In this document: positions 1 to 64,000 of the stretch, piece by piece
How positions within the stretch are numbered: position 1 is the stretch's first letter
Layout: every line of letters starts with the position of its first letter
Program-made: the position numbers and the translations under genes
Origin: Singulisphaera sp. GP187
Lineage (GTDB): Bacteria; Planctomycetota; Phycisphaerae; Phycisphaerales; SM1A02
NCBI GenBank assembly: GCA_945869475.1
Contig: CAMBOV010000003.1
Location: 62,001-126,000 of the forward strand
Length of the DNA stretch: 64,000 bases
Reading direction: 5' to 3'
The notes under the pieces: model-generated
What the model saw: only the letters and a program-made list of their open reading frames with translations
Told to the model about the DNA's origin: nothing
Databases searched by the model: none

Positions 1-643
1 TCGGAACGATCTGCTTGTCGAAATCGATCGCTGGCGAAGTCGTTGCAGCAGTCGTCGCCGCACCGACCGGTGCGACCACCGCAGTCGCCGGCTGCGCATT
101 CACCTCTGCGATTGCGAGTTGTGCTTTCGCCGCGCTCGTCGCCGAATCGCGCTGCGACTGTTCAGTCTTTTTAAGCGCGTCCCAGAGCGCATCGGTGATG
201 TACGAATCTCCGTACACCATCGTGCCGCCAAAGTGACCGGTCAGCGAGACCGTCGCGGCCGCCGCGATGAGCACCATCCGCCACATTCCAATGCGCGCGC
301 TCTTGCCGCGCCGTCGAATCACGGTGCCGCTCACTGCGAGAGCGAGAAAAAGCCCTCCCGAGGTGATGCCCAACCAGCGATGCAAGAACAGTGTGATCGA
401 GAGTGACTGCGATTCAAACTCGGCGTTGAACCATCCGCTTGCTGCGGTCACGATCGAAGCGATTGCGGCGAACCACAGTGCCGTCACCGCGAACGATGAG
501 AGTTCCTGATCGCGCCGAACGACCCTCCAACACTCGACGATCGCCGCAACGACTCCCAGTGCGATTGGAAAGTGCACGACTCCTGGATGGAGCCTTCCAA
601 GCAGAGTCAACCAGGCGTCGAATGGAAAGTCCGCCAACAGCAT
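1..643 (-). CDS. DUF2231-type membrane protein, probable planctomycete cytochrome (partial)
   Basis: The gene runs off the left edge; 214 residues from the N-terminus are visible with no stop. After a short N-terminus the protein has 'LHPGVVHFPIAL', the hallmark of DUF2231, and about four hydrophobic helices up to residue ~145. An Ala/Thr-rich linker follows, and the visible part ends in 'FDKQIVP', the opening of the planctomycete cytochrome c (PSCyt1) domain; the haem CxxCH would lie beyond the edge. Start at 643 is preferred because TATTCT (651-656) ends 7 bases upstream. An in-frame ATG at 733 would add 30 residues and overlap the dinB remnant. It is likely an inner-membrane protein with a periplasmic haem domain, common in Planctomycetota. 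The exact function is unknown. Confidence 0.7.
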   Translation of the reverse strand, partial: MLLADFPFDAWLTLLGRLHPGVVHFPIALGVVAAIVECWRVVRRDQELSSFAVTALWFAAIASIVTAASGWFNAEFESQSLSITLFLHRWLGITSGGLFLALAVSGTVIRRRGKSARIGMWRMVLIAAAATVSLTGHFGGTMVYGDSYITDALWDALKKTEQSQRDSATSAAKAQLAIAEVNAQPATAVVAPVGAATTAATTSPAIDFDKQIVP

Positions 644-674
644 CCATTGCAGAATAGCGAGATCGGTGCAATCC

Positions 675-946
675 TCATCGAGCGTCTGCTCGCGCAGGTG
701 TGCCCGACGCGCGGCCGATCGCTCCAGATCCATATCGCGCACGCACACGGTCGGCGACTGAATCGAGCCGTCGCTGCCGTTCAACGGATGGGTCCGCGAA
801 CAGCGTGGCAGAGTCCGCACGCACTTCGAGACCACTGAGCCATCCAACGAGCACTGGCACTCCCGCGATGGTGGGGTCATCGAGTTGCTCAACGCTCGCA
901 AAAAAGCATTGAGATCAACGTGCGCGATCGAACGAGTGTGCGTCAC
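675..946 (-). pseudogene. dinB: Decayed DNA polymerase IV (dinB) remnant
   Basis: Translation from GTG 946 reads '..IAHVDLNAF', the metal-binding N-terminus of Y-family polymerase IV. At a run of six T (minus strand, near 900-905) the frame shifts by one base. The next frame continues the same protein: 'ASVEQLDDPTIAGVPVLVG'. It then jumps directly to 'SGLEVRADSATLF', which resembles the extreme C-terminus of DinB, and ends after a RRLDSVADRVRARYG-like tail. Roughly 300 residues (rest of the palm, fingers, thumb, most of the little finger) are missing. One indel plus one large in-frame deletion make this non-functional. Polymerase IV normally performs translesion synthesis. Confidence 0.75.
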
Positions 947-954
947 GCCCAAAA

Positions 955-986
955 GACGACGACATGTGACGACGACATGTGACGAC
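955..986. repeat. 13-bp tandem duplication between murG and the dinB remnant
   Basis: The unit GACGACGACATGT is present twice (955-967, 968-980) and a third partial unit GACGAC follows (981-986). It lies in the short gap downstream of the murG stop codon. No protein or RNA function is apparent. Confidence 0.8.
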
Positions 987-995
987 GATCTGTCA

Positions 996-2204
996 CTACG
1001 TGGTCGTTGCCGAGGTGCGAAACGCTTGTCCTCGCAAGAGGAATTCTGCAATCTGCTCTGCGCTGTCCTGAGGAGCCATCGACTGCAGCGCCTTGCGCAT
1101 TGCATAGCGCTGCTCTGCCGACTCCATCAGCGCGAGCACGCGGGCGCCCAATCCTCGAGCATTCTTCTGCGGATCGATCTCATCGAGTTCCATCGCGGCC
1201 GCTCCCGCGTGCACGAGCGGAAGCGCATTCTCGCGTTGATGCAGATCCTTGTGATAGGGATACGGCGCGAACACCGTTGGAATCTGATTCGCCTGCGCCT
1301 CAGCGACTGAACTCGCACCAGCACGACTCAGCGCAAGATCTGCGGCACCCCACGCGATCCCAATTCGGTGCATGAAGGGCAGCACAGCTGCGCGCACACC
1401 CGCGTAGCGCCACGCTCGCTCATATCGCGCGACTCCACCCACCGGATTCGCACCGCACAAATGCAACACCTGCCACTCTGCGAAGGCTTTCCCGTGCACA
1501 CTAGCGAGCAGCACCGCGAGTTCATTGAGACTCTGCGCACCTTGCGACGCTCCCGTGACGAGCAGCACCGGAACGTTGGGATCGAGTCCCAACTCTGCGC
1601 GGCAGAGTTCTTTTGATGCGGGCGCGAGTGCGATTCGGCGAATGGGCATCCCAATCACCGCTTCGGCAAAGTTTGCAATATGTGGCACTGCAACCGCCGA
1701 AATCGTTCGCGTCGCTCGACGAGCAACGAGTCGATTCGCACGCCCTGGGGTCGCGTCGAGATTGACGAGCAACACGCGAACCCCCGCCCGGTGAGCTTCG
1801 CTGGCAACAACCGGCGTCACGAAACCGCCAAGCGAGACAATCCAATCCGGCTTGGTTGCAGCGATGAGCGCGCGCGCATCGGCACGACCACGAAGAAGTC
1901 CAAGTGCGAATCGCAGAAATCGCCGGGGGTCGGTCGAGAACGGCTCGGCACGAATGGCAAAAAACTCCGCCCCAGCTTCGGTCAACATCGCTGCATCGAT
2001 GGGACGCGCAGAGCAGGCGAAAACCGTTCGCGCCCCCGGGTGGATCGACCGAATGCGCTCAGCGATCGCAAGCCCTGGAGAGATGTGGCCGCCTGTCCCT
2101 CCTCCTGCGAGCAGGATGACAGGAGTTGCAGCAGACCCCGAAGTTGTCTTTGAATCGTCCGTCGGCCAACTCCCTTCATCGACTCGGATCGAAGCCCCGC
2201 TCAT
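996..2204 (-). CDS. murG: UDP-N-acetylglucosamine-N-acetylmuramyl-(pentapeptide) pyrophosphoryl-undecaprenol GlcNAc transferase
   Basis: MurG adds GlcNAc to lipid I to make lipid II on the cytoplasmic face of the inner membrane. The N-terminal 'GGGTGGH' (residues 34-40) binds the donor and lipid acceptor; the C-terminal half carries the family's 'SRAGASSVAEA' and a QRENA-type motif (HQRENALPL). The 402-residue protein is about 40 residues longer than usual because of a low-complexity N-terminal extension before the GT-B core. The ATG overlaps the ftsW stop by four bases (ATGA), which indicates translational coupling in an ftsW-murG unit. Confidence 0.96.
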   Translation of the reverse strand: MSGASIRVDEGSWPTDDSKTTSGSAATPVILLAGGGTGGHISPGLAIAERIRSIHPGARTVFACSARPIDAAMLTEAGAEFFAIRAEPFSTDPRRFLRFALGLLRGRADARALIAATKPDWIVSLGGFVTPVVASEAHRAGVRVLLVNLDATPGRANRLVARRATRTISAVAVPHIANFAEAVIGMPIRRIALAPASKELCRAELGLDPNVPVLLVTGASQGAQSLNELAVLLASVHGKAFAEWQVLHLCGANPVGGVARYERAWRYAGVRAAVLPFMHRIGIAWGAADLALSRAGASSVAEAQANQIPTVFAPYPYHKDLHQRENALPLVHAGAAAMELDEIDPQKNARGLGARVLALMESAEQRYAMRKALQSMAPQDSAEQIAEFLLRGQAFRTSATTT

Positions 2205-3373
2205 GCCGTTTCCGCCACACCTTCAACCGCATCCTCACGCGCGAGCACGCGATCCATCGACATGATGAGACCGAGTGAAAGGCACGTCAACATCCAGCCC
2301 GTGCCGCCGCGCGAGAGCAGCGGCAGCGCGATGCCCTTCGTCGGAGCGAGTCCAGTGACAACCAAGATATTGATCAACGCTTGAAAACCGATTGTCGCCA
2401 AGATGCCCAACCCCACCAACTGGGAGTAGGGTGCGAGGCGTGGCGTCTGCACCGATGCGCGCGTCTCGCGCAGAGCGCCGATGACCAACCATCCGCACCA
2501 GAGCAACAGTGCATAGAGCGTAATCACAAGAAATGCGCCAATAATCCCTGTCTCCTCGCAGATAATCGCGTAGATGAAGTCGGTCGTTCCTTCTGGCAGA
2601 TAGCCAAACTTCTGCACACTGTTGCCCAGGCCGCGGCCTGCGACTCCACCGCCGCTGATCGCTCCCATCGATTGAATGATGTGATAGCCAATCCCCTGAG
2701 AGTCAGCGTATGGGTCGAGGTACGCGATGATCCGGTTCACTCGGTATGGGCTCACGATGATGAGTCCAACGAAGCCGACGATTGCCACAGGCGCCAAGAG
2801 CGCAGCATGCCACCAGCGGCACCCGGCGGCAACGACCACGATCAGCGCGATCAACATCACAAGTGTTGCCGTTCCGAGGTCTTCGATGGCGATTCCCATT
2901 GCGACGAGTGCAGCGAAGGCGATCGGCGGAACAAACCCTCCCCAAAAGGTCCTCAGTTTTTCGCCGCGACTGCAACACCACCACGCCAGAACGAGTGGCA
3001 TCCCCCACTTGGCGATTTCACTCGGTTGAAAGGTCACCGGGCCGATCGTGATCCACCGACTCGCTCCATTCACCTCCCGACCGATTCCAGGCACGTGAAC
3101 GAGCACGATCCCCGCGAAGATCACGAGAATGATCGCCCACACGGGATTCCACAAGCCTCTCGCAGATCCGAGTCGTTCGACTGGAATTCGAGAGCCAACG
3201 AAGAGGCAGAGCGCCGACCCGAGTGCGAAGAGAGTCGACCGCCCTCCCAGAATCGCTTCAAACGTTGTCTTGCTGTCACCCGTGACATCCAAACTCGCCG
3301 AGTTGACAAAGACAACTCCCATCACGAGAAGGCAGATGGCACACAGACCGATACCTTGTCCAGCTCTTAGCAC
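2201..3373 (-). CDS. ftsW: Lipid II glycosyltransferase / cell-division SEDS protein FtsW
   Basis: This SEDS-family protein of 390 residues has about ten transmembrane helices. It polymerises lipid II at the division septum together with a class B PBP. Visible motifs are 'FQPSEIAKW', 'GGGVAGRGLGNS', 'TDFIYAIICEE' and the C-terminal 'GIALPLLSRGGTGWM'. The open frame extends to 3907, but that upstream part is antisense to miaB and does not look like protein. GTG 3373 sits just before the first hydrophobic helix (LCAICLLVMGVVFV) and gives the family length. It is followed by murG. FtsW is favoured over RodA because of the murG linkage. Confidence 0.93.
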   Translation of the reverse strand: MLRAGQGIGLCAICLLVMGVVFVNSASLDVTGDSKTTFEAILGGRSTLFALGSALCLFVGSRIPVERLGSARGLWNPVWAIILVIFAGIVLVHVPGIGREVNGASRWITIGPVTFQPSEIAKWGMPLVLAWWCCSRGEKLRTFWGGFVPPIAFAALVAMGIAIEDLGTATLVMLIALIVVVAAGCRWWHAALLAPVAIVGFVGLIIVSPYRVNRIIAYLDPYADSQGIGYHIIQSMGAISGGGVAGRGLGNSVQKFGYLPEGTTDFIYAIICEETGIIGAFLVITLYALLLWCGWLVIGALRETRASVQTPRLAPYSQLVGLGILATIGFQALINILVVTGLAPTKGIALPLLSRGGTGWMLTCLSLGLIMSMDRVLAREDAVEGVAETA

Positions 3374-3445
3374 CCCTGATCTATCGGCAACTCGCTGCGA
3401 TTCCCCCAAAGTTTGGCGCGCAGATGAGTACGCTCGGCACACCTT

Positions 3446-5101
3446 ATGTTGCCCGTCTATCTCGAAACATTCGGCTGCCAGATGAACGAACTCGACAGCG
3501 AACTCGTCGAGGGTCAGCTGAGCGCCCTTGGATACACGTTCGTCGCCCGAGCCGAGGATGCAAAGGTCATCCTCTTCAATACCTGCTCGGTTCGCGAGCA
3601 GGCCGAGCAGAAGGCGTACAGCCGCATCGGCATCGTCGGAGCTCGAAAGCGCGCGGGAGAAGAACTCATTTTGGGCGTGATCGGTTGCATGGCCGAGCGT
3701 GATGGACTTGATCTCTTTCGCCGCCATCCACAGGTCGATCTGATGTGTGGACCGGGAGAACTCGATCGACTTCCGCAACTCATCGACAACGTGCGCCGCA
3801 CGCAGGTCGCGCAGCGTTTCGAACTCACAGAGCCGCTCGCGATTGCGGATCGAAGCGCGCTGGCGGGCAACCGAAGTCGCCGTTCGGCGACGCTCTCGGC
3901 AGCGCAAGACAACCTCGAATCGCTCGACCTCTCACGCGCATTCGATGCCACCTCGCTCGGAGTCAAGCGGCACAGCGCCTATGTGCGAATCACGCGCGGA
4001 TGTAACAAATTCTGCACCTATTGCGTTGTTCCCAATACTCGAGGGGCTGAGATTCACCGTCCACCAGATCACATCGTTGACGAATGCAAACGGCTCGTCG
4101 ACGGTGGCGTCGTTGAAATTACGCTGCTCGGACAGACCGTCAATCACTATCGCTACCAACACGGAAGCGCCGTCACAATCGATGGCCGAGAAGCACCGCA
4201 AGTCGGTCCAGGCCTCGCGGCATTTCGAAGTGCGAGACCGACCGGCGCACGCGTCACGACATTCGCCGATCTCTTGCGGCGCATCCATGAAGAAGTTCCT
4301 GCGCTCAAACGCCTTCGCTTTCTCACGAGTTATCCACGCGATTTCGGGGATGACATTCTGCGCGTGATGCGTGATTCACCGCGCATTTGTCGCTACTTGC
4401 ACGCGCCTGCGCAGAGTGGATCCGATCGCATCTTGCGATTGATGAACCGCGGCTACACCGTCGGCGAATACCTCGACTTCACCGATCGCGCGTTCGAGAT
4501 GCTCCCCGATCTCTCGCTTGCTGGTGACTTCATCGTCGGGTTTCCAACAGAGAGCGACGAAGACTTTGAAGCGACGTGCGCGCTGGTGCGGCGCCTTCCG
4601 TTCAAGAACAACTTCATCTTCAAGTATTCGCCCCGCCCTGGAACAACTGCTTTTGATCGAATCAAGGACGACGTTCCAGATGCCGTGAAACGATTTCGCA
4701 ACAACCACCTGCTCGCGCTCCAAACGGACGTCTCGCGCACAGTGCATGAACGCCTCATCGGAAGCCGCGTTGAAGTGCTCTTCGACGAGGTTCGAACCAT
4801 TCGGATGGCACCTCCCCCAACCACACTCAATCAGTTGACCGTTGCCGGACAGCACATTCTTCATGCCCCCGACCTGACTCTCTCCAAGACCGTGCAAAAA
4901 TCCCAATGTGTCGGAAGAACTGCAGGAGACATTCTTTTTGCCCTGCCATGCGAATCAGCGGCTTTTGCAGCCGCATTTGTTGGAAAAACGATGTTTGTGG
5001 ACATTACGGGCGCTTCTGCGCTGTTGCTCACCGGCACGCCGGCGCGCGAAGAATTCGAGAAGAATCGCATTTCGAGCGGTTTTTTCGACAACAAAATTTG
5101 A
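3446..5101 (+). CDS. miaB: tRNA-2-methylthio-N6-isopentenyladenosine synthase
   Basis: MiaB is a radical-SAM methylthiotransferase modifying A37 of tRNAs. Three N-terminal cysteines for the auxiliary cluster are visible (C11 in 'FGCQMNE', C47 in 'NTCSVRE', C81 in 'IGCMAER'). The radical-SAM triad CNKFCTYC lies at C186/C190/C193. A C-terminal TRAM-like domain follows ('LIGSRVEVLFDE' onward). The protein has 551 residues against about 450-475 in most bacteria. The excess sits in a Ser/Arg-rich insert between the N-terminal domain and the radical-SAM core (residues ~110-170) and in a loop around 230-260. It is divergent from ftsW, with about 70 bases between them. Confidence 0.95.
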   Translation: MLPVYLETFGCQMNELDSELVEGQLSALGYTFVARAEDAKVILFNTCSVREQAEQKAYSRIGIVGARKRAGEELILGVIGCMAERDGLDLFRRHPQVDLMCGPGELDRLPQLIDNVRRTQVAQRFELTEPLAIADRSALAGNRSRRSATLSAAQDNLESLDLSRAFDATSLGVKRHSAYVRITRGCNKFCTYCVVPNTRGAEIHRPPDHIVDECKRLVDGGVVEITLLGQTVNHYRYQHGSAVTIDGREAPQVGPGLAAFRSARPTGARVTTFADLLRRIHEEVPALKRLRFLTSYPRDFGDDILRVMRDSPRICRYLHAPAQSGSDRILRLMNRGYTVGEYLDFTDRAFEMLPDLSLAGDFIVGFPTESDEDFEATCALVRRLPFKNNFIFKYSPRPGTTAFDRIKDDVPDAVKRFRNNHLLALQTDVSRTVHERLIGSRVEVLFDEVRTIRMAPPPTTLNQLTVAGQHILHAPDLTLSKTVQKSQCVGRTAGDILFALPCESAAFAAAFVGKTMFVDITGASALLLTGTPAREEFEKNRISSGFFDNKI

Positions 5102-5198
5102 CCTTCGGCAATTCGGGGTTACTTTGACAGTGGAGAGTCTGGAAAAGGGATGTGTCGATCCTGTATCGCTTCCCCCTTTTTGGAAAGGTATCTTCCCT

Positions 5199-5849
5199 AT
5201 GAAATCTTATGCAGTTCTTGGTGCAGCGGCACTCATCTCGTCAGCCGCAAGCGCAGGGTTCACTGGCGTCACTGTCACTGAGGCAGTTTCCGGTGACCGC
5301 ACCGTGTCATCCATCTGGGCTAACTTTAGCTCGTCCACTGATCGTATTCTGAATGTCTTCGACTACATGAATGGCTCAGGAACAATGGACGCGCTTCACA
5401 CCGATAGTTGCTTCGGCGATGTCGATACTGACGGCGATGGCTATGCCGACGTCTTTGGTGCGACTGGTGCCTGGTCGCAGACGTGGAACACTTCTACTGG
5501 CATTCCTTCAGACTCGTTCGTCGCCATCGGCGCACCAGGACCAGTCGCTCTCGATCCTGGCTTCGCTGGCCCTTACACCAGTGGCGGTATCACCAACCTC
5601 TCGGGTTGGTACGACAGCACCCCAGGTTCACAGAACCTCGCTGGCACATCGCTCAAGATCAAGGTCATGCAGATTGCCCGCCTCACCGGTAGTGCTTACT
5701 ACACAGGCAACTTCACAGTTGGTTTCGCAGCTCTCGGAAGCACAACTGCCCAATTCGGTGCAGGAACCTTCACGATCGGCACCCCAGCCCCAGGCGCGGT
5801 TGCGCTCCTCGGTCTCGCTGGTCTCGTCAGCCGCCGCCGTCGCGCCTAA
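5199..5849 (+). CDS. Exported PEP-CTERM-like surface protein
   Basis: The 216-residue protein has a signal peptide (cleavage near A19, '..SSAASA-GF') and a C-terminal sorting tail 'PAPGAVALLGLAGLVSRRRRA': proline/glycine motif, hydrophobic helix, arginine cluster, as in Planctomycetota PEP-CTERM proteins processed by an exosortase. The body is a small beta-rich domain with an Asp-rich stretch 'DVDTDGDGYAD' that could bind calcium. It is clearly paralogous to the next gene (shared 'LKIKVMQIA/LKVKIMQIA' and 'ANFxxxTDxI'). A GGAAAGG ribosome site lies about 12 bases before the ATG, and a strong terminator follows. The function is unknown. Confidence 0.8.
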   Translation: MKSYAVLGAAALISSAASAGFTGVTVTEAVSGDRTVSSIWANFSSSTDRILNVFDYMNGSGTMDALHTDSCFGDVDTDGDGYADVFGATGAWSQTWNTSTGIPSDSFVAIGAPGPVALDPGFAGPYTSGGITNLSGWYDSTPGSQNLAGTSLKIKVMQIARLTGSAYYTGNFTVGFAALGSTTAQFGAGTFTIGTPAPGAVALLGLAGLVSRRRRA

Positions 5850-5914
5850 GTGGCACGATTGGTCGGACGGGTTCTCAGGTCCTAGACCTCAGAACTCTTT
5901 GGGAAGCGATTTCA

Positions 5915-5955
5915 AACCACCACCCCTAAAAAAGGTGGTGGTTTTTTCCTTTTTT
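5915..5955 (+). terminator. Rho-independent terminator
   Basis: A perfect 10-bp stem AACCACCACC (5915-5924) / GGTGGTGGTT (5934-5943) with a nine-base loop is followed by a T-rich run (TTTTCCTTTTTT). It ends the upstream PEP-CTERM gene. Confidence 0.9.
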
Positions 5956-5989
5956 ACTCGCATTTGTCTAATCTTGGGGTATGTTGGGC

Positions 5990-6038
5990 TTGTTGCCGAT
6001 GGCAACAATCTGGTTGCGGGCTCAGCCCGAAACCAGAT
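5990..6038 (+). promoter_or_regulatory. Two adjacent strong inverted repeats in the leader of the second PEP-CTERM gene
   Basis: The first hairpin, TTGTTGCC-GAT-GGCAACAA (5990-6008), has a perfect 8-bp stem. The second shares base 6008: outer stem ATCTGGTT (6008-6015) / AACCAGAT (6031-6038), inner stem CGGGC (6017-6021) / GCCCG (6025-6029) with loop TCA and one G/A mismatch. Neither is followed by a T-tract, so they are not simple terminators. They lie 105-155 bases before the ATG at 6144 and could act as RNA structure or a protein-binding site. Confidence 0.55.
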
Positions 6039-6103
6039 GGGTGACGGATGGGTGAAAGGGAGAGCAGATCGTCGGCTGGGAGGCCTCGATCTGAAACGCA
6101 AGT

Positions 6104-6129
6104 CTGAAAAGTCAGGCTGAAAAGTAAGG
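6104..6129. repeat. 13-bp tandem duplication at the ribosome-binding region
   Basis: CTGAAAAGTCAGG (6104-6116) is followed directly by CTGAAAAGTAAGG (6117-6129), 12 of 13 bases identical. The second copy merges with the purine-rich ribosome site (AAGGAAAGGGAACGAGAG) in front of the ATG at 6144. Confidence 0.75.
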
Positions 6130-6143
6130 AAAGGGAACGAGAG

Positions 6144-6785
6144 ATGACTATCCAATATGTGGGAATTTGCAGCGGTGCCGTGCTTGCTTTGCTGGTCAGC
6201 CAGACGCAAGCGAGTTTCACCAACGTCTCCGTGGCACCTGCACAGCTCGTCAACGGACGCTGGGTCTACAGCGTGTATGCGAATTTCACCGCTGCCACAG
6301 ACCAAATTGTCAAAGTGAAAGACTGGCAGGTCACGAGTGGCACGATGCTGAACGTTCAGCACTCTGACACCGCGCTGCCCCTCGGTTCATGGAACCCAAG
6401 TTGGTGCACCTCCGAAGACCAGGCCGTGCTGAGCGACTCGTTTGTCTCGATCACCGGACTCTGGAATGACCAGGGAACAAACCTGAATTGGACCAACGGC
6501 GGTCCGACGATTGGGACCGGAGCTGAGTGGGGGCTCCCAGCGCTTAGCTCCGGCGGCGTCACCGTTGGCTCGACGCTGAAAGTGAAAATCATGCAGATTG
6601 CAGGCACAAACTTGCAGCCAACTGTCTTTCAGTTTTCTGCTGCGCTCAAAGTTGAATGGCGAACCTCCGCGTCGCAGCCCACTCAAAGTGGAAATGGCAC
6701 CGTCACGATCCCAGCTCCCGGAGCCCTCGCTCTGTGCGGAATGTCACTTCTTTGTGCTGGACACTCGCGCCGCCGCTGCTCATAA
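6144..6785 (+). CDS. Exported PEP-CTERM-like surface protein, paralogue of the preceding gene
   Basis: The 213-residue protein has a signal peptide ending near '..SQTQA-SF' (residue 23). Its body has the same layout as the upstream protein, including 'VYANFTAATDQIVKV' and 'STLKVKIMQIA'. The tail 'PAPGALALCGMSLLCAGHSRRR' is a diverged sorting signal whose hydrophobic segment contains two cysteines. A purine-rich ribosome site precedes ATG 6144 and a GC-rich terminator follows. The pair looks like a tandem duplication of a surface protein. The function is unknown and depends on an exosortase encoded elsewhere. Confidence 0.8.
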   Translation: MTIQYVGICSGAVLALLVSQTQASFTNVSVAPAQLVNGRWVYSVYANFTAATDQIVKVKDWQVTSGTMLNVQHSDTALPLGSWNPSWCTSEDQAVLSDSFVSITGLWNDQGTNLNWTNGGPTIGTGAEWGLPALSSGGVTVGSTLKVKIMQIAGTNLQPTVFQFSAALKVEWRTSASQPTQSGNGTVTIPAPGALALCGMSLLCAGHSRRRCS

Positions 6786-6829
6786 GTTCCCACCAGAGGC
6801 GACCTCACGAAATTCTCTGCACTCGCATT

Positions 6830-6868
6830 GCGCCGGCGGATGAGATCCGCCGGCGCTTTGGTTTTTTG
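6830..6868 (+). terminator. Rho-independent terminator
   Basis: A perfect 12-bp stem GCGCCGGCGGAT (6830-6841) / ATCCGCCGGCGC (6845-6856), loop GAG, is followed by TTTGGTTTTTT. It terminates the second PEP-CTERM gene. Confidence 0.9.
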
Positions 6869-7015
6869 CTCCACCAGAATCGAAAAAAACACCCAAATCT
6901 CATAAAGATCTTGCCGCAACCCACTTCTTGGATTACCGTATCGCTTGATGGTGCTCGACTCTTGAACCGCGTCGCGTGACGTGGATCTCGCGCTCATTTC
7001 ATTGGAGAAACAATC

Positions 7016-8443
7016 GTGAAGACTAGAACAATCGTCGGTGTGCTCGGACTTGGAGGCTTGGCCGTGTTTATTGGTCAACTCAATGCGACAGCGCTGCCAG
7101 GTGGTGCCGGTGACGATGGCGGCGTGGCCGCTGGACCAGACGTGATTGTCGGCGCGCTCCCAGATATCACGGCGTACGCAGCTGCCGCGTGGCAGGGTGT
7201 GACCTACTGCGCATACGCAGTCGGAACCACGAGTTGCAATATTGGTAATCAACAGTTGCTGTGGGAACCGAATCCTGCGACGACCCATCCTGTCATGCCT
7301 CAGAACATCTATCGCGTCAAGAATGGCGTGATCAAGCAAATCGGTCAGAGTTGGATCAAGCACGGTTTCTGCGCTCTTCAAGGAACGCTCTGCGGCGCAT
7401 GCACGCCCGCTGGTAGCGGATGTCCGACCGTACTGGGTGTCGGATGCTCCGATCCATACTCATCAGGATTGAACGGCGGGCAAGGCGATCTCAAGAGTCG
7501 CTGGGGAGTCAATGCTGCGACGGGTGTCTACTCAGGAACCTACACAGATCCTGCGATTCCCAGTGCCTACCCAAGTTCGATTCGCGAGCGCATCACCGTG
7601 CCGAAGAACGACCTTGACTCGACGATGAATGCTGGCGCTCAGTACTTCATCGAAGGTCAGTACGTTCAGGTGCAGGATGCCGCCGCCGGAAACGACAACA
7701 ACAACGCCTCATATCGCAAGATCACCGTTGGAACGACCTTCGGGACGAACGGCTATCCACTCACCCTGACCGGAGCGACCTTCCAGCAGATTCCAGCAAT
7801 CTACGCTTGGCAGACAGTGCACACGGATGTCGCGATTCGTGAGTACGACGTTGCTGGCGATGGACGGTTTATCGTCGGCAGCCGCGCAACATTGAACACC
7901 AATGGCACCTACCACTACTCGTACGCCGTCTTCAATCTCAATAGCGACCGCAATGGTGGATCGTTCTCAGTGCCATTGGCAACGGGCGTCGTGCTGACCA
8001 ACATCTCGTATCACGCGCCGTTCAACCACTCTGGCGACACGTACACGAACGTCCCTTGGACGCCGACGACAACGGCGAGCGCGATCACCTGGACTTGTGA
8101 ACCGAATACCAACGCAAACGCTCACGCGATTCGCTGGTCGACGATGCATACGTTTGAGTTCGACGCCAATTCCCCGCCAACGGATGCTTCACAGGTGCTC
8201 ACTCTGGGTATCTGGAAGGCTCCAACCGCATCGAGTACTGCAGCGTCGATTTCCGTGCAAGGCAAGAAGCCACTCCCAGTCGCTCCTCCGTGTGCAGCTG
8301 CCGATCTGAATTGCGATGGCACGATCAATGGTGCTGACCTTGCGACTCTTCTGAGCTGCTGGGCAACCGCTTGCGGCGACGTCAACAATGACGCCACAAC
8401 CGACGGCGCAGACTTGGCGATCGTGCTCTCAGCGTGGAACTAA
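7016..8443 (+). CDS. Secreted protein with C-terminal dockerin-like module
   Basis: The 475-residue protein has a signal peptide (about residues 1-26) and a Cys-containing N-terminal part ('ALQGTLCGACTPAGSGCP'). A long beta-rich middle of no family I recognise follows. It ends with a dockerin-like pair of calcium loops: 'ADLNCDGTINGADLATLLSCW' and then 'DVNNDATTDGADLAIVLSAWN'. This module is widespread at the C-terminus of Phycisphaerae exported proteins. GTG 7016 is chosen because GGAGAA lies 6-7 bases upstream and it begins directly at the signal peptide (MKTRTIVGVL). It stands alone between two terminators. The biochemical role is unknown. Confidence 0.75.
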   Translation: MKTRTIVGVLGLGGLAVFIGQLNATALPGGAGDDGGVAAGPDVIVGALPDITAYAAAAWQGVTYCAYAVGTTSCNIGNQQLLWEPNPATTHPVMPQNIYRVKNGVIKQIGQSWIKHGFCALQGTLCGACTPAGSGCPTVLGVGCSDPYSSGLNGGQGDLKSRWGVNAATGVYSGTYTDPAIPSAYPSSIRERITVPKNDLDSTMNAGAQYFIEGQYVQVQDAAAGNDNNNASYRKITVGTTFGTNGYPLTLTGATFQQIPAIYAWQTVHTDVAIREYDVAGDGRFIVGSRATLNTNGTYHYSYAVFNLNSDRNGGSFSVPLATGVVLTNISYHAPFNHSGDTYTNVPWTPTTTASAITWTCEPNTNANAHAIRWSTMHTFEFDANSPPTDASQVLTLGIWKAPTASSTAASISVQGKKPLPVAPPCAAADLNCDGTINGADLATLLSCWATACGDVNNDATTDGADLAIVLSAWN

Positions 8444-8485
8444 GGTCTGAAGCGACGCAAGTCGTTTCGAATCAGTTTATTTTTC

Positions 8486-8545
8486 AAACCGCCCAGCGCA
8501 TGCTGGGCGGTTTTTTGCTGGGCGGTTTTTGCTGGGCGGTTTTTT
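8486..8545 (+). terminator. Rho-independent terminator with a triplicated 3' arm
   Basis: The 5' arm AAACCGCCCAGC (8486-8497), loop GCAT, pairs with GCTGGGCGGTTT (8502-8513) and ends in a T-run. The 3' arm plus T-run (GCTGGGCGGTTTTTT) is then repeated twice more in tandem, at 8517-8530 and 8531-8545. Only one 5' arm is present, so the extra copies offer alternative pairing partners. Confidence 0.9.
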
Positions 8546-8611
8546 GCAAGAAATCTCTCGCTTTTTCGATGCTTTGGTGGATGAATCGAAAGTCTGGGCT
8601 ACAGTTCGCTC

Positions 8612-10927
8612 ATGCTTACACCCCACATCGGCCGCCCTACGGGTGCCGTCGCTTTGTCGCTCGCCGCCATCGTTGCACTCGTCGCGCTCAACGCTGGAGC
8701 GGACGTCTCCAAGAAATCTGCGAAGCTCGCAAGTGCCGACCTGACGATCGCAGAACTTTCGCGGTTCGTGCTCTGCACACCGGCGCTCCCAACGGATCTT
8801 GCCGCCCACGTCGAGTTTTCAGTGTCAGTGCATGGCGCAGCGGCGACGATCGTGCTGGACAAGGTGTCGATTCGCGGCGACCGGTTCAAACTCTTGGTTG
8901 ATTCTGGAGATGGAGTGCTCAACGAAGTCGCTCCTCCAGCCATTCGCACCTATCGCGGTTCGCTCGCAGGTCGTCCCGGCACGATCGTTGCCGGATCGAT
9001 TCTCCCAACTGGATTCAGCGGCATCATTCACCTCGAGGATGAATCGACCTGGGTCATTCAACCGCTGAGTGATTTCCGACCCGAGTTGCTCTCGACTGGA
9101 CAGCACGTCTCATACGCGACGTCTGACGCGATTCCAGATGGCCGAGGTTGCGCGCTTGGGCGTCCTGGATTTCCAGTCGCGAAGTACCGCTCGCTGCTCT
9201 CCGCAGCGATCGCTGCGGGTCAGGGACAGGGCGAAGGTGGCATCGCTGGAACGACGCCGTCTCAAGTTGAACTCGGCTGCGAGACGGACTACGAATTCTT
9301 TCAGAAAAATTCATCGAGCATCCCAAACACCCTGAACGATGTCGAACTCATCGTCAGCAACGTCAACACGATTTACGATCGCGATGTGAACATCACGTTC
9401 GAACTCGCAACGGTCATCATCCGCTCGGATGTCGCCGACCCATACACGTCGACGACGATCGACGGGCGGCTCACTGAGTTTGGAAACAAATGGGCATCTG
9501 CGCCCGAGTCGGGCATCTACCGCGACATCTCGCACATGTTCTCTGGCTACACATTCGCGGGCGGCACGATCGGTCTCGCGTACCTGGGCGTTGTCTGCAA
9601 CGCAGTCAATAACGCACAGTACGGAGTCGTTGAGAGTCGTTACACCACATCACTCGGTTTTCGAATCTCGCTCTCGGCGCACGAACTCGGTCACAATTGG
9701 GACGCCACCCACTGCGATTCGCAAGGCACCGCTGCGTGCCACATCATGTGCTCTTCCAACGGCGGCTGCGGCGGCATCTCTGGATCGAACCTCAAGTTTG
9801 ATCCGTTGACAATTTCGGAAGTCGGAACCTACCTCTCGCAGGTCGGCTGCGATTTCGTTCGCCCACTTCCAGCGGCCGTTCCATTCGTCGAGACCTTCGC
9901 GGCAACCACGCTCGCGACCGCACGCTGGACTTACAACGACGGCGGTGCGGTGAACGCCAACGGCGCGAACGAGCCGTCAACTCCGTACTCACTCAACCTC
10001 GGTTCAACCGGCGCAAATGCCTACGACGACGATCAAGTTCGCACGAACTACATCCTGCTCGGCGGCACTTCTTCGGCAACAGCGAGTTACAAGGTGCAGC
10101 GCACGGGCGTCGAGACAGGTGAGACATTCATCGTCGAATACCTCAACAACACGCTCGATTGGACTGCACTACGCACGCTGACCTCGGATGGAACCAACCA
10201 GACCACCTTCACAACGTACACCGACAGCCTGCCGACCAATGCCAGACACAATCAGTTCCGATTGCGATTCCGAGTCGATGGCAATGACACGGGCGACAAC
10301 TGGTTTCTCGATGATGTGAACGTCTATGTCGTCGTCGCGCCGCCACCACCAGCCAACGACGAGTGCGAAGCTGCAACTGCTGTGACGCTTGGCTCGACCT
10401 CATTCAATTCAACGGATGCCACGGATAGTCCATACACGATTCCAACCGTCTGCACGCTCAATGCGAGTGGCGCCATCGTGCGAGATGTCTGGTTCGACTA
10501 TCAGGCAACGTGCAGTGGATTGACAACAGTCTCGACCTGCGGCACAGCTGGGTTCGACTCTCGAATCGTCGTCTACACGGCGAGTTCGCTCTGTCCAACG
10601 CAGTCAACCGGTGTGGCTGGCTGCAATGACGACACGGCTGGATGTGCAAACGGCACATCGACGGCGACCTTCAGCGCCCTCGTCGGGAACCACTACTACA
10701 TTCGCGTCGGTGGAGCGACCGGGGGCGGCGCAGGGTCGATCACGCTCGCGTGCACGGTGAACTGTCCAGCCGATCTCGATGGAGACTTGTTCGTCGACGC
10801 GGCCGATCTCACCGTCGTGCTCGCTGCGTGGGGATCGGTGGGCCCAACGGGCGATGTCAACTCGAGTGGACTGGTCGATGGACTCGATCTCGCGGTCATC
10901 CTCGCCTCGTGGGGTTCGTGCCCATAA
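8612..10927 (+). CDS. Secreted zinc metalloprotease (reprolysin/M12B-like) with dockerin-like tail
   Basis: The 771-residue protein has a signal peptide (hydrophobic stretch ~12-30) and a propeptide-like N-terminal third. A metzincin catalytic domain carries the zinc site HELGHNWDATH (H357, E358, H361, H367). Downstream 'CHIMCSSNGGCGG' supplies the Met-turn and disulphides. Beta-rich domains follow ('FVETFAATTLATARWTYNDGG', then a 'DECEAATAVTLG' module). The C-terminus is a dockerin-like double loop ('ADLDGDLFVDAADLTVVLAAW', 'DVNSSGLVDGLDLAVILASW'). TACAGT (8600-8605) ends six bases before the ATG and there is no Shine-Dalgarno, which suggests a leaderless message. Extracellular protein degradation is the likely role; the substrate is unknown. 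Confidence 0.85.
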   Translation: MLTPHIGRPTGAVALSLAAIVALVALNAGADVSKKSAKLASADLTIAELSRFVLCTPALPTDLAAHVEFSVSVHGAAATIVLDKVSIRGDRFKLLVDSGDGVLNEVAPPAIRTYRGSLAGRPGTIVAGSILPTGFSGIIHLEDESTWVIQPLSDFRPELLSTGQHVSYATSDAIPDGRGCALGRPGFPVAKYRSLLSAAIAAGQGQGEGGIAGTTPSQVELGCETDYEFFQKNSSSIPNTLNDVELIVSNVNTIYDRDVNITFELATVIIRSDVADPYTSTTIDGRLTEFGNKWASAPESGIYRDISHMFSGYTFAGGTIGLAYLGVVCNAVNNAQYGVVESRYTTSLGFRISLSAHELGHNWDATHCDSQGTAACHIMCSSNGGCGGISGSNLKFDPLTISEVGTYLSQVGCDFVRPLPAAVPFVETFAATTLATARWTYNDGGAVNANGANEPSTPYSLNLGSTGANAYDDDQVRTNYILLGGTSSATASYKVQRTGVETGETFIVEYLNNTLDWTALRTLTSDGTNQTTFTTYTDSLPTNARHNQFRLRFRVDGNDTGDNWFLDDVNVYVVVAPPPPANDECEAATAVTLGSTSFNSTDATDSPYTIPTVCTLNASGAIVRDVWFDYQATCSGLTTVSTCGTAGFDSRIVVYTASSLCPTQSTGVAGCNDDTAGCANGTSTATFSALVGNHYYIRVGGATGGGAGSITLACTVNCPADLDGDLFVDAADLTVVLAAWGSVGPTGDVNSSGLVDGLDLAVILASWGSCP

Positions 10928-10944
10928 TCGGCGATCACCTCGCG

Positions 10945-11595
10945 GTGAAAGCTCGAATTCGAACAGATCCTCTGGCATTCATCGCTTTGGGCGGAGCTTT
11001 GCTCGCGTGCTGTCCAGCTGCTGCCATTGGAGGCGTCGCGGCTGGCTGCATCTCGCTCGCGCGCATCGCCAAGTCGGACGGCGCGCTGCGGGGCAAGACG
11101 CTTGCGCTGGGATCGATCATCGCAAGTCTCATCATCGGTGGCACATCATCGGTCATCGGAACTCGGTTTCAAGAGTCCGGACAGACAGCGATGAACGCCG
11201 AGGTGCGCGCAGCTGTCGATCAACTTCTCGCGACAGAGGTCGACCCATCAGCTTGGTGGGTCGGCGCCGATCCTCAGGCGTTGCTCGAGTTTCGTGCAGA
11301 GGTCCGCGAGCTCTTTGGACCACTGACTGCGGCAAGCGTGACCCAAGTGGCGATAAACGCCACGCTGCCAGCTCGAGCGCACTATCGCGTCTTGCTCGAA
11401 TCGCCCTCGACGCAACTCTTCGCCTCCGTTGAAGTCGATGTGGTCTCGGATGTCAGCACCATGCTTCCAAGCGTTCGACTGCGATCGATGGCGATCGGAT
11501 CCCCCGATGATAAAACGACGACGGAGCATCCCCGTCCGCTCGCCTTTCCCGCAACGAGTGATGCTGCGACCCCTGCTACTCTCAGTCCGAAATGA
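10945..11595 (+). CDS. Small membrane protein of DUF4190-like type
   Basis: The protein has about 216 residues. Two N-terminal hydrophobic helices ('LAFIALGGALLACCPAAAIGGVAAG', then 'LALGSIIASLIIGGTSSVIG') flank a short 'RIAKSDGALRGKT' loop, the pattern of DUF4190-like proteins. A soluble C-terminal domain of about 150 residues follows. GTG 10945 is used; an in-frame GTG at 10918 would overlap the preceding gene. Its end overlaps the next gene by four bases (ATGA), and the two proteins share layout, so they probably form a duplicated pair. The function is unknown. Confidence 0.6.
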   Translation: MKARIRTDPLAFIALGGALLACCPAAAIGGVAAGCISLARIAKSDGALRGKTLALGSIIASLIIGGTSSVIGTRFQESGQTAMNAEVRAAVDQLLATEVDPSAWWVGADPQALLEFRAEVRELFGPLTAASVTQVAINATLPARAHYRVLLESPSTQLFASVEVDVVSDVSTMLPSVRLRSMAIGSPDDKTTTEHPRPLAFPATSDAATPATLSPK

Positions 11596-12272
11596 GCACA
11601 GTTCCATCCGGTCTGTCGGAAAATTTTCTTGACGCTCTCCCGAGCGATTCGCCTCGATCGGTCAGCAAGCTCGCGATCACCTCGCTGGTGCTCTCACTAG
11701 TTTTCTGTTGCCCACTGACGACCCTCGTGGGCATCGTCACGGGCGCGCTCGCCGTGGCCGCAACCGTTCGTGATCGCAACCTCGCAGGTCGATGGATCGC
11801 GGTTGTGGCAATCGTCATCTCGAGCATCGCAACGATCGGACAGACCATCGTCCTGATCAAGGGCTACGACCTCGTTTTCGTTCCGATCATGTCTGGACCG
11901 CAAACTGCGCTGCGCGCGGGGGAGAGTGGCGACCTCGCGACCTTTCAGCAGAGCTTCACTTCGAGCGCCGTGAATGAAAACACCGCAGAGAATGCGCGTG
12001 TTTTTTTGGCTGCGTTGACCGAGCGATACGGCGCATTCACGACAGCGAGCCTCGACACGAACTCTGCCTCTAGCCAGCCTCCCGCTGCGGGACAGGACTT
12101 CATTGCTGACTACCAACTTGACTTCGCCAAGGGACGCATTCGCGCGACCTGCACAATCGAACTCGCTGATGCGACGGGTCAACTCTCGCTTAAACTCAAG
12201 AGCGTCGTGATTCATGATGTTGATCGAGGCGATCTTCGCTATCCACCAACTCCAACCAACGAGAAACCCTGA
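11592..12272 (+). CDS. DUF4190-like membrane protein
   Basis: The 226-residue protein has a short cytoplasmic N-terminus. Two helices ('LAITSLVLSLVFCCPLTTLVG', 'IAVVAIVISSIATIGQTIVL') are linked by a loop with 'RDRNLAGRW', characteristic of DUF4190. The ~150-residue exported domain probably matches that of the preceding protein ('FLAALTERYGAFTTASL' against 'FRAEVRELFGPLTAASV'). It overlaps the previous gene by four bases and is followed after three bases by an MlaF-like ATPase. A role in envelope homeostasis is a guess from context. Confidence 0.7.
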   Translation: MSTVPSGLSENFLDALPSDSPRSVSKLAITSLVLSLVFCCPLTTLVGIVTGALAVAATVRDRNLAGRWIAVVAIVISSIATIGQTIVLIKGYDLVFVPIMSGPQTALRAGESGDLATFQQSFTSSAVNENTAENARVFLAALTERYGAFTTASLDTNSASSQPPAAGQDFIADYQLDFAKGRIRATCTIELADATGQLSLKLKSVVIHDVDRGDLRYPPTPTNEKP

Positions 12273-12275
12273 ACC

Positions 12276-13169
12276 ATGGCGAGTAACGACATCAGAATCT
12301 CGGTTCGCGACCTCGTCAAGACCTTCGGAACTCAGACAGTCTTGACGGGAGTGAACCTCGACATTCGTGCGGGCGAAACGGTTGTGATCATGGGCGGGTC
12401 GGGTTGCGGCAAGACAACACTGCTTCGCTTGCTCATTGGGTCACACACCCCCACGAGTGGCACGATCGAACTGCTTGGGCAGGACATTTCGAAATTGACT
12501 GGCGATGAGTCGGACGCGCTGAAGCGACAGATGGGCATTCTCTTTCAGTCTGGGGCGCTCTTTCAGTCGATGTCGATTGGCGACAACGTCGCGCTTCCAT
12601 TGCAGGAGCACACCGACCTCGCCCCTGAGATCATTGACATTCAGGTCAAGATGAAACTCGAACTCGTTGGTCTTCGCCCCCACGCCAACAAACTTCCCTC
12701 GCAGATCTCTGGCGGCATGATGAAACGCGCCGGACTCGCCCGCGCGATGGCGATGGATCCAAAGATCTTGTTTTACGATGAGCCCAGCGCCGGACTCGAT
12801 CCGGTCACGAGCGCAGAAATCGATCAACTGATTCTTGAACTCACGCGAAGTTTCGGCATGACCAGCGTGGTGGTCACCCATGAGATGGACTCAGCATTCA
12901 CGATCGCCGACCGAATGGTCATGCTCGACGGAGGTCGAGTGCTCAAAGTCGACACACGTGAAGAGTTTGACCGAATTCGCCAGTTGCCTGAGAGCGAAGC
13001 GGCACTGCTCTCGCTCGATGAGCAGATCGTCTATCAGTTTCTTCGCGGAGCAGCGAATGGACCGATCACTCGGCGTCGCAGTGCTGATGACTACCGTGAA
13101 GATCTCCTGGGGATGGATGCCGCTGGAAACGAAACAGCCGATCGACGACCCTCGGGCGCGCGGTACTGA
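12276..13169 (+). CDS. ABC transporter ATP-binding protein, MlaF/Ttg2A-like
   Basis: The 297-residue ATPase has Walker A 'GGSGCGKTT' (40-48), a Q-loop ('GILFQSGALF'), the signature 'ISGGMMKRAGLARAMA', and Walker B with D-loop 'ILFYDEPSAGLDP'. The '(S)GGM.KR..LARA' signature and 'QSGALF.SM.V/IGDNVALPL' stretch are typical of MlaF, the ATPase of the retrograde phospholipid transporter of the outer membrane. No MlaE permease or MlaD MCE protein is adjacent, so partners must be encoded elsewhere. It is tightly packed between the DUF4190 pair and murD. Confidence 0.85.
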   Translation: MASNDIRISVRDLVKTFGTQTVLTGVNLDIRAGETVVIMGGSGCGKTTLLRLLIGSHTPTSGTIELLGQDISKLTGDESDALKRQMGILFQSGALFQSMSIGDNVALPLQEHTDLAPEIIDIQVKMKLELVGLRPHANKLPSQISGGMMKRAGLARAMAMDPKILFYDEPSAGLDPVTSAEIDQLILELTRSFGMTSVVVTHEMDSAFTIADRMVMLDGGRVLKVDTREEFDRIRQLPESEAALLSLDEQIVYQFLRGAANGPITRRRSADDYREDLLGMDAAGNETADRRPSGARY

Positions 13170-13175
13170 GCTGCG

Positions 13176-14576
13176 ATGAGCGACTCGGTGAAACAGAGTC
13201 ACTGCGACGAGTGGTTCGCAGGTCGACGGGTCACTGTGATGGGGCTTGGACAATGGGGCGGCGGTCTTGGCGTCGCTCAGTGGTTGCTCGCGCGAGGTGC
13301 GCGCGTCCACATCACCGATCTCGCAAGCGAGAAGACGCTTTCAAAATCTCTTGAGCCGATGGCACCGGCGATCGCTGAGGGCACCGTCACACTGCGACTC
13401 GGCGGCCACGAACTCAGCGACTTCGTGCAGAGTGACCTCGTCGTTGCCAACGCCGCTGTACCGCGGCCCTGGGAGAATCCATTTCTCGCTGCTGCTCGCG
13501 AGGCCGGCGTTGCGATTACCACTGAGATTCGACTCGCCGTCGAGCGACTTGCAACTCGCCGAGTCATCGCGATCACTGGCAGTGCTGGAAAATCAACGAC
13601 AACCGCGATGACCCTCTGCGCTCTCGCTGGCTCAGGTCGCGAAGTGCGATTCGGTGGCAACATCGGCGGATCCTTGCTGACCGCACCCGTGGGCAGCGCA
13701 CAGGAGTGGACCGTTCTTGAATTGTCGAGCGCGCAACTCTGGTGGCTATCGAAAGCGGGTGGTGGCGTGGGATGGTCGGCGACGATTGCTGTTCTCACAA
13801 ACCTCGCGGCGAACCATATCGACTGGCACGGCTCGCTCTGCCACTACATCGGCTCGAAGGCGCAGATTCGCGCCGACCAACGCGACGGCGACGCATTCCT
13901 CTGCGCGTTCGCGCGCGAAAATCCGGCGCAGTCGGCGCGCTTCGCAAGCGAGTCTGCGTCAGGGGCGTGGTGGTTGGGTGCGAGCGATCCGGCGGTACCC
14001 AGCGTCAGCGAGATCGAACTCTCAATTCCTGGCGCTCATCAACGGCGAAACGCGCAACTCGCACTTGCGATCACTGCGACCTGTGCGCAGTTCGACGGCG
14101 ATCCAGAGAATTCGCAGGGCGCACGCGCTGCACTCGCAACCTTCGCTGGGCTCGACCATCGATTGCAATCCATTGGATCGGTCGACGGGGTGCGCTGTTA
14201 CAACGACTCAAAGGCGACGACGCCCGAAGCGACACTCTTGGCTCTCGAGTCGTTCGATGACCTCGCGCGCGTTCATCTCATCGCGGGTGGTTTCGACAAG
14301 AAGGTCGATCTCTCTGCGATCCGCGACCTCGCACCACGGCTCGCAGGGCTCTACGCAATTGGCGAAACGGCTCGAGCGATTGCGCCCGCACCTCCAGCGA
14401 TGCGCTGTGACTCGCTCACGGATGCCGTTTCGCAGGCCTTTTCTCGGGCAAAGAGTGGTGACATCCTTCTGCTTTCACCAGCGTGCGCGAGCTGGGATCA
14501 ATTCACCAACTACGAAGCGCGGGGCAACCTCTTCGTGCAACGCGTGCGCGAGCATGCCGCATTGAGCCGGTGCTAG
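13176..14576 (+). CDS. murD: UDP-N-acetylmuramoylalanine--D-glutamate ligase
   Basis: MurD adds D-glutamate to UDP-MurNAc-L-alanine in the cytoplasm. The 466-residue protein has the Rossmann-like UDP-binding domain ('GRRVTVMGLGQWGGGLGVA'), the ATP-binding 'GSAGKSTTT' (135-142), a central 'NLAANHIDWHGS' motif and 'YNDSKATTPEAT' near residue ~345. These are diagnostic of MurD among Mur ligases. It lies away from ftsW-murG on the opposite strand, so the usual dcw cluster is broken up here. Confidence 0.93.
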   Translation: MSDSVKQSHCDEWFAGRRVTVMGLGQWGGGLGVAQWLLARGARVHITDLASEKTLSKSLEPMAPAIAEGTVTLRLGGHELSDFVQSDLVVANAAVPRPWENPFLAAAREAGVAITTEIRLAVERLATRRVIAITGSAGKSTTTAMTLCALAGSGREVRFGGNIGGSLLTAPVGSAQEWTVLELSSAQLWWLSKAGGGVGWSATIAVLTNLAANHIDWHGSLCHYIGSKAQIRADQRDGDAFLCAFARENPAQSARFASESASGAWWLGASDPAVPSVSEIELSIPGAHQRRNAQLALAITATCAQFDGDPENSQGARAALATFAGLDHRLQSIGSVDGVRCYNDSKATTPEATLLALESFDDLARVHLIAGGFDKKVDLSAIRDLAPRLAGLYAIGETARAIAPAPPAMRCDSLTDAVSQAFSRAKSGDILLLSPACASWDQFTNYEARGNLFVQRVREHAALSRC

Positions 14577-14582
14577 ACTTCT

Positions 14583-15080
14583 ATGACACCCATGAAATCC
14601 CTCGCCACACGTCTCGCTATAGGAATCGCCGCTGCAACTCTCCTCACTGGTTGCTACACCCCATCTGGGGGATTCAATCCAGGCACTGGTCGCGGCTTCG
14701 TCTACATCTCGACGCCGACCCGTCCTGTGACGATCACGCTCGTCGACACCCGTAATGGAGAACCATTTTTCAAACTCGACATTCCCGCCGGCGAACAGTT
14801 GACCTTCAAGTTCGTCGAAGGATCTGGCACGGGATCGCGCATCGAACCGACCAAGATGATGTGGGCGGTCTGGGAAGCGAAGACCGAGTTTGGTTCGCTC
14901 AACAACCAACTCATCTGCCCTCCCGCATCCTGCCGGCGAATCGACGTGAGCTTTCGGCCGGCGCCTGAAGATCCACCGACCGATCCGACGCTGCTCATTG
15001 CGCCTGACTCGGTGATTCCAACGACCGGGCCTGAGAGTCCTGCAGGTGGACCGCAAACTCCCAATCGTCCACAGGACTGA
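14583..15080 (+). CDS. Predicted lipoprotein of unknown function
   Basis: The 165-residue protein has a lipoprotein signal peptide with lipobox LLTG-C24. A compact ~95-residue domain follows ('GFVYISTPTRPVTITLVDTR', 'TKMMWAVWEAKTEFG') with two further cysteines, then a Pro/Thr-rich unstructured tail. I recognise no family. It starts six bases after murD; a second in-frame ATG at 14592 is also possible. It is probably anchored in the envelope. Confidence 0.7.
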   Translation: MTPMKSLATRLAIGIAAATLLTGCYTPSGGFNPGTGRGFVYISTPTRPVTITLVDTRNGEPFFKLDIPAGEQLTFKFVEGSGTGSRIEPTKMMWAVWEAKTEFGSLNNQLICPPASCRRIDVSFRPAPEDPPTDPTLLIAPDSVIPTTGPESPAGGPQTPNRPQD

Positions 15081-15087
15081 GCACGCG

Positions 15088-15582
15088 ATGCGGGTTGGCC
15101 ACGGCTACGACCTTCACCGACTCGAACCATGCGCCCCGAGCGGACGCGGTCGCCCATTGGTTCTTGGTGGTCTTCGCTTCGATCACGCAACGGGACCCGT
15201 CGCGCACTCCGATGGAGATGCGCTCTTGCACGCGATCACCGACGCGATCTTGGGCGCGCTGGGAATGCCCGACATTGGAAGTTTTTTTCCTGATACCGAC
15301 GCAGCGAACGATGGACGTGACTCGTCGATCTTTCTTCGCGAGGCGCTTGCGCGAATGCGCGCGGCGAAATTCTCTGTGGGCAACATCGATTGCACTGTGA
15401 TCTGCGAATCACCAAAGATTGGACCGCGCCGAGATGAAATCGTCGCGCATCTCGCAGCGCTGCTCTCGTGTGATGCGCAGCGGATCAACGTAAAGGGCAA
15501 GACACACGAGAAAGTCGATGCTGTGGGCGAGGGACGCGCCATTGAAGTGCACGTGGTTGCACTGCTTCAACCAATATCGTGA
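15088..15582 (+). CDS. ispF: 2-C-methyl-D-erythritol 2,4-cyclodiphosphate synthase
   Basis: IspF cyclises CDP-ME 2-phosphate to MEcPP in the non-mevalonate isoprenoid pathway. The protein has 164 residues, the family length. Metal ligands D8 and H10 sit in 'GHGYDLHRL'; 'HSDGDALLHAITDAILGALG' (from H40), 'DIGSFFPDTD' and C-terminal 'KGKTHEKVDAVGEGRAIEVH' are all present. The frame is open further upstream but ATG 15088 starts at the conserved 'MRVGHGYD'. It supplies precursors for undecaprenyl phosphate used by MurG/FtsW. Confidence 0.95.
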   Translation: MRVGHGYDLHRLEPCAPSGRGRPLVLGGLRFDHATGPVAHSDGDALLHAITDAILGALGMPDIGSFFPDTDAANDGRDSSIFLREALARMRAAKFSVGNIDCTVICESPKIGPRRDEIVAHLAALLSCDAQRINVKGKTHEKVDAVGEGRAIEVHVVALLQPIS

Positions 15583-15631
15583 GACCTGTGGACCTGCGTG
15601 GCAGACTCCATCGACCCCTATACTCGGATTT

Positions 15632-16765
15632 ATGAGAGCAGTCGTCACTGGGCAAGTCGGCGTTGACAAGAAGGAATACCTCCAAAAAACTGTGACCGCT
15701 GCGGGCGAACGAGGCGACCGCATCTCCCTCTTCAACATCGGCGATCGAATGTATGCAGAGGCGACTGATGTGCGACCCGGACGCATTCTCGACCTGCCGA
15801 TTTCGCGCCTTGCGAGTCTTCGCCGCGCGGCATTCAAAGATGTGATCTCCGCGACGCAGCCCAAGGGGGAGCATCCACACGTGATCGTGAACACCCACGC
15901 CACTTTTCGCTGGCGTCACGGACTCTTCAGCGCGTTCGACTTCGACCAACTGCTGAAACTTGAACCCAACTGCTTCATCTGTCTTGTCGACAATGTCGAG
16001 ACGATTCACCACCGCCTCCACCGCGATCATGTCATCGATGCAACGCTGAAGGATTGCATGGTCTGGCGCGAAGAAGAGATTCTCGCGACCGAATTGATGG
16101 CACAAGCGCTTGGATGCAGCAACGACTTCTATGTGCTCAGCCGAGGACGACAGCAAGACACGGTCGAAACGTGTGTGCGGCTGATCACGAGACCAGAGAT
16201 GCGCAAGGTCTATCCATCCTTCCCAATGAGTCATGTGATGGACATGCCCGACGTGATGGCTGAGATCAATCACTTTCGTGCCGAGCTCGCCAAACATTTC
16301 ATCACCTTTGATCCGGGTGATGTCGACGAGAAGCTGCTCTTAGACCGCGCGCTCGATGCGGCGCGCAAGGGAGAAGATTTCGTCGAGGTGCAACCGCACG
16401 CCTTCGGCGGGCGCGAAGGCAATCCCACCATGCGTCTGCCCGTGCGCGAAGTGCTCGACATCGCTGGCGACATCGATGGACAGATCTACATGCGCGATTT
16501 CAAGTTGGTCGACCAGAGCGACATGATTGTGTCGCTCGTGCCAGAACTTGCAGGCGGCGTGCCAGGGCTCTCGAGCGGCGTCGAGCGCGAATTGCACCAC
16601 GCATTCGAGCACACGAAAGAGGTCTACGTCGTGTGGAAGCCGAAGAAGAACCCAAGTCCGTTTATTACAGAGACTGCCACGCGCATTTTTCGCAGCGTCG
16701 ATGAGGCCCTTTCATTCTTCGACAGCGAAGGCATGCTCGCACCCACGTCGCTCTTCGGGCACTGA
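15632..16765 (+). CDS. AdkA-like P-loop protein fused to a deoxyribosyltransferase-like domain
   Basis: The first ~200 residues resemble archaeal-type adenylate kinase AdkA: an N-terminal strand plus loop 'VVTGQVGVDKKEYL', 'LFNIGDRMYAEA', 'VIVNTHATFRW' and 'LVDNVETIHHRL'. The phosphate-binding loop is degenerate: it lacks the second glycine and the Ser/Thr of GxxxxGK[ST]. The C-terminal half ('IYMRDFKLVDQSDMIVSLVPE', 'GVERELHHAFEHTKEVYVVWKP') has a Rossmann-like pattern seen in nucleoside 2-deoxyribosyltransferase-like proteins. TATACT (15619-15624) ends seven bases before ATG 15632, supporting this start over upstream in-frame options. The reaction is unknown; a nucleotide-handling role is inferred. 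Confidence 0.6.
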   Translation: MRAVVTGQVGVDKKEYLQKTVTAAGERGDRISLFNIGDRMYAEATDVRPGRILDLPISRLASLRRAAFKDVISATQPKGEHPHVIVNTHATFRWRHGLFSAFDFDQLLKLEPNCFICLVDNVETIHHRLHRDHVIDATLKDCMVWREEEILATELMAQALGCSNDFYVLSRGRQQDTVETCVRLITRPEMRKVYPSFPMSHVMDMPDVMAEINHFRAELAKHFITFDPGDVDEKLLLDRALDAARKGEDFVEVQPHAFGGREGNPTMRLPVREVLDIAGDIDGQIYMRDFKLVDQSDMIVSLVPELAGGVPGLSSGVERELHHAFEHTKEVYVVWKPKKNPSPFITETATRIFRSVDEALSFFDSEGMLAPTSLFGH

Positions 16766-16786
16766 TCGGCCCGAGAGCCCTGCGCC

Positions 16787-17587
16787 GTGCCACGATTTCA
16801 ACTGCGAGTTGCGTACGACGGAACCAACTTTCACGGATGGCAACGACAAGAGCCGCCTGATCTGCCGCCGCTGCGCACGGCACAAGGAGTTCTCACCGTC
16901 GCGGTGAGCCAACTCATGAAGGATCGCATCTCGGTCAATGGTGCGAGTCGCACCGATACGGGAGTGCACGCGCGCGGACAAGTTGCAGCCTTTTCGGTCT
17001 CCGAGTCGCGCGTGCCACCGGAGCGACTCTCGATGGCAATCAATTCGCGCTTGCCCGCAGACATTGAAGTGCGCGAGGCGCGAGTTGTGCGGGATGATTT
17101 CGATCCAGTTCGCGACTGCCTCAGCAAGAACTACACCTATCGTCTTCGTCACGGATCAGAGGGACGCCCACCGCACGTCAACGGGCGCCCTGATCCATTT
17201 GACCGTGAGATGACCGCGCATTGCCATCAGACACTCGAGCTTGCAGCAATGCAGCGAGCTGCGGCACAGATGACCGGCACGCGCGACTACAAGGCGTTCG
17301 CACACTGTCCAGAGCAACGTGAGACGACGGTGCGCAGCGTGCACATGTGCACCGTCACTGAGCTCAGCCCTGGATTGCTGCGCTTCGACGTCGCGGGCAG
17401 CGGATTTCTGCACCACATGGTGCGCATCATGGTTGGAACGCTCGTCGACGTCGGTCGCGGGCGCATCGATCCTGCGGCGATCAATGAGATCATCGCATCG
17501 TGCGAGCGAAAGCGCGCAGGACAGACGATGCCGCCGCAAGGGCTCTGCCTCGAGTGGATTCACTACGGCGGGGGTGAGTCGCTGTGA
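16787..17587 (+). CDS. truA: tRNA pseudouridine(38-40) synthase
   Basis: TruA converts U38-U40 of the anticodon arm to pseudouridine. The 266-residue protein carries the catalytic Asp in 'ASRTDTGVHA' (D57), the opening 'RVAYDGTNFHGWQRQ' and the C-terminal 'GSGFLHHMVRIMVGTLVDVGRG'. GTG 16787 starts the first beta strand. The stop overlaps the start of the following glycosyltransferase (GTGA). Confidence 0.95.
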   Translation: MPRFQLRVAYDGTNFHGWQRQEPPDLPPLRTAQGVLTVAVSQLMKDRISVNGASRTDTGVHARGQVAAFSVSESRVPPERLSMAINSRLPADIEVREARVVRDDFDPVRDCLSKNYTYRLRHGSEGRPPHVNGRPDPFDREMTAHCHQTLELAAMQRAAAQMTGTRDYKAFAHCPEQRETTVRSVHMCTVTELSPGLLRFDVAGSGFLHHMVRIMVGTLVDVGRGRIDPAAINEIIASCERKRAGQTMPPQGLCLEWIHYGGGESL

Positions 17588-18753
17588 GAATCCTGCACCT
17601 CTCGACACGACTGATCATCGGCGGGTCGCAGGAGAACACACTGCTTTCGTGCAGTGGCGCTGCAGATCACGGACACACGGTGGCGCTCGCGTACGGGCCG
17701 ATCTTTGGTCCTGAGGGATCGCTCTTGCCCCGCGCCGTCGCCGACACGCGCATCGAAAAGTTTGAGATTCCAGATCTCACGCGCGCGGTCGATCCACTTC
17801 GGGACTGGCGTTGTGCGAAGCAGTTGCGCCGACTGATTCACGAGTGGGAGCCCGATGTCGTTCATACGCACTCCTCGAAGGCCGGCATCCTCGGGCGCGC
17901 GGCGGCGTGGAGTGCGGGTGTTCGCGTGGTCGTGCACACCATTCACGGACTCCCATTTCATCCCTATCAGAACTGGCTCAAGAACGCCGCGTATGTGCGC
18001 GCAGAACGATGGGCCGCGAACCGCTGCCATGCAATTGTGACGGTCGCCGATGCGATGACTCAGGTCGCGCGTGCACACAAGATCGGTACGCCAGCTCAGT
18101 ACACAATGATTCGAAGTGGCATGGAGATCGCGCCGTGGTTCGACGCTGCGAACGATCGTGCCCGCGTTCGCGAGAGTTTCGGATGGAATGAACAGACGAT
18201 CGTCCTTGGAACCGTCGCACGGCTCGCTGAACTCAAGGGTCATGATGATCTCATCGATGCCTTCACTGCGTTGCTTCGCGAGCGCGCGAACGCCAACGTT
18301 GCGCTCTTCTGGATTGGAGATGGATGGTGGCGACAACGACTTGTCGATCGACTCAGCAAGGCTGGCATCGCTGACCGAGTTGTTCTAACTGGGCTCGTCG
18401 ATCCGAGTGAGATTCCTCGGTTGATGTCAGCGATGGACGTGGTTGTGCATCCCTCCTACCGAGAGGGACTCCCACGCAGCGTCGTGCAAGGAATGCTCAG
18501 TGAGAAGCCAGTCATCGCATACGACGTGGATGGCACACGCGAGGTCTGCACGAGCGGCGTCACTGGAATTCTGGTTGGCGCGGGCGATCGCGCTGCGCTC
18601 ACGGCGGCGGCGCAGCGACTGATCGCACACCCATCCGAGCGACGTGCAATGGGCGCGCGCGGCCGCGAGCTCGTGCAACACGACTTTGACTCGCGCGTGA
18701 TGGTTGAGAGACTGCTTGGGCTCTACGACGCCATCGCATCACGCAGCACGTAG
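17584..18753 (+). CDS. Glycosyltransferase family 4
   Basis: The 389-residue GT-B enzyme has an N-terminal Rossmann domain ('ILHLSTRLIIGGSQENTLL', 'DVVHTHSSKAGILGR', 'HTIHGLPFH') and a C-terminal nucleotide-sugar domain ('GTVARLAELKGHDDLI', 'HPSYREGLPRSVVQGM', 'VDGTREV'). In the EX7E-like motif the second glutamate is glutamine (E-GLPRSVV-Q). It starts at GTG 17584, overlapping truA by four bases. It probably transfers a sugar to an envelope polysaccharide or lipid carrier at the inner membrane. The adjacent deacetylase might act on the same GlcNAc-type product. Acceptor and donor cannot be told from sequence. Confidence 0.85.
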   Translation: MRILHLSTRLIIGGSQENTLLSCSGAADHGHTVALAYGPIFGPEGSLLPRAVADTRIEKFEIPDLTRAVDPLRDWRCAKQLRRLIHEWEPDVVHTHSSKAGILGRAAAWSAGVRVVVHTIHGLPFHPYQNWLKNAAYVRAERWAANRCHAIVTVADAMTQVARAHKIGTPAQYTMIRSGMEIAPWFDAANDRARVRESFGWNEQTIVLGTVARLAELKGHDDLIDAFTALLRERANANVALFWIGDGWWRQRLVDRLSKAGIADRVVLTGLVDPSEIPRLMSAMDVVVHPSYREGLPRSVVQGMLSEKPVIAYDVDGTREVCTSGVTGILVGAGDRAALTAAAQRLIAHPSERRAMGARGRELVQHDFDSRVMVERLLGLYDAIASRST

Positions 18754-18762
18754 AGTCATCGC

Positions 18763-19458
18763 ATGCCAGCCATGCCAGCCATGCGAATCACAGTCTTTGG
18801 ACCCCACCCCGATGATCAAGAACTCGGCATGGGCGGCACCATCGCCCGCCTCGCTGCGCTCGGTCATGCGGTGACTCTGGTCGACATGACCAACGGCGAG
18901 CCGACACCGATGGGATCTCCAGAGATTCGCGCGCGAGAAGGCGCTGCGGCTGCGACAATTCTGGGAGTGAAGCGGGTGCAATTGGGTCTCACCAACCGCG
19001 AACTTGTGAACGATCTCTCCGCACGCGCGGTTGTGGCCGGAGCGATTCGAGCGCTCCAGCCGCACATCATCTTCGCCCCCCATCCCATCGACGCGCATCC
19101 CGATCACGTCGCTGCATGCGCAGTGATTGAAGCGGGGCGATTCGCAGCGAAGTACACAAAGTGTGAGTTGCCAGGTGAGGCCTGGCACGCGCCGCACCTC
19201 TTTCACTACTACGCGATTCACTTGCGAAGTGTGCCTCAACCTTCATTCATCGCCGATACCACTGGATACGCGCAGGCGAAGCGTCGCGCGATCCTCGCCT
19301 ATGAAAGTCAGTTCGTCGCGAACGTGAAGAATGCGAAGGTGCCCCAGTGGATCGATGCCGCCGGCGTGTACTTCGCAAGCCGAATCGGAACCGAGAGTGC
19401 CGAGCCCTTCTACTCTCGCGAGTGCATCGCACTCGACTTCGCCGACCTGAAGTTCTAG
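18763..19458 (+). CDS. PIG-L family deacetylase, BshB1-like
   Basis: This 231-residue zinc deacetylase has 'HPDDQELGMGG' near the N-terminus and 'HPIDAHPDH' at about residue 107-115, the metal and catalytic motifs of PIG-L/LmbE enzymes. The spacing and 'YEAxxFAAKYTK' stretch resemble BshB1, which removes acetyl from GlcNAc-malate in bacillithiol synthesis. The start is ambiguous: the gene opens with ATGCCAGCC twice and then ATGCGA, giving three in-frame ATGs (18763, 18772, 18781). TAGAGT (18751-18756, overlapping the previous stop) ends six bases before 18763, which favours the first. Confidence 0.8.
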   Translation: MPAMPAMRITVFGPHPDDQELGMGGTIARLAALGHAVTLVDMTNGEPTPMGSPEIRAREGAAAATILGVKRVQLGLTNRELVNDLSARAVVAGAIRALQPHIIFAPHPIDAHPDHVAACAVIEAGRFAAKYTKCELPGEAWHAPHLFHYYAIHLRSVPQPSFIADTTGYAQAKRRAILAYESQFVANVKNAKVPQWIDAAGVYFASRIGTESAEPFYSRECIALDFADLKF

Positions 19459-19459
19459 G

Positions 19460-19903
19460 TCAACCACCCGTCGAACCAAACCCTCCAGCGCCCCGCGCGG
19501 TCTGCGTCAAATCAGCAGACTCGCACATCCGTGCACGAACAACGGGCGCGATCACGAGTTGCGCGATGCGCATCGATGGCTCAACGGTGAACGGTTCGCG
19601 ACCATGATTGATCAGAGCGACTTTCATCTCGCCCCGATAGTCACTATCGACCGTGCCGGGCGCGTTTGGAATCGACACTCCACACTTCGTGGCGAGTCCG
19701 CTGCGCGGGCGCACTTGACCTTCGTAGCCCTCAGGAATTTCAACTGCGAATCCGCATGAAATCATCGCGATTTCCCCTGGGTCAATCACCACTGGGGTCG
19801 CGATCGCAGCGTGCAGATCCATGCCGGCAGCGTGCGCTGTCTGATAGGCGGGCACGACGGCGAGCGGCGTGAGTCGGCGAAACTTGATCTCGATCTCGTT
19901 CAT
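19460..19903 (-). CDS. dut: Deoxyuridine 5'-triphosphate nucleotidohydrolase
   Basis: dUTPase hydrolyses dUTP to dUMP, protecting DNA from uracil and feeding dTMP synthesis. The 147-residue trimer-type enzyme shows all five motifs: 'AGMDLHA', 'PRSGLA', '[13 protein letters not shown]', 'RIAQLV' and C-terminal '[10 protein letters not shown]'. It is convergent with the deacetylase gene, only one base apart. On the minus strand TACACT (19910-19915) ends six bases before the ATG and no Shine-Dalgarno is seen, which suggests a leaderless message. Confidence 0.96.
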
Positions 19904-19975
19904 CGCTCGAGTGTAGAGAACGCATGCGAGTGGCTGAGTCGATCATGCACGCGCGCGAGCGGCTACCCTCGCTTC

Positions 19976-20338
19976 ATGCTCTGCCCTGTGATCGGACTTC
20001 TGCTTCTTGCGATCGTCGCGTGGCTCACCATCTCTGGGCTCAAGATTCGAGAGCTTTCGAAGGCGCCCGCGATCGCGTGCGGTCGGTGCGGTCACTTTCT
20101 TGATCAGGGGCAATTGCGCTGTCCCGAATGTGGAACCCTGTGGGATATTGCGTGGCTCGCCCGCCTCAGCAAGGCGCGCAAGCGGTCGGGCACGACTCGA
20201 CTCGTGATCGCCGCAGTCTTGGCGCTCCTCATCGTCACCGGAGTCGTTCTCTCGGTCTGGGATCTCGTGAGTTACGTCAACGCGGCCAAGGCGAAGTACC
20301 CGGGCAACGCAACCGCCCCAGCTACCGCGCCACCGTGA
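19976..20338 (+). CDS. Small membrane protein with a zinc ribbon
   Basis: The protein has about 120 residues: an N-terminal transmembrane helix (residues 4-21), a CxxC...CxxC zinc ribbon (C35, C38, C49, C52; 'CGRCGHFL', 'RCPECG'), a basic segment, a second helix ('[20 protein letters not shown]') and an Ala/Pro/Thr tail. ATG 19976 is supported by TACCCT (19964-19969) ending six bases upstream. The end overlaps the convergent ABC ATPase gene by 17 bases. I recognise no characterised family. Confidence 0.7.
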
Positions 20339-21542
20339 TTCGGCTGCGACGATACGAAAGATCTGCGCGACGGGCGGGATGCGAGTCGATGTGCGGCGTG
20401 CGCCAACACCCAACCCACCGATCGGGCTCGATCTCGTGCAGGGCATACGCATCGCGACCTTGCACAACCTCTGGGCGCTCCTCTTTGGGCATGAACGGCC
20501 ACCACGGGATCACTCCCTGCGCAGCGCCCGCCAACTTCTTGAATTCACGTGGATCGTTCACCACATCCTCGACGGTGGTGAGCCGCGCCCGTTGATCGCG
20601 AAGCCCAGGAATCGACTTGAAAAGTCCGCGCGTGTACGGATGCAACGGACGCGCGAAGAGTTCTTCAACCCGCGCATACTCGACGACCCGTCCCGCATAC
20701 ATCACGCACACGACGTCTGCGTTCTCAGCGACGACACCAAGATTGTGCGTGATGAGCATCACACCCATCCCACGCGCATGCTGAATCTCGCTGAGCAGTT
20801 CGAGAATCTGCGCCTGAATCGTGACGTCGAGCGCCGTCGTCGGCTCATCGGCGAGCAACAGCTTTGGATGGCACGCGAGCGCCATTGCGATCATGACGCG
20901 TTGGCGCATGCCACCTGAATATCGGTGCGGATAGTCGTTGAGCAACTGCATGCGCGCGCGGCGCAATCGCTGCGGCAGCGATCCCTCGGCGGCGAGCAAT
21001 TCTGCAGGAGGACTGCGCTGCGCCTCGACCTCACCCTTGAGCGCGGTGAGCTCGCGCTTCAGCCGTCCTTCGATCGGTTGATACATGCCAACTTCATCGA
21101 GCGCGCGCATCGCGATCTCGACCGCTTCATCGGCAGAGGCCTTCTGATGCAGCAGGATCGCCTCGAGAATCTGATCTCCAATGGTGTAGACGGGATTCAA
21201 ACTCGTCATCGGCTCTTGAAAGATCATCGCGATGTCGCGGCCGCGCACTTTCAACATCTCTCGCTCGCTCAACGTGAGCAGTTCGCGACCGTCGAGGCGA
21301 ATCGATCCTCCATCGACTCTGCCGGGCGGGCAGGGCACCAACTGCATCGTCGTCATCGCAGTCACGCTCTTACCACACCCAGATTCGCCCACGACCGCCA
21401 GAGTCTGGTTGGGATAGATCGTCATGCTCACGCCGGCAACCGCCGCAATGCGCGGACCCCCACCGCTGTTGTCGAAGGACACCGCGAGATCGCAGACCTC
21501 GAGGAGTGGCTTCTGCGACTTCAATTCTGTTTCATCGGACAT
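20322..21542 (-). CDS. Dipeptide/oligopeptide ABC transporter ATP-binding protein (OppD/DppD type)
   Basis: The 406-residue ATPase has Walker A 'GESGCGKS' (52-59), a Q-loop ('[11 protein letters not shown]'), the signature '[16 protein letters not shown]', Walker B '[12 protein letters not shown]' and an 'HPYTRGLF' C-terminal region. An insert of ~40 residues ('[17 protein letters not shown]...') sits between the Q-loop and the signature. Its ATG overlaps the stop of the upstream permease (TAATG). It is the last gene of the transporter unit. The usual second ATPase (OppF/DppF) is absent. Confidence 0.9.
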
Positions 21543-23185
21543 TAGTGCGCCGCCTTGCGAAGTTTTGGGTCGATCGCGTCTCGCAGCGATCCACCCAGAA
21601 TGTTGTATGCCAAGACTGAAAAGAAGATTGCCGCCCCAGGAAAAATCGCTAACCACCAGACGAAGGTTCCTGTGGTGCCGGTGGCGCTCGAGAGCAACTT
21701 GCCCCACGACGCCTGATTGTCTGGACCGAGCCCGAGATACGAAAGAGTCGCCTCAGCGATGATCGCACCGGCGATCGCGAAGCTCGCATCAACCAGCACG
21801 GGCGTCACACCATTGGGAAGCATGTGTCGAAAGAGAATGGATCGCAGCGGCAGACCCGATGCGCGCGCCCCCTGCACGAAATCTTGGTGGCGCAGTTTCA
21901 TGAACTCCGCGCGTGTGAACCGCGCCGCACCCGTCCACGAGAGACAACCGATGATCGCCATCATCACGTACGTGCTGCGTGGCAAGACACCCGCAGCGAC
22001 GATCAGCAGAAAGAGCACGGGCACCGCCATAAAGATCTCGACGACGCGAAAGAGCAGCATGTCAATCTTGCCGCCGAAATAGCCCATGATCGATCCCATC
22101 GTGACGCCGATGATCACCGCGATTCCCGTCGAGACAAATCCCACCGAGATCGAGAGTCGGCACGCCCAGAGAAGTTGCGCCAAGACGTCAGCACCGTTGG
22201 AGTCGGTGCCCAAGAGAAATGAATGCGCTGCAAATGGACTCGCTAAGAGCGGCTTCCACTCGCGCTGCAACGATGATCGTTGCCTCGCAACCTGTTCGAC
22301 ATCCGCACGGGCGCGCGCGGCGAGCTCTTCGTTGCCATCGCGATTCGCACTCGTCACCGCTGCGGCGAATCGGGTGAACTCTCGTCCAGCGGCGGCATCC
22401 TTCGCCGCGTACGCAGCTGCCACCGAGGTCATCGGCGCGACGGTGATGAGTTCGCTTCGCAAGCGATCTGGGCTCCACGGGATCAGCGTGTAGAGACAGC
22501 GAATGCGTCCCGCGGCCTCGTCGGTGACGTATCGATCAAAGTCGACGGGTGTTGATTGCCACCGACTTCCAGCCGCGACTGCGACTGCGCCAAGTGCAAT
22601 CGCGACAACGATGATGCGCCCCCGCAGCGAGAGAAGGAATGGGATCGCCAGTGCGACGAGCGCCGCAGGAAGACCAATCAGTGCGGCCACGCAAATCCGC
22701 CTCCAGACATTGAGTGGGTCTGCGACCCACGCGCCGAGCGTGCGCGTCCAACCGCTGCGCGCCGGTTCATCGAGCCAATCCGCTGCGAACGAGACGAACA
22801 CGACGGTGAATCCTGCGATGACCGCCATCACGACGAGCACGCCGAGCCGTTCGCCTCGCGCGATGGTGAGAGGCACGATCATCCACACAGCGCCTGCGAG
22901 TACGCCGAAAAAAAGCAGCAGGTCAGCGGCGGTGAGCGACGCCCAGAGCGGCGAGCGCGATGAGACGACCGTGCCATCAGCTGCGACAACTTGCAGCCAG
23001 AGTGGATTCGCATTTGCGATGAATGGTGCGAGAACTGCGCCGAGCGCGACGAGCGAAATCCACGCGATCGCGAAGAGTGCGGGACGCCCCTTGAGGACGC
23101 GCGCCCACGCATCGGCCCAGAAACCGCGCGCCTGCGCCGCTCCGATGCCACGCATCGCTTCGACGCCTGAGATCGCCTCATGCAT
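21542..23185 (-). CDS. Peptide ABC transporter permease, DppC type, with large N-terminal insert
   Basis: The 547-residue protein is nearly twice the usual ~300. The C-terminal ~220 residues are a standard DppC core: '[26 protein letters not shown]', the EAA loop '[24 protein letters not shown]' and '[20 protein letters not shown]'. Between the first helix (~45-65) and this core lie several extra hydrophobic segments (~90-210) and a charged helical stretch rich in Ala/Arg (~250-325). ATG 23185 overlaps the preceding permease by eight bases. It imports oligopeptides or related solutes across the inner membrane. Confidence 0.88.
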
Positions 23186-24716
23186 AGGAGACTCTCGGAT
23201 CTGCCATCGCATAGAGAATGTCAGCGATGAGCAACGCCACCAGACTCACGCAACCCACCATGATGGTGTTGGCCAGCATGACCTCAGAATCATGCAAGCT
23301 CACAGCTTCGAGCATGAGCGATCCCATGCCAGGAATCGAGAAAATCTTTTCGACGATCACACTGCCTGAGAGCATCGCCGGAAAGATTGAGACGAACATC
23401 GTGATGAGAGGCAAGAGCGAATTTCGAAAGACATGTCGCAGCACGATGTCGCGCCGCGAGACTCCCTTCGCCTTCGCTGTTCGCACATAGTCCGCGTTGA
23501 AATTGTCGAGCATCGCGGCGCGCGTCTGCCGCGAGAGAACCGCGAAGCCCGCGTAGACGAGGCAGACGACCGGCAGCACGAGATGCCATCCCACATCCAG
23601 AATCCATCCTGGTTGAAATCCGTCGGCACCCCACATCGGAAGAAACGCGATCGAAGATGCGTTGGTGGCGTGAAGCCCCGCGACCGGAAAGAGCCCGAGA
23701 TATTGCTTGTTTGCGAGGAATCCAACGGCGAGCACACCCGCCCATACCACGGGGATCGACCAGAGTGCGATGAAGAATCCACCGCTGATCACATCGAACC
23801 ACGATCCACGTCGTGCCGCGGCGAGCATGCCTGTTGGAATCGCCACGAGATAAATCATCGGAAAGGCGATCAGGTTGATGAGCAGCGTCACGGGCAGTGC
23901 CTCGAGAATCAGACTCGCAACGGGTCGGTTCTTCGTGCGACTCCATCCCATATCGGGTGCGCCGATCGAGAGCACTCCTGGAATCACCGGAACTCCCGCC
24001 TGTTCGAAGGGCAGTGCTGTGAAGCACAACGCGAGCGACTCGCGCGACGCACTCGCCGTGGCGCGCGCAGCGAGCGCCACATCGGCCGCACTCTGCACGG
24101 CTGACCACTGTGCAACCGAGATATCAATTCGCAGTGCGCTCACGTTCGACGGAGGAAGTTCTCCCCGTTGATCGACAAGCGACGATTGCTGCGTCGCCTC
24201 TGCATACTGCGCCAACGCGATGCGAAGCGACGCAAGCGCGCCAACGAACGCTTCGCGAGCGCTTCCATTCTCGCGCGCGAGCGCTCGGTACTGCTGTCGA
24301 AGCGCAACGGCCGAGTCACCCGCGATGAACGTCTTCGTCGCAGCAGCACTCGACTGCGCCGATCGATCACTGCCCTGCCATGGAGTTGCCATCATCATCG
24401 CAGGCACAGTGCGAGGGGCGTAGATGCGTTCGCCTGTTGAGTCGATCTGCGCCCGTGCGCCGAACTTCACCGGAGAGATGCGACCGAGCCACTGCACATA
24501 CTGCACGACGACGGACTCATCGAGACGAAAGCGATCGCGAAAGCGCGCTTCGGCGATGCGTGGATCGCCACCCGCGGGACTTCCTCCTCCCGCTGCAGCC
24601 GATGCGCTTGCGCTGAAACCTCCCGGCGCAAGCGCGATCAAACAATAGACCATGAAGGTCATCCCAATGAGTGTGGGAATCATGAAGAGCAGGCGTCGGC
24701 TGATATAGGGAAGCAT
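23178..24716 (-). CDS. Peptide ABC transporter permease, DppB type, with periplasmic insert
   Basis: The 512-residue protein against ~310-340 for the family. It opens as a typical DppB ('YISRRLLFMIPTLIGMTFMVYCLIALAPGG') and ends with the core: 'PVWAGVLAVGFLA', EAA loop 'DYVRTAKAKGVSRRDIVLRHVFRNS', 'IVEKIFSIPGMGSL'. Residues ~45-255 are an extra hydrophilic, Ala/Ser/Gln-rich domain that should face the periplasm after the first helix. It follows the binding-protein gene by 15 bases and overlaps the next permease gene. Confidence 0.88.
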   Translation of the reverse strand: MLPYISRRLLFMIPTLIGMTFMVYCLIALAPGGFSASASAAAGGGSPAGGDPRIAEARFRDRFRLDESVVVQYVQWLGRISPVKFGARAQIDSTGERIYAPRTVPAMMMATPWQGSDRSAQSSAAATKTFIAGDSAVALRQQYRALARENGSAREAFVGALASLRIALAQYAEATQQSSLVDQRGELPPSNVSALRIDISVAQWSAVQSAADVALAARATASASRESLALCFTALPFEQAGVPVIPGVLSIGAPDMGWSRTKNRPVASLILEALPVTLLINLIAFPMIYLVAIPTGMLAAARRGSWFDVISGGFFIALWSIPVVWAGVLAVGFLANKQYLGLFPVAGLHATNASSIAFLPMWGADGFQPGWILDVGWHLVLPVVCLVYAGFAVLSRQTRAAMLDNFNADYVRTAKAKGVSRRDIVLRHVFRNSLLPLITMFVSIFPAMLSGSVIVEKIFSIPGMGSLMLEAVSLHDSEVMLANTIMVGCVSLVALLIADILYAMADPRVSYA

Positions 24717-24731
24717 GGCGTGCGACCCGAA

Positions 24732-26666
24732 TCAGGAACTGGGCTGCATCGTGGCGGTTGGCGCGACGAAGAAGAACTCTTCGGGCGAGAGCCCAGTCTT
24801 ATACATGCGCACGTTTCCGAACTCCCGCTTGATGAATCGCAACCACGGCGAGACACGGATGAACGTGTAGGGCTGGTCCTTTGCGATGACCGCTTCGAGT
24901 TGATGCCAGATCAACATGCGCGACTCTTCGTCCATCGAGCGACGACCCTGCTCGATGAGTGCGTCCGCTGCTGGGTTCGACCACTGCGAGAAGTTGTCTC
25001 GCCCCTTGGCCATACTCTCCGAGTGGTAGATCTGCTTGGGATCGCTCTCAGGCGCCGATGCACTCCACGCCATGGTGAGCGCGTCGAAGTCGCGCGACTT
25101 GATGATGTCTTGATATCGACTCCAGTCGATGGGACGGGTCGTCATCACGATGCCAGCCTTCTTGTAGGAGTCTTGCGTAAAGCGTGCGATGCGCTCGCCA
25201 ATCTCTCCACCTGTCGCGTAGGTGTATTCGAATTCGAATTTCTCACCCTTCGCATTCTCGAGGATGCCATCGCCGTTACGGTCTTCCCATCCAGCTGCTT
25301 TCAGCAAGACCTGCGCCGCGTCCGGATCGAAGGGCATCGGTGAAAGTGCCGCGTTCGCCGCAGGACTCTCGGGATTGAACGGCCCCTTCGCGACCGTGCC
25401 GATGCCATCCCAAATGTCTCGGATCATCTTCTCGCGGTCGAGAAGAAGTGTCATCGCCTGTCGCACGCGCGCATCCTGAAATGGAGTCAGCCGGCCGGTC
25501 TCGCCTCGCGGACCGCACTGCCATGCGATGAACGAATAGCCGCTGCGCATGTTGACCCACTTGAGCGCATAGTTGCTCTTCTCGAACTCAGGTTCATCAC
25601 GCAAGACAGTGTTGAATTGCGGAGAGGTCGGCAACACCATCGACGCTTCGTTGTTTCGAAAGGCGACGAGCCGCGCGAGATCATCCTTGATCGTTCGAAA
25701 GCGCTGCTGATCGAGCGGCGTTCGTCCAGACCACCAGTTTGGATTTCGAACGATGACGATGTCGGTGCCCGGGGTCCACTGACTCGCCAAGTCCTGTGCA
25801 CCTGCTGGAAGACGCTCCATCATGAATGGCCCCGATCCCATCAAGAGCCCCGTTGATTGATTGATCTGCGCCGGTTCGAACTGCGAGTAGAAGTGCTTTG
25901 GAATGATGGGATTTCCCATTGCCGCGAGAATGTTTGTGAAGAGCGAGTCTTTGAAGTGAAACTCGACCGTGAGTGGATCGATCACCTTGACATCGGTCAA
26001 CACATCGGCGAGTGTCGAACGCGTGCGGTCGGCGTCGATCGATGGATTCAGAATAAAATCCATGTACGTCCAGCGAACATCTTCAGCAGTCACAGGAGTT
26101 CGGTCGCTAAATCGCGCCTTTGGATTGATGTGTGCACGAATCCACAATCCATCAGGATCGATCTGCCACGCATCTGAGAGCGCGCCAACGAGTTTCATCG
26201 TCTTGGGATTGAACGTCGCAAGCGACTCACAGACGCGATCGACAACCCGCAATCCATAGACGTCGGCATAGAGGTACGGCGTGACCTTCTGTGGTTGTCC
26301 CTCAAAAATCTCGACAAACTCACCGCCTGGACGAAAGCCCGGCACACGAGCGGGATCGGTTGGAAATGCAGGATCCGCTTGCCACGCGATCTCAATGCCT
26401 GCACGCGCCCACGATTGGTCGCGCACCGCAACTGGAGCGGTCGACGTCGCACCCGCCGTGGTGACGCCCGCAGCAACGGCCGGCGCACCCGCAACGCGCG
26501 CCTCGAAGCTCGACATGCGCGACTCCATGTTGCGCCCTTGCTCGAGCAAAGTCTGCAAGACGGGCCACTGCCGATCGCGTTGAATCATCGAGAGCCAGAG
26601 TGTTGCGAGGATCGCCAAGAGCAGCACGATCACGACGAAATCTTTGATTCCAAATCGATTTTGCAT
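24732..26666 (-). CDS. Peptide ABC transporter substrate-binding protein (SBP family 5)
   Basis: This 644-residue family 5 solute-binding protein begins with a single uncleaved-looking helix ('FVVIVLLLAILATLWL') and a coiled segment rather than a lipobox, so it may be membrane-anchored. The conserved core is recognisable: 'CESLATFNPKTMKLVGALSDAWQIDPDGLWIRAHINP', 'VTAEDVRWTYMDFILNP', 'PLTVEFHFKD', and late 'IDWSRYQDIIKSRDFDALTMAW'. ATG 26666 sits at the helix; GTG 26687, overlapping the stop of the upstream permease as GTGA, is an alternative that adds seven residues. Confidence 0.9.
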   Translation of the reverse strand: MQNRFGIKDFVVIVLLLAILATLWLSMIQRDRQWPVLQTLLEQGRNMESRMSSFEARVAGAPAVAAGVTTAGATSTAPVAVRDQSWARAGIEIAWQADPAFPTDPARVPGFRPGGEFVEIFEGQPQKVTPYLYADVYGLRVVDRVCESLATFNPKTMKLVGALSDAWQIDPDGLWIRAHINPKARFSDRTPVTAEDVRWTYMDFILNPSIDADRTRSTLADVLTDVKVIDPLTVEFHFKDSLFTNILAAMGNPIIPKHFYSQFEPAQINQSTGLLMGSGPFMMERLPAGAQDLASQWTPGTDIVIVRNPNWWSGRTPLDQQRFRTIKDDLARLVAFRNNEASMVLPTSPQFNTVLRDEPEFEKSNYALKWVNMRSGYSFIAWQCGPRGETGRLTPFQDARVRQAMTLLLDREKMIRDIWDGIGTVAKGPFNPESPAANAALSPMPFDPDAAQVLLKAAGWEDRNGDGILENAKGEKFEFEYTYATGGEIGERIARFTQDSYKKAGIVMTTRPIDWSRYQDIIKSRDFDALTMAWSASAPESDPKQIYHSESMAKGRDNFSQWSNPAADALIEQGRRSMDEESRMLIWHQLEAVIAKDQPYTFIRVSPWLRFIKREFGNVRMYKTGLSPEEFFFVAPTATMQPSS

Positions 26667-26683
26667 AGGAAATTTGGATCTTA

Positions 26684-27682
26684 TCACGCAGTTGGAGTGC
26701 GTTGACGCGAGGCGGGATCGATCGCGCTACGCAGAGTGTCACCCACAAAGTTCAACGCAAGCAGCGTCGCTCCAATGGAGAGACAGGGCCAGAGCAAGAG
26801 CCACCAGCGACTCTGGATCGTGTTCACTTCGGCGAGTCCTTCGGATGCGAGATTTCCCCAGGATGGCAGTGGTTCGCGCACTCCGATGCCGAGAAAACTG
26901 AGAAAACTCTCCGACAAAATCGCGGCAGGCACGGCAAGCGCCGCATAGACGGCAACGGGTGCGATGACGTTGGGCAGATAGTGCAATCGAAACTGCCGCC
27001 ACGGACCAACACCCACCGCGCGACACGCTTCCATGAAGAGTTGACCGCGCAAACTCAACACTTGGCCGCGAATCACACGTGCGACCGTGAGCCAACTCGT
27101 CGCGCCGATTGCGAGCAGCAAGATCGCCACGTCAAAGAACTGGTGACCCGATCCAGTGCGCTCGAGTCCGATGCGTTCGAGGATTCCCTCGGCCGCGACT
27201 GCAAAGAGAACGACGAGAAGCATCGACGGAAGTCCATACATCACATCAACGATGCGCATCATTGTTCCATCGATCCGCCCGCCACAGGCCGCGCTTGCGG
27301 CGCCGTACATCGTCCCGAATCCGACAGCGACAGAGGCTGCACACACGCCAATCAACAGACTCACGGCGCCACCCATCAAGCAGCGCGCGAAGACATCGCG
27401 CCCCAGACGATCGGTTCCACAGATTCGCGTGGGCACATATGCGCCGGCCGCTTGCTGCGCCGCGATGGCTTCTTGCACCGCGGGCGAGTCGCTCCACCAC
27501 GAAGGTGCAAGCAGCGACAACTCAAGGTTTCCCGCTTCGTATCGGCGAACCGACGCCCCACCCGCTCGATCAACTCGTCCGATCGTCCACGGAAGCGAGC
27601 ACGCGCATGCGAGCAGCACGGCCGCGAGAACGATGCATCCCAATCCGCCAGGAATTCGTCGAGTTTTTCGCGGGGCGCTCAC
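26684..27682 (-). CDS. Second DppC-type peptide ABC transporter permease
   Basis: The 332-residue permease of normal family size has 'CGTDRLGRDVFARCLMGGAVSLLIG', EAA loop 'LFMEACRAVGVGPWRQFRLHYLPN' and 'AILSESFLSFLGIGVREPLPSWGNL'. Starting at GTG 27682, it is the first transport gene of the unit, upstream of the binding protein. Together with the DppB and the longer DppC downstream, the operon encodes three permeases rather than the usual two. Either it forms an alternative heterodimer with DppB or the two C-type proteins serve different substrates. Confidence 0.88.
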   Translation of the reverse strand: MSAPRKTRRIPGGLGCIVLAAVLLACACSLPWTIGRVDRAGGASVRRYEAGNLELSLLAPSWWSDSPAVQEAIAAQQAAGAYVPTRICGTDRLGRDVFARCLMGGAVSLLIGVCAASVAVGFGTMYGAASAACGGRIDGTMMRIVDVMYGLPSMLLVVLFAVAAEGILERIGLERTGSGHQFFDVAILLLAIGATSWLTVARVIRGQVLSLRGQLFMEACRAVGVGPWRQFRLHYLPNVIAPVAVYAALAVPAAILSESFLSFLGIGVREPLPSWGNLASEGLAEVNTIQSRWWLLLWPCLSIGATLLALNFVGDTLRSAIDPASRQRTPTA

Positions 27683-27694
27683 AGAGCGCGCAGA

Positions 27695-28432
<738 letters not shown>

Positions 28433-28441
28433 GTCACTTTC

Positions 28442-28972
28442 TCAAGGAGTTCCAGCCGATGCGAGGATGAGCTGCACTTCCGCATGCAAATCGCCGAACG
28501 ATGCATCACGCACTCTCAGAATCGGCATCGCGCCACCATCATCGACCTCAAATTCTTGAGTGCCGCTGTCAGCGATGATCTCACTTCCGGCGAGCAGTGA
28601 GACGAGCACCGGCTCAGAGTTCGTGCCGCCCTGATCGGCCGACGCAACGACTTGTTGCGGTGGGATCGAGGTGCGCGAATCGAAGACACCGCTGACGAAG
28701 ACGGCTGCCGCGAGAGCTGCGGCAACGGCGAGTCCCAATCCCCAACGTGCGCGCCACCCATCGACTGACGTGAACGTGGTGTGGAATCGCTGCGAGATCG
28801 TCAGCGGCGTGCGGCTCACGATGCGATCTGCCAGACCGTCACGTTCGCGCAACTTCATCCCGCGCGCGTTGAGCGCCTGCTCAAGAAGGCGCTGCTGTGC
28901 GTCGCCATCACCATGACCATCCTCTGGACGATCCTGTGAACCACCAGCTGAATGAAATTCAGGGACTTTCAT
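28442..28972 (-). CDS. Single-pass membrane protein, candidate anti-sigma factor
   Basis: The 176-residue protein has a cytoplasmic N-terminus of ~75 residues rich in charged amino acids, one transmembrane helix (~78-96, 'GLGLAVAAALAAAVFVSGVF'), and an ~80-residue outer domain. It lies 41 bases downstream of an ECF sigma gene on the same strand. That position and topology fit an anti-sigma factor, but no zinc (HxxxCxxC) anti-sigma motif is present. The assignment rests on context. Confidence 0.6.
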   Translation of the reverse strand: MKVPEFHSAGGSQDRPEDGHGDGDAQQRLLEQALNARGMKLRERDGLADRIVSRTPLTISQRFHTTFTSVDGWRARWGLGLAVAAALAAAVFVSGVFDSRTSIPPQQVVASADQGGTNSEPVLVSLLAGSEIIADSGTQEFEVDDGGAMPILRVRDASFGDLHAEVQLILASAGTP

Positions 28973-29013
28973 GCGGGGAGGAGAACGCGGTGTGGATGGG
29001 TCGATTGCATGAA

Positions 29014-29601
29014 TTATCCTCGCCTCTTGGCGCGCACTTCGATCGTCTCGCGAAGTCGCGCAAGCGCTCGGTGGTGTCGGGCGAGCAGGGTTCCGACGGG
29101 CTCTTTGAGGAGCTCAGCGATCTGCTTGAAACTCAACCCAGCGGTATGCCGCAGGTCGACAATCTCACGGTCGGCCCGCGAGAGCTCTGCCATAGCCCCC
29201 TCGAGGGCAGCGACTTGTGACTCTTCAACGGTCCTATAACCCTCGCCCGCCATGCCAGTGCTCTTCGCCGTGGCGATCCCGTCGTCGCTTCCAGTCTTGG
29301 CATGGCGAGAGCGCCGGCGCATCTCGTCGCGCAAGCGATTCATGGCGACTCGAAAGATCCACGCTTCAAACTGCCCCTGCTCGGTGTACCCCGCGAGTTT
29401 TTCGACCAGTGTGGCAAAGACTGATTGCGTGAGCTCTTCGGCGAGGTCGGCATCGATGCGTTGCGCTCGCAAGAGACCGAAGATTCGCGGAGCGAACTCT
29501 TCGACAAGCGACTGCCACGCCGCCTCGTCACCGCGACTTGCCTGAGCGAGCCACTGCGCAACCTTCACATTCGAATTCTGGTCCTCCTGACCCGCTCTCA
29601 T
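29014..29601 (-). CDS. ECF-type RNA polymerase sigma factor
   Basis: The 195-residue sigma factor has region 2 ('DADLAEELTQSVFATLVEKL', 'QFEAWIFRVAMNRLRDEMRRR') and region 4 ('DREIVDLRHTAGLSFKQIAELLKEPVGTLLARHHRALARLRE'), without regions 1 and 3. ATG 29601 is chosen: TAGACT (29610-29615) ends eight bases upstream. It heads a minus-strand unit that continues through the putative anti-sigma, the Pro-Ala protein and the peptide transporter. It probably responds to an envelope signal. Confidence 0.88.
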   Translation of the reverse strand: MRAGQEDQNSNVKVAQWLAQASRGDEAAWQSLVEEFAPRIFGLLRAQRIDADLAEELTQSVFATLVEKLAGYTEQGQFEAWIFRVAMNRLRDEMRRRSRHAKTGSDDGIATAKSTGMAGEGYRTVEESQVAALEGAMAELSRADREIVDLRHTAGLSFKQIAELLKEPVGTLLARHHRALARLRETIEVRAKRRG

Positions 29602-29690
29602 GCGAGTTGAGTCTACGCAACCGCGCGACCTGCGCGGCGCCGCGGGCAACTTGGCCCGTGGCGATCAGAAGGTCGCAAAAAATCTCGCGC

Positions 29691-31181
29691 TTAGCTCGGC
29701 AAGTCGTCGGCGCCAATTCCATACGCGCCCCCGCGCGGCTCAAAACTTCGATACTCGACTCCTGCGGGTGCAGCAAGCGGCGAATACGAACGAAAGCACG
29801 TTGAGTTCTGATCCCAAATGAGTTTCACAACTCCCGTCGGACCATTGCGCTGCTTCGCGAAAATGAGTTCAGCCATCCCGACCTTGTCGAGGTTCGTCTC
29901 AGACCACTCGGGATCACCCTGGTGGTAATACTCCTCACGGTGCAACATCAAGATGACGTCGGCATCTTGCTCGATCGATCCTGACTCGCGCAAGTCGCTC
30001 ATTCGTGGACGATGCCCCTCGCGTTGCTCAGCCGCGCGATTCAACTGCGACAAGCAGACAACCGGCACATTGAGTTCACGCGCCATCGCCTTGATACCGC
30101 GGCTGATTTCGCTCACTTCGACTTGGCGACTTTCACTGCGCGATCCCGAGCTCATCAGCTGCAAGTAGTCGATGAAGATGCACCCGATGTCGAACTTCTC
30201 CTTCATGCGCCGAGCTTTCGATCGCAGTTGCAAGAGTGTGAGTCCAGCGGTGTCGTCGATGAAGATCTTCGAGGATTGCAGAGCGTCACACGCCGCAACG
30301 AGTCGTCGATTGTCATCGGCCTGCAGCGTGCCGCGACGCAGTCGCTGGCCGTCCACTCCGGCCTTGGCGCAGAGCAATCGCTGCACCAACTGCTGCCGAC
30401 CCATTTCAAGGCTAAACATCGCGACGGGCTGACCTGCGAGTGCGACTCCCTCCATCATGTTCAGCGCAAGCGCCGTCTTTCCCATCGAAGGACGAGCTGC
30501 GACGATCAACATCTCGCCCCGCTGCAAGCCACTGGTCATTTCATCCACATCTTCAAATCCCGACGCAAGTCCGGTGAGTCCCGAACCGTCGCGCGACTGC
30601 AGACTCTCCATCGTTTCGCGCAGCAGCTGCGGTAAATCAGCAAAGGGAGCGGACTCGCGATTCTGTGCGATCGAAAAGATGCGCTGCTCCGCCAACTCCA
30701 ACACCATCTGCGCCTCTTCGGTCGAGTGAAACGCGTCGTGCACGGTCGAACCCGACGCATCGATCAATTGCCGCAACGTGGCCTTGTCGCGCACCGTTCG
30801 CGCGTACTCCGTTGCGAACTGCGCACTCGGCACGCTCTCTGAGAGTTGGATGAGATACTCGAGACCGCCAATCGCTTCGAGCACTTGCCGATCGGACAAC
30901 GTTTGATTCAGTCGAACGACATCGACCGATGCGGTGCGGTCGTAAATCTCAACCATCGTCGCGTAGATCGTGCGATGCTTATCTTGAAAAAAGTCATCTG
31001 CGTTTCGAACGATTCCAACGACGTCGCCGATCGCCCCAGGCTCAATCAGCATGCTTCCGAGCAGTGCCATCTCAGCCTCTGGGGCATTGGGCGGCATCGC
31101 CTTGAGCAGCCGTGCTGCTTCTTGAGGATCAATTTTTTGCGGCGCGTCACCAGGACGATTGAATCCGCTGCGCTTTGCCAT
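29691..31181 (-). CDS. dnaB: Replicative DNA helicase
   Basis: DnaB is the hexameric helicase that unwinds DNA at the replication fork. The 496-residue protein has the N-terminal primase-interacting domain ('PPNAPEAEMALLGSMLIEP', 'DFFQDKHRTIYATM') and a RecA-like domain with Walker A 'ARPSMGKTAL' (227-238) plus 'FSLEMGRQQLVQRLL' and 'DYLQLM'. ATG 31181 overlaps the stop of the upstream HU-type gene by one base (TGATG), so the two are translationally linked. No intein is present. Confidence 0.96.
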   Translation of the reverse strand: MAKRSGFNRPGDAPQKIDPQEAARLLKAMPPNAPEAEMALLGSMLIEPGAIGDVVGIVRNADDFFQDKHRTIYATMVEIYDRTASVDVVRLNQTLSDRQVLEAIGGLEYLIQLSESVPSAQFATEYARTVRDKATLRQLIDASGSTVHDAFHSTEEAQMVLELAEQRIFSIAQNRESAPFADLPQLLRETMESLQSRDGSGLTGLASGFEDVDEMTSGLQRGEMLIVAARPSMGKTALALNMMEGVALAGQPVAMFSLEMGRQQLVQRLLCAKAGVDGQRLRRGTLQADDNRRLVAACDALQSSKIFIDDTAGLTLLQLRSKARRMKEKFDIGCIFIDYLQLMSSGSRSESRQVEVSEISRGIKAMARELNVPVVCLSQLNRAAEQREGHRPRMSDLRESGSIEQDADVILMLHREEYYHQGDPEWSETNLDKVGMAELIFAKQRNGPTGVVKLIWDQNSTCFRSYSPLAAPAGVEYRSFEPRGGAYGIGADDLPS

Positions 31182-31498
31182 CAGTGGGCCGCAGCGACCT
31201 GCGCACTCGGTTCGCACAGGACGATCCGCTCGCGCATCAAGCGACCAACCTTGAACCGCACAGCTTTGCGTGCTGGCACGACGACCTGTTCAAGTGTCTT
31301 TGGATTCTGTGCAATTCGCGAAGCGCGCTCGCGAACCTCAAAGACCCCAAACTCGCGAAACTCCAAACGATTTCCGTTGGCGAGTTCTTCAATCATCTCA
31401 TCGAGAAAAAGCTGAAGCGTGTGTTTCACATCTCCACGCTTCTGCCCAGTCTTCTCAGCGATGCGATCGACGAAGTCCTTCTTTGTAACGGTTGTCAT
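31181..31498 (-). CDS. HU/IHF-family DNA-binding protein
   Basis: The 105-residue nucleoid protein shows the family pattern: N-terminal helix-turn-helix ('TKKDFVDRIAEKTGQKRGDVKHTLQLFLDEM') followed by the beta-arm region ('GNRLEFREFGVFEVRERASRIAQNPKTLE..VPARKAVRFKVG'). A 14-residue extension follows the core. ATG 31498 begins right at the fold; an upstream in-frame start would add 16 basic residues. It is coupled to dnaB. A 14-bp perfect palindrome lies 43 bases upstream of the ATG. Confidence 0.92.
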   Translation of the reverse strand: MTTVTKKDFVDRIAEKTGQKRGDVKHTLQLFLDEMIEELANGNRLEFREFGVFEVRERASRIAQNPKTLEQVVVPARKAVRFKVGRLMRERIVLCEPSAQVAAAH

Positions 31499-31540
31499 AG
31501 AGTGTTCTCGTTGGGAGCGTGTGGGTCGTTCGAATTTTTT

Positions 31541-31554
31541 GGACACCGGTGTCC
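31541..31554. promoter_or_regulatory. Perfect 14-bp palindrome upstream of the HU-dnaB unit
   Basis: GGACACCGGTGTCC is its own reverse complement. It lies between the hldE stop and the HU start, 43 bases from the ATG. On the minus strand it is followed by A-runs, not T-runs, so it is not a terminator for hldE. A dimeric regulator operator is the simplest reading. Confidence 0.5.
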
Positions 31555-31585
31555 GTCATTAGTATCGCCGTGTCGCCCGCATGAG

Positions 31586-33118
31586 TCAAGACGGAATTGA
31601 CTTTCCACCGACTGCTAACGACTCACGCACGCGCGAGACGAGTGCCGTCGTCGACAATCCCGCGCGAACTCCAACAAAAACAGTTTTTCCGCCATAACTT
31701 TTGACAACCGCCGATTCCGTGATCTCTTTGCCGATGTAGTCCCCTCCCTTGACGTAGACCTCTGGACGGATCAGTCGCAGCAACGCTTCCGCTGTGGGCT
31801 CATCGAAGATCGTCACATAGTCAACCGAGGTCAATTCGCCGAGCAGTTCGGCCCGATCACTCTGCGAATTGATTGGGCGATCGCTGCCTTTAGAGGCACG
31901 AACCTGCTCGTCGCAATTCACGGCAACCACAAGAATGTCTCCGAGCGCCTTCGCTTCGCGAAGCGACACCGCATGCCCGACGTGCAAGAGGTCAAAGCAT
32001 CCATTGGTCATCACAATGGAGCGACCAGCGGCACGATGCGCTTCGAGTTCGACGATGAGGTCTGCTCGTGATCGCAATTTTCCCGCTGAGATGTGCGCGA
32101 TGCGCAAGAGCTGCGCTTGAACCTCTGCGAGTGAGAACGCACGCACCCCAAAGACTTCGACTTCGAGCCCCGCCGCGATGTTCGCCAAGGTCACAGCTTC
32201 CTTCCACGGCATTCGATTCGCAATACCGCCCGCGAGCACGGCAAGCACCATGTCACCGGCCCCCGTGACGTCGTAGACCTGTCGCACCACCGTGGGGAGG
32301 TGCACCGCTCCATCAACCGCACTGTCGAGGAGTGCGCCGTCTTTGTCGAGTGTGATCACGACTGCTTCGAGGTCGAGCGCCGCGCGCAATTGAATCGCTA
32401 TCGCGCGCGATCCATCCACAACTTTGGATGGATCAACCCGACACCCTGTGGCGCGCTCCGCCTCCGAACGATTGGGAGTCAGCGCAGTCGCTCCTGCGTA
32501 GCAGCTGTAGTCGTCGATGGGCGCAGGATCGACAAGCACCGGAATCTTTCGCGCGCGACAGAGCGCAATCAACTTTCGGCAGAGGTCAGGCGTGCAGACT
32601 CCTTTGCGGTAATCCTCGAGGCAGACCACATCGCACGCACGCAATTGCGCTTCGATCGTGGCGAAGAGCTTCGCTTCAACCGCAGGCGCGAGCGGCTCTC
32701 GGCTCTCAACATCGATCCGAAACATTTTTTGAGGATGGCGATGCTGCGCACGACCGATCAAACTTCGCTTCGTTGTCGTTGGACGCGTCGCGTCGACGAT
32801 CAATCCCTCAGTGGCGCAGCCAGCGCGCGCAAGAGCCGCGCGCAAGAGCATGCCGTCGCTGTCATTCCCGGTGACTCCCACGCAACTCACAACACCACCG
32901 AGCGCCGCTGCGAAGACCGCAACATTGCCCGCCCCTCCAGGCGTGTCAACCGTCGCAGACGAATCGCACACCGCCAACACTGGCACTGGCGCATCAGGAC
33001 TCAACCGCTCCGCATCGCCGCAGAGCGCTTGATCGAGCATGAAGTCGCCGACGACGAGGAGTCGGAAGGAGGTCCATGAACGGACACACTCCAAGACGCT
33101 TGCTTCAAGAGGAGTCAT
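31586..33118 (-). CDS. hldE: Bifunctional heptose 7-phosphate kinase / heptose 1-phosphate adenylyltransferase
   Basis: HldE makes ADP-heptose precursors for the LPS inner core. Residues 1-~335 form a PfkB/ribokinase domain ('GGAGNVAVFAAALGG', 'LTPNRSEAERATG', 'DVTGAGDMVLAVLA'). The C-terminal ~150 residues are a cytidylyltransferase-like domain with 'TNGCFDLLHVGH' and 'VKGGDY'. At 510 residues it is slightly longer than E. coli HldE. TAACCT (33126-33131, containing the lpxK stop) ends seven bases before ATG 33118, so hldE may have its own leaderless promoter as well as readthrough from lpxK. Confidence 0.94.
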   Translation of the reverse strand: MTPLEASVLECVRSWTSFRLLVVGDFMLDQALCGDAERLSPDAPVPVLAVCDSSATVDTPGGAGNVAVFAAALGGVVSCVGVTGNDSDGMLLRAALARAGCATEGLIVDATRPTTTKRSLIGRAQHRHPQKMFRIDVESREPLAPAVEAKLFATIEAQLRACDVVCLEDYRKGVCTPDLCRKLIALCRARKIPVLVDPAPIDDYSCYAGATALTPNRSEAERATGCRVDPSKVVDGSRAIAIQLRAALDLEAVVITLDKDGALLDSAVDGAVHLPTVVRQVYDVTGAGDMVLAVLAGGIANRMPWKEAVTLANIAAGLEVEVFGVRAFSLAEVQAQLLRIAHISAGKLRSRADLIVELEAHRAAGRSIVMTNGCFDLLHVGHAVSLREAKALGDILVVAVNCDEQVRASKGSDRPINSQSDRAELLGELTSVDYVTIFDEPTAEALLRLIRPEVYVKGGDYIGKEITESAVVKSYGGKTVFVGVRAGLSTTALVSRVRESLAVGGKSIPS

Positions 33119-33128
33119 CCCACCGAGG

Positions 33129-34157
33129 TTACTGTTTCGAGGCAGCGCTCTCGAGCAGCGCGCACAGTGCGGTCTCGCCGTGAGAAAACCGCAATCGCAA
33201 TCGAGGTACAACGATCGGTAAGTCGATTGCCGCCGAGTCGACACGCACCTTCACCCAATCCTTGGTGGTCAGCACGATCGCGGTTGCTCGCGCTTCGTGA
33301 GCCGCTGCGACGAGACGACCCACACGTGTGGGGCCGTAGTGCGCGTGATCTCGAAGAGCTGGAAATGCGACGACGTCGGCTCCGCACGCTCTCACCTCTG
33401 CTGCAATCGCCGCCGGCTTTGCAACTCCAGCCCAGAGGGCGACCCGTTGGTTCTGCAACCATGCGCTCGGAGTCGACTCTGACTGCACATGCCCAGCACC
33501 TCGATAGATTTCGAGACCCTCCCATTCATGCGCACACCAGGCGAGCACGGCGCCTCCGTGGAGCGCGTGAATGCGGGCGTCGAGTTCGACGTTCACATCC
33601 GCACTGTGGGTCACGATGACTGCACTCGCTCGCCGCAAAGCTCGCGGTGATTCGCGCAGGTAACCCAGCGGAAGAAGCGCACCATCGAGGTGTGAACACG
33701 ATCCATCGACGAGCACGAGATCGAGATCGCGCGCGAGGGCGCGATGTTGAAACCCATCATCGAGAATCACGAGGCGCGCAGAGGAATCACGCGCGAGCGC
33801 GGCTTCAATCGTCTTGTGGCGATTCGCGCCGACAGCGACACGCGCTCCGGGAACGAGTGACTGATGTTCGAGTGCTTCATCCGAGCAACCATTCTTGCTT
33901 CGATAGCCGCGCAGCGCAATCAATGGAATCATCTCGCGGTCGAGCGCCCACTGCGCGATCCACCGCACGACAGGACTCTTGCCCGTTCCACCCGCAACAA
34001 TGTTGCCAACCGATACGACGGGCCTCGAAACGCGTCGAATCCCAATCCCCTCATCAAACCGCGCGTTTCGCAAGTCGACGACGGCGCCGTAGGCATGCGC
34101 TGCGAGGCGAGCCGCGGGTGAACACCACCGAGGAAGGACGGGCGTCGACGCATTCAC
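33129..34157 (-). CDS. lpxK: Tetraacyldisaccharide 4'-kinase
   Basis: LpxK phosphorylates the lipid A precursor at the inner membrane. The 342-residue enzyme has the P-loop 'GGTGKSP' (56-62), 'LIALRGYRSK', 'LVILDDGFQHRALARDLDLVLVD' and 'LPLGYLRE', all diagnostic. GTG 34157 overlaps the maf stop (GTGA). With hldE and the family 9 glycosyltransferase this shows that the organism makes lipid A-based LPS. Confidence 0.94.
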   Translation of the reverse strand: MNASTPVLPRWCSPAARLAAHAYGAVVDLRNARFDEGIGIRRVSRPVVSVGNIVAGGTGKSPVVRWIAQWALDREMIPLIALRGYRSKNGCSDEALEHQSLVPGARVAVGANRHKTIEAALARDSSARLVILDDGFQHRALARDLDLVLVDGSCSHLDGALLPLGYLRESPRALRRASAVIVTHSADVNVELDARIHALHGGAVLAWCAHEWEGLEIYRGAGHVQSESTPSAWLQNQRVALWAGVAKPAAIAAEVRACGADVVAFPALRDHAHYGPTRVGRLVAAAHEARATAIVLTTKDWVKVRVDSAAIDLPIVVPRLRLRFSHGETALCALLESAASKQ

Positions 34158-34774
34158 GTAGGCATCATCCCTCGAAGAAGCATCTGATTCAAGATGGGTG
34201 TGAGCATGTTCATGGGCAGTCCGATGATCGTGGTCTGGTCGCCGGTCCACGTCACTGGCCATCCGAGTGACGGCAATTCCTCGATGTTGTAGCCGCCAGC
34301 TCGACCCTGCCACCCATCGCGCGCGATGTGCTGATCAAGCTGTGTCGGTGTGATCTCTCCAAAGTGAACCTCAGCGACATCCGCGAAGAGCGACCGTTCA
34401 CTCCGTTGCAGGTCAACGAGGCAGACGCCCGTCACCACGCGTTGCGTACGACCGAGCGTCGACCTCAGCATCCGTCGCGCTTCTTCGGCCGTGGATGGCT
34501 TTCCCATGACCTCATCACCCAACACGCACACCGTGTCCGCCGCGACGAGCACTCGTGCACCCGCAGCTCGTGCCTGAAAAAGTTGGGGAGTCTTGATCAC
34601 CTGCGCAACCTTGAACCACGCAAGCGCGACGCAGTCCCGTTGAGCACTCCTCGCACGAACACGCAGCGATCCATCGTCGACCGCGGGTGCGATCGCGATT
34701 GCTTGAAATCCCGCAGATGCGAGCAACGATCGTCGTCGCGTGCTTGAACTTGCGAGAACTACGCGAGCGTTCAC
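34154..34774 (-). CDS. maf: Maf-family nucleoside triphosphate pyrophosphatase
   Basis: The 206-residue protein opens with 'VVLASSSTRRRSLLASAGF', followed by 'AADTVCVLGDEVMGKP', 'TGVCLVD' and 'GRAGGYNIEE', the Maf/YhdE signature. These enzymes hydrolyse non-canonical NTPs or dTTP/UTP. Both ends overlap neighbours (GTGA junctions with the glycosyltransferase upstream and lpxK downstream), so it belongs to a four-gene coupled unit. Confidence 0.92.
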   Translation of the reverse strand: MNARVVLASSSTRRRSLLASAGFQAIAIAPAVDDGSLRVRARSAQRDCVALAWFKVAQVIKTPQLFQARAAGARVLVAADTVCVLGDEVMGKPSTAEEARRMLRSTLGRTQRVVTGVCLVDLQRSERSLFADVAEVHFGEITPTQLDQHIARDGWQGRAGGYNIEELPSLGWPVTWTGDQTTIIGLPMNMLTPILNQMLLRGMMPT

Positions 34775-35847
34775 GACGGCACCTCAAACTTCAAACGCTT
34801 GCGGATCAATGTTGCGACGTCGGCAACCGAAATCCGTTCCATGAGTTCGCGTCCGCGGGTGACTTTTCGATAGTCGTGCCGACGCACCTGTTCGTTGCGT
34901 CCGCCATGTGCACACCATCGATCCTGCTCGTATGGACCGTCTGTCGCAATCGATGTGGAACCGTAGAGAGCCACGAGCGGAACCCCAAAGCCCACTGCAA
35001 GATGCGCCGGTGCCGAGTCGAGCGAAACGACCAGGGCGGCATCTTTGATGATCGCCATCATTCCACCAACGGTCGTCGCTCCCGAGAGATCGTGCGAACG
35101 GTGCGTCGTGAGAAGTTCCTGTGCGAGAGCGTTCTGCGCAACCTGCGCGCTCTCATCTGGACCGCCGATCCACACGATGTCGTGCATGCCAGCCATCGCG
35201 AGATCTTCTGAAACTGCAACGACGAGTTCGCGCCAGCGCGAGGTGATCCAACGCTTTCCCTCCCATCGATTCGCCGTTGCCAAGACCACGTATGGGCGAG
35301 CGATCTCGCGCGCCCGCCGCTGCTCAGTCCACCAGAGTGCGTCCGCCTCTGCCAGCGCGAGATGCATCTTCGCCATCGGTATCGCACCCGCTGCCTCGAC
35401 CAATCGCAGCATCGCATCAACAACGTGTTCTCCCGGCGCGCTCTCGACGCGCAGGTTTGCCGCGAGCCATGAAAATTCCCGCGCAGATCGGTGGGCGACT
35501 CGCAGCGGTGCGCCACTCATCAGCGACATCAGGCCGCTTCTTGCGAGTCCCTGCGCATCGATCACGAGGTCGTACCTGCGCTGTCGAAGCGAGAAGAACC
35601 ACCTCGCTGCTTGCCACGCCACGCGGGGATTGCGCCAGAACTTGCGGAGTTTTCGCTTGGGAAAGGCGACCGCCTCGTCGAGCGCCGGGTGAGCAGCGAT
35701 CGCGGCACTCCACGTGTCTTCAACCACCCAGTCAATCGTTGCGTGTGGATAGGCGGCTCGCAACGACCAGAGGAGTGGGATGGTGCGGCACACGTCGCCA
35801 AGGGCACTCGGGCGCACAATGAGGATGCGCCGGGGAACCGTTTGCAT
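34771..35847 (-). CDS. Family 9 glycosyltransferase (heptosyltransferase type)
   Basis: The 358-residue GT-B protein starts 'MQTVPRRILIVRPSALGDVCRTIPLL', the GT9 N-terminus, with 'IDWVVEDTWSAAI', 'YDLVIDAQGLARSGLMSLMSGA' and a C-terminal 'VVSLDSAPAHLAVGFGVPLVALYGST'. It resembles WaaC/WaaF heptosyltransferases that add ADP-heptose, made by HldE in the same unit, to lipid A-Kdo. ATG 35847 is selected over a frame open to 36225 that is antisense to the kinase gene. Confidence 0.88.
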   Translation of the reverse strand: MQTVPRRILIVRPSALGDVCRTIPLLWSLRAAYPHATIDWVVEDTWSAAIAAHPALDEAVAFPKRKLRKFWRNPRVAWQAARWFFSLRQRRYDLVIDAQGLARSGLMSLMSGAPLRVAHRSAREFSWLAANLRVESAPGEHVVDAMLRLVEAAGAIPMAKMHLALAEADALWWTEQRRAREIARPYVVLATANRWEGKRWITSRWRELVVAVSEDLAMAGMHDIVWIGGPDESAQVAQNALAQELLTTHRSHDLSGATTVGGMMAIIKDAALVVSLDSAPAHLAVGFGVPLVALYGSTSIATDGPYEQDRWCAHGGRNEQVRRHDYRKVTRGRELMERISVADVATLIRKRLKFEVPS

Positions 35848-35871
35848 GCGAATTGCGAAGAGAAGTATAGT
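35842..35871 (+). promoter_or_regulatory. Sigma-70-type promoter of the Ser/Thr kinase gene
   Basis: TTGCAT (35842-35847), an 18-base spacer and TATAGT (35866-35871) precede the kinase by about 40 bases. The transcript would contain a tiny frame ATG 35881 to TGA 35904 (seven codons, MTASRRD) ahead of the kinase GTG at 35912. Confidence 0.5.
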
Positions 35872-35911
35872 GACTGTGCAATGACCGCTTCCCGCCGGGA
35901 CTGAGACCTCA

Positions 35912-37246
35912 GTGAGTGAGACCGACCCAAAATCTAAAGGAACACCAGCGGCGAGCGACTCGTCAGGACCCAACTCGGCCTCAGGAGCAAGCGCGAACCC
36001 AAATGCAGAGAGCGGCGGATCGCGCAGCGGAAGCGCGTCGGATTCACTCTTGGGCCGTCTCGTGATCGAACGCGGACTGGCGACCCAGGCGGAGATCGAC
36101 GCTGCCTTCTCGGCCCTTCGAGCGGCAACGAATCCGACGAGGACGTTCGTCGATGTGCTCGTGGATGGCCAAGTCGTCACTCGACGACAACTCGCGCGAA
36201 TACGTGCCGAGTCGGAGAGCGACAAGAGCGTCCTTCGAATTCCGGGGTATCAGATGATTCGCAAGCTCGGTGCGGGTGCGATGGCGAGCGTGTATCTCGC
36301 AAAGCAACTGAGCCTTGATCGACTCGTCGCGGTCAAGATTCTCCCCCACCGCTATTCGACCGATGCGACCTTCATCGAACGCTTCTACAAAGAGGGAAAG
36401 GCCGCGGCAAAGCTCTCCGATCCCAACATCGTGGGAGCGTTCGATGTCGGACAAGTCGGCGACCAACACTACTTCGTGATGGAGTACGTCGATGGCGAAA
36501 CGGTCTACGACCGCATCGTCCGATTCAAACGCTTGAAGGATCGCGACGCGCTCACCATCACCCGCCAAGTCGCGAGCGCGTTGAAGCATGCGCACGCAGC
36601 GGGCTTCATACACCGTGATATCAAGCCAAAAAACATCATGATCACGAAGGCGAACCTCGTGAAGCTCGCCGACTTGGGACTCGCTCGGGCGATGAGCGAC
36701 AAGAAGTCTGCCGAGGCAGAACGCCATCAAGCCTTTGGAACCCCGTACTACATCAGCCCCGAGCAGATTCGCGGCGCGATCGACCTCGGCCCTCCAGCAG
36801 ACATTTACGGACTCGGCGCAACGCTCTACCACATGCTGACTGGGCGAGTTCCATTCGAAGGGCGCACTCCCAAGGATGTGATGCAGAGTCATCTGCGCAA
36901 AGAACTCACTCCGCCCGATCAAGTCGTGAGCGGCATCGGTGAAGGCTCGGCTGAGATCGTCGAGATGATGATGAAGAAATCGCCGCGCGATCGCTACCAA
37001 TCTGCAGATGAGTTGCTCGAGGACATCGATCTCGCACTCGCCGGTCAACCCTTGCGATACGCTTCACGCCGCATCGATGTGGTCGACATCGCATCGGATG
37101 TCGAGGGCAGCGCCGAGTCAGAAATTCAATCGCCGACGAAGGGTGCCCCATTCTCAGGACTCGCGATGGCGTTGATCGCTGGACTCGCCGCGCTCTGCGG
37201 GGTTCTCGTGCTCACCCTGATCCTGCTCCACGTGCTGAAGAAGTGA
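35912..37246 (+). CDS. Membrane-anchored Ser/Thr protein kinase
   Basis: The 444-residue protein has a Ser/Gly/Asn-rich N-terminus (1-45). A ~60-residue segment 'LGRLVIERGLATQAEIDAAF..' and 'FVDVLVDGQVVTRRQLARI' follows, resembling the GspE N-terminal helical motif. The eukaryotic-type kinase domain (113-~380) has Gly-rich loop 'LGAGAMASVYLAK', lysine K142 ('VAVKIL'), catalytic loop HRDIKPKN (H234), DLG in place of DFG, and 'GTPYYISPEQ'. A C-terminal transmembrane helix ('LAMALIAGLAALCGVLVLTLIL') leaves almost no outer domain. GTG 35912 is the start. The signalling partner is not identified. Confidence 0.9.
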   Translation: MSETDPKSKGTPAASDSSGPNSASGASANPNAESGGSRSGSASDSLLGRLVIERGLATQAEIDAAFSALRAATNPTRTFVDVLVDGQVVTRRQLARIRAESESDKSVLRIPGYQMIRKLGAGAMASVYLAKQLSLDRLVAVKILPHRYSTDATFIERFYKEGKAAAKLSDPNIVGAFDVGQVGDQHYFVMEYVDGETVYDRIVRFKRLKDRDALTITRQVASALKHAHAAGFIHRDIKPKNIMITKANLVKLADLGLARAMSDKKSAEAERHQAFGTPYYISPEQIRGAIDLGPPADIYGLGATLYHMLTGRVPFEGRTPKDVMQSHLRKELTPPDQVVSGIGEGSAEIVEMMMKKSPRDRYQSADELLEDIDLALAGQPLRYASRRIDVVDIASDVEGSAESEIQSPTKGAPFSGLAMALIAGLAALCGVLVLTLILLHVLKK

Positions 37247-37254
37247 TCTCTGCC

Positions 37255-37734
37255 TTAGGAGGCGACTTCAACCATCATTTCAATCTCAACGCACGCATTC
37301 AGGGGAAGTGCGTTGGTTCCGACGGCGGCCCGCGCGTGGCGCCCAGCCTCTCCAAAAACCTGTTGAAGGAGGTCGCTTGCACCATTGGCGACCTTGGGCT
37401 GGTCGGCGAATCCATCGTCGCACGCCACAAAGACTCCCACGCGAACGATTCGCACGACATGGTCAAGCGTTCGTGACTCTCCTGCCACCACGGCGAGTGC
37501 ATTCAGGATGCATTGCCGAGCACATTCTTGCGCCATTTCGAGGGAGACAACTGAGGGCACCTTTCCGGTCGCGATCAGCGTGCCATCGCGAAAAGGCAAC
37601 TGGCCGCTCACGATCAGCAATTTTCCGGTTTGAACCGACGGAACGTACGACGCAACAGGCTTCGGCGCCGTCGGGAGGGCAAATCCAAGGCTGGCAAGAG
37701 TTTCCATGGCACGGTTTTTTGTCTGCGTTGACAT
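37255..37734 (-). CDS. RidA/YjgF-family protein
   Basis: The 159-residue protein has the RidA pattern 'VQTGKLLIVSGQLPFRDG', 'ARQCILNALAVV' and C-terminal 'LPLNACVEIEMMVEVA'. RidA members hydrolyse reactive enamine/imine intermediates. The lineage with an N-terminal 'METLASLGF..LPTAPKPVASYVP' extension resembles the YjgH/TdcF-like subgroup. TATCCT (37742-37747) ends seven bases before ATG 37734 and no Shine-Dalgarno exists, so a leaderless start is likely. It is convergent with the kinase gene. Confidence 0.88.
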   Translation of the reverse strand: MSTQTKNRAMETLASLGFALPTAPKPVASYVPSVQTGKLLIVSGQLPFRDGTLIATGKVPSVVSLEMAQECARQCILNALAVVAGESRTLDHVVRIVRVGVFVACDDGFADQPKVANGASDLLQQVFGEAGRHARAAVGTNALPLNACVEIEMMVEVAS

Positions 37735-38140
37735 GGCGGCAAGGATAGCCACCAAAAAATGAATTGATGAAAACAAGAACTTGACTCGATCCAAATCCGA
37801 ACTACATTCGTAGAGTCTTGTGTCTGCTAGTGGCTGACTGCGCCTTGTTGGTTACCGAACCTCGTTTCTTTAACGAACGTTCAACCCGTCCTTCTTGCCA
37901 GAATCTCTGGCCCGTTCTTCCCGCCCAGTCGCCGACAATTTGAATGCCTCCTCGGCCGTGCTTTCCATCTTTCGAATTTGATGGATCGACCGCGCCCGAC
38001 ATGAAGGATCATGAAGGATCTTGAAGGATCACTCGCTTTTTTCTTGATCTACGTTCACCGTGGACGGTCCACTGTGCCATTGATGATTGGTTTCGCTTTC
38101 CCGTTTCTACCCCAGTTTCTTACCCACTCGAGACAACACT
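37735..38140 (+). promoter_or_regulatory. Long leader region of the prepilin pair, with candidate promoter
   Basis: This 406-base gap contains no convincing gene. A plausible promoter is TTGACT (37781-37786), 16 bases, TACATT (37803-37808), which would give a leader of about 325 bases before ATG 38141. The leader holds the three-fold repeat at 38001-38030, a short hairpin GTGGAC-G-GTCCAC around 38060-38072, and pyrimidine-rich stretches. A 66-codon minus-strand frame (37802-38002) uses codons rare in this genome (AGA, TTA, CTA, GTA) and is not called. Confidence 0.45.
38001..38030. repeat. Three tandem copies of a 10-bp unit
   Basis: ATGAAGGATC, ATGAAGGATC and TTGAAGGATC lie head to tail (38001-38010, 38011-38020, 38021-38030) in the leader of the prepilin genes. 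Each copy contains AAGGA, but all are more than 100 bases from the start codon. Confidence 0.85.
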
Positions 38141-39079
38141 ATGAAAACACGCGCCTTTACTCTCGTCGAACTGCTCGTCGTTATCGCGATCATCGCGGTT
38201 CTCGTCGGACTCCTCCTTCCCGCGCTCGCCAAAGCTCAGGCGAATGCCAAGACTGTGAAGGACTCGACGCAAGTCACACAAATCCACAAGGCCTTCATGA
38301 TCGCTGCCAACGATGATGCTGCTGGTCGGCTTCCAACCCCAGGTCTGATCAATCGCCTCGCCGCCGTCATCGGCACGCAGGCTGTCCAGATGCAAGGTCA
38401 GGGCGCTCAGGATTATTCGAAGAACAACTCTGCCAACCTCTATTCAGCTGCGGTTGCTCGCGAGATGTTCAACACAGACATTCTCATCGGACCAACCGAA
38501 GTGAATCCAATCGTCGTCGAGAAGAAGGATTACGACTTCACCCAATACGATCCATCAGCGGACAAGTACTGGGACCCCACCCTGTTCATGAACATCCATC
38601 TCTCGCCAGGTGGCAACAATCCATTCTGCCACAGTTCGTTCAGTCACCAGCACCTCTTTGGAGATCGCAAGAAGATTTCCTGGCGCAACACCAGCGATAG
38701 CAGCAAGCCACTCGTTGGAACCCGTGGAACCAAGGACGGCGTGCTCAGCGGCGACGATTTCAAGAAGAGCCCAACGCTGCAATTGCATGGATCGAAGAAG
38801 GAATGGGAAGGCAACGTGTGCTTTGGAGACAACCACACTGAATTCCTGTTGAGCTTCTATCCAAACCAGGTGTCGTATGAGTGCGCGCAGCTCAACTTGA
38901 GCAAGGACAACATCTACAAGTGCGACTATGACTGCACGACCGCATCGGGCGCACAGCTCGGTCAAGGCACCCCAGCGAACACGGCCACGCAGAAGAGCGG
39001 TGATGCAGCGATCGGCATCACCATTGGTTCGCCAACCGAAGTTGCGGGCGCCAATGTCACGGATGCCTTGAATCAATAA
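38141..39079 (+). CDS. Prepilin-type N-methylation domain protein
   Basis: The 312-residue protein has a short basic leader and the prepilin motif 'RAFTLVELLVVIAIIAVLVGLLLPALAKAQANAKTVKD', with the +5 glutamate. It is cleaved and methylated by a prepilin peptidase. The C-terminal 'WEGNVCFGDNHTEF' resembles the end motif of the large planctomycete family of prepilin-like proteins. It is 312 residues, much longer than a GspG pseudopilin. The following gene is a paralogue. It starts at ATG 38141. Whether it builds a pilus or is exported individually is unknown. Confidence 0.85.
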   Translation: MKTRAFTLVELLVVIAIIAVLVGLLLPALAKAQANAKTVKDSTQVTQIHKAFMIAANDDAAGRLPTPGLINRLAAVIGTQAVQMQGQGAQDYSKNNSANLYSAAVAREMFNTDILIGPTEVNPIVVEKKDYDFTQYDPSADKYWDPTLFMNIHLSPGGNNPFCHSSFSHQHLFGDRKKISWRNTSDSSKPLVGTRGTKDGVLSGDDFKKSPTLQLHGSKKEWEGNVCFGDNHTEFLLSFYPNQVSYECAQLNLSKDNIYKCDYDCTTASGAQLGQGTPANTATQKSGDAAIGITIGSPTEVAGANVTDALNQ

Positions 39080-39122
39080 TCCAACACGCACAACAACCCT
39101 TATCAATACTTTGGAGAACACT

Positions 39123-39989
39123 ATGAAAAAGACACAACGTGCATTCACTCTGATCGAACTTCTGGTCGTTATGGCGATCATCGCGCTTCTGCTCGGAATC
39201 CTCTTGCCTGCGCTTGCGAAGGCTCGTGCGACGGCACGACAAGTCAAGGACTCAACGCAGATTCAACAGGTCCACAAGGGCTGGATGATTGCCTCGGTCG
39301 ACAGCACTCAAGGGCGCTTCCCAACTCCAGGCGAGATCAATCGCTTGGCATTCGGTGGCGCGCAACTTCCTGGGCGCGGCAATGAAGATGAATCGCGAAA
39401 CTCTCACCAGAGCCTTTTCGCAGCATGTCTATCAAAGCAGATGTTCTCGCCGCAGATTCTCATCAGCCCATCCGAGACCAGTTCGAAGATGGCGATCTGT
39501 GCCAACTTCAATTACAACGCATACCGACCAGCCTCAGACGTCTACTGGGATGAAACCAACTTCAAGATCGCCGGCACGGCTGCTGGGATCACCGCCGCGG
39601 CAACTTCCTACGCAACACTTCCACTCTCGAACACGGTTCGCCGCGCTCGTGAATGGCGCAACAGTGTGAATTCGAAGGTCGTCGTCTTGGGAAACCGAGG
39701 CGTCAAAGATGGTTCGATCACCCCCGCTGACTACGCAACGTCGAAGACTCTCGAGATTCACGGAGCGAAGGACGAATGGGATGGCAACCTCTGCTTCAAC
39801 GACAACCACGTCACGTTCGGTCGAACGTTTGTTCCAGAAGGTTGCGACCTTGTGACCGTCGGAACGACCAACATCGTCGACAATGTTTTCAAGCGCGACG
39901 ACACCAGCAAGGATGCGGACATGCTCATCCAATTGGTGACGAGTTGCACCGGCGGACTTCCTGCGAATCACATCGCCAGTTGGGATTGA
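39123..39989 (+). CDS. Prepilin-type N-methylation domain protein, paralogue of the preceding gene
   Basis: The 288-residue protein has the prepilin motif 'RAFTLIELLVVMAIIALLLGILLPALAKARATARQVKDSTQ'. It is collinear with the upstream protein ('DSTQIQQVHKGWMIA', 'GRFPTPGEINRLA', 'WDGNLCFNDNHVTF'). GGAG lies seven bases before ATG 39123. A terminator with duplicated arms follows, so the two genes form one transcription unit. No minor pilins are adjacent; the T2SS-like genes at 60-64 kb could supply the export machinery. Confidence 0.85.
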   Translation: MKKTQRAFTLIELLVVMAIIALLLGILLPALAKARATARQVKDSTQIQQVHKGWMIASVDSTQGRFPTPGEINRLAFGGAQLPGRGNEDESRNSHQSLFAACLSKQMFSPQILISPSETSSKMAICANFNYNAYRPASDVYWDETNFKIAGTAAGITAAATSYATLPLSNTVRRAREWRNSVNSKVVVLGNRGVKDGSITPADYATSKTLEIHGAKDEWDGNLCFNDNHVTFGRTFVPEGCDLVTVGTTNIVDNVFKRDDTSKDADMLIQLVTSCTGGLPANHIASWD

Positions 39990-40020
39990 TCTCGAGCGTT
40001 CGACCCTCCGTCAAGAATCA

Positions 40021-40088
40021 TGAGCCCCAGCCAAGTCGGCTGAGCCCCAGCCAAGTCGGCTGGGGCTTTTTTGCGCTGGGGCTTTTTT
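40021..40088 (+). terminator. Rho-independent terminator with duplicated 5' and 3' arms
   Basis: The core hairpin is AGCCCCAGCC (40043-40052), loop AAGTC, GGCTGGGGCT (40058-40067) and a T-run. A complete extra copy of the 5' arm with its loop sits just upstream (40021-40040, 20-bp direct repeat). An extra copy of the 3' arm with T-run (GCTGGGGCTTTTTT, 40075-40088) sits just downstream. Several alternative hairpins are possible. Confidence 0.9.
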
Positions 40089-40106
40089 CTCTACTCTTTC
40101 GAGATC

Positions 40107-41792
40107 GTGCTCGCGGTTCGCCTAGTTCTTCTCTCGCTGCTCGCCTCCCTCGGCGCCGAACTTGGCGCCGAATTTGGCCCACAGGCGGTGCCCGCAGAGC
40201 GTCATGCGAGCACGGTCGCGATCATCTCGGTGCGTGGACCCATCGATGATGTCACCGTTGTGTCCGTCATGCGACGGGCGCAGCGAGCGGTCGCCGGCGG
40301 CGCGGGGGCAATCGTGCTCGAATTTGATACGCCGGGTGGAGACTTGCTCGCGACACTTCAACTCTGCAATTACATCAAGACGCAGATGCCCGCCAACACC
40401 GTCGCATGGATTCACCCTCACGCGTACTCGGCTGGAACGATCCTGGCGCTCGCCACTCGCGAGATTCTGGTCGCTCCCGGATCGGCCTTCGGCGATGCCG
40501 CTCCGATCCAAGTCATGCCTGGTGCTGGACTCATTCCGCTTCCAGCGACAGAACGCGCGAAGATGGAGGCTCCAATCATTTCAGAAGTTGTCGATAGCGC
40601 GCGCAGGCGCGGCTACGACGAGAATCTCGTGCAGGGATTTGTGCGACTCGGCAGTGAACTCTGGTTGATCGAGAACATCGAGACGCACAAGCGGGCGCTC
40701 GTCGATGCCGCCGAGTACGGGGATGCGTTTGGTGAGAATCCTCCGCGTCAATCGCCGGCAATCCACCCGAACGCGCTGGCAACCGGCGACGACGGGAGCG
40801 AGGCGCCCGATCCATGGTTTGCGCGATTCGCGCCGAGCGACGTACTCGAGAGTCCATCCACGGCTCCTCGACCGCGCGTGCGACTCGCCGCGGCAGACCG
40901 AGGAGAGTGGAAACTCATTGGACAGATCGTCAAGTCAGACCAACTGCTCGTGCTCCATCCCGAGGAAGCGATCGCACTGGGCATCGCGAAGGGACCGATC
41001 GCAAATGATCAAGAACTCGCTGCATGGTTCGGCGCAACGTCACTCACGCGACTTGACGAGAACTGGTCGGAGTGGTTCGTTCGATTTCTCACAAGTTGGC
41101 CCGTGCGCATCGCGCTTATCGTGGCCTTGCTCGTCGGGTTCGTCGTCGAATCGATCACTCCTGGATTTGGACTCTTTGGCGTCTCTGCGGCGGTCGCCCT
41201 CTTGCTGCTCGTGGGGGCGCCCGCGTTCGTCGGTCTCGCCGAGTGGTGGGAACTGCTCGCCGTCGTCGTCGGACTCGCACTGGTCGCACTCGACGTCGTG
41301 ATCCTCCCACTGGGTGGTTGGGTCGCGCTCTGCGGTGGCGCACTCGTCTTAGGCGGGCTCGTGTCGAGTTTCGTCACGCGTGACCTCTCGTCGGTCGCAG
41401 GTCAGCAGCAACTCTTCATGAGTATTGGATCGACCCTCGCGGGAATCTTCGGTTCGGTCACGATTCTCTGGTTCGCATCGAAATCCCTGCCGCACTCGCC
41501 ATTTGCACGACGGGCAATTCTCACGACTGTTGCCTCGTCGCAGCGAAGCGGTGCGATCACGAGCGCGATCGCACTGCCGGCGGTCGGAACGATCGCCACC
41601 GCGCTCACGACACTCCGTCCGAGCGGTCGAGTGCTCGTTGACAATCGCCCCATTGACGCGCAGACCTCTGGCGAGTTCGTTGAACCGGGCATGCGTGTTC
41701 GAATTGTTCGACATCGCGGCACGAGTGTTGAGGTCGAACCGATCGGCGATGACTCTGGCGCAGCATTGACCAATCGAGGAGAATCTGCGTGA
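40107..41792 (+). CDS. NfeD1-type membrane-bound ClpP-class serine protease
   Basis: The 561-residue protein has a signal-like N-terminal helix and a ClpP-fold protease domain ('VAIISVRGPIDDVTVVSVMRR', 'AIVLEFDTPGGDLLA', 'HAYSAGTILALA' with the probable catalytic Ser). Four or more transmembrane helices follow ('IALIVALLVGFVVESITPGFGLFGVSAAVALLLL'), then a C-terminal OB-fold NfeD domain ('LRPSGRVLVDNRPIDAQTSGEFVEPGMRVRIV'). GTG 40107 is used because the frame upstream runs into the terminator. It lies directly upstream of a second NfeD protein and FloA, the standard gene set. The substrate is probably membrane or stomatin-associated proteins. Confidence 0.9.
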   Translation: MLAVRLVLLSLLASLGAELGAEFGPQAVPAERHASTVAIISVRGPIDDVTVVSVMRRAQRAVAGGAGAIVLEFDTPGGDLLATLQLCNYIKTQMPANTVAWIHPHAYSAGTILALATREILVAPGSAFGDAAPIQVMPGAGLIPLPATERAKMEAPIISEVVDSARRRGYDENLVQGFVRLGSELWLIENIETHKRALVDAAEYGDAFGENPPRQSPAIHPNALATGDDGSEAPDPWFARFAPSDVLESPSTAPRPRVRLAAADRGEWKLIGQIVKSDQLLVLHPEEAIALGIAKGPIANDQELAAWFGATSLTRLDENWSEWFVRFLTSWPVRIALIVALLVGFVVESITPGFGLFGVSAAVALLLLVGAPAFVGLAEWWELLAVVVGLALVALDVVILPLGGWVALCGGALVLGGLVSSFVTRDLSSVAGQQQLFMSIGSTLAGIFGSVTILWFASKSLPHSPFARRAILTTVASSQRSGAITSAIALPAVGTIATALTTLRPSGRVLVDNRPIDAQTSGEFVEPGMRVRIVRHRGTSVEVEPIGDDSGAALTNRGESA

Positions 41793-42403
41793 TGTCGACT
41801 CTTCAACTCTCACAACTCGCGGCTGCGGCTCCTCGTGAAGAGATCTACCTCTTCGTCTCGCTTGGACTTTTGGGACTCGCCATCGTCCTGCTCCTGCTCG
41901 AACTCTTCGTCCCCTCGGGAGGTGTGCTTGCTGTGATGACCGGCGTCAGTGCCGTCGCATCGATCGCATCCATGTTCACGTACGACGTGGACTGGGGAGG
42001 CATCTATCTCGCAGTGATGTGTGCAGGAAGCCCCATCGTCGTGCTGCTCGTGGTTAAGTTGTGGTCGAAGACTCCCCTCGCCAATCGCATGATCTTGAAA
42101 GAAGATGCGGATGGCCCGCGCCGCCCGAGCCGTGACGAACATCGCGCCGGTGACAATCCCGCCGTTGGACGCAGCGGAGTCGTCGCCACTGCCTCTGCAC
42201 GGCAGTTCGCTGAACTCGTTGGCCACGAAGGCACGACGCTCACGACGCTTCGGCCCATTGGATTTGTTCGCGTCAACGGGCTCCGTCTTGATGCGGTCGC
42301 TGAGAATGGCGTGATTGAGGTGGGTGTTGCCGTCATCGTGATCGATTCGATCGATGGTCAACTGCGCGTTCGAGAGTGCGACGCGCAACGAACCGCTGAG
42401 TAA
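41792..42403 (+). CDS. NfeD2-type short membrane protein
   Basis: The protein has about 203 residues: two or three N-terminal helices ('[32 protein letters not shown]', '[18 protein letters not shown]') and a C-terminal OB-fold NfeD domain ('[43 protein letters not shown]'). GAGGAGA (41776-41782) serves GTG 41789 or ATG 41792; ATG is used. The stop of nfeD1 overlaps, so the two are coupled. It is a partner for FloA encoded next. Confidence 0.88.
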
Positions 42404-42437
42404 TCGCGTCGCTGTCGGGTTGCTGTACTCTTGGGGG

Positions 42438-43454
42438 ATGACTACACATTCTCTCATCCTCGCAGTTGTTGAACCTTGGGCGTGGGTTGCTCTCGCTGTC
42501 GTGGGTGTCATCGGACTCGTGTTTCTGCTCATTCTGGCGCAGTATCTGCAGCTGTGGATTCAAGCATGGCTGAGCGGCGCGCCCGTGAGCCTGCTCGACC
42601 TCATCATGATGCGCCTTCGAAAGGTGAATCCGTCACTGATCGTGCTCAACCGAATCAGCGCGAAGAAGACGGGGCTCGACATCAGCACCCAGCACATGGA
42701 AGCGCACTTTCTCGCTGGCGGGCGGGTCACCAACGTCGTTCGCGCAATGATCGCCGCTGAAAAAGCGGGCATCGACCTTCCCTGGGACCGCGCCGTCGCG
42801 ATCGATCTCGCAGGACGCGACATCGTCGATGCCGTCAACACCTCGGTGATGCCAAAGGTCATCGACTGCCCCAATCCGGCCTCGGGCAAGCAGACGATCG
42901 ATGCCGTGGCGAAAGATGGAATCCAACTACGCGCGAAGGCGCGCGTCACCGTGCGAACAAACATCTCGCGACTCGTTGGAGGCGCGACCGAAGAGACGAT
43001 CATCGCGCGCGTCGGCGAAGGAATCATCTCAACCATCGGATCGGCTCTCGATCACAAGAGCGTTCTTGAGAATCCAGATCGCATTTCAAAGACTGTGCTT
43101 GCGAAGGGGCTCGACTCGGGCACCGCCTTCGAGATTCTCTCGATCGACATCGCAGATGTTGACGTCGGCGAAAACATTGGCGCGCAATTGCAGGCGGCAC
43201 AAGCTGAAGCAGACACCAAGCGGTATCAAGCACAGGCCGAACAGCGGCGCGCGCTTGCCGTGGCGCTTGAGGCTGAGCATCTCGCCGAGGCACAGAAGAA
43301 TCGCGCGATCGTCATCCTCGCAGAGGCAGACATCCCGCGCGCTATCGCTGACTCGTTTCGCAGTGGCAACCTTGGCATCATGGACTACTACAAGATGAAG
43401 AACATGATGGCCGACACTGAGATGCGCACGTCGATTGGTAAGAACCCGGCGTAA
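42438..43454 (+). CDS. floA: Flotillin-like protein FloA (UPF0365)
   Basis: FloA is an SPFH-domain scaffold organising functional membrane microdomains. The 338-residue protein has one N-terminal membrane helix ('[17 protein letters not shown]'), the UPF0365 core ('[25 protein letters not shown]', '[21 protein letters not shown]', '[20 protein letters not shown]'), a coiled region ('[22 protein letters not shown]') and '[19 protein letters not shown]'. TACTCT (42426-42431) ends six bases before ATG 42438, implying its own leaderless promoter although it follows the NfeD genes. Confidence 0.94.
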
Positions 43455-43478
43455 GTCGCCTCGCGAGCGAGTTCAATC

Positions 43479-44498
43479 ATGAGCACGGCCATGGACGGCG
43501 CCTCCTCACAACCTGACCGAGATCAGCCGGCGAAACTGTCGCCGCGGTCGAAGGTTTTGCAGGCAGTCGGCTACGCGGTCGGCCTGGCAATTCTCGTCTG
43601 GTGTGTCTGGTACGCATCATCACAGGGTGACTGGTCGCGCGTGCGAAGTGCGAACCCGTGGCTGATCGGCGCAATTGTCGCCGTCAGCGCCGGGAGCATT
43701 TTTCTCAATGGCGTTCTTTTTCGACTCACACTCAATCCCGTGCGCCCGCGCGCGCGCGGTGCGAACGATCGCCGCGGGGCACCCACCGTCGCAACGCCGC
43801 TGCCAACACTCGGCGCAGTGACCGCAGTGAACTGGGTCTGCACCCTCGCAAACTTCGCGCCGCTGCGGCTTGGGATGATCGCACGTGTCACCTACCACAT
43901 GCGCGTCGATGGACTGCGATTCATCGAGATCGTCAATTGGTTCGCGCTCGACCTGATGACGTTTCTGCTGCCGATCACAGGAGTGATCGCAGCGACCTTT
44001 CTCGTTCGATCCTTTGGCTGGACGTGGATCGCGCTCGCTGTTGGCACCACAGCAGTGCTGACCTTTCTGGTCTGGTGGATCGCACACCTTCGCATCGTCC
44101 CCGTGCAGTTTCTCGAGAGCGCTCGCATCATCGGGGATGGTCCCACGCTGTTGCTCTGCCTTCCCATCCGCTGTGTTGATCTCGCGCTCAATGGGGTTCG
44201 AACCATTCTCGCGGCACAGATTCTTGGACTCAATCTCGACTACGCCGACAGCTTCGCGCTGGCATGCACTGGATTGCTCGCGAGCCTCGGTCCACTTGGT
44301 CGACTTGGATTTCGCGAGGCGGGATTTGCACTCGTCGCTCAATTGCTTGCCGCCAAGGGATTCGAGGGAGGAATTGACGCGGCGTTCGTGCAGCTCTCGA
44401 TCATCGACTCTGCGGGCGAGGCGATCGCGGCGCTCATTGGCGGCGTTCCACTTTCAATCTGGATGACACGGCGACTCATCCGCGCGAAGCGTGCGTGA
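43479..44498 (+). CDS. LPG synthase/flippase-like membrane protein (UPF0104 type)
   Basis: The 339-residue protein has about eight transmembrane helices and resembles the membrane domain of lysylphosphatidylglycerol synthase: 'WLIGAIVAVSAGSIFLNGVLFRL', 'NWVCTLANFAPLRLGMIARVTYHMR', 'GLLASLGPLGRLGFREAGFALVAQLL'. The soluble aminoacyl-transferase domain of MprF is absent, so it is more likely a lipid or lipid-linked sugar translocator. It follows floA by 24 bases. Confidence 0.75.
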   Translation: MSTAMDGASSQPDRDQPAKLSPRSKVLQAVGYAVGLAILVWCVWYASSQGDWSRVRSANPWLIGAIVAVSAGSIFLNGVLFRLTLNPVRPRARGANDRRGAPTVATPLPTLGAVTAVNWVCTLANFAPLRLGMIARVTYHMRVDGLRFIEIVNWFALDLMTFLLPITGVIAATFLVRSFGWTWIALAVGTTAVLTFLVWWIAHLRIVPVQFLESARIIGDGPTLLLCLPIRCVDLALNGVRTILAAQILGLNLDYADSFALACTGLLASLGPLGRLGFREAGFALVAQLLAAKGFEGGIDAAFVQLSIIDSAGEAIAALIGGVPLSIWMTRRLIRAKRA

Positions 44499-44515
44499 AC
44501 AGTCCGCAGGCGCGG

Positions 44516-45799
44516 CTAAAAGTGTCCATGCAGAACTCGTCGCAGTCCATCGTCGCGCACGAGAAATGCAATTCGCAGCCGCTCTGAAGTACGACCGAGC
44601 CACGGCGCACGCCCCGCTGTTCGGTCGATTCGCCTCACCGCTCGTCGCACATCGTCGAGTGTGACACTCGCCCGTGCCTCACGCGCAGCCTCGTATCGCG
44701 CAACCCATCCGATGCTTGCGGTCGTGATGCAGAGCGCCGCGAGACCGTCCACAGCGTTCCATCCGTAGTAGCCCGATCCCCAAGATCGCCCTCCTTCAAT
44801 GGATGCGCGCAACCACCGCGTCATGAGAGCGTCGATCGCTTCACGTGCCTGCGCTTCGCTCTCGTGCGTATCGCTCGCTGCGGTCACGCGCCACACCTGG
44901 GCAAACGAAGCGCTACCGCCACTCTGCGACCCCATCGCAGGAACGACTCGTGTGCCTCGTCCCGTTCGCCACGCGCGGCTTCGTCGCAGTTGATTCACGA
45001 TCGACATGAGCCGACTCGGCGCCCCCTGCGCGAGTGGCTTTGGATCCTCAGTGCGCGAGAAGATCGCACTCTGCAACTGCGCGATCTGTCGCGGCGAGGG
45101 CGGCGCAATGGGATGAAGCGGCAATTCAGCCGCGAGCGCGTCGAAGAGCACGTCAAGCAGTTCGTTCCACCGGGCACCTCGCACCCGCGTGAGACGTGCG
45201 ACCGCGAGCGCCTGTGCGATCCATGCAATTCCGTCGAGTCGAATTCGCAGTGGAGAATCGCTCTCGATCCACGCGACGAGCCGCTTCGTGAACCACTCAA
45301 TCTCGCCCGGTTCGGCGAGACGCTTGTGCGCGAGCGTGAGCCCAGTCACTGGACGCAACGTCTCGGGAAGCCCGCGCAACGCGATCCGCAAGGCATCGTT
45401 CACCTGCTCGTTCACAAGTTTTCCCTTGTTTTCAACAACGCTTTGGCACGCGAAACTGACTCCCATCTGAGCAGTCGCATGGGATGGCGCCACCATGTAT
45501 GGAAACATCTGGCAGGCGATGGGTTTCGCCTCGAACCCATACTCGGCGTGCACCTGGCACCGCCCATCGCCCATCAAGAAGATGCACGCGCCGTCGGCGC
45601 GCTGGCGAAGATAGTGCTGCCCGCGAAAGGACACGATCGGATTGGTTGCGAGTCGCGCCATCCACCCCTGCTCAACGATGCGTGCGACATCTTTCGGACG
45701 CAGTTGCACCGTGAAATCGCGACAGCAATTTCCACAGCCATGACAGGTATAGCGCTGCCCAGGAGTCGCCAGCGCAAGCACAGGAAGCGCGATATTCAC
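44516..45799 (-). CDS. YkgJ-type cysteine-cluster protein
   Basis: The 427-residue protein has an N-terminal cysteine cluster 'YTCHGCGNCCRDF' (C19, C22, C25, C26) with more cysteines in 'GACIF', 'GRCQVH' and 'PIACQMFPYM'. This is the YkgJ/CxxCxxCC family, probably binding zinc or an Fe-S cluster. The remaining ~300 residues are helical and of no known family. GTG 45799 is supported by TATCCT (45807-45812) ending seven bases upstream, overlapping the end of rdgB. Confidence 0.78.
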   Translation of the reverse strand: MNIALPVLALATPGQRYTCHGCGNCCRDFTVQLRPKDVARIVEQGWMARLATNPIVSFRGQHYLRQRADGACIFLMGDGRCQVHAEYGFEAKPIACQMFPYMVAPSHATAQMGVSFACQSVVENKGKLVNEQVNDALRIALRGLPETLRPVTGLTLAHKRLAEPGEIEWFTKRLVAWIESDSPLRIRLDGIAWIAQALAVARLTRVRGARWNELLDVLFDALAAELPLHPIAPPSPRQIAQLQSAIFSRTEDPKPLAQGAPSRLMSIVNQLRRSRAWRTGRGTRVVPAMGSQSGGSASFAQVWRVTAASDTHESEAQAREAIDALMTRWLRASIEGGRSWGSGYYGWNAVDGLAALCITTASIGWVARYEAAREARASVTLDDVRRAVRRIDRTAGRAPWLGRTSERLRIAFLVRDDGLRRVLHGHF

Positions 45800-45804
45800 G
45801 TGAC

Positions 45805-46440
45805 TCAGGATAGAGCGAGTCGCTTCGCCAATTGAGTCGCGATCGCGCGGGTCGCAGCGCCGCGGTGGCTTCGCGCGTTCTTTTCGTCGGATGAGAGTTC
45901 AGCACTCGTGCGACCATTCGCATCGACGACAAAGTACGGGTCATATCCGAAGCCGTTGCCGCCGCGTGGGCGTGCGGTGATCTCTCCTTTGAACTCACCG
46001 TGCGACTCGGCGACCACCGATCCATCGGCGGCAGCGACGCACATCGCACAGACGAACTTCGCTGCGCGCGATCGCTCTGGCACCTTGGCGAGCTCGGTGA
46101 TGAGCTTCGCATTGTTCGCACCATCGCGCTCGTGGCGAGTGGTTCCCACTCCCGCCCAACGCGCGCTGTGCACTCCAGGCGCCCCATCGAGCGCCTCGAC
46201 GGCGAGGCCAGAATCATCGGCAAGCACCATTCGGTTCGTCGCCCTCGCGTACTGCCTCGCCTTGATGCGGGCGTTTTCTGCGAAGGTCGATCCGTCCTCC
46301 TGCGGCTCGGGAAGGTCGCCCGCGCCGATATCGACGAGTGACACAACCCAAATTCCAAGTTCACCAAGCACCGCGCGAATCTCGTCGACTTTGTGCGGGT
46401 TCCCCGTGGCGATGACGAGTTCTCGAATCATGCGTGTCAT
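45805..46440 (-). CDS. rdgB: XTP/dITP pyrophosphatase
   Basis: RdgB removes inosine and xanthosine triphosphates from the nucleotide pool. The 211-residue protein has 'LVIATGNPHKVDEI', 'ADDSGLAVEALDGAPGVHSAR', 'GFGYDPYF' and the C-terminal 'SHRGAATRAIA', all diagnostic. ATG 46440 overlaps the stop of the upstream carboxyltransferase gene by four bases. Confidence 0.95.
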   Translation of the reverse strand: MTRMIRELVIATGNPHKVDEIRAVLGELGIWVVSLVDIGAGDLPEPQEDGSTFAENARIKARQYARATNRMVLADDSGLAVEALDGAPGVHSARWAGVGTTRHERDGANNAKLITELAKVPERSRAAKFVCAMCVAAADGSVVAESHGEFKGEITARPRGGNGFGYDPYFVVDANGRTSAELSSDEKNARSHRGAATRAIATQLAKRLALS

Positions 46441-48074
46441 GTCTGAAAGACGCCGGTGTGAAAGGTCCCAACAATCGGCGCTTGCGCCGCGATGCGCAGC
46501 GCAAAGATCAGTTCGTCGCGCGTGCGATGGGGCTCGATGATTCGGTCGACCCATCCTCGACTTGCCGCATACCGAATGTCCTGTTGTTCTTGATACGACG
46601 CCGTGATCGCCGAAAGCAAGTGCGCACGCGTTGATTCGTCGATCGCCTCTCCTTTGCGCTCACGCGCTGCGAGATCGATTTGCAGAAGTGTGTTCGCTGC
46701 TTGATTCGCCCCCATCACCGCACACCGTGCTCCTGGCCATGCGAGGGTGAGAAACGGATCGAACGCCCGACCACACATCGCGTAGTTGCCAGCGCCGTAG
46801 GAATTGCCGGCGATGAGCACGATCTTTGGAACGATCGAATTCGCCATCGCGTTCACCAACTTGGCGCCACTGCGAATGATTCCACCTTGCTCGCTGTCGC
46901 GACCAACCATAAATCCAGTCGTGTCGTGAACGAAGAGCAGCGGAATCCTGCGCTGATTGACATCCATGATGAAGCGCGCGGCCTTCTCGGCACTGTCGTC
47001 GTAAATCACAGCAGGCATGCACTTGGCGGTGGTCGAACCAGCCTTGCCACCCGGCATGTGACGCTCGGTCATCTTGCGTTGGTTTGCCACGATTCCAACT
47101 GGAAATCCGCCAATTCTGGCGTAGAGGCAGACGATCGATCGACCCGAGTCGGCGCGGTACTCATCCGATGACGCGCGGTCGACGACACACGTGAGAAGGT
47201 CTCGCATGTCGTACTGCGCGCCAGGTTCGTTGCGATAGACGCTGTAGACATCGTCAGCGGCGCGCTCGGCATCGACTGCGACGACTGGAGGGGCGCTTGC
47301 CATTGGAGCCGACGCATTCATCAGCATGAGTCGGCGCAATCGTGTGAGACACGTTGGATCATCCTTTTCATGAAAGTCGATCGTTCCTGAAATCTTCGCG
47401 TGCATCGTCGCCCCGCCAAGATCTTCGCTCGAAACCTCCTGACCGATTGCCGCCTTCACGAGCGCGGGACCCGCAAGATAGAGCCCGCTTCCCTCAGTCA
47501 TCAAGAGTGTGTCGCAGAGCACAGGCAGATAGCCGCCACCTGCGACACAGTTGCCCATGATCGCTGCATACTGCGAAATTCCAGCGGCAGAGATGACGGC
47601 GTTGTTTCGAAAGATGCGTCCGAAGTCATCGGTGTCCGGAAAGACATCTTCTTGCAACGGAAGAAAGACCCCCGCGCTGTCGACGAGATAGAGCAATGGC
47701 AGGCGCGCACGTTGCGCGATCTCTTGCGCGCGAATGATTTTCTTACAGGTCATCGGAAAGAATGCCCCAGCCTTCACGGTCGCATCGTTGGCGATGATCA
47801 TGCAACAGCGACCTTCAACCTGGCCGATCGTGGTGACAACTCCAGCTCCCGGCGCCCCGCCATACTCGCGGTACATGTTCCATCCGGCGAAAAGACCACA
47901 TTCAAGCTGCGCGGCGGATGGGTCGAGCAGCAATCCGATGCGTTCCCGTGCAGTCAATCGCCCATGGCGGTGCTGCCGCTCGATGCCCCCCGCGCCCCCT
48001 CCTTGTTCGATCTTGGCGCTTAGAACTACAAACTCGTCGGTGTGTGCTCGAAGTCCATCCACGGCGCTCTTCAT
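46437..48074 (-). CDS. Acyl-CoA carboxylase carboxyltransferase subunit (methylcrotonyl-CoA carboxylase beta-like)
   Basis: The 545-residue protein has both crotonase-like halves of a biotin-dependent carboxyltransferase: N-terminal '[12 protein letters not shown]', '[14 protein letters not shown]', '[15 protein letters not shown]'; C-terminal '[15 protein letters not shown]', '[18 protein letters not shown]', '[16 protein letters not shown]'. Sequence style matches MccB/geranyl-CoA carboxylase beta rather than PccB. The biotin carboxylase/carrier subunit is not in this window. TATCCT (48081-48086) ends six bases before ATG 48074. It probably acts in leucine or isoprenoid catabolism. Confidence 0.88.
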
Positions 48075-48118
48075 CTCTCGAGGATAGAGGGCAATCGTTG
48101 TGCGCTCGCCGGTGGTGC

Positions 48119-48153
48119 GCGACCGAGACGTGGTGGGCGACCGAGACGTGGTG
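48119..48153. repeat. 18-bp period tandem duplication upstream of rpsO
   Basis: GCGACCGAGACGTGGTG occurs at 48119-48135 and again at 48137-48153 with one G between. It lies just upstream of the rpsO promoter and downstream of the divergent carboxyltransferase start. Confidence 0.85.
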
Positions 48154-48193
48154 CAGTTATCGGGCTACCTCCACCCTTGAGGCGAGCAGGTTG

Positions 48194-48222
48194 TTGACCG
48201 AGTTGAAGCGGATTGGTAGCCT
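48194..48222 (+). promoter_or_regulatory. Promoter of rpsO
   Basis: TTGACC (48194-48199), a 17-base spacer and TAGCCT (48217-48222) form a good sigma-70 promoter. The predicted start near 48229 leaves a leader of about 58 bases. Confidence 0.6.
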
Positions 48223-48251
48223 TCGGGACTCAAATTCATCGATCGAAACAC

Positions 48252-48282
48252 GGTCGTTCGTGACGAACGATCCCTCAAGGAA
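48252..48282 (+). promoter_or_regulatory. Hairpin and ribosome site in the rpsO leader
   Basis: TCGTTCGT-G-ACGAACGA (48254-48270) is a perfect 8-bp inverted repeat, extendable by a G-T and a G-C pair. It ends eight bases before the ribosome site AAGGA (48278-48282) of rpsO. The placement fits a translational control element, possibly bound by S15. Confidence 0.5.
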
Positions 48283-48286
48283 CACA

Positions 48287-48553
48287 ATGATCTCAACACA
48301 AGTCAAGGCAACAGTGATCGCGGCACACCGCACCCACGCAACAGACTGCGGTTCAACCGAAGTTCAGATTGCGGTGCTCACAGAGCGCATCAATTCACTC
48401 CAGGGACACTTCAAAGCACACAAGAAGGACCACGCCGGACGTCGTGGACTTCTGCTGATGGTCAGCAAGCGAAATCGACTCCTGCGCTATCTCGCTGATA
48501 CGCGCCGTGAGTGCTACGCAGCTCTCATCAAGAAACTTGGATTACGCAAGTAA
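48287..48553 (+). CDS. rpsO: 30S ribosomal protein S15
   Basis: S15 is a primary 16S rRNA-binding protein of the small subunit platform. The protein has 88 residues, the family length, with '[16 protein letters not shown]'-like text ('[37 protein letters not shown]' split region), '[23 protein letters not shown]' at the end. ATG 48287 follows AAGGAACAC. A terminator-like hairpin separates it from pnp, the common rpsO-pnp arrangement. Confidence 0.97.
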
Positions 48554-48563
48554 TTCATCTCTG

Positions 48564-48633
48564 CCCCGAGGGGGCAGTCGCCAATTCGCAGCGCACTTTG
48601 TGCGAGTCGGCCTCTGCCCTCGGTGGGGTTTTT
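48564..48633 (+). terminator. Terminator-like hairpin between rpsO and pnp
   Basis: CCCCGAGGGGGCAG (48564 onward) can pair with CTGCCCTCGGTGGGG just before a run of six T (48628-48633), with a small bulge and a ~38-base internal loop. It probably terminates or attenuates rpsO transcription, with partial readthrough into pnp possible. Confidence 0.65.
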
Positions 48634-48690
48634 TATGTCGCATCTCGAACACTTCGGTTGCGACGCTCACACCTCGTTTAGAAAGGCATC

Positions 48691-50958
48691 ATGATGACAA
48701 ACCGACCACACGTTTCGGTTGAGAAAGAGATCGGTGGACGAATCCTCCGGCTCGAAACAGGAAAAATTGCAAAGCTCGCTGGCGGCGCGGTTCTCGCGAC
48801 GTTCGGAGAGACCGTTCTTCTGGCAACGGCTGTGCGTGCGAACCCGCGCGCTGGCATCGACTTTTTCCCTCTGACCTGTGATTACCGTGAAAAGGCGCCA
48901 GCTGCTGGCAAGTATCCCGGTGGTTTTCGCAAGAAGGAAGGTCCACCGAGCGAGAAAGAAATTCTGACGATGAGAATGATGGATCGCCCGATTCGTCCGC
49001 TCTTTCCAGAGGGATTCGTCGATGAAGTTCAACTTCAAGTGCTCGTGCTCTCACACGACGGACAAAACGACTCGGACGTGCTCGCCTGTTCGGCGGCATC
49101 CGCGGCGCTGCACCTTTCAGATGCACCCTTCAACGGTCCGGTGGCAACCGTGCGCGTTGGACGCATCTTCATCGATGACGTTGGACACTTCGTCATCAAT
49201 CCAACGCAAGCGCAAATGGAATTCAGCGACCTCGACCTCGTGCTCTCTGGCCACTGCGACGGCATCAATATGATCGAAGTCGGCGCGGCAGAAATTTCGG
49301 AAGCGGACATGGTCGCAGCGATCAACTTCGGAGTCGAGCAAGGCGTCAAGCCAATCCTCGCCCTGATCAACGAACTGCACGCGAAGTCGGGTGCTCCAGC
49401 GAAACGCGCAGGCGAATCGGTGAGCCCATCCGCTGAAGTCATGGCAACTGTGAAAGAGAAGGCGTACGAGCCACTGCTCGCTGCTCGTCAGATTCACGGA
49501 AAGCACGCGCGAAACACCGAAGTCGATCGAGTCAAGAAGTGGACGATTGATTCGTTCTTTCAGATTCCAGCCGGTCTGAGCTACACCGATCACGTCGCAG
49601 CAGAGCGTCGCGCTCGTGAAGCGAAAGAATGCCTGCGCATGCTCGAGAAGAAGATCACCCACTATCTCGTCGCTGAGAAGGGTGTTCGCGCCGATGGCCG
49701 ACCACTGCGACAGATTCGCGCGCTCGACATGAGTGTTGCGCTTCTGCCTCGCACGCACGGGTCAGCCTTCTTTCAGCGCGGAGAGACGCAGTCGATCGTC
49801 ACCTGCACCCTCGGCACCACCAAGGATGAGCAGATCGTCGATGGACTCCTTCCCGAGTACGCCAAGAAGTTCTACTTGCACTACTACTTCCCTCCATTCT
49901 GTACTGGCGAGGCTGGTCGGATCACTGGTCCAGGTCGGCGCGAAATCGGTCACGGCGCTCTTGCCGAACGCTCGTTGCTTGCGATCCTGCCGAGCCCAGA
50001 AGACTTTCCATACACCGTCCGCCTCACGAGTGAAATCACCGAGAGCAACGGTTCATCGAGCATGGCAAGCGTCTGCGGCGGATGTTTGGCACTCATGGAT
50101 GCAGGCGTGCCGATTAAGGCGACCTGTGCAGGTATCTCAGTGGGGCGCTTCACCAGCGCGGATGGTCGCGTGACCCATGTGACTGACATCATCGGCGAAG
50201 AAGATTTCTTCGGCGAGATGGACTTCAAGGTCTCAGGAACCCGCGATGGAATCACTGGAATCCAGCTCGATCTCAAGGCTCGCGGTCTCTTGATCGACGA
50301 AATCACCTCGATCTTCGTTCAGGCAAAGGAAGGTCGCCTCTATCTCATCGACGAGATGGAAAAGGTGCTCGCCAAACCTCGTGAAGACATCTCACCGATT
50401 GCTCCACGCATCACCATCGTCAAGATCGATCCTGAGAAGATCGGAAAGGTCATCGGACCAGGCGGCAAGATGATCCGCAGCATCCAAGAGCGCACAGGTG
50501 CTCAGATCGACATTGAAGAGGATGGCACCGTCTTCATCGCATGCAGCGATGCAGCGTCGGCAGCTCAAGCTCGAGCCGAGATCGAAGCCCTCGGTGCTGA
50601 GATCAAGGTTGGAACGATCTACGAAGGTCGCGTCGTCTCGATCAAGGAATTCGGCGCATTTGTCGAGTTGGCTCCAGGAACCGACGGCATGGTGCACGTG
50701 AGCGAACTCGCTCACGGTTTCGTGCGCAATGTCACTGAAGTCGTCAAGATTGGCGATGTCATCCGGGTCAAGGTCATCAACGTTGATGACACTGGACGCA
50801 TCAAACTGAGCCGAAAGGCCCTGCTTGAGGCGCCAGATCCAGCCCTTGTCGGCGCAGAAGGTGGCGAACCTTCCGGTGACGGCGAAGGACGACGCGATGA
50901 TCGTGGCGATCGAGGTCGCGGCGGTCATGGCGGTGGCGGCGGACGCGGGCGACGGTAA
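48691..50958 (+). CDS. pnp: Polyribonucleotide nucleotidyltransferase (PNPase)
   Basis: PNPase is the 3'-5' phosphorolytic exoribonuclease of mRNA decay. The 755-residue protein has two RNase PH domains ('PLTCDYREKAPAAGKYPGGF'; 'LPRTHGSAFFQRGETQ', 'SSSMASVCGG'), a KH domain ('IGKVIGPGGKMIRSIQERTGA') and an S1 domain ('EGRVVSIKEFGAFVEL', 'HVSELA'). The C-terminus is an Arg/Gly-rich tail ('RGDRGRGGHGGGGGRGRR'), which may add RNA affinity. Start ATG 48691 (or 48694) follows AAAGG. Confidence 0.97.
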   Translation: MMTNRPHVSVEKEIGGRILRLETGKIAKLAGGAVLATFGETVLLATAVRANPRAGIDFFPLTCDYREKAPAAGKYPGGFRKKEGPPSEKEILTMRMMDRPIRPLFPEGFVDEVQLQVLVLSHDGQNDSDVLACSAASAALHLSDAPFNGPVATVRVGRIFIDDVGHFVINPTQAQMEFSDLDLVLSGHCDGINMIEVGAAEISEADMVAAINFGVEQGVKPILALINELHAKSGAPAKRAGESVSPSAEVMATVKEKAYEPLLAARQIHGKHARNTEVDRVKKWTIDSFFQIPAGLSYTDHVAAERRAREAKECLRMLEKKITHYLVAEKGVRADGRPLRQIRALDMSVALLPRTHGSAFFQRGETQSIVTCTLGTTKDEQIVDGLLPEYAKKFYLHYYFPPFCTGEAGRITGPGRREIGHGALAERSLLAILPSPEDFPYTVRLTSEITESNGSSSMASVCGGCLALMDAGVPIKATCAGISVGRFTSADGRVTHVTDIIGEEDFFGEMDFKVSGTRDGITGIQLDLKARGLLIDEITSIFVQAKEGRLYLIDEMEKVLAKPREDISPIAPRITIVKIDPEKIGKVIGPGGKMIRSIQERTGAQIDIEEDGTVFIACSDAASAAQARAEIEALGAEIKVGTIYEGRVVSIKEFGAFVELAPGTDGMVHVSELAHGFVRNVTEVVKIGDVIRVKVINVDDTGRIKLSRKALLEAPDPALVGAEGGEPSGDGEGRRDDRGDRGRGGHGGGGGRGRR

Positions 50959-50999
50959 TCCCCGTCACAACTAACGGTTGCACGCAGCAATCAAACCCA

Positions 51000-51036
51000 A
51001 AGGGGCGATGCCAATTCGGCGTCGTCCCTTTTTTCT
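51000..51036 (+). terminator. Rho-independent terminator of pnp
   Basis: A continuous 13-bp stem (51000-51012 with 51018-51030, including two G-T pairs) and loop AATTC are followed by a T-run (TTTTTTC). Confidence 0.85.
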
Positions 51037-51180
51037 TTCTGCAGAGGCAATCTTTTGGCGAGTTGCCTTGCACAATGTCGATTTTGGAGTCAGAATGCCT
51101 ATAGGTTATGACGGTTGGTCTTTCACAGTTCGGGAGTGTCTTGCGAGTTAGTGTGGTCGAGCGATCCGTGGAGGTTTTCG

Positions 51181-51435
51181 ATGTCTGAGAGTGAACAAAC
51201 AATTAGCAGTGTCGACGGACTCGTCAAGTGGTTCGACGCTCGAAAGGGCTTTGGATTCATCGTCGGTCCGCAGGGGCAGGACATTTTCGTCCACTTCAGC
51301 GTGATTGAACAGGACCAAGGCTTTCGAACTTTGCGCGATGGCGAAAAAGTGACCTACAGCGCGCAGTCCGGCGCCAAGGGCTGGGCCGCAACTCATGCCA
51401 GGGCATTTGCTCGAGCCACTGCGCCCGCAACATAA
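51181..51435 (+). CDS. Cold-shock domain protein
   Basis: The 84-residue protein has one cold-shock domain: 'GLVKWFDARKGFGFIVGPQGQDIFVHFSVI', with RNP1 'KGFGFI' and RNP2 'DIFVHF'. It binds single-stranded RNA/DNA as a chaperone. It has a 13-residue N-terminal extension and an Ala/Arg tail slightly longer than CspA. GGAGG (51171-51175) lies five bases before ATG 51181. The ~140-base leader after the pnp terminator could hold temperature-responsive structure; I see no clear promoter. Confidence 0.93.
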   Translation: MSESEQTISSVDGLVKWFDARKGFGFIVGPQGQDIFVHFSVIEQDQGFRTLRDGEKVTYSAQSGAKGWAATHARAFARATAPAT

Positions 51436-51470
51436 GCGCGAGAGCGCTTCGGGGCGCGTCTTCGCACTGT

Positions 51471-52373
51471 GTGATTGAATCCCCCGTGACTGCGTCCCCC
51501 GTGATTTCGTTCGACGTGTTTGATTCCCCAACTTTCTTCTTTGGTTTTTTCGCAGGGGTCGCTCTCGGGGCGATCGTTCTGCTCGTCGTGTTCCGCCGCC
51601 GCAATCGACGGGTTCAAGCAGCCGAGCGCCGAGCAGCGAGCGCTGAACGACTCGCCGAACTTGGAGCGATGACGAGCGGTCTCGCGCATGAGATTAAGAA
51701 TCCACTCTCGAGTGTCGTGCTGAACGCACAACTCTTGCGTGAGGGAATTCTCGACGCCCCCCTTCCAGAAGAGGAGTCGGTGAGACTGACTCGGCGCGTT
51801 GACTCGTTGGCGCGCGAGACGAGTCGGCTCAAAGACATCCTCGAAGATTTTCTGAGATATGCCGGACGGTTTCATCTCGATCGCGAACAACGAGATCTGC
51901 GCGAATTGGTCGAAGAGTTGAGCGACTTCGTTCATCCGCAATCAGAGCTGTCGGGAGTGCTTCTTCGCACCGACCTTCCTCCGTTGCCTGTGTACGCAGA
52001 CGTGGATACGGGTCTGCTCAAGCAGTCCATCCTGAATCTGATGCTCAACTCAATTCAGGCAATGGAGACGACGGCGCCGCCAGCTCGCCGCGAACTCATC
52101 GTGCGCGTCGAAGCGATCGCGCAGTCAAAGTCGTCGACTCCGCAGGTTGCCATTCACGTCATCGACACGGGGCCGGGCATCCCAGCCGAGGCACTTGAAG
52201 CGATCTTTCACCCATACATCTCGGGGCGAAAGAGCGGAAGTGGACTCGGACTCGCCGTTGCCCGCCGAATCGTCGAAGAGCATGGCGGCACGATTCGCGT
52301 CTTCAGTGAGATGGGCAAAGGGAGCGATTTCTTGATCGTGCTTCCGCAAGTCACAGCCACTGCGAGCACGTGA
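51471..52373 (+). CDS. Membrane-anchored sensor histidine kinase
   Basis: The 300-residue kinase has one N-terminal helix (~22-41, 'FFFGFFAGVALGAIVLLVV'), a short coiled linker and no extracytoplasmic sensor domain. A HisKA domain carries H73 in 'GLAHEIKNPLSS'. The HATPase_c domain has N-box 'ILNLMLNSIQAM', G1 'DTGPGIP' and G2 'GSGLGLAVARRIVEEHGG'. It begins at GTG 51471. No response regulator is adjacent, so it is an orphan kinase. A 10-bp direct repeat (TCCCCCGTGA) in its first codons gives SPV twice. Confidence 0.88.
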   Translation: MIESPVTASPVISFDVFDSPTFFFGFFAGVALGAIVLLVVFRRRNRRVQAAERRAASAERLAELGAMTSGLAHEIKNPLSSVVLNAQLLREGILDAPLPEEESVRLTRRVDSLARETSRLKDILEDFLRYAGRFHLDREQRDLRELVEELSDFVHPQSELSGVLLRTDLPPLPVYADVDTGLLKQSILNLMLNSIQAMETTAPPARRELIVRVEAIAQSKSSTPQVAIHVIDTGPGIPAEALEAIFHPYISGRKSGSGLGLAVARRIVEEHGGTIRVFSEMGKGSDFLIVLPQVTATAST

Positions 52374-52391
52374 TCGTCACCCGTTGCAAGG

Positions 52392-53564
52392 TCAGTCGAT
52401 CCAGTCTTTCGCCTTCATTCGTTCGGGAACGTAGACCTCGGTCACGTACGAAATATCTTTAGTGATGAGCGATTCAACTTCCATCTTGAATCCGTTCTTC
52501 ACCATCAACCCAATCTCTTTCTGCCAGTGCTTCTTCTTGATGAACCACGGATACTCGGCGATCTGCTTCGCACGTTCGATGTCGCGATCGTTGAGCGAAA
52601 TCTTGACATCGTCTGAGAGTCCGCAGCGCACAAAGTCGCCCGAACGGATGCCGAGATACTTCGCGTCTGGAATCGCCATCCGCTCGCTCTCAAAGGCGAG
52701 GTTGATCGACCCCTGCTTGATCACCGAGTAGATGTAATGCCCCCATGGATCACAATCGAGCAGGCAATAGATGGGAAGCCCAAGTTCTTTGTTCAGTCTG
52801 TAGAGCAACCGACGAACCCCACGCGGAGGTTGACCGCTTCCCTCGGTGAGAATGCAGTTGTGCTTCTCCCAGAAGCGATCTTCGTTGAATCGACTCCACA
52901 CGGTGTCCTTCTCGACGTGCAAGACGAATTTCGCTTCGCACTTTCCAAACTGCACGACACCGGGTTCACAGATCGATGGGATCGCATACCCGCCGGTGCC
53001 CATGCGACGGCAATCGATTGGATCGCCGTTGTCGACGACCGTGATATTGCCCACCATCGTCCCGCGCTTCTTGGCGAAGAGATGCAAGTTTTCGCGCAAG
53101 GTCGCGAGCGCAACTTCGATGTCTTCGAGGATGCCATCCGATTCTTCCTGGTCGTCGAAGGTCTTCTCTTTCGTTCCCGCGATGGTGTGCAGGCTCTTGT
53201 AGTACATCCCTCGCAAACTGAGCGTTTTCTTCGCTTCAAGCAGGTCTTTGCAACCCTTTGAGAGCAAGACAGTCTGCATGAACTTTCGCGCTTGCCCGGT
53301 GTTGAAGAGGTTTCGGCGCAGCGTCGCATCGCCCATCTGCAAGAGCCGCCGAGTCTCGTTGTAGGTGGTGTTGGACATCGTGCGCGTGGGAACGTCGACA
53401 AAGGGATCGACCTCAGCAAGCGCCGACTTTGCAACTGACTTTCCTAAATCGCTGATCTTCGCGAGTGTCTTGTCGCGCGTGCCTTGGCTTCCGATCATCC
53501 GACTTTCGCGCGCTCGAGCTGCATCGCTTGCAGAGGTTTGTTCTGGGGTTGGTTTTTTGGCCAT
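52392..53564 (-). CDS. top6A: DNA topoisomerase VI subunit A (Spo11/Top6A type)
   Basis: Top6A is the DNA-cleaving subunit of type IIB topoisomerase. In 390 residues it shows the winged-helix active site 'SLRGMYYKSL' (catalytic Tyr Y121 or Y122), followed by 'VVDNGDPIDCRRMGTGGYAIPSI', and the Toprim domain with 'VEKDTVW' (E218) and 'CLLDCDPWGHYIYS' (D270, D272). The C-terminal 'AIPDAKYLGIRSGDF' and 'WQKEIGLMVKNGFKMEVESL' also match. It lies 12 bases downstream of the B subunit. The enzyme relaxes and decatenates DNA by double-strand passage. It is common in archaea and plants and rare in bacteria. Confidence 0.93.
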   Translation of the reverse strand: MAKKPTPEQTSASDAARARESRMIGSQGTRDKTLAKISDLGKSVAKSALAEVDPFVDVPTRTMSNTTYNETRRLLQMGDATLRRNLFNTGQARKFMQTVLLSKGCKDLLEAKKTLSLRGMYYKSLHTIAGTKEKTFDDQEESDGILEDIEVALATLRENLHLFAKKRGTMVGNITVVDNGDPIDCRRMGTGGYAIPSICEPGVVQFGKCEAKFVLHVEKDTVWSRFNEDRFWEKHNCILTEGSGQPPRGVRRLLYRLNKELGLPIYCLLDCDPWGHYIYSVIKQGSINLAFESERMAIPDAKYLGIRSGDFVRCGLSDDVKISLNDRDIERAKQIAEYPWFIKKKHWQKEIGLMVKNGFKMEVESLITKDISYVTEVYVPERMKAKDWID

Positions 53565-53576
53565 CTCGTGTGATCC

Positions 53577-55397
53577 TTATTTCTTCTTGCGACTCTTGGG
53601 CGACTTCGCGGGTGACGCATCCTCTCCAAAGAGCGTTCCACTCGTCGGAGAATCGTCGGCGTGAACAGCCGTATCAGCCTGCACCTCATTTGAAGCGGTT
53701 GGCGCGCGTGCCGAAAGAATGACAACCGAGTCATCTTTTCGAAAAGGATCGGAGTCCTTCACCCGCTTACCCTCGTCGTTGAGCACCGCATCGGCCTCTT
53801 GTGTCTTTCGCTGCGCAACACGCAGAAGCGAGTCGTAGATCTGCTTGGCGGGGGTACCTGTGATCGACTCGGTCGCCTGCGCGATCTCACCGATGTAGCG
53901 CTCGAAGATGCTGCGGCGCTCACCCTCGTTTCGCATGCGCTGCCGACGCCTGACATACATGCCGAGTTTTCGCCCAACCTCCTGAAGGGCGAGCTTCATC
54001 TCTTTGCGAATCTCGTCGTAGTCCGCGATCGCCTCTTTCGATTCGCTCGTGAACGGCACCCACACACTTGCCATGTGCACCATCACGACGATCGGACCAT
54101 CTGGAAGCGATCCGCGCGATTGTGAGACTCCGTAGTTCTTCCAGCTCGTCTCAAGCACGGCCTTGAACGAGGCGCACGCGGCTTGCTGGTAGAGCAGTGG
54201 CACGCGATTGGCGAATCGAATCACCCGGATGAGTTCGTCTTTGGGCAGCTCTCCACCGAACGCAAGCCCCACTTCGATGAGAAATGGATTGCCTCGGTAG
54301 ACATCCGCGGGACGGGTGCACGCCGTGAAAAACTCAGCCTTCACTTCTTTGAGCAATCCAGAAAGCAGAGCCTTGGTGCCGATGGGAACGAGGCAATCCG
54401 TTTGAGGCGCCATGATGCGAACCTCTTGAATGGCCTTGTAAATCCCCTCTGCTTCCTTGTGCCCGATGGCTTTGACCCAGGTGCGATTCGTGATTCCTGC
54501 GCGTTCGCAGATCTCCTTCGCGACCGAGGGCGAGACGCGTGAAAACTCCTCTTGAAGAAACGATCCGATTTGTGATCGCTCCGTTCGCTCGATCATCTGG
54601 ATCAGCGTGCCGAGCTCGATCCCACGGGGATGCGGGAGGATCTCCTTTGCCTCGGGAGGAAGCTCATTCGTCCCCCGATTGAATTGGATCGTCTCGTTCG
54701 TTGGCGTGACGAACGTGAAGCGTGCGTGTGGGTTGGCGATCGCCGTTTGATCGAGATACTCGTCGACCGACTGTCGACCCGTTTGATAGCGGCCTTCAAG
54801 CTCGATCGAGACTTGCGTTCCGTGTCCATCGAGAAAGAGTCCATCATCTTCTGGATGCTCTGTCTCGCTCACCACGTCGGCGCGATTCTTCGAGGTGTCC
54901 ATCTTGAGCAGCACTTCAACGGCGGGCTTCTTCTTGTGCGTCTTCGAGATGATGAGCACCGGCTGACCCGTGGTCATGAGTCCATACATGCCTGCTGCCG
55001 AAATGCCGATCCCCTGCTGGCCTCGACTCATCTTCAATCGATGAAACTTCGAACCGTAGAGGAGCCGTCCAAAAATGTTTTCGATTTGCTTGCGAACGAT
55101 TCCTGGACCGTTGTCGCGCACCGTGACTTTGAAGCGCGTCTCACTTCGCTGGAGCAATTCAACGTAAATATCTGGAAGGATGCACGCCTCTTCACACGCA
55201 TCGAGTGCGTTGTCGACCGCTTCTTTGACCGCCGTCAGGAGTGCCTTTCGCGGATTGTCAAAGCCGAGAAGATGGCGGTTTTTCGCAAAGAATTCGCTGA
55301 CCGAGATCTCGCGCTGCTGCGAAGACATCTCCTCGGCGGTTGCTCCCTTGCGCCGAGGCGTTGACTTTGGTGGTTCGGTGTCGTGTGGGGCGTCCAT
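53577..55397 (-). CDS. top6B: DNA topoisomerase VI subunit B (ATPase)
   Basis: Top6B is the GHKL ATPase subunit. The 606-residue protein has the N-box 'KEAVDNALDACEEA' (N63), 'VRDNGPGI' (D95), 'SRGQQGIGISAAGMYG' (126-139), an H2TH-like region ('SVAKEICERAGITN'), a transducer domain with 'GNPFLIEVGLAFGG' and 'HMASVWVPFTSESKEAIADYDEI', and a charged C-terminal tail ending in 'KSPKSRKKK'. The archaeal-type BA order is kept. TAGGCT (55408-55413) lies ten bases before the ATG. The gene is divergent from ndk. Confidence 0.94.
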   Translation of the reverse strand: MDAPHDTEPPKSTPRRKGATAEEMSSQQREISVSEFFAKNRHLLGFDNPRKALLTAVKEAVDNALDACEEACILPDIYVELLQRSETRFKVTVRDNGPGIVRKQIENIFGRLLYGSKFHRLKMSRGQQGIGISAAGMYGLMTTGQPVLIISKTHKKKPAVEVLLKMDTSKNRADVVSETEHPEDDGLFLDGHGTQVSIELEGRYQTGRQSVDEYLDQTAIANPHARFTFVTPTNETIQFNRGTNELPPEAKEILPHPRGIELGTLIQMIERTERSQIGSFLQEEFSRVSPSVAKEICERAGITNRTWVKAIGHKEAEGIYKAIQEVRIMAPQTDCLVPIGTKALLSGLLKEVKAEFFTACTRPADVYRGNPFLIEVGLAFGGELPKDELIRVIRFANRVPLLYQQAACASFKAVLETSWKNYGVSQSRGSLPDGPIVVMVHMASVWVPFTSESKEAIADYDEIRKEMKLALQEVGRKLGMYVRRRQRMRNEGERRSIFERYIGEIAQATESITGTPAKQIYDSLLRVAQRKTQEADAVLNDEGKRVKDSDPFRKDDSVVILSARAPTASNEVQADTAVHADDSPTSGTLFGEDASPAKSPKSRKKK

Positions 55398-55505
55398 GCC
55401 GCTCGAAAGCCTACTCGATCATTCTCGAGCGTCCAGACGCAACCAATTGCACGGCAGATCTGTACGATCCCACCCCTCAACTTTCACATCTCTCAAAGGA
55501 ATCCT

Positions 55506-55976
55506 ATGGAAACAACGCTCATCATTCTTAAGCCAGACGCCGTTCAACGAGGGCTCATCGGCTCGATCACTTCACGTTTCGAGCAAAAAGGACTGCAAGT
55601 CGTTGGAATGAAGTTGACCAAGATCTCTGGCGCTCTCGCCGCCGAGCATTACAAGGATCATGCCTCGAAGCCGTTTTATGCGGGGCTCGTGCGATTCATG
55701 ACATCTGAACCCGTCGTCGTCTTGGCGCTGCGCGGAGTTGGCGCGATCGCCGTCTGCCGCAACCTCATGGGAGCGACCTTTGGATCGAAGGCTGCCGCTG
55801 GAACGATCCGCGGAGACTTCGGCATTTCGAACTCTTTCAACCTCGTGCATGGCTCGGATAGTGCAGAGGCAGCAACGCGTGAACTCGCGCTCTTTTTTGG
55901 CAGTGGCGAAGTGCTCGCGTACACCCGTGCTGCAGATGCGTGGGTCTACGACACGACTGGTGGCACGATCGAGTAA
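55506..55976 (+). CDS. ndk: Nucleoside diphosphate kinase
   Basis: Ndk equilibrates NTP and NDP pools. The 156-residue protein has K9 in 'LIILKPDAVQRGLIG', 'GATFGSKAAAGTIRGDFG' and the phosphorylated His H115 in 'NLVHGSDS'. AAAGGA lies five bases upstream of ATG 55506. Divergent from top6B across a ~110-base intergenic region. Confidence 0.96.
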   Translation: METTLIILKPDAVQRGLIGSITSRFEQKGLQVVGMKLTKISGALAAEHYKDHASKPFYAGLVRFMTSEPVVVLALRGVGAIAVCRNLMGATFGSKAAAGTIRGDFGISNSFNLVHGSDSAEAATRELALFFGSGEVLAYTRAADAWVYDTTGGTIE

Positions 55977-56147
55977 CGCGCAGGAGCCCCTTTTTTTAAA
56001 CGGATTCTCACGCTTTGCCCTCGCGCGCCTCACGGATGCCGAGTGGGCTGTTGTTGTTTTTTGTGGCACCGAATTTGCTCTGGATTCATAGAACGCCCCT
56101 CGCGGGTCGTGCGTATGTACAGGCACGTCGTTTGTCGGAAGGAACCT

Positions 56148-57215
56148 ATGACCAAATCAGAATTGAAAACCCAATCGAAATCGAGTGTGGTGCATGAACT
56201 GCGTGAGCTCAAGGTTCGCCGTTCTGCCGACTCAATCAGTTTTGGCACGACCAGAATGCCCGCGGGCAGCTTCACTCCTTTAGAGAGGAGCATCCTTGAT
56301 TCACTGCACACAGAAGTTGTTGATTTCATCGACAACCCCGAGTTTTACAGGGCAGGTGCGCGCCGTCGAATCTTCGATGAGGCGCTTCCAATCGCGAAGC
56401 CTGATACAAAGTGGTACGCCCCCTTGCTCGACGAGCGTCGTGTGCGAACATCGACGGCGACGATGGCGCGTCCAGCCAAATCGATGGTGCTGACGGCCGC
56501 GCAAGAGCGGGTCTTGTTCGCGCAATTGAATTACGCACGGTCACGCGTGGCACGGTTGCAAACGCAGTCGCATCAATCGGGCTGGACGACTGCTCGAGCG
56601 AGAGAGATTCTGCGTTGGCATCGGGTGAGCGACGAGGTGCGAAAGCAGTTGGCTGAAACGAACCTCGCGCTTGTGCTGGCGATGGCGAAGCGCGTTCGTT
56701 CGGCCGATCTCGACTTCGGCGATCTCATGAGCGAGGGAAACATGGCGCTCATGCGCTCAGTCGATAAGTTTGATTTCAGTCGCGGCTTCAAGTTCTCAAC
56801 ATACGCGTGTCGCGCGATTCTCAAGGCGTACAGCCGTCTGGGACTGAAGGCGCAGAAGTATCGCAAGCACTTTCCAGTCGAATTCGACCCCGCGCTCGAG
56901 CGCGGCGACCACGTCGGCGCAGTGCGTGCCGCGCGCCAGACCGAGGATGTGGCAGAGGTCAAGACGCTCTTCGATTCGAATCGCGCGGGTCTTTCCGAAC
57001 TCGAACGCACCGTGATCTTTCACCGCTACGGCCTCGACCGACCGGTGCATGCCGCGCCAATGACGCTTGAAAAGGTTGGCGTGATGGTTGGCGTCACGAA
57101 AGAACGCGTACGCCAGATTCAGAACAAGGCGCTCGAAAAGATTCGACGAGCACTTGTCTGCCTAAATCCTGCGGCGGCCGAGAGGCTTCCGACGATCAAC
57201 GGATCACGGAACTAA
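56148..57215 (+). CDS. Sigma-70 family RNA polymerase sigma factor
   Basis: The 355-residue sigma factor has a core of region 2 ('RKQLAETNLALVLAMAKRVRSADLDFGDLMSEGNMALMRSVDKFDFSRGFKFSTYA') and region 4 ('LSELERTVIFHRYGL', 'LEKVGVMVGVTKERVRQIQNKALEKIRRAL'). The N-terminal ~150 residues are atypical, not the acidic region 1.1 of RpoD, and region 3 is short. This fits an alternative sigma of the RpoD/RpoS-related groups found in Planctomycetota. AAGGA sits four bases before ATG 56148. The 3' end overlaps the convergent MFS gene by 20 bases. Confidence 0.85.
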   Translation: MTKSELKTQSKSSVVHELRELKVRRSADSISFGTTRMPAGSFTPLERSILDSLHTEVVDFIDNPEFYRAGARRRIFDEALPIAKPDTKWYAPLLDERRVRTSTATMARPAKSMVLTAAQERVLFAQLNYARSRVARLQTQSHQSGWTTARAREILRWHRVSDEVRKQLAETNLALVLAMAKRVRSADLDFGDLMSEGNMALMRSVDKFDFSRGFKFSTYACRAILKAYSRLGLKAQKYRKHFPVEFDPALERGDHVGAVRAARQTEDVAEVKTLFDSNRAGLSELERTVIFHRYGLDRPVHAAPMTLEKVGVMVGVTKERVRQIQNKALEKIRRALVCLNPAAAERLPTINGSRN

Positions 57216-58416
57216 CACCCACACATCCCGCGAGCTGCGCCTTGCGGCGCGCGATGTGAAGTGCGATCCCCGTGATGATCGTGGTCACGAGATGGAATCC
57301 CGCAAAGACCAACAGCACCGACGCGTAATCGCTGTAGGTGGGATCGCTCCCACCAAGAGTTGAGAGAAGCACCAGAGACAGCAATGTGCCGCTGAGAAAT
57401 CCCAGATCTCCCGCGCCCCGGAAGGCCCCCAATGCCATCGTTGTCGACCCACACCCCGTGACCAAAGCGATCGAACTTGAGAAGAGGGCGCTTGCCGAGA
57501 GACCGATGACGATCATCACGCAACCAAGTGGGAAGGCCTGATTTCCAACGACGGCAAGGAGTGCGAAGGCTGCCGCATAGGCGATCCCCGCAGCGATCCG
57601 AACGCGCAAACTGCCGATCCGATCGCACAACCATCCTGCTGGACCAGTGCCCAGCGCCATCAGCAAGAGTGGAAGTCCTACGAGCACTCCGCGTTCCATC
57701 GCTGAATAGTTCAACACCTGCGCCAAAGCGATCGGAAGAGTTCCAGTGATGAGTCCACCGCTCGCGCGATCTGAAAAGGTCATCGCGAGTGAGGGCCAGA
57801 GCGGATCGTTGCTGGTTGAGGTGGCCGCCGGCTTGAGTTCAACCTTGGATTCTAGACTGGCTTCACCAACGATCGTGCGTCCAATGCGCGGCACCAGAAC
57901 TGCCACGAGCAAACTCAACACGGCCGATGCTCCGAAGAGCCAGACCGATGCGAGGCTCCCATCCGTTTGGCGGACCACAAATCCGCCCAACATCGCGCCG
58001 AGCCCGAGCCCAAGCAGCAAGGGAGTCGATGCCAAACCGAGCCCTGTCGCGACGTGACCGCGAGCCGATTGGCGCACGAGTTCAAAGAGCGCTGCAAAGA
58101 CAATGACGTCGGTCACCCCCTCGAGCGCACGAATCATGAGCGTCCATCCCAGTCCCATCGGACACGCCATCGCTGCGAGAAGGAGTGCGTCGGCGACTGA
58201 ACCCCAGACAACAAACTGCACCGACCGCTCTTTCGCACGCCCGAGCCACAGCAACGGGATGGCCACGAGCGCCCCGAGCAGGTTGATTCCGTTGAAGATC
58301 TGAGCGGCGCTTGGGGTTGCGCCATACCGGTCGATGAACAACTCTTTCACCACTGGGGCAGCCATTGTGTCGGGCATCGCCGAGAGCAGAATCAGGATGA
58401 AGAGCATCGCGCGCAC
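57196..58416 (-). CDS. Major facilitator superfamily transporter
   Basis: The protein of about 406 residues has twelve predicted transmembrane helices, with '[47 protein letters not shown]' region at the N-terminus (helix 1-2), '[17 protein letters not shown]' as the second-half motif A, and a Gly/Leu-rich helix 5 '[19 protein letters not shown]'. The substrate is not predictable. GTG 58416 is preferred because TAGGCT (58424-58429) ends seven bases upstream; ATG 58407 is the alternative. Confidence 0.82.
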
Positions 58417-58471
58417 CTCTTCGAGCCTAGTCCACGATGAACCTACGTGCAGTTGTTTACACTTGCCAAGT

Positions 58472-59182
58472 ATGTCGCAATCCAAAGTGTTTTCGAACTG
58501 TGATGAGGCGCTGCGGGGACTTGTGCGCGATGGCCAATTGATCGCTGTCGGTGGATTTGGACTCTGTGGAATCCCTGAGAATCTCATCGTGGCACTGCGA
58601 GCGAGCGGAGCGAAAAACTTGACCGTCGCAAGCAACAATGCTGGAGTCGATGACTGGGGTCTTGGACTCTTGTTGCAGACACGCCAGATCAGCCGGATGA
58701 TCTCGAGTTACGTCGGCGAAAACGCCGAATTTGAACGGCAATACATGGCGGGCGAGTTGGAACTCGAATTCACACCCCAGGGAACCTTGGCCGAGCGGTT
58801 ACGGGCCGGCGGGGCTGGCATCCCAGCCTTTTACACTCGCACCGGCGTTGGAACGGTCGTTGCCGAGGGCAAGCCCCACGAGGTTTTCGATGGCGAAACG
58901 TATGTCCTTGAGCGAGCAATTTGCGCTGATGTCGCGCTCGTGAAAGCCTGGAAGGGTGATCGCTTTGGCAATCTCATCTTTCGCAAGACCGCCCGCAACT
59001 TCAATCCGATGGTCGCCACCTGCGGCAAGGTTTGCGTCGCAGAAGTCGAAGAACTGGTTGAAACAGGCGAACTCGACGGCGACCAGATTCACACCCCTGG
59101 AATCTTTGTCGATCGCATCGTGCAAACACTCTCGGTGAAGCGAATAGAACAGCGAACGGTGCGTAGCCGTAGCGTGTTATAG
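58472..59182 (+). CDS. scoA: 3-oxoacid CoA-transferase subunit A
   Basis: ScoA is the alpha subunit of succinyl-CoA:3-ketoacid CoA transferase. The 236-residue protein has '[19 protein letters not shown]', '[19 protein letters not shown]', '[21 protein letters not shown]' and the C-terminal '[22 protein letters not shown]'. It is full length. The catalytic beta subunit (ScoB) usually follows directly but is absent here, so this gene is an orphan within the window. TACACT (58458-58463) ends eight bases before the ATG. Confidence 0.92.
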
Positions 59183-59336
59183 GACTCTCTCGCGCTTCGC
59201 CAGCCAGCATTTTTCGGATCGCACAACCGTCTGAACGCGGATCAAAAAGCCTTAATCACGCCAGAAAATTCTGCCATAAAACAAGAGACGCGGCGTTCAC
59301 CCCTGCTTCTCATCTCTTCTCAAAAGGAAATCATCT

Positions 59337-60677
59337 ATGACACGACCTTCGTTCCTCTGTGCTGCGCTCGTTACTGCCTGCCTCAGCATCTTCTGCTGCG
59401 CGAGCCCATCGCATGCGCAGATGGGACTGCAAGCTGGATTCGTCGAGGCCTTTCGCCCCGACTACCTCAAGCGTGACATGACGCTCTTTGTTGACTACCT
59501 CGCCCTCGAGGAGTGGCAGCAACCAACCGTGGAGAGCTTGCTGAGTGACTACACCAGCGACTTCATGGTCGGTGTCGACGGATTGCGAGACCAGATGAAG
59601 GGAATGAAAGATCAGATTCTCAGCGCTGGCGAGCAGGGTGCCATTGCGGTGATCATGAAACCCATCAGCGAATGGTCGAGCGAGAAGGCGCGACTCAAGC
59701 AACGGTTCATCGACAATCTGCGATCTGTGCTCAGCGAAGAACAGCAGGCGCGCTGGCCACAACTTGAGCGGGCGATGCGCCGCGAGAAAGAACTTCCACA
59801 GGGTGTGCTGAGCGGCGAGAGCGTCGATCTTCGCCAAATCTCACGCGATACTGAGGTTCCTCCTGACCTCATGCTCGCTGCGAAAGAGGCACTCGAACAG
59901 TACGAAGTTGCACTCGACTTTGCACTCGTAGCGCGCTCGTCGCAGATGGCTGCATCCCAAGAAAAGATCAAGGACGCGCTCGTCGCACAGGACTACGCGG
60001 CCGGAATCAAGCAGATCGAATTGATTGTCGCAACGCGCGTCGCACTTCGCGACTTGCAAGAGCAGTCGATCGAACTGCTCGCCACTGCGTACGGCAGTGA
60101 GTGGGGAGCGCGCTTTCGAGAACGGGCGCTTTCTGCGGCATTTCCGTCGGTCTATCGACCAAGTCCGATGATTCCATACTTTGCTGCTGCGCGAGAATTG
60201 CCGGGTCTCTCGGCTGGACAAATCGAACAATTGCTCGCGCTCGAAGTCTCCTACCTCGTGCAGTATCGCAATCTTGAAGGACGCCTCGCCGCAGCGCACC
60301 GAATCGAGGAGCCCAAGAAGCAGAGTGCAGAGACTCGACGCCGGATGGATCAGGGAACTTCCAATGCAATCAAGCCGCAGATCGATCCGTACAAGGCCCT
60401 TCACGAAGAGCGCGATGCGCTGAACGAGAAGGCGCGCGCCGACATCGCAGCGATCGTCGGACCGGAGTTGGCGTTGCATCTTCCAGGCGCCGCGAAGCTC
60501 GCAAGCGATTCGATGCGACCGATGACGCCAGGCAAGGCTGAGAGTGACACCCCGACGCTGAACTCTGGTGCCGCACCAACAAGTGGCGATGAGAAGGGCG
60601 GCAAGCGACCAGTCTCGCGACAAGGCAGTGGAAGAGAGGGCGCACCTGCCGGTGGAGTTCCTCAAGGTATTGAGTAA
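59337..60677 (+). CDS. Exported helical protein at the head of the secretion operon
   Basis: The 446-residue protein has a signal peptide (cleavage near '..PSHA-QM', residue 27). A long, mostly helical mature part shows repeated patterns of 'LS..Q...' type ('ALEEWQQPTVESLLSDY', 'VLSEEQQARWPQLERAMRREKEL', 'GLSAGQIEQLLALEVSYLVQYR'), recalling periplasmic Spy/CpxP-like LTxxQ repeats. The tail is low complexity and Gly/Pro-rich. AAAAGGAAA precedes ATG 59337. It ends three bases before gspE, so it belongs to the secretion unit. No family assignment is secure. Confidence 0.65.
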   Translation: MTRPSFLCAALVTACLSIFCCASPSHAQMGLQAGFVEAFRPDYLKRDMTLFVDYLALEEWQQPTVESLLSDYTSDFMVGVDGLRDQMKGMKDQILSAGEQGAIAVIMKPISEWSSEKARLKQRFIDNLRSVLSEEQQARWPQLERAMRREKELPQGVLSGESVDLRQISRDTEVPPDLMLAAKEALEQYEVALDFALVARSSQMAASQEKIKDALVAQDYAAGIKQIELIVATRVALRDLQEQSIELLATAYGSEWGARFRERALSAAFPSVYRPSPMIPYFAAARELPGLSAGQIEQLLALEVSYLVQYRNLEGRLAAAHRIEEPKKQSAETRRRMDQGTSNAIKPQIDPYKALHEERDALNEKARADIAAIVGPELALHLPGAAKLASDSMRPMTPGKAESDTPTLNSGAAPTSGDEKGGKRPVSRQGSGREGAPAGGVPQGIE

Positions 60678-60680
60678 ACA

Positions 60681-62321
60681 ATGACTCCAACTGGTCAACT
60701 TCACATCGGAGCCAAAGCGACCGACCTCACTCCGGCAACCGCTGAGTCAGAGGCCGCACGAATTCGCGAGCGCTGTCGCATTCTTGGCATCACCTGGCTC
60801 GAGAAGCCTCCCGAGACCGATCCAGTTGCGATCGCGCTTCTCACCCCGGAAGTTGCTGTGCGCGTGCGCGCCGTGCCGCTGCGCATTGAACGAGGACGAC
60901 TGATCGTTGCGATGTTCAATCCGCTTGATGTTGGGGCATCGGACGAGATTGCAACGATCGCACGAATGCCCGTCAGTCGCATGGGGGTCGAAGCAGATGC
61001 CTTTGGCGAACTGATGCGCCGCGCGTACGGAACGACCGCGGCGAAAATCGCCGAGTCTCTCGGGGGCAGCAGCGAATCATCGAGCGATGAAACTGAACAC
61101 AATGTCGACGCAATCGAGGCAGCAGATGTGCACCGGATGGCTGAACAGCCCACGCTGATCAACCTTGTGAATCTCTTCATCCTCGAGGCGATTCAAGGGC
61201 GTGCGAGCGATATCCATATCGAGCCGTTCGAGAACGAGCTCAAGATCAAGTATCGCGTCGACGGCGTGCTCATCGAACAGCCCCCACCACCAAAGCACTT
61301 GCAAGCTGCGCTCATCGGACGCGTGAAGATCATGGCGATGATGAACATCGCCGAGCGATACGTGCCACAGGATGGACACATCACCCTTCGCTTCGAGGGC
61401 CGCAAGGTCGACTTGCGAGTCTCAACGGTGCCAACGATCTACGGCGAGAGCGTCGTCATGCGAATTCTCGACAAGAGCAGTCTTCCGCTCGACTTGCAAA
61501 GTCTTGGGATGAGCAAAGCCCACCGTGACACGATGGATCGATTGGTCGAGAAACCCCACGGGCTGCTGTTAGTGACTGGTCCCACCGGATCTGGAAAAAC
61601 CACGACGCTTTACGCGGCGCTGAGCAAACTCTACGACCCACGCAAGAAGATCATCACTATTGAGGATCCTGTCGAATACGAACTCAACGGAGTCAATCAG
61701 ATTCCGGTCAATCCCAAGCGTGGATTGACCTTCTCGATTGGACTGCGCGCGATCCTGCGCCAGGACCCCGACGTGGTTCTCGTGGGTGAGATTCGTGACA
61801 ACGAGACGGTCGATATCGCGATTCGATCTGCACTGACTGGGCATCTCATTCTCTCGACACTGCATACCAACGATGCAATCTCGAGCATCGGACGGCTTGT
61901 CGACATGGGCGCTGAGCCCTTTCTCGTCGCGAGCGTTCTTGAGGGTCTGCTCGCGCAGCGCCTTGGTCGACGCCTCTGCTCGCTCTGCAAGAAGCAAGTG
62001 TCGCTCAGTGAAGAGACGAAGTCGCGATTGACGCCATCCGAAATCGAGGCGTTCGGCGGCGGCGAGTGGAAGGCTGTCGGTTGTGACGAGTGCAAGAAGT
62101 CTGGATTCCGTTCTCGCCTTGGATTCTTCGAGCTCGTGCGAATGAATTCGTCTCTGCGACAAGGAATCACAAAGCGCCTCTCGATCTCCGATCTCAAAGA
62201 GCTCTTGGATGGCGACTTCTTGAACATGCGGCAGGATGGAATGATCAAGGCGCAGACGGGCGCGACCACCGTCTCTGAAGTTCTTCGCGCGACGCAGGAT
62301 GTTGACGACACGCGGCATTGA
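60681..62321 (+). CDS. gspE: Type II secretion / type IV pilus assembly ATPase (GspE/PilB)
   Basis: The 546-residue assembly ATPase has an N-terminal GspE-N domain ('CRILGITWLEKPPETDPVAIALLTPEVAVRVRAVPLRIERGRL'), 'GRASDIHIEP', Walker A 'GPTGSGKTT' (from ~300), the Asp box 'TIEDPVEYE', Walker B 'DPDVVLVGEIRD', the His box 'LSTLHTNDA', and a tetracysteine zinc site ('CSLCKKQ', 'CDECKKSG'). It powers pseudopilus assembly at the inner membrane. It overlaps or nearly abuts gspF. Confidence 0.94.
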   Translation: MTPTGQLHIGAKATDLTPATAESEAARIRERCRILGITWLEKPPETDPVAIALLTPEVAVRVRAVPLRIERGRLIVAMFNPLDVGASDEIATIARMPVSRMGVEADAFGELMRRAYGTTAAKIAESLGGSSESSSDETEHNVDAIEAADVHRMAEQPTLINLVNLFILEAIQGRASDIHIEPFENELKIKYRVDGVLIEQPPPPKHLQAALIGRVKIMAMMNIAERYVPQDGHITLRFEGRKVDLRVSTVPTIYGESVVMRILDKSSLPLDLQSLGMSKAHRDTMDRLVEKPHGLLLVTGPTGSGKTTTLYAALSKLYDPRKKIITIEDPVEYELNGVNQIPVNPKRGLTFSIGLRAILRQDPDVVLVGEIRDNETVDIAIRSALTGHLILSTLHTNDAISSIGRLVDMGAEPFLVASVLEGLLAQRLGRRLCSLCKKQVSLSEETKSRLTPSEIEAFGGGEWKAVGCDECKKSGFRSRLGFFELVRMNSSLRQGITKRLSISDLKELLDGDFLNMRQDGMIKAQTGATTVSEVLRATQDVDDTRH

Positions 62322-62329
62322 GTACCCCG

Positions 62330-63589
62330 ATGATTACCTTTCACTACCAAGGTCTTGGCGGCACAGCGAGCGGAGGAACGATCCAAGCAGGCGACCGTGC
62401 CGAAGCGCTTCGCATGCTCGCCCAACAAGGGATCATCGCAACATCGCTCGACGATCCTTCGGCTCGTGCGACTCCCTTACACGGAGGCGTGCGAGCGATC
62501 AAAAGCGGCAAGGGCGCCAAGAGTGTGCGCGGCGGTCCTGCACGTCCTTCGATGTCACGCACTGAATTGACAAGTCTGATTCGAGAACTCGCGACGGCAC
62601 TCGAGGCAGGATTGCCGCTGATGCAATCACTGCGCACTGTGCGCAGGCAAGCCTCCGGTCGTGCGCTTCCGGTGATTCTCGACTTCCTCATTGAACGCGT
62701 CGAGGCAGGCATTCCATTGCATCAGGCGGCGAAAGAGTATGGACCGCCATTCGACGACATGACCGTCGGCATGTTTCGTGCGGCCGATGCATCGGGTCGC
62801 AACGCCGAGGTCTTGCATCAACTCGCTGACTTACTTGATCGTTCGGTCGAACTGAAACGCGAAGTTGTTGGCGCGACGGTGTATCCGATGATCGTCGCAG
62901 CGTTGATCTCGGTGAGCGTGATTGTGCTCGTGACCTTTGTGCTGCCAAAGCTGATGGCGCCGATGATGGGTGATCCGAACAAGACGCTGCCCATGCCAAC
63001 TCTGGTCTTGCTCGGCCTCGCGGCATTCATCAAGATGTGGTGGTGGGCCATCATCTTTGCCATCGTGACCAGTGTGATCTTCTGGCGAGGTTGGATCGCG
63101 CAACCATCGAATCGGATGTGGGTTGACTCGACCCTGTTGCGGTTGCCGATCATCGGTCCACTGCTTCGAGATGTCGCAGTCGCTCGCTTCACACGCACGC
63201 TTGGCACACTTGTTTCAGCGGGAATTCCGATTCTTCAAGCGCTCCGCGTCGTGCGAGACACGCTGGGCAATGCGGCATTGATCTCAGCAATTGACGAGGT
63301 GCAAGAGCGTGTCACGACAGGCTCGTCGCTGGCCGATCCACTTGAACGGTGCGGGTTCTTTCCGCCGCTGCTCATTCAAATCGTCAACATCGGCGAGCGC
63401 TCTGGTCGGCTCGAAGTCATGCTGCTGCACGCCGCGACTGCGTTCGACCGCCAAGTCAATCAGTCACTCAAAATCTTTACAAAGGCACTGCCACCCATCC
63501 TGCTCGTCGTGATGGGACTTGTGGCTGGCTTTGTCTTGCTTGCAATTCTTCTTCCACTTCTTCAACTCCAAGACTCTATTGGCGGCTAA
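62330..63589 (+). CDS. gspF: Type II secretion system inner-membrane platform protein
   Basis: The 419-residue protein has two T2SSF repeats: 'LIRELATALEAGLPLMQSLRTV' ... 'VELKREVVGATVYPMIVAALISVSVIVLVTFVLPKL', then 'VARFTRTLGTLVSAGIPILQALRVV' ... 'KIFTKALPPILLVVMGLVAGFVLLAILLPLL'. Three or four helices anchor the platform that GspE acts on. ATG 62330 starts at 'MITFHYQG', the usual opening; a TTG at 62318 overlapping the gspE stop would add four residues. Confidence 0.92.
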   Translation: MITFHYQGLGGTASGGTIQAGDRAEALRMLAQQGIIATSLDDPSARATPLHGGVRAIKSGKGAKSVRGGPARPSMSRTELTSLIRELATALEAGLPLMQSLRTVRRQASGRALPVILDFLIERVEAGIPLHQAAKEYGPPFDDMTVGMFRAADASGRNAEVLHQLADLLDRSVELKREVVGATVYPMIVAALISVSVIVLVTFVLPKLMAPMMGDPNKTLPMPTLVLLGLAAFIKMWWWAIIFAIVTSVIFWRGWIAQPSNRMWVDSTLLRLPIIGPLLRDVAVARFTRTLGTLVSAGIPILQALRVVRDTLGNAALISAIDEVQERVTTGSSLADPLERCGFFPPLLIQIVNIGERSGRLEVMLLHAATAFDRQVNQSLKIFTKALPPILLVVMGLVAGFVLLAILLPLLQLQDSIGG

Positions 63590-63601
63590 CTCGAGGCACT
63601 C

Positions 63602-64000
63602 ATGATCAACTTCACTTCTCGTTCACCACAGTTGCGACTCTCATCTCATCGCCCACTTCGACGCGCCTTTACATTGATCGAAGTGATTGTGGCAGTGACC
63701 ATCGTCGCGATCGTCGCAGCAGTCGTGGCGCCGCGAGTCATGCGCTACATCGGCTCTTCGAAGACAAAGGTCGCCGCGACGCAAGTGGCATCGATCGCGC
63801 AACAGGTTCGCCTCTACATGGTGGAGTCTGGAATGAGTCGCTGCCCAACCGACTTCGATCTCGTGGTGCTCACCGAAGGAGAAGACCCAATCCTCGACGC
63901 TGCGGGACTGCTCGACCCATGGGGCAATCCATTCGTGCTGATCGTGCCAGGGAACGTGAACTTCGACTTCGACGTGATGTCGTATGGTGCCGATGGGCAG
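63602..64000 (+). CDS. gspG: Type II secretion major pseudopilin (partial)
   Basis: A total of 133 residues is visible, and the gene runs off the right edge. A 22-residue basic leader is followed by the prepilin motif 'RAFTLIEVIVAVTIVAIVAAVVAPRVM' (F+1, E+5), then 'QVASIAQQVRLYMVESGMSRCPTDFDLV' and 'LLDPWGNPFVLIVPGN', which match the GspG pattern of a helix followed by the xDPWGNPY loop. It starts at ATG 63602, 12 bases after gspF. Confidence 0.88.
   Translation, partial: MINFTSRSPQLRLSSHRPLRRAFTLIEVIVAVTIVAIVAAVVAPRVMRYIGSSKTKVAATQVASIAQQVRLYMVESGMSRCPTDFDLVVLTEGEDPILDAAGLLDPWGNPFVLIVPGNVNFDFDVMSYGADGQ

Follow-up and report, generated by a model that had tools for sequence, protein, structure and literature searches.

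Topoisomerase VI genes and their setting

The window analysed here, a stretch of 64,000 nucleotides from contig CAMBOV010000003.1 of Singulisphaera sp. GP187, contains a gene pair for DNA topoisomerase VI (topo VI), an enzyme that is obligately heterotetrameric and related to the Spo11 machine of meiosis. The features of the locus are as follows.

51471..52373, plus strand: sensor histidine kinase, convergent neighbour, in the same place in 56 of 72 named loci
52392..53564, minus strand: top6A, DNA topoisomerase VI subunit A, 390 residues, of the 'type 1' lineage (NF003333)
53565..53576, minus strand: intergenic gap of 12 nucleotides, which together with the stop codon of top6B reads TAAGGATCACACGAG
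53577..55397, minus strand: top6B, DNA topoisomerase VI subunit B, 606 residues, with GHKL ATPase, transducer with K454, stalk and C-terminal docking end
53580..53945, minus strand: 3' end of top6B (residues 485-606), stalk end and docking region, differing between type-1 and type-2 genomes
55506..55976, plus strand: ndk, nucleoside diphosphate kinase, divergent neighbour, in the same place in 54 of 70 named loci

Both open reading frames are intact and follow each other in the order top6B to top6A, as the original prediction had it, with a Shine-Dalgarno-like AAGGA that precedes the top6A ATG and overlaps the stop codon of top6B. Top6A matches PF21180 (2.6e-58), PF04406 (4.2e-15) and PF20768 (1.9e-6) in Pfam and NF003333 in NCBIfam (519.8 bits, cut-off 465); Top6B matches PF09239 (6.3e-59), two GHKL-ATPase families and NF003218 (685 bits, cut-off 274). 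Sequence searches of the PDB with both subunits returned topo VI chains only (E up to 0.001). In alignment with M. mazei Top6A, the clasp pair R118/E362 corresponds to R102/E342, Y121-Y122 to Y105 and the catalytic Y106, and the metal-binding Toprim residues E218 and D270/D272 (DCDPWG) to E202 and D254/D256, that is, both the winged-helix catalytic tyrosine and the Toprim acidic residues are present. Top6B carries the GHKL motifs KEAVDNALDACEE at 58, DNGPGI at 95 and GQQGIGISAAG at 126 and, in its transducer, K454, which aligns with K427 of S. shibatae; we take these two to be the switch lysine. Its alignment with 2Q2E_B covers residues 20-508 and shows no break between GHKL domain and transducer. 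The structural model of Top6B is weak (pLDDT 65, pTM 0.47), with helices at 262-325, in the stretch where an H2TH domain, which sets topo VI apart from topo VIB-like proteins, would lie, and was used solely for the helix limits 461-513 and 517-536. The model of Top6A gave, over residues 165-389 only, Z scores of 25-32 to Top6A chains, 17-18 to Spo11 and 13-14 to JetD and a C. glutamicum nuclease; this ranking and the complete Top6B next to it argue against an identity as Spo11 or JetD/MksG.

Compared with the solved archaeal enzymes (M. mazei 2Q2E/9O8P, S. shibatae 2ZBK, M. jannaschii 1D3Y), the checked catalytic residues and the domain order are the same, and the B-A operon is common to the window and a Natronorubrum plasmid. 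The window differs in that its host is a bacterium with gyrase, that its A and B subunits side with different archaeal references, and that the C-terminal tail of its Top6B is longer and variable; median identities of type-1 proteins to the archaeal references are 32-41% for Top6A and 34-49% for Top6B.

The native codon use that had been predicted is borne out by a GC3 of 0.67 and 0.70 for the pair against 0.62-0.67 in seven neighbours. Likewise, the chromosomal place between ndk and the histidine kinase recurs, both genes bordering the pair in 50 of the 65 named loci whose flanks are long enough, and top6B lies directly upstream of top6A in 66 of the 73 loci, among 80 named ones, for which enough flank was available. 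The closest named locus, with a 96% identical Top6A, comes from a Phycisphaerales genome labelled Baikal-deep-G179. Searches of viral contigs by single protein and searches of phages yielded no topo VI match, and searches of viral contigs by alignment found a single one, IMGVR_UViG_3300037657_000197, with both subunits at 57-60% and the same contig retrieved by each alignment. Among plasmids, Top6A was found in three haloarchaeal replicons only and Top6B in the same three and in two partial matches below 35% (Halapricum and a Synechococcus plasmid). These searches lend no support to a mobile-element origin of the pair.

Topo VI had been expected to be scarce, which does not hold in the planctomycete lineage. 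With the own genome counted, Top6A (PF04406) is present in 53 of the 61 closest genomes, in 153 of 248 genomes of the class and in 189 of 392 of the phylum (188 above the family cut-off); Top6B (PF09239) is present in 154 of the 248 class genomes and both subunits in 151, as found by comparing the lists by hand. Within the genus 17 of 19 genomes, again including the own one, carry Top6A, and the two that lack it are 70% and 80% complete. The grounds on which the original prediction would have fallen, absence from all close relatives with a chimeric flanking assembly or a poor alignment around the active-site tyrosine, do not apply. Two of the families in the published survey of topo VI carriers are, judged by name, presumably Phycisphaerae. 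In its parts on topo VI this survey reports the enzyme in 17 bacterial families, planctomycetes among them, and describes the topo VI of the planctomycete group as accompanied by gyrase, without topo IV (Allen and Maxwell 2024, PMC11302465). Unpublished work on complementation with M. mazei topo VI is also referred to there. The combination of topo VI and gyrase without topo IV in PVC bacteria is the same here as in the survey and already known, and topo VI as such is nothing unusual in a planctomycete. What is new is its subunit composition.

Top6A lineages, the Top6B family and the docking end

Across the planctomycete phylum two lineages of Top6A, about 34% identical to each other, are found, but one family of Top6B. 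When compared with the window by BLAST, 211 Top6A loci fall into type 1 (147 loci, at least 40% identity) and type 2 (64 loci, below 36%), counts that include several loci of single genomes and the window's own locus and leave out two short Top6A loci (L072 and L085). Of four archaeal A references, S. shibatae comes out best for all 147 type-1 loci and M. jannaschii for all 64 type-2 loci. With Top6B, the highest median among three archaeal references belongs to M. mazei, at 48-49% in types 1 and 2 alike. The best NCBIfam model is NF003333 for the Top6A of the window and NF003337 for three tested type-2 Top6A, the latter shared with M. jannaschii, with NF003336 for S. shibatae and NF003332 for M. 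mazei; for Top6B it is NF003218 in the window, in four type-2 genomes and in a further type-1 genome (L320). Among 48 genomes with both subunits, the median identities of A and B are 54.7 and 55.7 within type 1, 63.1 and 55.3 within type 2, and 33.6 and 51.7 across types (551 pairs; difference -28.2 to -7.7).

A tree of Top6A with 48 planctomycete rows (19 type 1, 29 type 2) from 40 families (16 type 1, 24 type 2) joins type 2 to M. jannaschii (95) and type 1 to S. shibatae (99, with a long-branch warning), and a single clade of all planctomycete Top6A is rejected (AU p 0.006). The Top6A of the window would then represent a second lineage, separate from the Methanococcus-like one that 24 of the 40 families in this sample carry. 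An archaeal affinity from structure was dropped, as the Z scores of the Top6A model (M. mazei 31.9, M. jannaschii 30.3, S. shibatae 28.9, for residues 165-389 only) do not separate the references. Judged from sequence, the cleavage subunit Top6A and the ATPase subunit Top6B appear to differ in ancestry. The acquisition that was originally proposed stands insofar as the pair is complete, native-looking and common to most close relatives; the affinities of A and B, taken from comparisons with three or four archaeal references only, are discordant, and the pair therefore seems not to have come as a single unit from a single source.

Within Top6B the difference between the types is concentrated in the docking end. 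In all 15 segments of residues 20-469 the identity across types lies within 10 points of that within types, and it drops to 36.7% at 470-499 and 20.0% at 500-529, two segments in which a control split made within type 2 stays at 50%; a third tail segment, at 9.1% across types, has no control because type-2 tails end there. Positions 494/498 are R/F in 19 of 19 type-1 rows and K/I in 29 of 29 type-2 rows, and the boundary of the divergent segment lies somewhere around residues 460-494. The normalised mutual information with the A type exceeds 0.6 in 22 of the 50 columns that start at residue 485, compared with 4 of the 477 preceding ones. In the corresponding control, other body-tree clades made up solely of type-1 rows likewise have an excess in the tail, of as many as 17 of 50 columns, and for clades that contain no type-1 rows the tail count does not go beyond 3 of 50. 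Tail models built on the 48 rows were applied to 121 other loci and gave a tail type identical to the A type in every one, and in 117 of 117 (109 type 1, 8 type 2; named loci among them may repeat genome-handle loci) when L001, L010, L023 and L283 are taken out as coming from the rows' own genomes. In 87 of these 117 loci the tail is less than 80% identical to every row. The match also holds where A and B do not lie side by side, for example in G115, G109, G062 and G266. In M. mazei, the winged-helix domains of Top6A are described to bind a small C-terminal hairpin of Top6B that follows the stalk (PMC13040014), and by alignment and model the divergent part of planctomycete Top6B appears to correspond to this docking region.

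How could such a pair work and have come about? By analogy with the solved archaeal enzymes, the subunits would assemble to Top6A2-Top6B2, Top6B would bind ATP and dimerise, its stalk would act on the winged-helix domain of Top6A, and Tyr122 of each Top6A would cut one strand of a duplex, through which a second duplex would pass. The body of Top6B would be the single family seen across the sampled Planctomycetota, and the stalk end and C-terminal docking segment would travel with the type of Top6A. The simplest route to this arrangement would be a recombination event, or the replacement of a gene, in which the break falls within top6B, and the B-then-A order of the operon would permit the exchange in one event. 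We consider it probable that the window encodes a functional type IIB topoisomerase, likely a decatenase, that is chimeric in the sense that Top6A and the docking end of Top6B go together. That these two parts form an exchangeable cartridge, swapped onto a resident body, probably repeatedly, and kept matched when the genes are unlinked, is in our view about an even bet.

It could also be imagined, with somewhat lower probability, that top6A alone was replaced and that the docking end of Top6B then evolved fast to suit its new partner, with no breakpoint in top6B. The divergence of Top6B is largely confined to the docking end, as this route would have it, and the type-1 tail varies among type-1 proteins too (33% identity at residues 500-529); searched alone against the PDB it gave no match up to E 10, so that a donor tail is hypothetical and fast co-adaptation retains some likelihood. 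However, the type-dependent change becomes dense from about residue 492, and there is no intermediate tail in the 117 further loci. Moreover, the window tail alone matches NF003218 (E 2e-11) up to model position 526 of 539, whereas a type-2 tail stops at 508, so that the type-1 tail looks archaeal-length.

The arrival of two whole operons from two archaea with similar Top6B, without any exchange within bacteria, seems unlikely to us. Published bacterial trees of A and B each show two clusters, at least two transfers of topo VI from archaea to bacteria have been suggested, and the subunit discordance of B. bacteriovorus was called likely anomalous in the parts of the survey that treat topo VI (PMC11302465). 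The tree of full-length Top6B puts type-1 B in one clade at 99. AU tests on full-length Top6B are compatible with two B clades: they reject neither a single clade of type-2 B (p 0.48) nor type-1 B with S. shibatae (p 0.69), the latter a test that is uninformative because the branch is only 7 changes long. Against two separate operons speaks that B across types stays at 51.7, compared to 55.3-55.7 within, while A falls to 33.6. In addition, a tree of the Top6B body only, from which S. shibatae was left out, has a starred group of 29 rows that consists of 18 of the 19 type-1 rows and 11 type-2 rows. In this tree type 1 lies in three groups, which form one clade in 0% of 200 bootstraps, and three changes of type are needed; by the AU test, though, a single type-1 clade remains acceptable (p 0.094), and several exchanges are therefore not claimed as established.

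In the sections of the survey considered here, a joint exchange of A and the docking end of Top6B is not described (PMC11302465). Nor did any of the titles and abstracts found, mostly from outside subscription journals and for one query the best 15 of 12,974, mention subunit exchange in topo VI. The two Top6A lineages set against one Top6B family, and a docking tail tied to the A type, are new.

Gyrase, topoisomerase IV and the role of topoisomerase VI

The own genome encodes one Top6A, one Top6B, one GyrA (box QGRGGVG, five propeller blades) and one GyrB; no second type IIA enzyme was found in it, as it holds one PF00521 protein, which has the GyrA box, and one PF00204 protein. Topo IV (ParC/ParE), sought as a ParC-type PF00521 protein without GyrA box together with ParE, was not found in this genome; it is a type IIA enzyme with a cleavage subunit unrelated to Top6A and probably shares its cellular role with topo VI. 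PF00521 matches occur in 239 of the 248 class genomes, the other nine being dropped before counting, as were 8 of 351 phylum genomes outside the class. One match is found in 150 of 152 topo VI-positive class genomes, and in the remaining two (G077 and G186) one gene is split over two contigs; a real second GyrA/ParC occurs in no sampled topo VI genome of the class. Of topo VI-negative class genomes, 64 of 87 have one match and 23 have two or more, among the latter a split gene (G087) and four partial-looking matches (G255). Outside the class the exclusion is looser, with two or more matches in 19 of 150 topo VI-positive and 99 of 193 topo VI-negative genomes.

For 45 genomes the matches were listed one by one and the readable A subunits typed by the GyrA box, with the truncated G417 left out of the box count and the short A subunits L261-L271, L275 and L276 out of the box alignment. 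A ParC-type second copy without the box is present in 21 genomes, 20 of which lack topo VI; the exception, G460, has topo VI, a ParC-type copy and 6% contamination. The ParC-type copies compared are 57-82% identical to that of L219. Of the 19 out-of-class topo VI genomes with two or more matches, 14 were resolved match by match: in nine the second copy is short and divergent (G303, G466, G454, G309, G333, G318, G380, G424, G476), G398 and G563 have two box-bearing copies, G460 has the ParC-type copy just mentioned, and G395 and G417 have pieces only. PF00204 is found twice in each of 14 tested ParC-type genomes without topo VI and once in each of eight tested single-PF00521 genomes. The alternation recurs inside families, as in f6, f11, f38, f55 and f90 genomes that lack topo VI have ParC and ParE in its stead. 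Genomes with one and with at least two PF00521 matches number 15 and 0 with topo VI versus 2 and 8 without it in f11, 18 and 0 versus 0 and 3 in f55, 3 and 0 versus 0 and 2 in f38, and 7 and 0 versus 0 and 1 in f90; a test stratified over 22 mixed families gave p 4e-7 on raw counts. By gene content, topo VI fits as a stand-in for topo IV, in line with the decatenation role originally suggested, and the topo VI of the window is most likely the decatenase of this cell, working next to gyrase to separate the sister chromosomes.

Genomes without topo IV need not have topo VI: of the 87 topo VI-negative class genomes with a PF00521 match, 64 possess just one such gene. Such a single gene without topo VI is the rule in f9 (26 of 26 genomes with a match) and f47 (16 of 16), and the stand-in pattern therefore falls short of demonstrating essentiality. 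These class genomes and f47, together with f67 (18 of 23 topo VI-negative genomes with a single gene), would suit an accessory enzyme acting in repair, transcription or defence, with gyrase as decatenase. We regard such a role as improbable, since 20 of the 21 genomes with ParC-type topo IV are without topo VI, swaps recur inside single families, the locus lies in a conserved chromosomal setting, and a preference for decatenation is described for the topo VI of M. mazei (PMC8837201). That the pair is an assembly or binning artefact is extremely unlikely, as the own genome, albeit a draft of 32 contigs, has a completeness of 96.71% and a contamination of 1.02%, both subunits occur in independent genomes including the single-contig G027, and the neighbours recur in named loci.

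If true, a natural exchange of the cleavage subunit together with its docking element would show where the halves of topo VI can be cut and rejoined, and the natural chimeras would form a set for testing how the status of the ATPase reaches DNA cleavage. The alternation of topo VI and topo IV within several planctomycete families, in turn, offers repeated natural replacements for addressing the decatenase question.

Neighbourhood of the topoisomerase VI genes

Two genes lie near the top6B-top6A pair of the window:
51175-51435, cold-shock protein gene
56139-57215, sigma-70 family factor gene

Both are found next to the Top6 pair again in many of the named loci. Top6A and Top6B (L351/L352) with 57-60% identity to those of the window are also encoded on IMGVR_UViG_3300037657_000197, a contig classed as viral that is likely host sequence.

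Short PF00521 proteins and type II enzyme sets

A short protein of the type IIA A-subunit family PF00521, 637-732 residues long, is encoded at loci L261, L263-L271, L275 and L276 (genomes G318, G466, G333, G363, G454, G303, G476, G380, G424, G309, G079 and G250). These proteins are 30-38% alike to ParC-type subunits, and a domain scan of three of them recognised no propeller. The adjoining gene gives a weak match to the B-subunit family PF00204 in G476, G309 and G380. Since 9 of the 12 genomes also contain topoisomerase VI and gyrase, these nine planctomycetes may each possess three type II enzymes, at odds with the published account, which confines such sets to Pseudomonadota and Terrabacteria.

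Genome G129 has six PF00521 matches, possibly through contamination; three adjacent ones on contig C16 resemble fragments of a single gene, and L087 is the top-scoring match among those listed in the class.

Family names in annotation

NCBIfam titles the Top6A families NF003332, NF003333, NF003334, NF003336 and NF003337 'DNA topoisomerase IV subunit A', and topoisomerase IV counts taken from annotations can therefore be inflated.
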